Assembly: GCA_003232015.1 (NCBI GenBank)
Contig: QIKU01000051.1
Span: 1 to 19,709, forward strand
DNA from: Gammaproteobacteria bacterium
GTDB lineage: Bacteria; Pseudomonadota; Gammaproteobacteria; UBA6429
DNA: 19,709 nt
Direction of reading: 5' to 3'
Under the pieces are notes generated by a model. It did not search any database. It was not told the DNA's origin and worked only from the letters and a program-made list of their open reading frames with translations. A program made the translations under genes and the position numbers. This document shows positions 1 to 19,709 of the stretch, in pieces (positions within the stretch are counted from its first letter, which is position 1; every line of letters starts with the position of its first letter).

Positions 1-182
1 CGCCGTTTCTCGGTCAATTTTTTGGAGTCCATTAAGCCTTCAATGGGGTTGTCGGGATCCAGAATAACCGCTGCGGCCACGACCGGCCCGGCTAAAGGCC
101 CCCGCCCCACTTCATCCACCCCTGCAACCTGATGCTGATTAATGTTAAAATCCCGACTTTCTTTATTATTCTTGCTATTCAT
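1..182 (-). CDS. rnhB: Ribonuclease HII, N-terminal part (runs off left edge)
   Basis: Ribonuclease HII cleaves the RNA strand of RNA-DNA hybrids and nicks at single ribonucleotides left in DNA. Sixty complete codons are visible from ATG at 182-180. Residues 20-29 read [10 protein letters not shown], the family's first catalytic motif (Asp23, Glu24). Residues 52-56 read DSKKL, a second conserved block. The rest of the protein, including the other two metal-binding acidic residues, lies outside the window. About 19 residues precede the first motif, slightly more than in E. coli. In most gammaproteobacteria rnhB follows lpxB on the same strand; here it keeps the strand of the lpxA operon, while the genes between it and lpxA run the other way. 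Identification is secure; the start is the only plausible ATG I see. Confidence 0.9.
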
Positions 183-281
183 AGGGCGAATCGTGGCTCC
201 GGTAATATCCCTTATCTTTTCATTAGGTTACAATATCATGAATGTCTTATCTTATCACTCAACATTGAAGATCACCTCATT

Positions 282-1217
282 ATGAAAACACTCAAAACGG
301 CGGTGATTGGCGTCGGTTACCTTGGCAAATTTCACGCACAAAAGTACCACGCGCTCAAGCACAGTAACCTGATTGCAGTCTGTGACAATAATGAAGATAA
401 CGCAAAACTGATTGCCGAAGATTTAGAGTGTCAATACACCACCGATTATAAATCGTTGCTTGGTAAAGTCGATGCCGTGAGTATCGTCGTACCCACCCAG
501 TTACATTTTGAAGTGGCAAAAGATTTTTTAGAGAATGGCGCCGATGTTTTGGTTGAAAAACCCATCACCTCCACATTAGAACAAGCACAACAGCTCGTTG
601 ATATAGCTAAAACCAACAAACGTATTTTGCAGGTGGGACATTTAGAACGGTTTAATCCCGCCATGCTGGCACTCAATGATATTTTAACCACTCCCTTATT
701 TATCGAATCGCACCGGGTTGCACCTTATAACCCGCGCGGTGCCGATGTGAGTGTGATACTGGATTTAATGATCCATGATATTGATATTATTCTGGATATT
801 GTGCATTCCAAAGTCACCTCCATTTCCGCTAACGGCGTAAAGGCCTTATCGAATGATATTGATATAGCCAATGCGCGGCTTGAATTTGAAAACGGTTGTG
901 TTGCCAATGTTACAGCCAGCCGTGCCAGCTTAAAGAGTGAACGCAAAATGCGAATCGTTCAGGAAGACACTTATATTAATCTGGACTTCCAGAATAAAAC
1001 CCTTACGACTTATACCAAAAGCAAAAATAAAGAAATGTTTCCAGGCGTGGCCGATATTGAATCGAACACGCAAAGCTTTGAACAAGGAGATGCACTGCTT
1101 GCCGAAATTGAATCGTTTATTAATACAATACAGACCGCCAGTGTGCCGGTTGTTTCTGGTGAAGATGGTTTGCGGGCTTTAGACACCGCTAATAAAATTA
1201 CTGCGTTATTAGGCTAA
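282..1217 (+). CDS. gnnA: Gfo/Idh/MocA oxidoreductase, probable UDP-GlcNAc 3-dehydrogenase (GnnA)
   Basis: Predicted NAD-dependent oxidation of the 3-hydroxyl of UDP-GlcNAc to the 3-keto sugar, first of two steps to UDP-GlcNAc3N for lipid A. The 311-residue protein has a Rossmann nucleotide-binding motif GVGYLG (10-15), the family lysine in VEKP (Lys93), and the conserved D-x3-H element DLMIHDID (161-168, with Asp161 and His165). The reading frame is open from 132, but I place the start at ATG 282: MKTLKTAVIGVGYLG fits the normal family N-terminus, and the upstream 50 residues look non-protein-like and overlap rnhB. No strong promoter or Shine-Dalgarno is visible in 183-281; TACAAT at 229-234 is a possible -10. 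The function is inferred from the family plus the neighbouring aminotransferase, lpxB and lpxA. A WbpB-like role in surface sugars is the alternative, but no partner genes for that pathway are present. Confidence 0.8.
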   Translation: MKTLKTAVIGVGYLGKFHAQKYHALKHSNLIAVCDNNEDNAKLIAEDLECQYTTDYKSLLGKVDAVSIVVPTQLHFEVAKDFLENGADVLVEKPITSTLEQAQQLVDIAKTNKRILQVGHLERFNPAMLALNDILTTPLFIESHRVAPYNPRGADVSVILDLMIHDIDIILDIVHSKVTSISANGVKALSNDIDIANARLEFENGCVANVTASRASLKSERKMRIVQEDTYINLDFQNKTLTTYTKSKNKEMFPGVADIESNTQSFEQGDALLAEIESFINTIQTASVPVVSGEDGLRALDTANKITALLG

Positions 1218-1222
1218 AGCAG

Positions 1223-1299
1223 GTAGCCCGGATGGAATAAAATGCAATCCGGGAAGCAGCACTCACCCCCCGGATTTCGCTTCGCTACATCCGGGCTAC
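1223..1299. repeat. REP/BIME-like double palindrome between gnnA and gnnB
   Basis: Two hairpins lie in opposite orientation. The first has stem CCCGGAT (1227-1233) pairing with ATCCGGG (1247-1253). The second has CCCGGAT (1269-1275) pairing with ATCCGGG (1289-1295). Both loops are 13 bases, and 15 bases separate the hairpins. Each hairpin carries a GTAG head on its own strand (1223-1226 plus; 1296-1299 minus), as in REP sequences mobilised by RAYT transposases. The outer arms form a perfect 12-base inverted repeat (1223-1234 with 1288-1299). The element is GC-richer than its surroundings, which suggests insertion. No transposase is in the window. Confidence 0.75.
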
Positions 1300-1310
1300 A
1301 TACTGGATTA

Positions 1311-1343
1311 CCCCGTCTGCGTGGTTATGACGAGTTAACGGGG
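1311..1343. repeat. Small inverted repeat after the REP-like element
   Basis: CCCCGT (1311-1316) is complementary to ACGGGG (1338-1343) around a 21-base loop. An alternative shorter pairing of CGTC (1314-1317) with GACG (1328-1331) is possible. There is no following T-tract, so it is not a convincing terminator. It may be the remains of a larger inserted element together with the adjacent double hairpin. Confidence 0.3.
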
Positions 1344-1360
1344 CAATAGGCGTTAAGACA

Positions 1361-1390
1361 TATTTTAGGTTAGTTATTTACAGTTATAAT
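1361..1390 (+). promoter_or_regulatory. Candidate sigma-70 promoter for gnnB-lpxB
   Basis: A perfect -10 hexamer TATAAT lies at 1385-1390, 22 bases before the gnnB ATG. The -35 region is poor: only T-rich sequence at 1361-1368 is found at a suitable distance. If active, it would give gnnB and lpxB a transcript with a very short leader, independent of gnnA, which is separated from them by 195 bases holding the hairpin element. Confidence 0.4.
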
Positions 1391-1412
1391 TAAATTCAAA
1401 GGTTTATAAACT

Positions 1413-2501
1413 ATGATCCCAATGGTCGATTTAAAAACGCAATACGCTTCTTTAAAAGAAGAAATTGATGCCGAAATACTGAATGCCGTTGCCAATGCGC
1501 AATATATTCTTGGCCCCAACGTACAACACTTTGAAAAAGAAGCCGCAGACTATTTAGGTGCAAAGTATGCCGTTGGTTGTGCTTCTGGCACCGATGCATT
1601 ACATCTTGCACTGGTTGCGGCAGGTATTAAAGCCGGTGACGAAGTCATTACCAGTGCCTTTACCTTTATCGCTACTGCCGAAGCCATTTGTTATGTCGGC
1701 GCAAAACCAGTGTTTGTGGATATTAACCCTAAAACGTTTAACATTGACCCGACTTTAATTGAAGCTGCCATTACACCAAAAACAAAGGCCATTATTCCCA
1801 TACATATCTTTGGCCAGCCTGCCGACATGCCAGCCATTATTAAAATAGCCAACAAACACAAGTTAAAAGTAATAGAAGACTGTGCCCAATCCTTTGGTGC
1901 TAAAATAGATAAAACCACAACCGGTTCATTTGCCGAAGCTGGCTGCCATAGTTTTTTCCCCAGTAAAAACCTCGGCTGCTATGGCGATGGTGGTCTGGTT
2001 ACCACCAACAGTGATGAAATTCATAAGCAACTTATCGCCTTGAGAAACCACGGTAGTTTTGAACGTTATCACCATCATGTGATTGGCTTCAATAGCCGAC
2101 TGGATGAACTGCAAGCCACTATTTTAAGAATTAAATTAAAACACATTGATACTTTTAATGCAGGCCGTTACCGCGTTGCGCAAAACTATTCCACTAAACT
2201 GCATAAGTCTATACAAACACCGTTTGAAGATAATACTGGTAACCATGTTTACCATCAATACACGGTGCTAACGGATAACCGCGATGCCATTCAAGCGGCT
2301 TTATCGGCGAAGGAAATTGCTTCTGCGGTTTACTACCCTATTCCATTACATAGGCAGGATGTATTTAAAGAAGACTACAAGGGTGTTCAGTTACCGGTCA
2401 CGGAGTCTGTCTGCGCGCAATGTTTGTCATTCCCTGTTTACCCGGAAATGCCTGAAAATACCCAACAAAAAATTATTGATACCATTAACAGCGTTTTTTA
2501 A
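1413..2501 (+). CDS. gnnB: DegT/DnrJ/EryC1 PLP aminotransferase, probable UDP-3-keto-GlcNAc transaminase (GnnB)
   Basis: Predicted to transaminate the 3-keto sugar made by GnnA, giving UDP-GlcNAc3N (UDP-2-acetamido-3-amino-2,3-dideoxyglucose). The 362-residue protein has the typical sugar-aminotransferase opening (VDLKTQY, 5-11), the cofactor-phosphate region GCASGTDAL (55-63), the PLP-ring aspartate in IEDCAQ (Asp156), and the Schiff-base lysine in SFFPSKNLG (Lys185). AAGG at 1400-1403 is a plausible ribosome site for ATG 1413. The stop is five bases before the lpxB ATG, so the two genes are almost certainly cotranscribed. The nearest alternative is a WbpE-type aminotransferase acting on a 3-keto UDP-GlcNAc uronate. 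That route also needs a UDP-GlcNAc 6-dehydrogenase and a 3-N-acetyltransferase, neither of which is present here. Confidence 0.82.
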   Translation: MIPMVDLKTQYASLKEEIDAEILNAVANAQYILGPNVQHFEKEAADYLGAKYAVGCASGTDALHLALVAAGIKAGDEVITSAFTFIATAEAICYVGAKPVFVDINPKTFNIDPTLIEAAITPKTKAIIPIHIFGQPADMPAIIKIANKHKLKVIEDCAQSFGAKIDKTTTGSFAEAGCHSFFPSKNLGCYGDGGLVTTNSDEIHKQLIALRNHGSFERYHHHVIGFNSRLDELQATILRIKLKHIDTFNAGRYRVAQNYSTKLHKSIQTPFEDNTGNHVYHQYTVLTDNRDAIQAALSAKEIASAVYYPIPLHRQDVFKEDYKGVQLPVTESVCAQCLSFPVYPEMPENTQQKIIDTINSVF

Positions 2502-2506
2502 TTCTA

Positions 2507-3640
2507 ATGAAAACCGTTCTTATTGTTGCAGGTGAAGCCTCTGGTGATGCACACGGTGCACGGCTCGTTACGGCGGTACATAAAAAAGAGCCCACAGTGA
2601 AATTTTACGGCGTGGGTGGCAGCAACATGCGTGAAGCTGGTGTTGATATTCATATCGATGCAGCCGAACTGGCCGTAGTTGGCTTATGGGAAGTGATTGC
2701 CCATCGCAAAGTAATCTTTGCCGCGCTGGATAAATTAAAACAACAATTAAAATCGTCCCCACCTGATTTATTATTATTAATCGATTATGCCGAGTTCAAT
2801 CTAAAACTGGCAGAATATGCTAAAAGTATCGGAATAAAGGTGCTGTTTTATATTAGCCCACAAGTATGGGCCTGGCGACAGGGTCGGGTTAATAAAATAA
2901 GAAACTGCGTTGATACCATGGCGGTTATCTTTAATTTCGAAAAAGAATTCTACTTAAAACATAATGTACCGGCCAAATACGTTGGCCACCCACTTAGCCA
3001 TGAAGTTAAAGCAACCTGTGAGCGGGACACATTTCTAAAAGAAAATAATATTCCAGCATCACATCCTGTACTTGGGTTATTCCCAGGCAGCCGAAAAAGT
3101 GAAACCAAAAGACTGCTGCCTATTATTTTACAAACAGCAGAAATTTTAAAACAACAAAATCCACAACTTGAATTTTTATTGCCACTGGCATCCACATTAA
3201 CTGCACAGGATCTAGCTCCATTTTTATCTGAAAGTAAACTTGACATTCATATTATAAAAGACGATACCTTTAATGTAATGAATGCCTGTGATGCCATTGT
3301 GACCGTGTCAGGTACGGTCACACTGGAAATTTCTTTAATTGGTACACCACTGATTATTATTAATAAAGTGTCCTGGTTAACTTATCTTATTGTAAAACGA
3401 ATGATAAAAATCCCTTACATTGGTTTGTGTAATATCGTTGCCAAGAAATTAATCGCCGAAGAATTTATTCAAAAAGATGCCAACCCGAAAAAAATGGCAG
3501 CCGCACTTTCAGAATTACTGAATAATAAAGACAAGAATAAAAAAACAAGGGAACAACTTGGGCTGATACATCAGTTATTAATCGATGCGCCTGTTGATAT
3601 ATCGATTAGCGACCTAACGTTAGAAATGTTAGAACAGTAG
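2507..3640 (+). CDS. lpxB: Lipid A disaccharide synthase LpxB
   Basis: A GT19-family inverting glycosyltransferase that joins UDP-2,3-diacyl-GlcN to lipid X, making the beta-1,6 disaccharide of lipid A on the inner face of the cytoplasmic membrane. The 377-residue length is close to the E. coli enzyme. The signature VAGEASGDAHGA spans residues 7-18, ISPQVWAWRQGR lies near 115-127, LFPGSRKSE near 192-200, and the donor-site stretch VTVSGTVTLE near 265-274. No good Shine-Dalgarno precedes the ATG, so translational coupling to gnnB five bases upstream is likely. It is on the strand opposite to lpxA, whereas most gammaproteobacteria have lpxA-lpxB-rnhB collinear. Its stop is 3 bases from the lpxA stop. 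With GnnA and GnnB upstream it would be expected to accept amide-bearing diamino sugar substrates. Confidence 0.95.
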   Translation: MKTVLIVAGEASGDAHGARLVTAVHKKEPTVKFYGVGGSNMREAGVDIHIDAAELAVVGLWEVIAHRKVIFAALDKLKQQLKSSPPDLLLLIDYAEFNLKLAEYAKSIGIKVLFYISPQVWAWRQGRVNKIRNCVDTMAVIFNFEKEFYLKHNVPAKYVGHPLSHEVKATCERDTFLKENNIPASHPVLGLFPGSRKSETKRLLPIILQTAEILKQQNPQLEFLLPLASTLTAQDLAPFLSESKLDIHIIKDDTFNVMNACDAIVTVSGTVTLEISLIGTPLIIINKVSWLTYLIVKRMIKIPYIGLCNIVAKKLIAEEFIQKDANPKKMAAALSELLNNKDKNKKTREQLGLIHQLLIDAPVDISISDLTLEMLEQ

Positions 3641-3643
3641 TCT

Positions 3644-4417
3644 TTAGCGAATAATCCCACGTTGAGAATTTTCAATAAATCGAATAAGCGGCCTAACCGC
3701 CTCCTCAGATTCAGCCAGTTTGGTTAGCTTTTCTTTTGCTGCATCCACCGTTAAACTCAAACGATAAATAATTTTATAGGCTTCTTTAATGGCTTTGATT
3801 GCCTCTTTACTGAAGTTGCTGCGTTTTAAACCTTCAGAATTTATTCCATGTGGATGCGCCGGATTGCCATTAATCATCATATAAGGTGGCACATCTTTAC
3901 TGATTGCACTGCCCATGCCACAAAATGCATATTCACCAATGTGACAAAATTGATGCACTAATGTAAAGCCACCCAGGATAGCATAATCATCAACAATGGC
4001 ATGCCCTGCTAATGAAGCACCATTTGAAAAAATAGTATTATTCCCAACCTGACAATCGTGAGCAATATGAATATAGGCCATTAGCCAATTATCATTACCA
4101 ATGTTGGTCACGCCACCGCCTTCGCCCGTACCTCGGTTAATGGTGACAAATTCACGGATCGTATTGCCATCACCAATAATAAGCTTTGACTCTTCACCAT
4201 GAAATTTTTTGTCCTGTGGCACTTCACCAACAGAAGCAAACTGGAAAATGGTATTGTTTTTTCCGATATGTGTTGGGCCATTAATAACAATATGTGGTCC
4301 AATTTTTGAACCTGATTCAATAGTAACACCAGGCCCAATTACAGTGTACGCACCAATGGTTACATCGGAGTCGATGTTTGATTTCGAATCAACACGTGCC
4401 GTTGAATCAATTGTCAT
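3644..4417 (-). CDS. lpxA: Acyl-ACP--UDP-GlcNAc (or UDP-GlcNAc3N) acyltransferase LpxA
   Basis: Transfers a 3-hydroxyacyl chain from ACP to position 3 of the UDP-sugar, the first step of lipid A synthesis, in the cytoplasm. The 257-residue protein has left-handed beta-helix hexapeptide repeats in its first ~185 residues and a helical C-terminus. The catalytic histidine is His120 in HIAHDC (117-122), matching E. coli His125. The residue aligned with E. coli Gly173, which sets acyl-chain length, is Met168 in CGMGS; the same change is found in the C10-selective Pseudomonas enzyme. The ATG overlaps the fabZ stop by four bases (ATGA), so it is translationally coupled. With gnnA and gnnB nearby, it may form an amide at a 3-amino group rather than an ester. 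Its 3' end faces lpxB. Confidence 0.95.
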
Positions 4418-4860
4418 CCAACTTCCCGTTCAGCACACATTAAATCAGCAGAACAAACCATCTCACCATCAACCGTTGCAGCACCTTCAAACTTCCAGAT
4501 GCCGCGTTTTTCTTTGATAAATTTTACGCTCAGCTGTAACTGATCACCGGGTTCAACCGGGCGCTTAAAACGGGCTTTATCCACGCCAACAAAATAATAC
4601 AAAGAATTTTCATCTGGCACACGACCCAGAGTACGGAATGCCAGAATTCCGGTTGCCTGTGCAAGAGCTTCTAATATAAGTACCCCCGGCATAACCGGCC
4701 GTTGAGGAAAGTGCCCCGTAAAATAGGGTTCATTATAAGAAACATTTTTATAACCAATTAAACTTTCACCGGGAATACATTCTGTTACCCGATCAATTAA
4801 TAAAAAAGGATACCGATGCGGTAAATGTTGTAAGATTTCGTAAATATCAAGTTGTTCCAA
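4414..4860 (-). CDS. fabZ: 3-hydroxyacyl-ACP dehydratase FabZ
   Basis: Dehydrates 3-hydroxyacyl-ACP to trans-2-enoyl-ACP in type II fatty acid synthesis, so it competes with LpxA and LpxD for the 3-hydroxyacyl-ACP pool. The 148-residue protein is of normal length with a single hot-dog fold. [11 protein letters not shown] (13-23) is the conserved opening. The catalytic pair is His50 in [13 protein letters not shown] (48-60) and Glu64 in LILEALAQ. It lies between lpxD (28 bases upstream) and lpxA (four-base overlap), the standard arrangement that ties lipid A and fatty acid synthesis together. Confidence 0.96.
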
Positions 4861-4888
4861 CCTGCTGCCCCTTGTTTACTTTAGACTA

Positions 4889-5899
4889 TTAACTAAGTTT
4901 CTCTAATTGTTTAATTCGCTTAGCCAACTCATCTATATTTTTCATTTGAATATAATTCTTATGCCACTTACTATTTTCTACCAGCGGCGCACATGATGAA
5001 TACACACCCGATTCTTTAATCGACTGCAGTACTGTTGTCCGGCCGGTTAAGGTAACACGATCAGCAATGGATATATGCCCCGAAATAGCAACGGTGCCGC
5101 CTATCATACAATATTGACCAATGATTGTGCTACCGGCAACCGCTGTCATTGCGGCAATCGCGGTATGGTCACCTATTTCAACATTATGGGCAATCTGTAT
5201 TAAATTATCTAACCGAACCCCATTGCCAATAATTGTATTTTCAATGGCACCACAGTCAACCGTGGTATTTGCGCCAATTTCAACATCCATCCCGATAGTT
5301 ACAGCACCCAGCTGTGGAATTTTCACCCACTTACCGTGGTGGTTGGCATTACCAAAGCCATCCGCACCAATTACCGCACCAGGATGAATAATCGTTCTAT
5401 CGCCAATATCGCAGCGTCGCTGAATGGAGACGTGATTATGCAGCTGAACATCTTTACCTAAAGTAACATGTTCACCAATAAAACAATGGCTACCAATTTG
5501 ACAGCCTGCAGCAATTTTTACCCCTCCTTCAATCACCGCATACGCCCCAATTGAAACAAGCTTGTCCACAGAGGCATCAGGATGGATCACCGCAGTTGGA
5601 TGAATAAATTTTTTAAGTGCCGGGCATGGATTAAGTAATGCGGAAATTTGAGCGTAGGCTAACAATGGGTTATCAACCACAATCGCATTTGTCTGGCAAA
5701 GCGTTAAATCATCTTTTTGCAATATAACCGCACTGGCTTGCGTACTATTAAGAAATTTACGAAAGGACTTTGATGCTAAAAATGTAATTTGCCCGTGACT
5801 GGCCATTTTTATTGTTGCAACACGGTTAATCACTGTTGAAGGTTTACCACTCACTTCACCGTCAACCTGTCTCGCCAGCTCTTCTAGCGTAAATTCCAC
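4889..5899 (-). CDS. lpxD: UDP-3-O(N)-(3-hydroxyacyl)glucosamine N-acyltransferase LpxD
   Basis: Adds the second 3-hydroxyacyl chain, at the 2-amino group, after LpxC deacetylation; LpxC is outside this window. The 336-residue length is close to E. coli (341). Residues 1-100 form the N-terminal uridine-binding domain (opening [14 protein letters not shown]). Residues ~101-300 are hexapeptide repeats of a left-handed beta helix. The C-terminal ~35 residues are a helical extension ending in an apparent coiled segment ([18 protein letters not shown]). The catalytic histidine is His238 in [10 protein letters not shown] (234-243). The gene lies 26 bases after skp and 28 before fabZ, inside one leftward operon. 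Confidence 0.95.
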
Positions 5900-5925
5900 G
5901 TGTGAGTTACCTTAATTTATGTGTT

Positions 5926-6450
5926 TTATTTTGATTTTGCTTTTTTAAGACTTTTGGCTAATTGCGCTAAAACTTTTTTAGTGACATTAGAACGTTTATT
6001 GGCATACATCACATTGTCGCCAAAGATAATATCAAAATTTTCTTCTTCGGCAAGCGATTCAATTGCGCCATTAACCACTTTTTGTAGTTTGTTTAGTTCT
6101 TCATTTCGACGTATATTCAAGTCTTCTGTAAATTCTTCTTTTGCACGTTTAACATCACGCTTTAAATTTAAAATCTTGCGCTCCAGCTGCTTACGTCCTG
6201 CAGGGCTCATAATGGCACCGTCTTTAGCAAGCTTGTCAGTTTGAGATTTTAATTTTTTCTCCATTGCGATAATTTTAGTCTCACGAGGCGCAAATTCTGT
6301 TTCCAGTTTTTTTCGTGCAGCGGCAGCCTGTGGCGCATGCTTCAAAACATAGGCTATATTAACAACACCTAATTTAACCGCATCGGCTGACACAGCCGTT
6401 CCAGTTGCAAAAAAGGCTAAAAAACTAAATATTATCGCTAAATTACGCAA
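5926..6450 (-). CDS. skp: Periplasmic chaperone Skp/OmpH family
   Basis: Holds unfolded outer-membrane proteins in the periplasm and hands them to the BAM complex. The 174-residue protein begins with a classic signal peptide (basic MR, hydrophobic core, predicted cleavage after AVSA at residue 22). The mature region starts with the family motif KLGVVNIAYVL (26-36). Residues ~45-120 are highly charged, heptad-like helix rich in Lys, Glu and Arg, which would form the tentacles of the trimer. The C-terminus is Lys-rich. It lies 12 bases downstream of bamA, its functional partner. The stretch is low in complexity, so family assignment rests on context as well as sequence. Confidence 0.92.
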   Translation of the reverse strand: MRNLAIIFSFLAFFATGTAVSADAVKLGVVNIAYVLKHAPQAAAARKKLETEFAPRETKIIAMEKKLKSQTDKLAKDGAIMSPAGRKQLERKILNLKRDVKRAKEEFTEDLNIRRNEELNKLQKVVNGAIESLAEEENFDIIFGDNVMYANKRSNVTKKVLAQLAKSLKKAKSK

Positions 6451-6462
6451 ACTGCACCCTCA

Positions 6463-8730
6463 TTAAAATGTCGAACCAAGTGTAAACTGAAATGACTTTG
6501 TATCATCTCCGGGTTTATCATTCAAGGTATTCGCCCAACTAAAACGCATCAGCCCCACCGGCGTTATCCAGATAAGCGCCGCGCCCAACGCACTACGTAA
6601 CTCTCCCACATCAATGCTCTGATTCTCAGCAAAAACATTACCGGCATCTAAAAAGATACTAAAGCGAATCGATTTGCTATTTTCAGCAAAAGGATTCGGC
6701 AATATTAACTCTAAATTAGTAACAACGCGCTTATTACCCCCTAAAGGATTGCCAGTGGCAGGGTCGCGTGGCCCCAGTCTGTTTGAATCATAACCACGCA
6801 CAGAACGACTACCACCAGCATAATAATTTTCAAACGGAGGAAGTGATAGAGTTCCGCCATACGCCTTGCCATAACCTAGTTGAGTATTAAATAACAATGT
6901 CACATTCTCTGCAATCGGGAAATACTGTAAATAGCGTAAACTGAGCTTATAATACTCTAAATCGCTACCCGGCAATGTAACATCAATACTTGCTGAAGCA
7001 AGATTACCCTGGTCGGCAAAGATGGCTTTATTGCGCGTGTCATGAGCCCAGGAAAGCCGCGCCTTATAGTTGGTATAAGAACTTCCACTTGCCGCAATAA
7101 AATCGAGAAGCTCCTGTGTCGCAGTTGTTCCGGCAATAATTTCTGTATTATCATAAGAGAGTCCCAGCCCAAGCGAGTCTGACTCACTCATCGGAATACC
7201 ATAATTAACACCTATACCAGAACTGTTGGTACTGTAATTGCTAATAGAAGCTTCCAGAGCCGAAAATTTACGTTTGTAAATATTAAAACCACGACTTATA
7301 CCATCCTCAGTGTAATAGGGGTTGGTATAACTAAGTGTATTATTTTGAACAACACTACTATTATTAATACTAACGCTAACCTTGTTACCGGTTCCCACAA
7401 AATTATTTTGTGATATAGAGAAATTTATAATTGCACCTTGCGTGTCGTTGTAGCCCAAACCCGCCGATAAGCTGCCTGTTGAGCGTTCACTCACTGTATA
7501 ATTCACATCAACCTGATCGTTGGTGTTTTCTACCGCAGGAGTTTCAACCGTAATGTCATCAAAAAACCCCAAACGATTTAAGCGTTTTTTCGATTGAGCA
7601 ATACTTTTTGTCGACATCCAGTCGCCTTCCATCTGGCGTATTTCGCGACGAATCACTTCATCTTTTGTTTTAATATTTCCGTAAATATTTATTCGGTTTA
7701 CATAAACGCGGCGCCCCGGATCAACAAAGAAAGTAAGATCAACTGTTTTATTTTTTTCATCTATCGTTGGTGATAAATTAACATTAGCAAAAGCATAACC
7801 ATCTTCAGAAAGACGGTCACTAATATTTGTACGACTTAAGCTCGCTGCTTTTCGTGAAAAAATATCCCCTTTTTTAAAGGTAATTAATTTTCTTAGCTCA
7901 TCTTCTGTCGCAATTAACGTACCCGACAGTGCTATTTTATTTATTTTGTACTTATTGCCTTCAGTTACGTTAACCGTAATATAAACATCCTGTTTATCCG
8001 GTGTCAATGAAACCTGTGTAGAGTTAATTGTAAAATTAATATAACCACGATCCTGATAATAAGATTTTAATATCTCCAAATCTGCAGCAAAATGCTGTTT
8101 AGAGTATTCTTTGCGGCCACCAAATATTCCCGTTCCGCCTAATTCCATAAAGTTCAGCAATTTTTTGTCAGGGAAAATAGTATTGCCAACAATATTAAAG
8201 GCGTAAATATTTGCCGATTTACCTTCTGCTATTTTCACTTCCACATTAACGCGGTTACGTTCTAACGGTGTTACGGTTGTTTCAATTTTTACGGCATATT
8301 TTCCCAGACTATAATACTGACGTTGTAACTCCTGTTCTATAACTGTAACTACTGATCGATCCAGTACATGGCCAACTTTTAAGCCAATTTGTTTTAAAGC
8401 TGCCTCAAGCTGTTCTGTTGGCAAAGCAGAATTACCACTGATGCTCACATCAGCAATAGCAGGTCGTTCAGCAACAAAAACAACCAGAACATTTCCTTCG
8501 CGCTCTATTTTGACATCTTTAAAAAAGCCGGTTGTAAATAACTTTTTAATCGCTTCAGATGTTAAATCATCATTTATTTCATCACCTACTTTAATGGGTA
8601 GATAATTAAAAACAGTACCAATGGAAATACGTTGCAGACCTTCGAGTTTAATGTCCTGCACAACAAACGGCTCAAAAGCATACGCTTTAACAGCACATAA
8701 CGATAAAAATGGAACTAATAATTTACGCAT
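6463..8730 (-). CDS. bamA: Outer membrane protein assembly factor BamA
   Basis: Omp85-family central subunit of the BAM complex, which folds beta-barrel proteins into the outer membrane. The 755-residue protein has a signal peptide cleaved near residue 18 (AYA/FEPF). Five POTRA domains follow, roughly 20-90, 91-170, 173-262, 265-343 and 346-420 (for example VQDIKLEGLQRIS opening POTRA1). A 16-strand barrel spans ~425-755. The conserved barrel-lumen motif VRGF appears as VRGY (644-647), and the chain ends in a terminal phenylalanine, as expected of an outer-membrane barrel. It is somewhat shorter than E. coli BamA (810), with the difference probably in extracellular loops. It is 44 bases after rseP. 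No convincing sigma-E promoter was found upstream. Confidence 0.96.
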   Translation of the reverse strand: MRKLLVPFLSLCAVKAYAFEPFVVQDIKLEGLQRISIGTVFNYLPIKVGDEINDDLTSEAIKKLFTTGFFKDVKIEREGNVLVVFVAERPAIADVSISGNSALPTEQLEAALKQIGLKVGHVLDRSVVTVIEQELQRQYYSLGKYAVKIETTVTPLERNRVNVEVKIAEGKSANIYAFNIVGNTIFPDKKLLNFMELGGTGIFGGRKEYSKQHFAADLEILKSYYQDRGYINFTINSTQVSLTPDKQDVYITVNVTEGNKYKINKIALSGTLIATEDELRKLITFKKGDIFSRKAASLSRTNISDRLSEDGYAFANVNLSPTIDEKNKTVDLTFFVDPGRRVYVNRINIYGNIKTKDEVIRREIRQMEGDWMSTKSIAQSKKRLNRLGFFDDITVETPAVENTNDQVDVNYTVSERSTGSLSAGLGYNDTQGAIINFSISQNNFVGTGNKVSVSINNSSVVQNNTLSYTNPYYTEDGISRGFNIYKRKFSALEASISNYSTNSSGIGVNYGIPMSESDSLGLGLSYDNTEIIAGTTATQELLDFIAASGSSYTNYKARLSWAHDTRNKAIFADQGNLASASIDVTLPGSDLEYYKLSLRYLQYFPIAENVTLLFNTQLGYGKAYGGTLSLPPFENYYAGGSRSVRGYDSNRLGPRDPATGNPLGGNKRVVTNLELILPNPFAENSKSIRFSIFLDAGNVFAENQSIDVGELRSALGAALIWITPVGLMRFSWANTLNDKPGDDTKSFQFTLGSTF

Positions 8731-8774
8731 TATTCAATTACAACCTTTAAAAACTTTACTCATTACCCTGCCAG

Positions 8775-10133
8775 CTACCCAAATAAACGTAAAAAGTCAT
8801 TATAAAATGCCAGACTCATTAACATTAAAAGTAACACTATTCCAACTTGTTGGCCTGCAGCTTCAAATGAAACACTTACCGGACTGCCCTTTACTATTTC
8901 AATCAAATAATAAAACAAATGACCACCATCTAACATAGGGATCGGCAACAAATTTAAAACACCTAAACTAATACTAACAATCGCAAGAAAACCTAAAAAC
9001 TTGCTTAAACCTGCATCGGCAGATAAACCCGCATATTTCGCAATCGTAATCGGCCCGCTTATATTCCTGACGGAAACTTCACCCAGCGCCATTTTATATA
9101 AAAAAGTCAACGTTCTTCCAGTTGCAACCCAGGTAGTCTCAACAGCTTTCGGAATACTCTGAAAGACCGAGTACTTGTAATCTTTTTTCATATCATCAGG
9201 AAAAGCTGCGGCATTAGTGATGCCAATAATACCGATAACTTTACCATTGCGTGTATCTTCTCTGGTATTCACAATAACTTGCTTCACGCTACCGGCTGAC
9301 TCAACCGTTAATTCAATTGCGGCACTCGGGTAAGCTGAAATTTGCTTCGCCATTTCAAGCCATGTCGACACACGAACACCATTAATCTTTAAAATAACAT
9401 CACCCTTTTGTAAACCTGCTTTTTCTGCAGGGAAATCGGTAATCACTCTGCCTATTTTAGCGGTTGCAACAGGTCGCCAGGGCTTAAACCCTAAAATAGT
9501 TAAAATATTATCTGACTCAAGATCGGCCGTTACTGAAGAAAAATCAAAATTCAATTCTGTATTTGTACCAGACTCTGTTTTTACAACAACTCTGGCTGTC
9601 GATTTACCGATAATGACCGGCACAAACTCATTCAGGACAACATCCCAGATGGGGGTTTCAGTACCATTAATACTAACAATAGTATCACCGCTTTGCATGC
9701 CCGCAATCGCAGCCGGGCTGTCTTTGACAACATCACCTACTACAGGAACAATACCTGGCGTGCCATTCACAAACATTAACCAATAGGCGAAAACGGCAAA
9801 AATAAAATTAAAAAATGGCCCTGCAAAAACAATCGCAAAACGTTTGGCAACATGCTGGCGATTAAAAGCACGCTCCAGATCAGCTGCCGGTACTTCAGAT
9901 TCTCGCTCATCCAGCATTTTAACATAACCACCCAACGGGATAGCCGCTAACACAAACTCAGTTTTATCCTTACCAAAGGTTTTCTTATATAAAGGCTTAC
10001 CAAAGCCAATTGAATAGCGAAGAATTTTTACACCTAAAATTTTCGCGACCGAGTAATGTCCATATTCATGAATAGCAACAAGAATCGTAATGGCAACGAT
10101 AAAGGATAACAGGCTGTATAAAATATCAAGCAT
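8775..10133 (-). CDS. rseP: Site-2 intramembrane zinc metalloprotease RseP
   Basis: Cleaves the anti-sigma factor RseA within the membrane during the sigma-E envelope stress response. From ATG 10133 the protein has 452 residues. The zinc motif HEYGH (22-26) lies in the first membrane segment. Two PDZ domains follow (~125-205 and ~220-295). The second active-site element is LDG (401-403) within a C-terminal membrane segment, and a further hydrophobic helix ends the protein. The frame stays open to 10157, but MLDILYSLLSF is the normal family start, leaving an 8-base overlap with dxr; the longer start would overlap by 32. Cotranscription with dxr upstream and bamA downstream is likely. Confidence 0.95.
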   Translation of the reverse strand: MLDILYSLLSFIVAITILVAIHEYGHYSVAKILGVKILRYSIGFGKPLYKKTFGKDKTEFVLAAIPLGGYVKMLDERESEVPAADLERAFNRQHVAKRFAIVFAGPFFNFIFAVFAYWLMFVNGTPGIVPVVGDVVKDSPAAIAGMQSGDTIVSINGTETPIWDVVLNEFVPVIIGKSTARVVVKTESGTNTELNFDFSSVTADLESDNILTILGFKPWRPVATAKIGRVITDFPAEKAGLQKGDVILKINGVRVSTWLEMAKQISAYPSAAIELTVESAGSVKQVIVNTREDTRNGKVIGIIGITNAAAFPDDMKKDYKYSVFQSIPKAVETTWVATGRTLTFLYKMALGEVSVRNISGPITIAKYAGLSADAGLSKFLGFLAIVSISLGVLNLLPIPMLDGGHLFYYLIEIVKGSPVSVSFEAAGQQVGIVLLLMLMSLAFYNDFLRLFG

Positions 10134-11337
10134 GACTCTTACTACCTGCCAGGCCAACAGTTGCCATTGATTTTACAATATCATATGCAAGCATTCGGGC
10201 ATCTGAGTCTGCATTTACTGCCATTTTAATATCGTTTACTTCATGGTAAGTCGTTTGTGCCAAAACACGTTCTACCACTTCTGAAATCGCCATAAATACA
10301 ATTTCATTATCAAGAAATGCCTGCACGGCAATTTCATTTGCTGCATTTAATACCGCCGGCATAATACCACCTTGCCGCATCGCATTTTCAGCAAGCTGGA
10401 TACAGGGGAAGCGTGCATGATCTGGTTTTTCAAATTCAAGACTGGACATCGAAAAAAGATCCAGACTTTGCACGCCAGATTCAATACGTTCTGGCCAGGC
10501 CAATGCGTAGGCAATGGGTGTTCGCATATCCGGTTGTCCAAGTTGCGCCATGACCGACCCATCGATAAATTCAACCATAGAGTGAATAATACTTTGCGGG
10601 TGGATCGCAATTTGTACATCATCAACTTTAGCAGCAAACAGCCAGCACGCCTCGATCAACTCCAGTCCTTTATTCATCATAGTGGCAGAATCAACCGAAA
10701 TTTTTCGCCCCATAGACCAGTTAGGGTGTGCGCATGCCTGTTCTGGTGTTACTGAATCCAGTAATTTTAAATCCGTTTTTCGGAATGGCCCGCCAGATGC
10801 AGTTAGGTATATTTTACGAACTTCGTCTGACAACCCCTGGCTGCCATTGAAACTTTGCAGGCATTGATAAATGGCATTATGTTCACTATCAACCGGCAAA
10901 AGTGTTGCCTTATTCCTTGCTACTTCATCCATAAACAACTGGCCACTCATAACCAGTGTTTCCTTGTTGGCTAACAAAATACGTTTACTGGATTTTGCAG
11001 CCGCCAGAGAAGATGACAAGCCAGCGGCACCTACAATCGCAGCGACAACATAATCTGTTTCATTTAAACTGGCCACATAATCCAGGTTTTCAACACCGGA
11101 CAAAACCTGAATATCAAGTGAAACCGATTTTAATTTCACTTTTAACTTATCGGCAGCCTCTGCATTTACAACCACTGCATACAAAGGTTTAAACTTTGCA
11201 CACTGCTCAAAAAGTTTATCGACATTCGAGTTGGCCGTTAAAGCAATAATATTAAACTTATCTTTATTTCGACTAAGTACATCAAGCGTACTTGTGCCGA
11301 TTGAACCGGTTGCTCCCAAAATTGTTACACCAATCAT
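10126..11337 (-). CDS. dxr: 1-deoxy-D-xylulose 5-phosphate reductoisomerase
   Basis: Converts DXP to MEP with NADPH, the first committed step of the methylerythritol phosphate isoprenoid pathway, which feeds the UppS substrate pool. The 403-residue protein has the NADPH-binding motif GATGSIG (8-14). Metal ligands are Asp150 and Glu152 in PVDSEHNAIYQ, with Glu226 and Glu229 in KGLELIEA. SGGPFR (181-186) is the flexible-loop region. The ATG overlaps the cdsA stop by four bases (ATGA), and the 3' end overlaps rseP by 8 bases. Its place after cdsA rather than before uppS follows the Pseudomonas-type order. Confidence 0.96.
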   Translation of the reverse strand: MIGVTILGATGSIGTSTLDVLSRNKDKFNIIALTANSNVDKLFEQCAKFKPLYAVVVNAEAADKLKVKLKSVSLDIQVLSGVENLDYVASLNETDYVVAAIVGAAGLSSSLAAAKSSKRILLANKETLVMSGQLFMDEVARNKATLLPVDSEHNAIYQCLQSFNGSQGLSDEVRKIYLTASGGPFRKTDLKLLDSVTPEQACAHPNWSMGRKISVDSATMMNKGLELIEACWLFAAKVDDVQIAIHPQSIIHSMVEFIDGSVMAQLGQPDMRTPIAYALAWPERIESGVQSLDLFSMSSLEFEKPDHARFPCIQLAENAMRQGGIMPAVLNAANEIAVQAFLDNEIVFMAISEVVERVLAQTTYHEVNDIKMAVNADSDARMLAYDIVKSMATVGLAGSKSHA

Positions 11338-12173
11338 TTTAGAAACCCTAACACAGATAAGCCGGTAACATAAAAAGGTGCGGCGGCTGATAAGCTGTCT
11401 ACTCTATCTAATATGCCACCGTGCCCAGGCAACAGATTACCACTGTCCTTAACCGCATTTTGACGTTTATACAGACTTTCAGATAAATCACCGAAAATTG
11501 AAATAACAACAACTAAAAAGCTCAAGACAAAGAAAATAACACCTTCATTCACAGTAAAGCCAAACGAAAACGCACCGATAACCGAAGCGAACAAGGTGGC
11601 AACCAGTGCACCGTATACACCTTCCCATGTTTTTCCAGGACTCACATGCGGTGCTAATTTATTCTTACCCAGATACTTACCAAAGAAATAAGCAAAAACA
11701 TCCACGCTCCATATAAGCATTACCAGGTAAAATAAATAACCATGAAACGAATAGATATCACGCAAATAAATAATGGCATAAAAAGGAATAACCAATGCGA
11801 CGATGCCACTTAAAGCGGTAGCCAGACTCAGCTTGCCAGCAGTAGACACTGCTGACGATATGGGGCTTCTGAAAACCAATACCCTAACAACACGGTACAA
11901 CCACCAAAGAATACTGATATATAATAGAATATAAAAGTCATTATGGTTAATTTCCAGATACCAAACCAACAGCACCAGAGATGCAACAGCAGCAATGGCA
12001 TAAATAATTTTTGAAAATGTATTCGTAATACCTGATAAATGTGCCCATTCCCAACTCGCCAGACCAACAACAATTAAAATCGAAACTGCAAAATAAAACG
12101 CAGGCAAGCTAAACACACCCCAGACAACAAGAGGTGCTAAGGCTAGCGAAGTAATAATACGTAGTTTAAGCAT
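11334..12173 (-). CDS. cdsA: Phosphatidate cytidylyltransferase (CDP-diacylglycerol synthase)
   Basis: Makes CDP-diacylglycerol from phosphatidate and CTP, the branch point of phospholipid synthesis, in the cytoplasmic membrane. The 279-residue protein is mostly hydrophobic, with about seven or eight membrane segments. SPGKTWEG (178-185) is a conserved cytoplasmic motif. The family signature lies at ~228-260: GDLSESLYKR, then Lys242-Asp243, then PGHGGILDRVD. The basic residues and the terminal Asp pair bind the nucleotide and metal. It begins two bases after the uppS stop and overlaps dxr by four bases, so the three genes are tightly coupled. Confidence 0.96.
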   Translation of the reverse strand: MLKLRIITSLALAPLVVWGVFSLPAFYFAVSILIVVGLASWEWAHLSGITNTFSKIIYAIAAVASLVLLVWYLEINHNDFYILLYISILWWLYRVVRVLVFRSPISSAVSTAGKLSLATALSGIVALVIPFYAIIYLRDIYSFHGYLFYLVMLIWSVDVFAYFFGKYLGKNKLAPHVSPGKTWEGVYGALVATLFASVIGAFSFGFTVNEGVIFFVLSFLVVVISIFGDLSESLYKRQNAVKDSGNLLPGHGGILDRVDSLSAAAPFYVTGLSVLGFLK

Positions 12174-12175
12174 TG

Positions 12176-12964
12176 CTATTTATTCGTTCCTGTTGCATCG
12201 ACTTGTATATCAGTCTCAACTTGTGCACTCGTTTGACCAAAACGCCGTTGACGATTTGCAAATGTTTTTATTGCTGCAAATAATTCATCTCGGTTAAAGT
12301 CGGGCCAGAGCAAATCGGTAAAATACAGCTCTGTATAAGCAAGCTGCCAGATTAAGAAGTTGCTAATACGTTGCTCACCGCCAGTACGAATAAACAAATC
12401 TGGTTCCGGTAAGTCACTAAGACAGACATTATGCTTAATAGTTTCGGCTGTAATATCGCTACTGGTTAATTTATTATTTTCAATCTGCACAGCTATTTTC
12501 TGCATTGCCTGGGTAATATCCCATTGCCCGCCGTAATTAACCGCAATATTTAATGCTAAACCAGTATTATTTTTTGTTAGGAACTCAGAATTGCTCATGC
12601 GTTTTTGGAGCTTGTCATTAAACGCGGATGTGTCACCAATAAATTGAATTTTAATATTATTTTGGTGTAGCTTTTTAACTTCTTTATTTAAAGCGGTTAA
12701 AAACAACTCCATTAAAAATCCAACTTCTTTTTCTGGACGCCGCCAGTTTTCACTCGAAAAAGCAAAAACTGTCAGCGCTTGTATCTTTAAGCGAGAACAA
12801 TCCTGCACAACCTTGCGAACCGTTTCAACGCCAGCCCGGTGCCCTACAATACGTGGAGAGTGACGTTGTTCAGCCCAACGCCCATTACCATCTAAAATAA
12901 CAACAATGTGCTGTGGATATTTTTCCGGTTCTACACCTTCGATAGTTAATGGCTCAGGCGACAT
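12176..12964 (-). CDS. uppS: Undecaprenyl diphosphate synthase (cis-prenyltransferase)
   Basis: Condenses isopentenyl diphosphate onto farnesyl diphosphate to form the C55 carrier lipid for peptidoglycan and O-antigen. The 262-residue protein has the catalytic-loop motif LDGNGRWA (24-31, Asp25). GHRAG spans 41-45 and AFSSENWRRP 68-77. The C-terminal signature RTGGEQRISNFL lies at 193-204, followed by ELYF. The N-terminus carries about 18 residues before the first motif, and the C-terminus has a short Thr/Asp-rich extension after the conserved QRRFG (239-243). It is separated from frr by 43 bases and from cdsA by two. Confidence 0.96.
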   Translation of the reverse strand: MSPEPLTIEGVEPEKYPQHIVVILDGNGRWAEQRHSPRIVGHRAGVETVRKVVQDCSRLKIQALTVFAFSSENWRRPEKEVGFLMELFLTALNKEVKKLHQNNIKIQFIGDTSAFNDKLQKRMSNSEFLTKNNTGLALNIAVNYGGQWDITQAMQKIAVQIENNKLTSSDITAETIKHNVCLSDLPEPDLFIRTGGEQRISNFLIWQLAYTELYFTDLLWPDFNRDELFAAIKTFANRQRRFGQTSAQVETDIQVDATGTNK

Positions 12965-13007
12965 CTTCGTTACTCTTGCACTTTAATTTATATTTAAGAT
13001 TAAGCTT

Positions 13008-13565
13008 CTATATTTCCATTAAATCTTTTTCTTTTTCTTTAAGCGTTCCATCAATTAACGCCACATATTTATCAGTAGTTTTTTGTATATCATCCTGAAA
13101 TTTTCGCTCATCATCTTCCGTTGCATCTTTTTCTTTAACCAGTGACTTTACATCGCCAAGAACATCACGACGAATATTGCGAATCGCTATTTTTGCCTGT
13201 TCACCTTCATGACGCACAACTTTAATTAAATCTTTCCGACGCTCTTCTGTTAATGGAGGTAATGGAACACGAATTACATCACCCGCTGAAGATGGGTTTA
13301 AACCCAGATCTGAAGTCATAATGGCTTTTTCAATCGCTTGCACCATGGTTTTATCAAAGGCAGCCACGTTTAACATTCTGGAGTCAGCAATAGAAATAGA
13401 CGCAACTTGATTTAATGGTGTAGGCGCACCATAGTAATCAACCATCACATGCTCTAAAAGACTGGGATGCGCTCGCCCTGTGCGTATTTTTGTTAACTCA
13501 CCTTTTAGTGAGTCAACACTTTTCCCCATCCGTGTATCCGCATCTTTTTTCAGTTCATTTAACAT
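13008..13565 (-). CDS. frr: Ribosome recycling factor
   Basis: With EF-G, splits post-termination ribosomes. The 185-residue length is identical to E. coli. Conserved blocks include KTRIGRAHP-like [12 protein letters not shown] (27-38), [14 protein letters not shown] near 47-60, and [11 protein letters not shown] near 107-117. The C-terminus is a charged helix ([10 protein letters not shown]). It lies 36 bases after pyrH and 43 before uppS, in the standard rpsB-tsf-pyrH-frr order. Nothing is unusual. Confidence 0.97.
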
Positions 13566-13601
13566 TGCACACCTATGCTTTAATAAAAGTTTGTTATTTG
13601 A

Positions 13602-14312
13602 TTATTCGACTAATGTTCCAAATGATTCACCAAGTGCTATTTTCAGCATCAGCCCAGGTTTATTCATATTAAAAACCCGAATTGGAATTTTGTTATCGCG
13701 ACATAACACCATCGCAGTGGTATCCATTACCGCCAGTTTTTCTTCAATAACCTGGTCATATCCTAATTTTGTATACATTGTTGCAGTGGGATCTTTTTCC
13801 GGATCCGCAGTATAAATACCATCAACACGGGTACCTTTTAATACAATATCGGCATCAATTTCAGTACCACGTAAACTTGCAGCGGTGTCTGTAGTAAAAA
13901 ACGGGTTACCAGTACCTGCTGCAAAAATCACAACGCGGCCTTTTTCTAAATGGCGAACAGCACGACGGCGAATATAATCTTCACAAACCTGGTTAATCGC
14001 CAATGCAGACATAACACGTACCTGCAAGCCCTGGTGTTCAATGGCATCCTGTAATGCCAGCGCATTAATAACCGTTGCCAACATCCCCATATGATCGCCG
14101 GTAGTACGGTTCATGCCGGATGTAGCCAGGCTCATACCCCGAAAGATATTACCGCCACCAATAACTAACGCAACTTCTATCTTATGAGCAATCAGCTCTT
14201 TAATTTCAGCACCAACACGGTCAAGAACTTTGGGATCGATGCCAAAGTCCTGTTCACCCATCAATGCTTCACCACTGAGTTTTAGAAGTATTCGTTTATA
14301 TTTTGTTGCCAT
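13602..14312 (-). CDS. pyrH: Uridylate (UMP) kinase
   Basis: Phosphorylates UMP to UDP in pyrimidine nucleotide synthesis. It belongs to the amino-acid kinase fold of bacterial UMP kinases, which work as hexamers regulated by GTP and UTP. The 236-residue protein has KLSGEALMG (11-19), the glycine-rich GGGNIFRG (52-59), GDHMGMLAT (72-80) and [10 protein letters not shown] near 132-141. The UDP product feeds the UDP-sugars used by LpxA and the UDP-GlcNAc pathway. It lies 39 bases after tsf and 36 before frr. Confidence 0.97.
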
Positions 14313-14351
14313 GCTATCCCACTAGTATAAGTATGGTTGTAAGGTTTACTA

Positions 14352-15230
14352 TCAACTCCCAATCTGAGCTGCAACTTCATCCACAAAATTCTCAACTTTC
14401 TTTTCAATCCCTTCGCCAACTTCATAACGCACAAAGCGATGAATAGTTGCACCTTTTGACTTTAGTAACTGCTCAATTGTCTGGTCGGGATCTTTTACAA
14501 AGGGCTGCCCCATTAGTGTAATTTCTTTTAAATACTTTTTAATGCGACCTTCTACCATTTTCTCAATGATATTATCAGGCTTACCGCTTTCTGCTGCCTG
14601 AGCAACAAAAATATCACGTTCTTTTTGTAGTAAAGACTGCTCAACATCTTCCTCTGAAATACAACTTGGGCGGCTTGCAGCAATATGCATGGCAATATCT
14701 TTACCCAGCGCATCATCACCGTTTTCAATATCCACAACAACCGCAATACGAACACCGTGTTTGTAACTGGAAATTTTACCCACTGCATCAATACGTTCAA
14801 AACGGCGTACTGACATATTCTCACCAATTTTATTAATCAGTTCGCTGCGTGTTTCATCAATGCTACTGCCACCATCGGTCACGGCCATTGCACTTAAAGC
14901 TTCAACACTATCCGGCTTATCAGCTAATACCCGAGCAGCAACATTGTCAACAAACGCGATGAATGCTGATTCTTTTGCAACAAAATCTGTTTCACAGTTC
15001 ACTTCTGCAATCGCCACTGATTTTGCATCGTCTGTTGCTTTAATTGCGATTAAACCTTCTGCGGCAATACGGCCGGCTTTTTTATCTGCCTTGGCCTGAC
15101 CCGACTTACGCATTAATTCAATTGCTGCTTCAATATCACCATCGGTTTCTACCAATGCTTTTTTACATTCCATCATGCCCGCACCCGAGCGTTCACGTAA
15201 TTCTTTTACCAGTGCTGCTGTAATTGCCAT
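14352..15230 (-). CDS. tsf: Elongation factor Ts
   Basis: Guanine nucleotide exchange factor for EF-Tu. From ATG 15230 the protein has 292 residues, close to E. coli (283). The N-terminal UBA-like domain reads ITAALVKELRERSGAGMMEC (3-22). The EF-Tu contact motif TDFVAKE is at 81-87. The frame is open upstream to 15347, but the first 39 residues would be non-conserved and would run into the hairpin region. GAGGA, nine bases before ATG 15230, is a strong ribosome site and decides the start. A hairpin with a T-tract lies upstream, between rpsB and tsf. Confidence 0.97.
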   Translation of the reverse strand: MAITAALVKELRERSGAGMMECKKALVETDGDIEAAIELMRKSGQAKADKKAGRIAAEGLIAIKATDDAKSVAIAEVNCETDFVAKESAFIAFVDNVAARVLADKPDSVEALSAMAVTDGGSSIDETRSELINKIGENMSVRRFERIDAVGKISSYKHGVRIAVVVDIENGDDALGKDIAMHIAASRPSCISEEDVEQSLLQKERDIFVAQAAESGKPDNIIEKMVEGRIKKYLKEITLMGQPFVKDPDQTIEQLLKSKGATIHRFVRYEVGEGIEKKVENFVDEVAAQIGS

Positions 15231-15320
15231 CTTTAATGTCCTCTTCAATTCTTTTAGCTCATACTTAATAAAGTTGCTATTGCTAAACATGTTAAGTAAA
15301 TACTCAAACCCGCATATACA

Positions 15321-15345
15321 GAAAAAGGGGGCATCGGCCCCCTTC
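15321..15345 (-). terminator. Hairpin plus T-tract between rpsB and tsf (terminator/attenuator)
   Basis: On the minus strand an 8-base stem (15344-15337 with 15332-15325; AAGGGGGC / GCCCCCTT) closes a 4-base loop and runs into five T residues (15326-15322). It starts about 18 bases after the rpsB stop. Since tsf and the downstream genes have no obvious promoter, it probably acts as a partial terminator lowering tsf-pyrH expression relative to rpsB, as described for the rpsB-tsf gap of E. coli. Confidence 0.8.
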
Positions 15346-15362
15346 AACTTTTCAGAATCGTT

Positions 15363-16226
15363 TTATTCTGATGCAGCTTTAGACTCTTCAGCTTTATCTG
15401 CTGAGTCTGTTTTTTCTTCAGCTTTGTCTTCAGGTTTTTCAGTTACTTTCTTTTTCGCAACAACTTTTTTCTTTGCTGTTTTCTTCTTTGTTGCCTTTTT
15501 ATCACCAGCTTTGTCTTCCGCAGCTTTACCCGGATTTTTCGCTAAAGATTCCTGACCAAGAAGAATAGCGCGAGCAACGCCCTGAGCATACAAGGTAATC
15601 GCACGGATCGCATCGTCATTACCAGGGATAACATAATCTACGCCATCCGGTGAGTTATTTGAATCCACAACACCAATAACAGGAATACCTAGTTTTTTAG
15701 CTTCAGCAATGGCAATTTTTTCATGGCCAACATCAATAACGAATAAAGCATCAGGCAAACCATTCATGTTTTTAATACCACCTAAACTACGATCGAGTTT
15801 AGTCATTTCGCGGGTCATCGTTAGCGTTTCTTTTTTGCTGAATTTAGCAAAGCGGCCATCCGTTTCCATGGCTTCCAGGTCTTTCAAACGCTTAATAGAT
15901 TGTTTCACTGTTTTAAAGTTAGTGAGCATGCCACCTAACCAACGGTGATCAACATAAGGCATGCCACAACGGCTAGCCTCTTCACGAACAATTTTTTGTG
16001 CCGCACGTTTAGTGCCGACAAACATAACACGGCCACGATTCGCAACAAGTTTAGAAATAAAGTTCATTGCATCATCAAACATAGGCAATGATTTTTCTAA
16101 ATTCAGAATATGGATTTTATTACGATCCCCAAAGATAAAAGGGGCCATTTTGGGGTTCCAGAAGCGCGTTTGGTGGCCAAAATGGACACCCGCTTCCAGC
16201 ATTTGACGCATAGAAACATCAGACAT
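15363..16226 (-). CDS. rpsB: 30S ribosomal protein S2 with long charged C-terminal tail
   Basis: A component of the small ribosomal subunit needed for S1 binding and translation initiation. The 287 residues exceed the ~241 of E. coli. The core (1 to ~228) is normal: [13 protein letters not shown] (6-18), [11 protein letters not shown] (30-40), [13 protein letters not shown] (92-104) and [10 protein letters not shown] (181-190). After LAKNPGK comes a ~55-residue low-complexity tail: a Lys/Ala block (~243-260, with repeated AKKK/ATKKK units) followed by a Glu/Asp-rich stretch (~261-287). The frame is clean and the tail ends in a normal stop just before the hairpin, so it is not a frameshift artefact. 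AGGAG eight to nine bases before the ATG is a strong ribosome site. Confidence 0.97.
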
Positions 16227-16358
16227 TTGTATTCTCCTAACAGGGTTTAGTCTTCCGTATCGCCCATTATCCCAACCCTATTGTGAGGGCACCCGAGACA
16301 ACGTATTGGCGGTACGTGTAAATTTACTCTTAACGAGCATTCGTTTTGCTTTAAAAGC
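16227..16358 (-). promoter_or_regulatory. Structured rpsB 5' leader, candidate S2 autoregulatory site
   Basis: About 130 bases would separate the predicted transcription start from the rpsB ATG. On the minus strand AGGGTT (16279-16274) can pair with AACCCT (16247-16242), just upstream of the AGGAG ribosome site. The same AGGG can instead pair with the preceding CCCT, so two exclusive folds are possible. Further upstream, AACGA and TCGTT arms (16332-16345) form a small hairpin. The rpsB leader of E. coli and relatives is known to mediate repression by S2; these folds are inferred by eye. Confidence 0.4.
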
Positions 16359-16364
16359 ACGCGC

Positions 16365-16393
16365 TTTATACCATAATTAGCTAACGACAACAA
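16365..16393 (-). promoter_or_regulatory. Candidate rpsB promoter with GC-rich discriminator
   Basis: On the minus strand, -35 TTGTTG (16393-16388) and -10 TATAAA (16370-16365) are separated by 17 bases. The -10 is followed by GCGCGTGC, a GC-rich discriminator typical of promoters for ribosomal components repressed by ppGpp. No other promoter in the 16227-16474 gap looks as good. For map on the plus strand only a weak TATAAA at 16446-16451 is seen. Confidence 0.5.
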
Positions 16394-16474
16394 CGAGCAA
16401 CTGGTATATTATTGATTTTCTTACTGAATCAATCAGTTACAACCTTATAAAATTTATGGATTTAGACCAACTCT

Positions 16475-17242
16475 ATGGCTGCAATAATTAAAACCCCCGA
16501 AGAAATCGAAAAAATGCGCATTGCCGGTAAACTAGCCGCCGATGTGCTCGAATACATTGAACCACACATAAAACCCGGTATCACGACCAATGAGCTCGAT
16601 ACGCTATGCCATGATTACATCGTTAATACCCAAAAAGCCATCCCCGCCCCGCTGGAGTACCATGGCTTTCCTAAATCCATTTGTACTTCGGTCAACCATG
16701 TTATTTGTCATGGCATCCCAAACGAAAAGCATTTGAAAAAAGGCGATATGATTAATATTGATATCACCGTTATCAAAGATTTATACCATGGCGACACCAG
16801 CAAAATATTTTTTGTCGGTGAACCCAGCATTATAGCCAAACGACTAGCCAAAGTGGCTTACGAATGCATGTGCATAGGCATTGACTTAGTTAAACCCGGC
16901 ATCCATCTCGGTGATATTGGCCATGCCATTCAAAACCACGCAGAATCCAGTAATTATTCCGTTGTACGCGAATATTGTGGCCACGGTATCGGCGCTAAGT
17001 TTCACGAAGATCCTCAAGTCTTACACTATGGCAAAGCTGGTACGGGGATCACGCTGGAACCAGGGATGATTTTTACTATCGAGCCGATGATCAATGTAGG
17101 CAAACGCAATGTGAAATTACTAAAAGACGGTTGGACAGTTGTCACTAAAGACCACTCACTCTCCGCACAATGGGAACATACCATTCTTGTAACAAAAACC
17201 GGCCATGAAATTTTAACCAAACGAGAAGAGGAAAGTTTTTAA
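16475..17242 (+). CDS. map: Methionine aminopeptidase type I
   Basis: Removes the initiator methionine from nascent proteins with small second residues. The 255-residue protein is a type Ia enzyme without an N-terminal zinc-finger extension. The metal ligands are Asp96 (NIDITV), Asp107 (HGDTSKIF), His170 (CGHGIG), Glu203 (TIEPM) and Glu234 (QWEHT). His79 in CHGIP is the conserved substrate-site histidine. It is transcribed divergently from rpsB, with 248 bases between the start codons, as in E. coli. No clear Shine-Dalgarno precedes the ATG. It is followed immediately by glnD. Confidence 0.97.
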   Translation: MAAIIKTPEEIEKMRIAGKLAADVLEYIEPHIKPGITTNELDTLCHDYIVNTQKAIPAPLEYHGFPKSICTSVNHVICHGIPNEKHLKKGDMINIDITVIKDLYHGDTSKIFFVGEPSIIAKRLAKVAYECMCIGIDLVKPGIHLGDIGHAIQNHAESSNYSVVREYCGHGIGAKFHEDPQVLHYGKAGTGITLEPGMIFTIEPMINVGKRNVKLLKDGWTVVTKDHSLSAQWEHTILVTKTGHEILTKREEESF

Positions 17243-19709
17243 ATGCAGCACATTCAAATTGAAAAATATTTATTTGATGAAGCCGCGCTGCAACAGCAAT
17301 TACAATCAAAAAACAATCCCATCCCGGTTTTCAAACAACAACGAAAACACTATCTTGATATTTTAACCGAACGCTTTAACTCAGGGCGTGCAGCAACCGA
17401 ATTAATCTATCTACATGCCGCATTAACCGATACATTACTTTCTCTAACCTGGCCGCTTTTTTTTGACGACAAACAACAACAAGATCTTGCGCTGGTTGCC
17501 GTTGGTGGCTATGGCCGTGGTGAATTACACCCTGCATCCGATGTTGATCTATTATTACTTATAAAAAAACCAAAAAAAGAACTCAACGAATCTATTAGTC
17601 AATTTTTTACTTTTTTATGGGACATTGGCCTTGAAGTCGGCCATAGCGTTCGAACTGTAAAAGAGTGTGTAGCTGAAGCGAAAAACGATATTACGGTTGC
17701 CACTAATATTCAGGAATCCCGCTTACTCATCGGCTCGAGAAAATTATTTGATGAACAAAAAACAAAATGCTCAGCAAAAAAAATATGGCCGAGTGATAAA
17801 TTTTTTCGCGCCAAACTTGACGAGCAAATAAAAAGACACGAACGCTATAACGAATCAGCTTACAACCTCGAACCAAACATAAAAGAAAGCCCCGGCGGAT
17901 TACGTGATATACAAATGATTGGTTGGGTTGCCAAACGCCATTTCAATGTCGAAACGCTGGAACAACTTGTGCAACACGGCTTTCTTACCCAGGATGAATA
18001 TAGCGACTTACATAATGGCCAGGCCTTCTTATGGCGGGTGCGGTATGGATTGCACTTAATCAGCAATCGACGCGAAGACCGATTGCTATTCGACCACCAG
18101 CGCAAACTGGCAAAACTGTTTGGCTATACAGACACCCGTAATAATCTGGCCGTTGAACTGTTTATGAAGCAATACTATCGTACCGTCATGGATCTCAGCC
18201 GGCTGAATGAAATGCTGTTACAGCTTTTTGAAGAAGAAATATTGCTCGCAAAAAAAACCAGCAAACCAAAACCTATCAACAACCGCTTTCAATCCATTAA
18301 AGGTTATTTAGAAGTGACTTTTGATTCGGTTTTTAAATCCTACCCTTTTGCGCTGCTCGAAGTTTTTTTATTGCTGGCACAAAACCCAGAATTAAAGGGT
18401 GTGCGGGCAAATACAATTCGGCTGATCCGATCACACCGCCACCTTATTAATAGTGACTTTCGTAGTGATATACGTTGCCGCAGTTTATTTATCGAGTTTT
18501 TCAAACAAAGCCATGGCATTACTCATGAATTACGCAGAATGAACCGCTACGGTGTTCTAGCAGCCTATATTCCAGTCTTTGAAAAAATAGTAGGCCAGAT
18601 GCAACATGATTTATTTCATGTTTACACCGTAGATGAACACACCATAATGCTAATAAGAAACTTACGGCGTTTCACCGTGCCCGAGTTTGCCAGTGAATTC
18701 CCTCTTGCCAGTGAACTTATCAGCAGTATCCCCAAACAGGAACTACTACTGATTGCTGCTTTATTCCATGATATAGCCAAAGGACGCGGGGGCAACCACG
18801 CAATACTCGGCGCAGTCGATGCAACCGAGTTTTGTAAGCGACATGACTTAAGCGACTATGACACTAAACTGGTTGCATGGATTATTCAAAATCATTTATT
18901 GATGTCGTCCACGGCGCAAAAGAAAGATATTAGTGACCCGGATATAATTTATGAATTTGCAAACCAGGTTGGCGACATTATTCGTTTGAAATATTTGTAC
19001 CTGTTAACCGTGGCCGATATCCGTGCCACCAGTGATTCAATATGGAATTCATGGAAAGACTCCTTACTCAAAAATTTATACCACGCAACCCGGGACGTTC
19101 TACGTAAAGGACTGGAAAACCCAACACTGAAAACCGAGCTGGTAACAGAAAACAAACGGCTCGCACTTGAAAAACTCGGTGAGCAACATAAAACAGACAG
19201 CATCGTTAAATTATGGCAACAATTTAACGATGACTATTTTACACGCCATACTCCCGCTGAGATTAGTTGGCAAACAAACGCTATTTTAAGCAGTGGGGAT
19301 AACGAAACGGTCGTTACATTCAGGCATTCCAGCACACATAACGTAATCAGCTTATTTATCTATACACCAACCTATACAGGGTTGTTTTCAATTATCACAT
19401 CCGTACTTGAATATTTCAGGATTGATGTTATTGATGCACGCATCATTGAATCCAGACACGGCTATGCACTGGACACGTATCATATTCAAAACCCAACTGG
19501 CACAACTATCGAAGATGAACTCTGCAACAAGGTTAAAACCAGTATAAAAGAACAAATTGAATTAAAACAACGCAAACAACAAACCACCGAAAGTACATTT
19601 ATTGGGCGACGGGAAAAGCAATTTAAATTTGCCACCCGTGTTTCATTTGATGATAGTGCTACCGTGCATACAACGATAATGACGGTAAAATCTTATGACC
19701 AGACTGGCA
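17243..19709 (+). CDS. glnD: Bifunctional uridylyltransferase/uridylyl-removing enzyme GlnD (runs off right edge)
   Basis: Senses glutamine and adds or removes UMP on PII proteins to control nitrogen assimilation. 822 codons are visible without a stop; E. coli GlnD has 890, so only about 70 are likely missing. The nucleotidyltransferase motif GGYGRGELHP with SDVD spans 88-102 (catalytic Asp100 and Asp102). KESPGGLRDI lies near 215-224. The HD phosphohydrolase domain has His509-Asp510 in LFHDIAKGRGGNH. The first ACT domain is near ~695-760, and the second begins near ~800 and is cut by the window edge. The ATG lies on the base directly after the map stop, with GAAGAGGAAAG as ribosome site inside map, so it is translationally coupled. 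Confidence 0.96.
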   Translation, partial: MQHIQIEKYLFDEAALQQQLQSKNNPIPVFKQQRKHYLDILTERFNSGRAATELIYLHAALTDTLLSLTWPLFFDDKQQQDLALVAVGGYGRGELHPASDVDLLLLIKKPKKELNESISQFFTFLWDIGLEVGHSVRTVKECVAEAKNDITVATNIQESRLLIGSRKLFDEQKTKCSAKKIWPSDKFFRAKLDEQIKRHERYNESAYNLEPNIKESPGGLRDIQMIGWVAKRHFNVETLEQLVQHGFLTQDEYSDLHNGQAFLWRVRYGLHLISNRREDRLLFDHQRKLAKLFGYTDTRNNLAVELFMKQYYRTVMDLSRLNEMLLQLFEEEILLAKKTSKPKPINNRFQSIKGYLEVTFDSVFKSYPFALLEVFLLLAQNPELKGVRANTIRLIRSHRHLINSDFRSDIRCRSLFIEFFKQSHGITHELRRMNRYGVLAAYIPVFEKIVGQMQHDLFHVYTVDEHTIMLIRNLRRFTVPEFASEFPLASELISSIPKQELLLIAALFHDIAKGRGGNHAILGAVDATEFCKRHDLSDYDTKLVAWIIQNHLLMSSTAQKKDISDPDIIYEFANQVGDIIRLKYLYLLTVADIRATSDSIWNSWKDSLLKNLYHATRDVLRKGLENPTLKTELVTENKRLALEKLGEQHKTDSIVKLWQQFNDDYFTRHTPAEISWQTNAILSSGDNETVVTFRHSSTHNVISLFIYTPTYTGLFSIITSVLEYFRIDVIDARIIESRHGYALDTYHIQNPTGTTIEDELCNKVKTSIKEQIELKQRKQQTTESTFIGRREKQFKFATRVSFDDSATVHTTIMTVKSYDQTG

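Follow-up and report, generated by a model that had tools for sequence, protein, structure and literature searches.

Which sugar forms the backbone of lipid A in a gammaproteobacterium that carries gnnA and gnnB upstream of lpxB, and which LpxA would acylate it? The GnnA-GnnB pair of Acidithiobacillus ferrooxidans was reportedly described by Sweet et al. in 2004. The accessible portions of PMC5644692, PMC8036547 and PMC3342949 cite this pair. Here, we describe a gnnA-gnnB-lpxB unit, the evidence that it serves lipid A synthesis, and a second type of LpxA that co-occurs with gnnA across the class.

A gnnA-gnnB-lpxB unit convergent with lpxA

The window, i.e., the whole stretch of DNA that was analysed (19,709 nucleotides), has the gene order rnhB (−), gnnA (+), gnnB (+), lpxB (+), lpxA (−), fabZ (−), lpxD (−), with the following features:

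3..182, − strand: rnhB, N-terminal part, divergent from gnnA (RNase_HII, 46.8 bits)
282..1217, + strand: gnnA, predicted UDP-GlcNAc 3-dehydrogenase (Gfo/Idh/MocA), 311 aa; Lys93, Asp161, His165; best PDB match 7bvj
1218..1304, strand not given: dispersed palindromic repeat in the gnnA–gnnB intergenic gap
1413..2501, + strand: gnnB, DegT-family protein of 362 aa with Schiff-base Lys185, predicted to be a UDP-3-keto-GlcNAc aminotransferase
2507..3640, + strand: lpxB, gnn-linked type of lipid A disaccharide synthase (TIGR00215, 314 bits)
3644..4417, − strand: lpxA (LpxA1), UDP-GlcNAc acyltransferase of the canonical E. coli type (TIGR01852, 340 bits); Lys76, Glu200, Met173 (E. coli numbering)
4414..4860, − strand: fabZ (family search)
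4889..5899, − strand: lpxD (family search)

The gnnA, gnnB and lpxB genes form one co-directional unit, and lpxA lies on the opposite strand, convergent with lpxB. A sequence-only reading had placed this unit at 282..3640, with lpxB starting five bases past the gnnB stop codon; the unit is real and both statements agree with the coordinates. It had also described gnnA and gnnB as lying between lpxA and lpxB in A. ferrooxidans, which is untrue of the window, where lpxA is found beyond lpxB on the other strand. The mechanical ORF of gnnA opens at position 132; since the sequences of relatives match from the first residue of the protein that starts at ATG 282, we use the latter start. The 195-base gap between gnnA and gnnB exceeds that in all 31 genomes of the nearest family with both genes on one contig (26–150 bases, median 40). 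An Rfam search of the window at the gathering threshold gave zero matches; protein searches gave many close relatives among the matches listed. The same four-gene order, gnnA-gnnB-lpxB-lpxA, occurs on one contig in 25 of the 37 genomes of the nearest family, so the arrangement is not a matter of chance.

In an LpxB tree (70 of 96 rows after thinning near-copies, no outgroup), gnn-linked LpxBs, including those of Thermodesulfobacteriota, mostly stand apart from canonical LpxBs. The exceptions are G063 and G210, on the canonical side, and G081 and G221, which adjoin it. We make no claim of horizontal transfer of the unit, as this outgroup-less tree fits either transfer or ancestral inheritance followed by loss.

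GnnA and GnnB as predicted suppliers of UDP-GlcNAc3N

GnnA has Gfo/Idh/MocA domains by family search. The VEKP and D-x3-H motifs picked out by the sequence-only reading are conserved: Lys93 (VEKP) and His165 (D161-x3-H165) are kept in 92/92 aligned GnnA rows, including two reference rows, and Asp161 in 91/92, the exception being the WbpB-like reference. In the PDB, only 7bvj passes 1e-30 (216 bits, with the second best at 67 bits). This entry, named only “Oxidoreductase, NAD-binding”, is presumably A. ferrooxidans GnnA; it is 39% identical to the window GnnA, and the alignment shows that it shares the GnnA active-site residues. The best NCBIfam match is NF040723 (archaeal UDP-GlcNAc 3-dehydrogenase), whose 231 bits fall below the cut-off of 450. 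In a tree of 75 of the 92 rows (near-copies thinned), the window GnnA groups with lpx-linked GnnAs, including 7bvj on a different sub-branch, and apart from the WbpB-like reference. That reference, the WbpB-like product of an O-antigen locus from the same class (L199), is not P. aeruginosa WbpB itself. A PDB search with it gave no match at 1e-20, so the L199 locus and a WbpE PDB chain served as references; the locus encodes a sugar dehydrogenase, a Gfo/Idh/MocA protein, a hexapeptide-type transferase with weak similarity to NeuD, and a DegT protein. We predict that the window GnnA is the UDP-GlcNAc 3-dehydrogenase of the lipid A path.

GnnB belongs to the DegT family by family search, and its Schiff-base Lys185, as anticipated, is kept in 80/80 aligned rows. 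It is predicted to act as a UDP-3-keto-GlcNAc aminotransferase. In the GnnB tree (62 of 80 rows after thinning near-copies), the window protein groups with lpx-linked GnnBs, none of them a characterised GnnB, rather than with WbpE. WbpE and the WbpE-like protein of the O-antigen locus form a separate pair (support 100, starred), and the fork with 56 lpx-linked and related GnnB rows has an unstarred SH-aLRT of 88.

Pseudomonas WbpB and WbpE carry out C3 oxidation and amination and belong to the same superfamilies, which raises the question of whether GnnA and GnnB might instead feed a surface polysaccharide sugar by a WbpB/WbpE-like path. The two enzyme classes both place an amino group on C3 of a UDP-sugar, and WbpE and the window GnnB share 48% identity (351 bits). 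Yet the trees separate both proteins from WbpE and the WbpB-like protein, if for GnnB only at the SH-aLRT of 88, and the gene setting differs: the unit adjoins lpxB and lpxA in the 25 family genomes noted above, and neither a sugar C6 dehydrogenase nor an O-antigen acetyltransferase was found among the window proteins family-searched (6 + 10, one of these matchless). We consider a polysaccharide role highly improbable. The phylogeny that the sequence-only reading had proposed as its own check thus sides the pair with lpx-linked GnnA/GnnB. With both proteins in lpx-linked groups, apart from WbpB/WbpE, it is very likely that these genes supply UDP-GlcNAc3N for lipid A.

Two types of LpxA

In PDB searches, the window LpxA1 scores 275 bits against E. 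coli LpxA and 194 against Leptospira LpxA. All four same-genus genomes (G001–G004) encode a second LpxA (LpxA2) beside fabA, at fabA-fabB, from which we infer that the window's own genome has one too. The G001 LpxA2 matches Leptospira interrogans LpxA best (188 bits), followed by LpxAs of A. baumannii (185.5) and E. coli (172); we take 3hsq, 3i3a and 3i3x to be the L. interrogans protein and chain 4e6u to be that of A. baumannii. Because this lead is narrow, the Leptospira-type assignment is carried by the tree. LpxA trees split into two types, with starred SH-aLRT support of 100 (112 rows) and 100/97 (43 rows). In both trees, L. interrogans LpxA groups with the genus LpxA2 and the window LpxA1 lies on the canonical E. 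coli side. The G001 LpxA2 scores above the cut-off of NCBIfam LpxA equivalogs, meaning that such models miss the distinction between the two types.

The two types also differ in residues. The window LpxA1 keeps Lys76 and Glu200, whereas the genus LpxA2 and Leptospira LpxA share Val200, Gly173, Lys176 and Gly124; position 76 is Gly in Leptospira LpxA and Ser in the genus LpxA2. Lys76 is found in 1/23 LpxA2s of the first tree and 2/13 later LpxA2s. L. interrogans LpxA is reportedly strictly selective for UDP-GlcNAc3N, E. coli LpxA reportedly acylates this sugar nucleotide about as fast as UDP-GlcNAc in vitro, and A. ferrooxidans LpxA accepts UDP-GlcNAc3N. The Leptospira-type LpxA2 is a better candidate for UDP-GlcNAc3N than the window LpxA. 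This exposes a weak step in the sequence-only reading, which had the window LpxA acylate UDP-GlcNAc3N: that enzyme is of the E. coli type, with Lys76 and Glu200, and the genus has a Leptospira-type LpxA2.

We propose, with a probability of roughly 0.6, that lipid A synthesis is divided between two LpxAs, so that the backbone is a mixture of GlcN and GlcN3N. GnnA would oxidise the 3-OH of UDP-GlcNAc, and GnnB would transaminate the resulting ketone to give UDP-GlcNAc3N for lipid A. LpxA1 would mainly acylate UDP-GlcNAc via an ester, LpxA2, encoded outside the window, would acylate UDP-GlcNAc3N via an amide, and the single LpxB of the gnn unit would join both types of unit into a mixed or hybrid GlcN + GlcN3N lipid A. 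The earlier expectation that lipid A is wholly or partly GlcN3N remains likely in view of the tree grouping; its four amide-linked chains are less likely than a mixed backbone, given an E. coli-type LpxA in the window and a Leptospira-type LpxA2 in the genus.

We compared positions 76 and 200 across the class. Lys76 and Glu200 are both kept in 30/36 single LpxAs of gnnA-less genomes and in 20/25 LpxA1s of gnnA-positive two-LpxA genomes, two sets that are indistinguishable (p = 0.75). They are often lost in single LpxAs of gnnA-positive genomes (11/33 keep both). These counts cover 33 of 64 gnnA-positive single-LpxA, 24 of 33 gnnA-positive two-LpxA and 36 of 163 gnnA-less single-LpxA genomes, and lean toward high-scoring LpxAs, as the rows are the best-scoring LpxAs or come from loci already retrieved. 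The two-LpxA set has 25 rows from 24 genomes because G251 has two canonical copies, and the gnnA-less G217, gapped at both positions and probably in a wrong reading frame, is counted as lacking both.

These residues bear on a second reading, in which the window LpxA itself acylates UDP-GlcNAc3N, giving four amide-linked primary chains, and LpxA2 plays the part of a minor isozyme or of one that sets chain length. E. coli LpxA reportedly takes both sugars in vitro, so Lys76 and Glu200 need not mean a GlcNAc-only enzyme, and 11/33 single LpxAs of gnnA-positive genomes keep both residues. A. ferrooxidans LpxA likewise accepts UDP-GlcNAc3N. G161, G298 and G276 (L202, L203, L208) have gnnA, the same four-gene order and one canonical LpxA that keeps both residues, and the LpxA1/LpxA2 differences at ruler positions 173 and 176 mean that chain length may differ. 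However, LpxA1 resembles the LpxA of gnnA-less genomes at 76 and 200, Leptospira LpxA groups with LpxA2, and the second LpxA tracks gnnA (see below). We hold this reading to be unlikely, though the strongest of the alternatives.

Co-occurrence of a second LpxA with gnnA

In a class sample of 274 genomes, with GnnA counted at E ≤ 1e-60, GnnA is present in 97. The gnnA gene occurs in 33/35 two-LpxA genomes vs 64/239 others (Fisher, p = 6.6e-15) and, by family, in 24/25 (p = 2.3e-10; family totals of 68 and 25 of 171, from family codes entered by hand). It also occurs in 24/25 genomes with Leptospira-type profile matches of at least 309 bits (p = 3.4e-11); kinship is not fully corrected in any of these tests. 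The cut-off was set at 309 bits because canonical LpxAs reach as much as 304 bits with the LpxA2 profile. In 6/25 genomes from five families (G210, G172, G065, G082, G251, G103), the Leptospira-type match lies 22 to 1220 bases from gnnA; G109, with a 302-bit match 2 bases from gnnA, falls below the cut-off and was left out of this count. No such linkage was seen in the nearest-family genomes examined. Further points weigh against the two-LpxA proposal: there are 73 gnnA-positive genomes without a Leptospira-type match of at least 309 bits, 12 of the 35 two-LpxA genomes fall below that score, their second copy being of other or unsettled type, and canonical-side LpxAs adjoin gnnA in Desulfuromonadales, G063, L010 and L012.

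An LpxA2 that is an acyl-chain isozyme only, with sugar choice unrelated, as suggested for Psychrobacter in the part of PMC4557000 available, would fit the ruler differences and the position of LpxA2 next to fabA-fabB. Co-occurrence with gnnA in 33/35 two-LpxA genomes and a Leptospira-type gene within 1.3 kb of gnnA in 6/25 would be unexpected under a pure chain-length switch, and we regard this explanation as improbable, more so than acylation of UDP-GlcNAc3N by the window LpxA.

Extending the two-LpxA proposal to the Gammaproteobacteria as a whole is more tentative, with the odds slightly short of even. The Leptospira-type LpxA2 would be a dedicated UDP-GlcNAc3N N-acyltransferase working with gnnA-gnnB beside a canonical LpxA, and hybrid ester/amide lipid A would be widespread and genetically hard-wired, masked by annotation as plain lpxA. 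If so, the genomes of many uncultivated gammaproteobacteria would reveal, through gnnAB together with LpxA type and number, whether the backbone is GlcN, GlcN3N or hybrid, two pocket positions would be testable determinants of LpxA sugar choice, and the enzyme committing UDP-GlcNAc3N to lipid A would probably not be the lpxA product of the lpxD-fabZ-lpxA operon.

Comparison with known systems

The GnnA/GnnB path is already known, and a hybrid backbone alongside two lpxA genes has a precedent in Capnocytophaga canimorsus (below); for a gammaproteobacterial second LpxA associated with gnnA, we found no description in the literature searched, which takes in few subscription journals. The window resembles A. 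ferrooxidans in its two enzyme families, its GnnA active-site residues (those of 7bvj) and the association with lpx genes. It differs in the inverted orientation of gnnA-gnnB-lpxB with respect to lpxA, in the additional LpxA of the genus, and in its GnnA, which shares 39% identity with 7bvj and lies on another sub-branch. L. interrogans LpxA resembles the genus LpxA2 in the four shared residues but differs at position 76, and is of another type than the window LpxA1.

Capnocytophaga canimorsus, from a different phylum, likewise has gnnA, gnnB and two lpxA genes, although its lpxA genes are clustered. In the accessible part of PMC3342949, these genes are the proposed basis of its hybrid GlcN3N-GlcN backbone. 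Legionella lipid A contains GlcN3N, and in L. israelensis and L. bozemanae the backbone is mixed (PMC7867332, in the part available). Together with the 97/274 genomes with GnnA, this means that the earlier statement that few gammaproteobacteria are known to make such lipid A is at most true of published chemistry. Legionella shares with the window the linkage of gnnA to lpxB, the two being neighbours there, but gnnB is absent between them in loci L034, L037 and L079. Against the proposed tie to gnnA, two LpxAs are also reported for Segatella copri with gnn genes unmentioned in the accessible part of the source (PMC12643348) and for Psychrobacter with a chain-length explanation (PMC4557000). 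The accessible part of PMC3087551 describes an lpxA duplication in Geobacter sulfurreducens.

The gnnA-gnnB-lpxB unit and its gene order

The sequence-only reading took four genes of the window to be lipid A genes, with gnnA and gnnB supplying diaminoglucose (GlcN3N). Coordinates, domain searches, and NCBIfam searches bear out both their positions and their families:

282-1217, + strand: gnnA
1413-2501, + strand: gnnB
2507-3640, + strand: lpxB
3644-4417, − strand: lpxA

By domain search, GnnA belongs to the Gfo/Idh/MocA family and GnnB is a DegT aminotransferase, while LpxB and LpxA score above the cut-offs of their own NCBIfam equivalogs. Lys93 and His165 of GnnA are conserved in 92 of 92 aligned rows, as is Lys185 of GnnB in 80 of 80. 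On sequence, gene order, and trees, this is very likely a genuine lipid A GlcN3N unit, one that adds a new member to a pathway already known.

Only five bases separate gnnB from lpxB. The window lpxA, followed by fabZ and lpxD, lies on the minus strand and is convergent with the gnn unit; upstream of gnnA is an rnhB fragment. In E. coli K-12, the order on a single strand is lpxD-fabZ-lpxA-lpxB-rnhB; in three Desulfuromonadales loci (L055, L072, and L075), also on a single strand, it is lpxD-fabZ-lpxA-gnnA-gnnB-lpxB. The window order looks like the Desulfuromonadales type with the gnnA-gnnB-lpxB block inverted. This inverted four-gene order is common to 25 of the 37 nearest-family genomes; in three more the gnnA-gnnB-lpxB unit is present, but lpxA is either at another place or was not found, and the remaining nine lack at least one of the genes on the same contig, among the matches listed. 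No second LpxB was seen at E ≤ 1e-30 in any nearest-family genome.

In an even sample of 274 genomes of the class, 97 have a GnnA at E ≤ 1e-60, spread over 68 of the 171 families. Published chemistry of Legionella lipid A describes GlcN3N disaccharides for the majority of species, L. israelensis and L. bozemanae having mixed backbones (PMC7867332).

Several loci have other arrangements. In five (L034, L037, L079, L168, and L207, from Legionella and genomes G041 and G102), gnnA is followed directly by lpxB, with no gnnB between them; in G041, the WbpE-like gene of the O-antigen locus (L199) might serve both pathways. Three gnnA-gnnB pairs remote from lpx genes (L179, L217, and L218, in G051, G119, and G168) form their own clade in the GnnA and GnnB trees. 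In the LpxB tree, most gnn-linked LpxBs, those of Thermodesulfobacteriota included, lie apart from canonical gammaproteobacterial LpxBs.

Lipid A enzymes or O-antigen enzymes

A gnnA-gnnB pair could instead be of the WbpB/WbpE type, which acts in Pseudomonas O-antigen synthesis. The only strong PDB match of the window GnnA is 7bvj (216 bits, 39% identity; next best, 67 bits). We take this chain to be A. ferrooxidans GnnA; its PDB entry is named 'Oxidoreductase, NAD-binding'. In the GnnA tree, 7bvj pairs with the protein of G063 (support 100), whose gene lies in the order lpxD-fabZ-lpxA-gnnA-gnnB-lpxB. The window GnnA is placed among lpx-linked GnnAs; the branch leading to the WbpB-like protein, 24% identical to it, is very long. 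GnnB is nearer to the O-antigen enzyme than GnnA is, with 48% identity to WbpE and to 7b0d. In the GnnB tree, WbpE and a WbpE-like protein from an O-antigen locus of the same class form a separate pair (support 100), apart from the lpx-linked GnnBs; the fork holding the latter has an SH-aLRT of 88. Both trees have many weak internal branches, and we set their finer placements aside. Because both trees set the window pair apart from WbpB-like and WbpE proteins, the phylogeny that the sequence-only reading had proposed as a check comes out on the side of lipid A.

A second LpxA

Most nearest-family genomes encode two LpxAs above the NCBIfam cut-off. We refer to the E. coli-type enzyme, as in the window, as LpxA1, and to the Leptospira-type second enzyme of same-genus genomes, encoded outside the window, as LpxA2. 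In all four same-genus genomes (G001 to G004), LpxA2 adjoins fabA, a gene of unsaturated fatty acid synthesis.

Gene order at lpxA2 loci (gene family names are from the G001 copies; other genomes are named by similarity)
G001, G002, and G003: DUF4442-lpxA2-fabA-fabB; G004 is the same until its contig ends within fabA
L152 6170-9380 (G001), L153-L159, L161-L163, and L171: lpxA2 by fabA and, where the contig extends that far, by fabB; a DUF4442 gene is frequent

In ten other genomes of the family, LpxA2 lies by fabA-fabB in eight (G005, G011, G012, G016, G018, G020, G021, and G036), five of these loci having the DUF4442 gene; in G015 and G026, the second LpxA falls in the LpxA2 clade, and no fabA or fabB was found nearby.

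The PDB chains discussed here are presumably from the organisms we assign them to. The window LpxA scores 275 bits against the E. coli enzyme and 194 against that of Leptospira. LpxA2 of G001 matches L. interrogans LpxA best (188 bits), then A. baumannii (185.5) and E. coli (172). For a Methylococcus LpxA directly preceding gnnA, the Leptospira enzyme is also the best match (184 versus 163 bits for the next). In a tree of 112 LpxAs, a 23-row LpxA2 clade (SH-aLRT 100, stem 0.74) comprises the Leptospira enzyme together with 12 fabA-linked LpxA2s, five LpxAs adjacent to gnnA, and five further sequences; the window LpxA lies outside it. A careful 43-row tree with 13 additional LpxA2s supports the LpxA1/LpxA2 split at 100/97.

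Some gnnA-adjacent LpxAs fall on the canonical side: those of two Ectothiorhodospiraceae (L010 and L012), G063, Candidatus Thiodiazotropha (L044), and Desulfuromonadales. L010 and L012 have an extra canonical-side lpxA before gnnA-gnnB, plus their own lpxA-lpxB pair; this second LpxA apparently evolved separately.

Pocket and ruler residues

In the portions of a P. aeruginosa LpxA study that treat the pockets, Lys72 is assigned to the GlcNAc pocket and Glu196 to the UDP pocket; the four-residue offset of other pocket residues therefore makes these E. coli Lys76 and Glu200 (PMC7072397). The window LpxA retains both. Division of labour predicts that LpxA1 stays GlcNAc-like beside a second LpxA and drifts when alone, and this would account for the pattern across genomes. 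Among gnnA-less single-LpxA genomes, 30 of 36 retain both residues, as do 20 of 25 LpxA1s of gnnA genomes with another copy (p = 0.75 between the two groups); where gnnA occurs with a sole LpxA, only 11 of 33 do (p = 2.8e-5 and 5.4e-4 against those groups). These samples favour high-scoring LpxAs, and shared descent makes them non-independent. In the 23-row clade, position 200 is Val or Ile in every row and position 76 is Lys in one; the 13 additional LpxA2s have Val or Ile at 200 in all cases and Lys at 76 in two. The LpxAs of G119 and G168 have lost both Lys76 and Glu200.

At position 173, the window LpxA has Met; in LpxA2 of the genus, as in Leptospira LpxA, position 173 is Gly and position 176 is Lys. 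Work on hydrocarbon rulers has Gly173 setting C14 in E. coli, Met setting C10 in P. aeruginosa, and ruler residue Lys171 setting C12 in Leptospira. By that work, Met173 suggests a C10 donor for the window LpxA. The two LpxAs may therefore differ in both sugar and acyl chain.

Co-occurrence with gnnA and the predicted lipid A

At least two LpxAs (E ≤ 1e-60) are present in 35 of the 274 class genomes. Of these, 33 have gnnA, compared with 64 among the remaining 239 (p = 6.6e-15); counted by families, gnnA is present in 24 of the 25 with two LpxAs (p = 2.3e-10). Of the two that have no gnnA, G236, 64% complete, belongs to the same genus as gnnA-positive G107; G157, 94% complete, remains an exception. 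LpxA2-profile matches of at least 309 bits occur in 25 genomes, 24 with gnnA and 23 among the 35; the remaining 12 of the 35 have a second copy whose type is different or unsettled, and 73 genomes with gnnA are without such a match. In six of the 25 (G210, G172, G065, G082, G251, and G103), which represent five families, the distance between the match and gnnA is 22 to 1220 bases; in G048 and G200 it is 6.4 and 9.8 kb. In G109, a match of unsettled type (302 bits) lies 2 bases from gnnA.

Together, sequence, gene order, trees, and co-occurrence point to two LpxAs that would share the work and yield mixed-backbone lipid A, at a probability of roughly 0.6. The proposal that the window LpxA acylates UDP-GlcNAc3N, giving four amide-linked chains, is less likely than this mixed backbone, which would be a new, testable variant of the known pathway. 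That LpxA2 is a dedicated UDP-GlcNAc3N N-acyltransferase, widespread across Gammaproteobacteria with hybrid ester/amide lipid A, is tentative, at slightly under even odds. Our confidence in both readings is slightly reduced by the narrow margin of Leptospira over A. baumannii LpxA in the PDB search and by a gnnA linkage count that dropped from seven genomes to six.

A repeat in the gnnA-gnnB spacer

A palindrome occupies 1218-1304 of the 195-base spacer between gnnA and gnnB, and the stretch 1218-1312 has an RNA folding z-score of −4.7. A search of eight genomes gave 21 matches in G001, nine in G011, two in G003, and none in the remaining five. It is a dispersed repeat that probably plays no part in the pathway. 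None of the 21 G001 matches falls in that genome's own gnnA-gnnB spacer, which is 35 bases long. The corresponding gap of same-genus G003 (L142 9317-9452) holds a different palindrome (z-score −7.2), so this junction seems to have acquired a repeat on two occasions.
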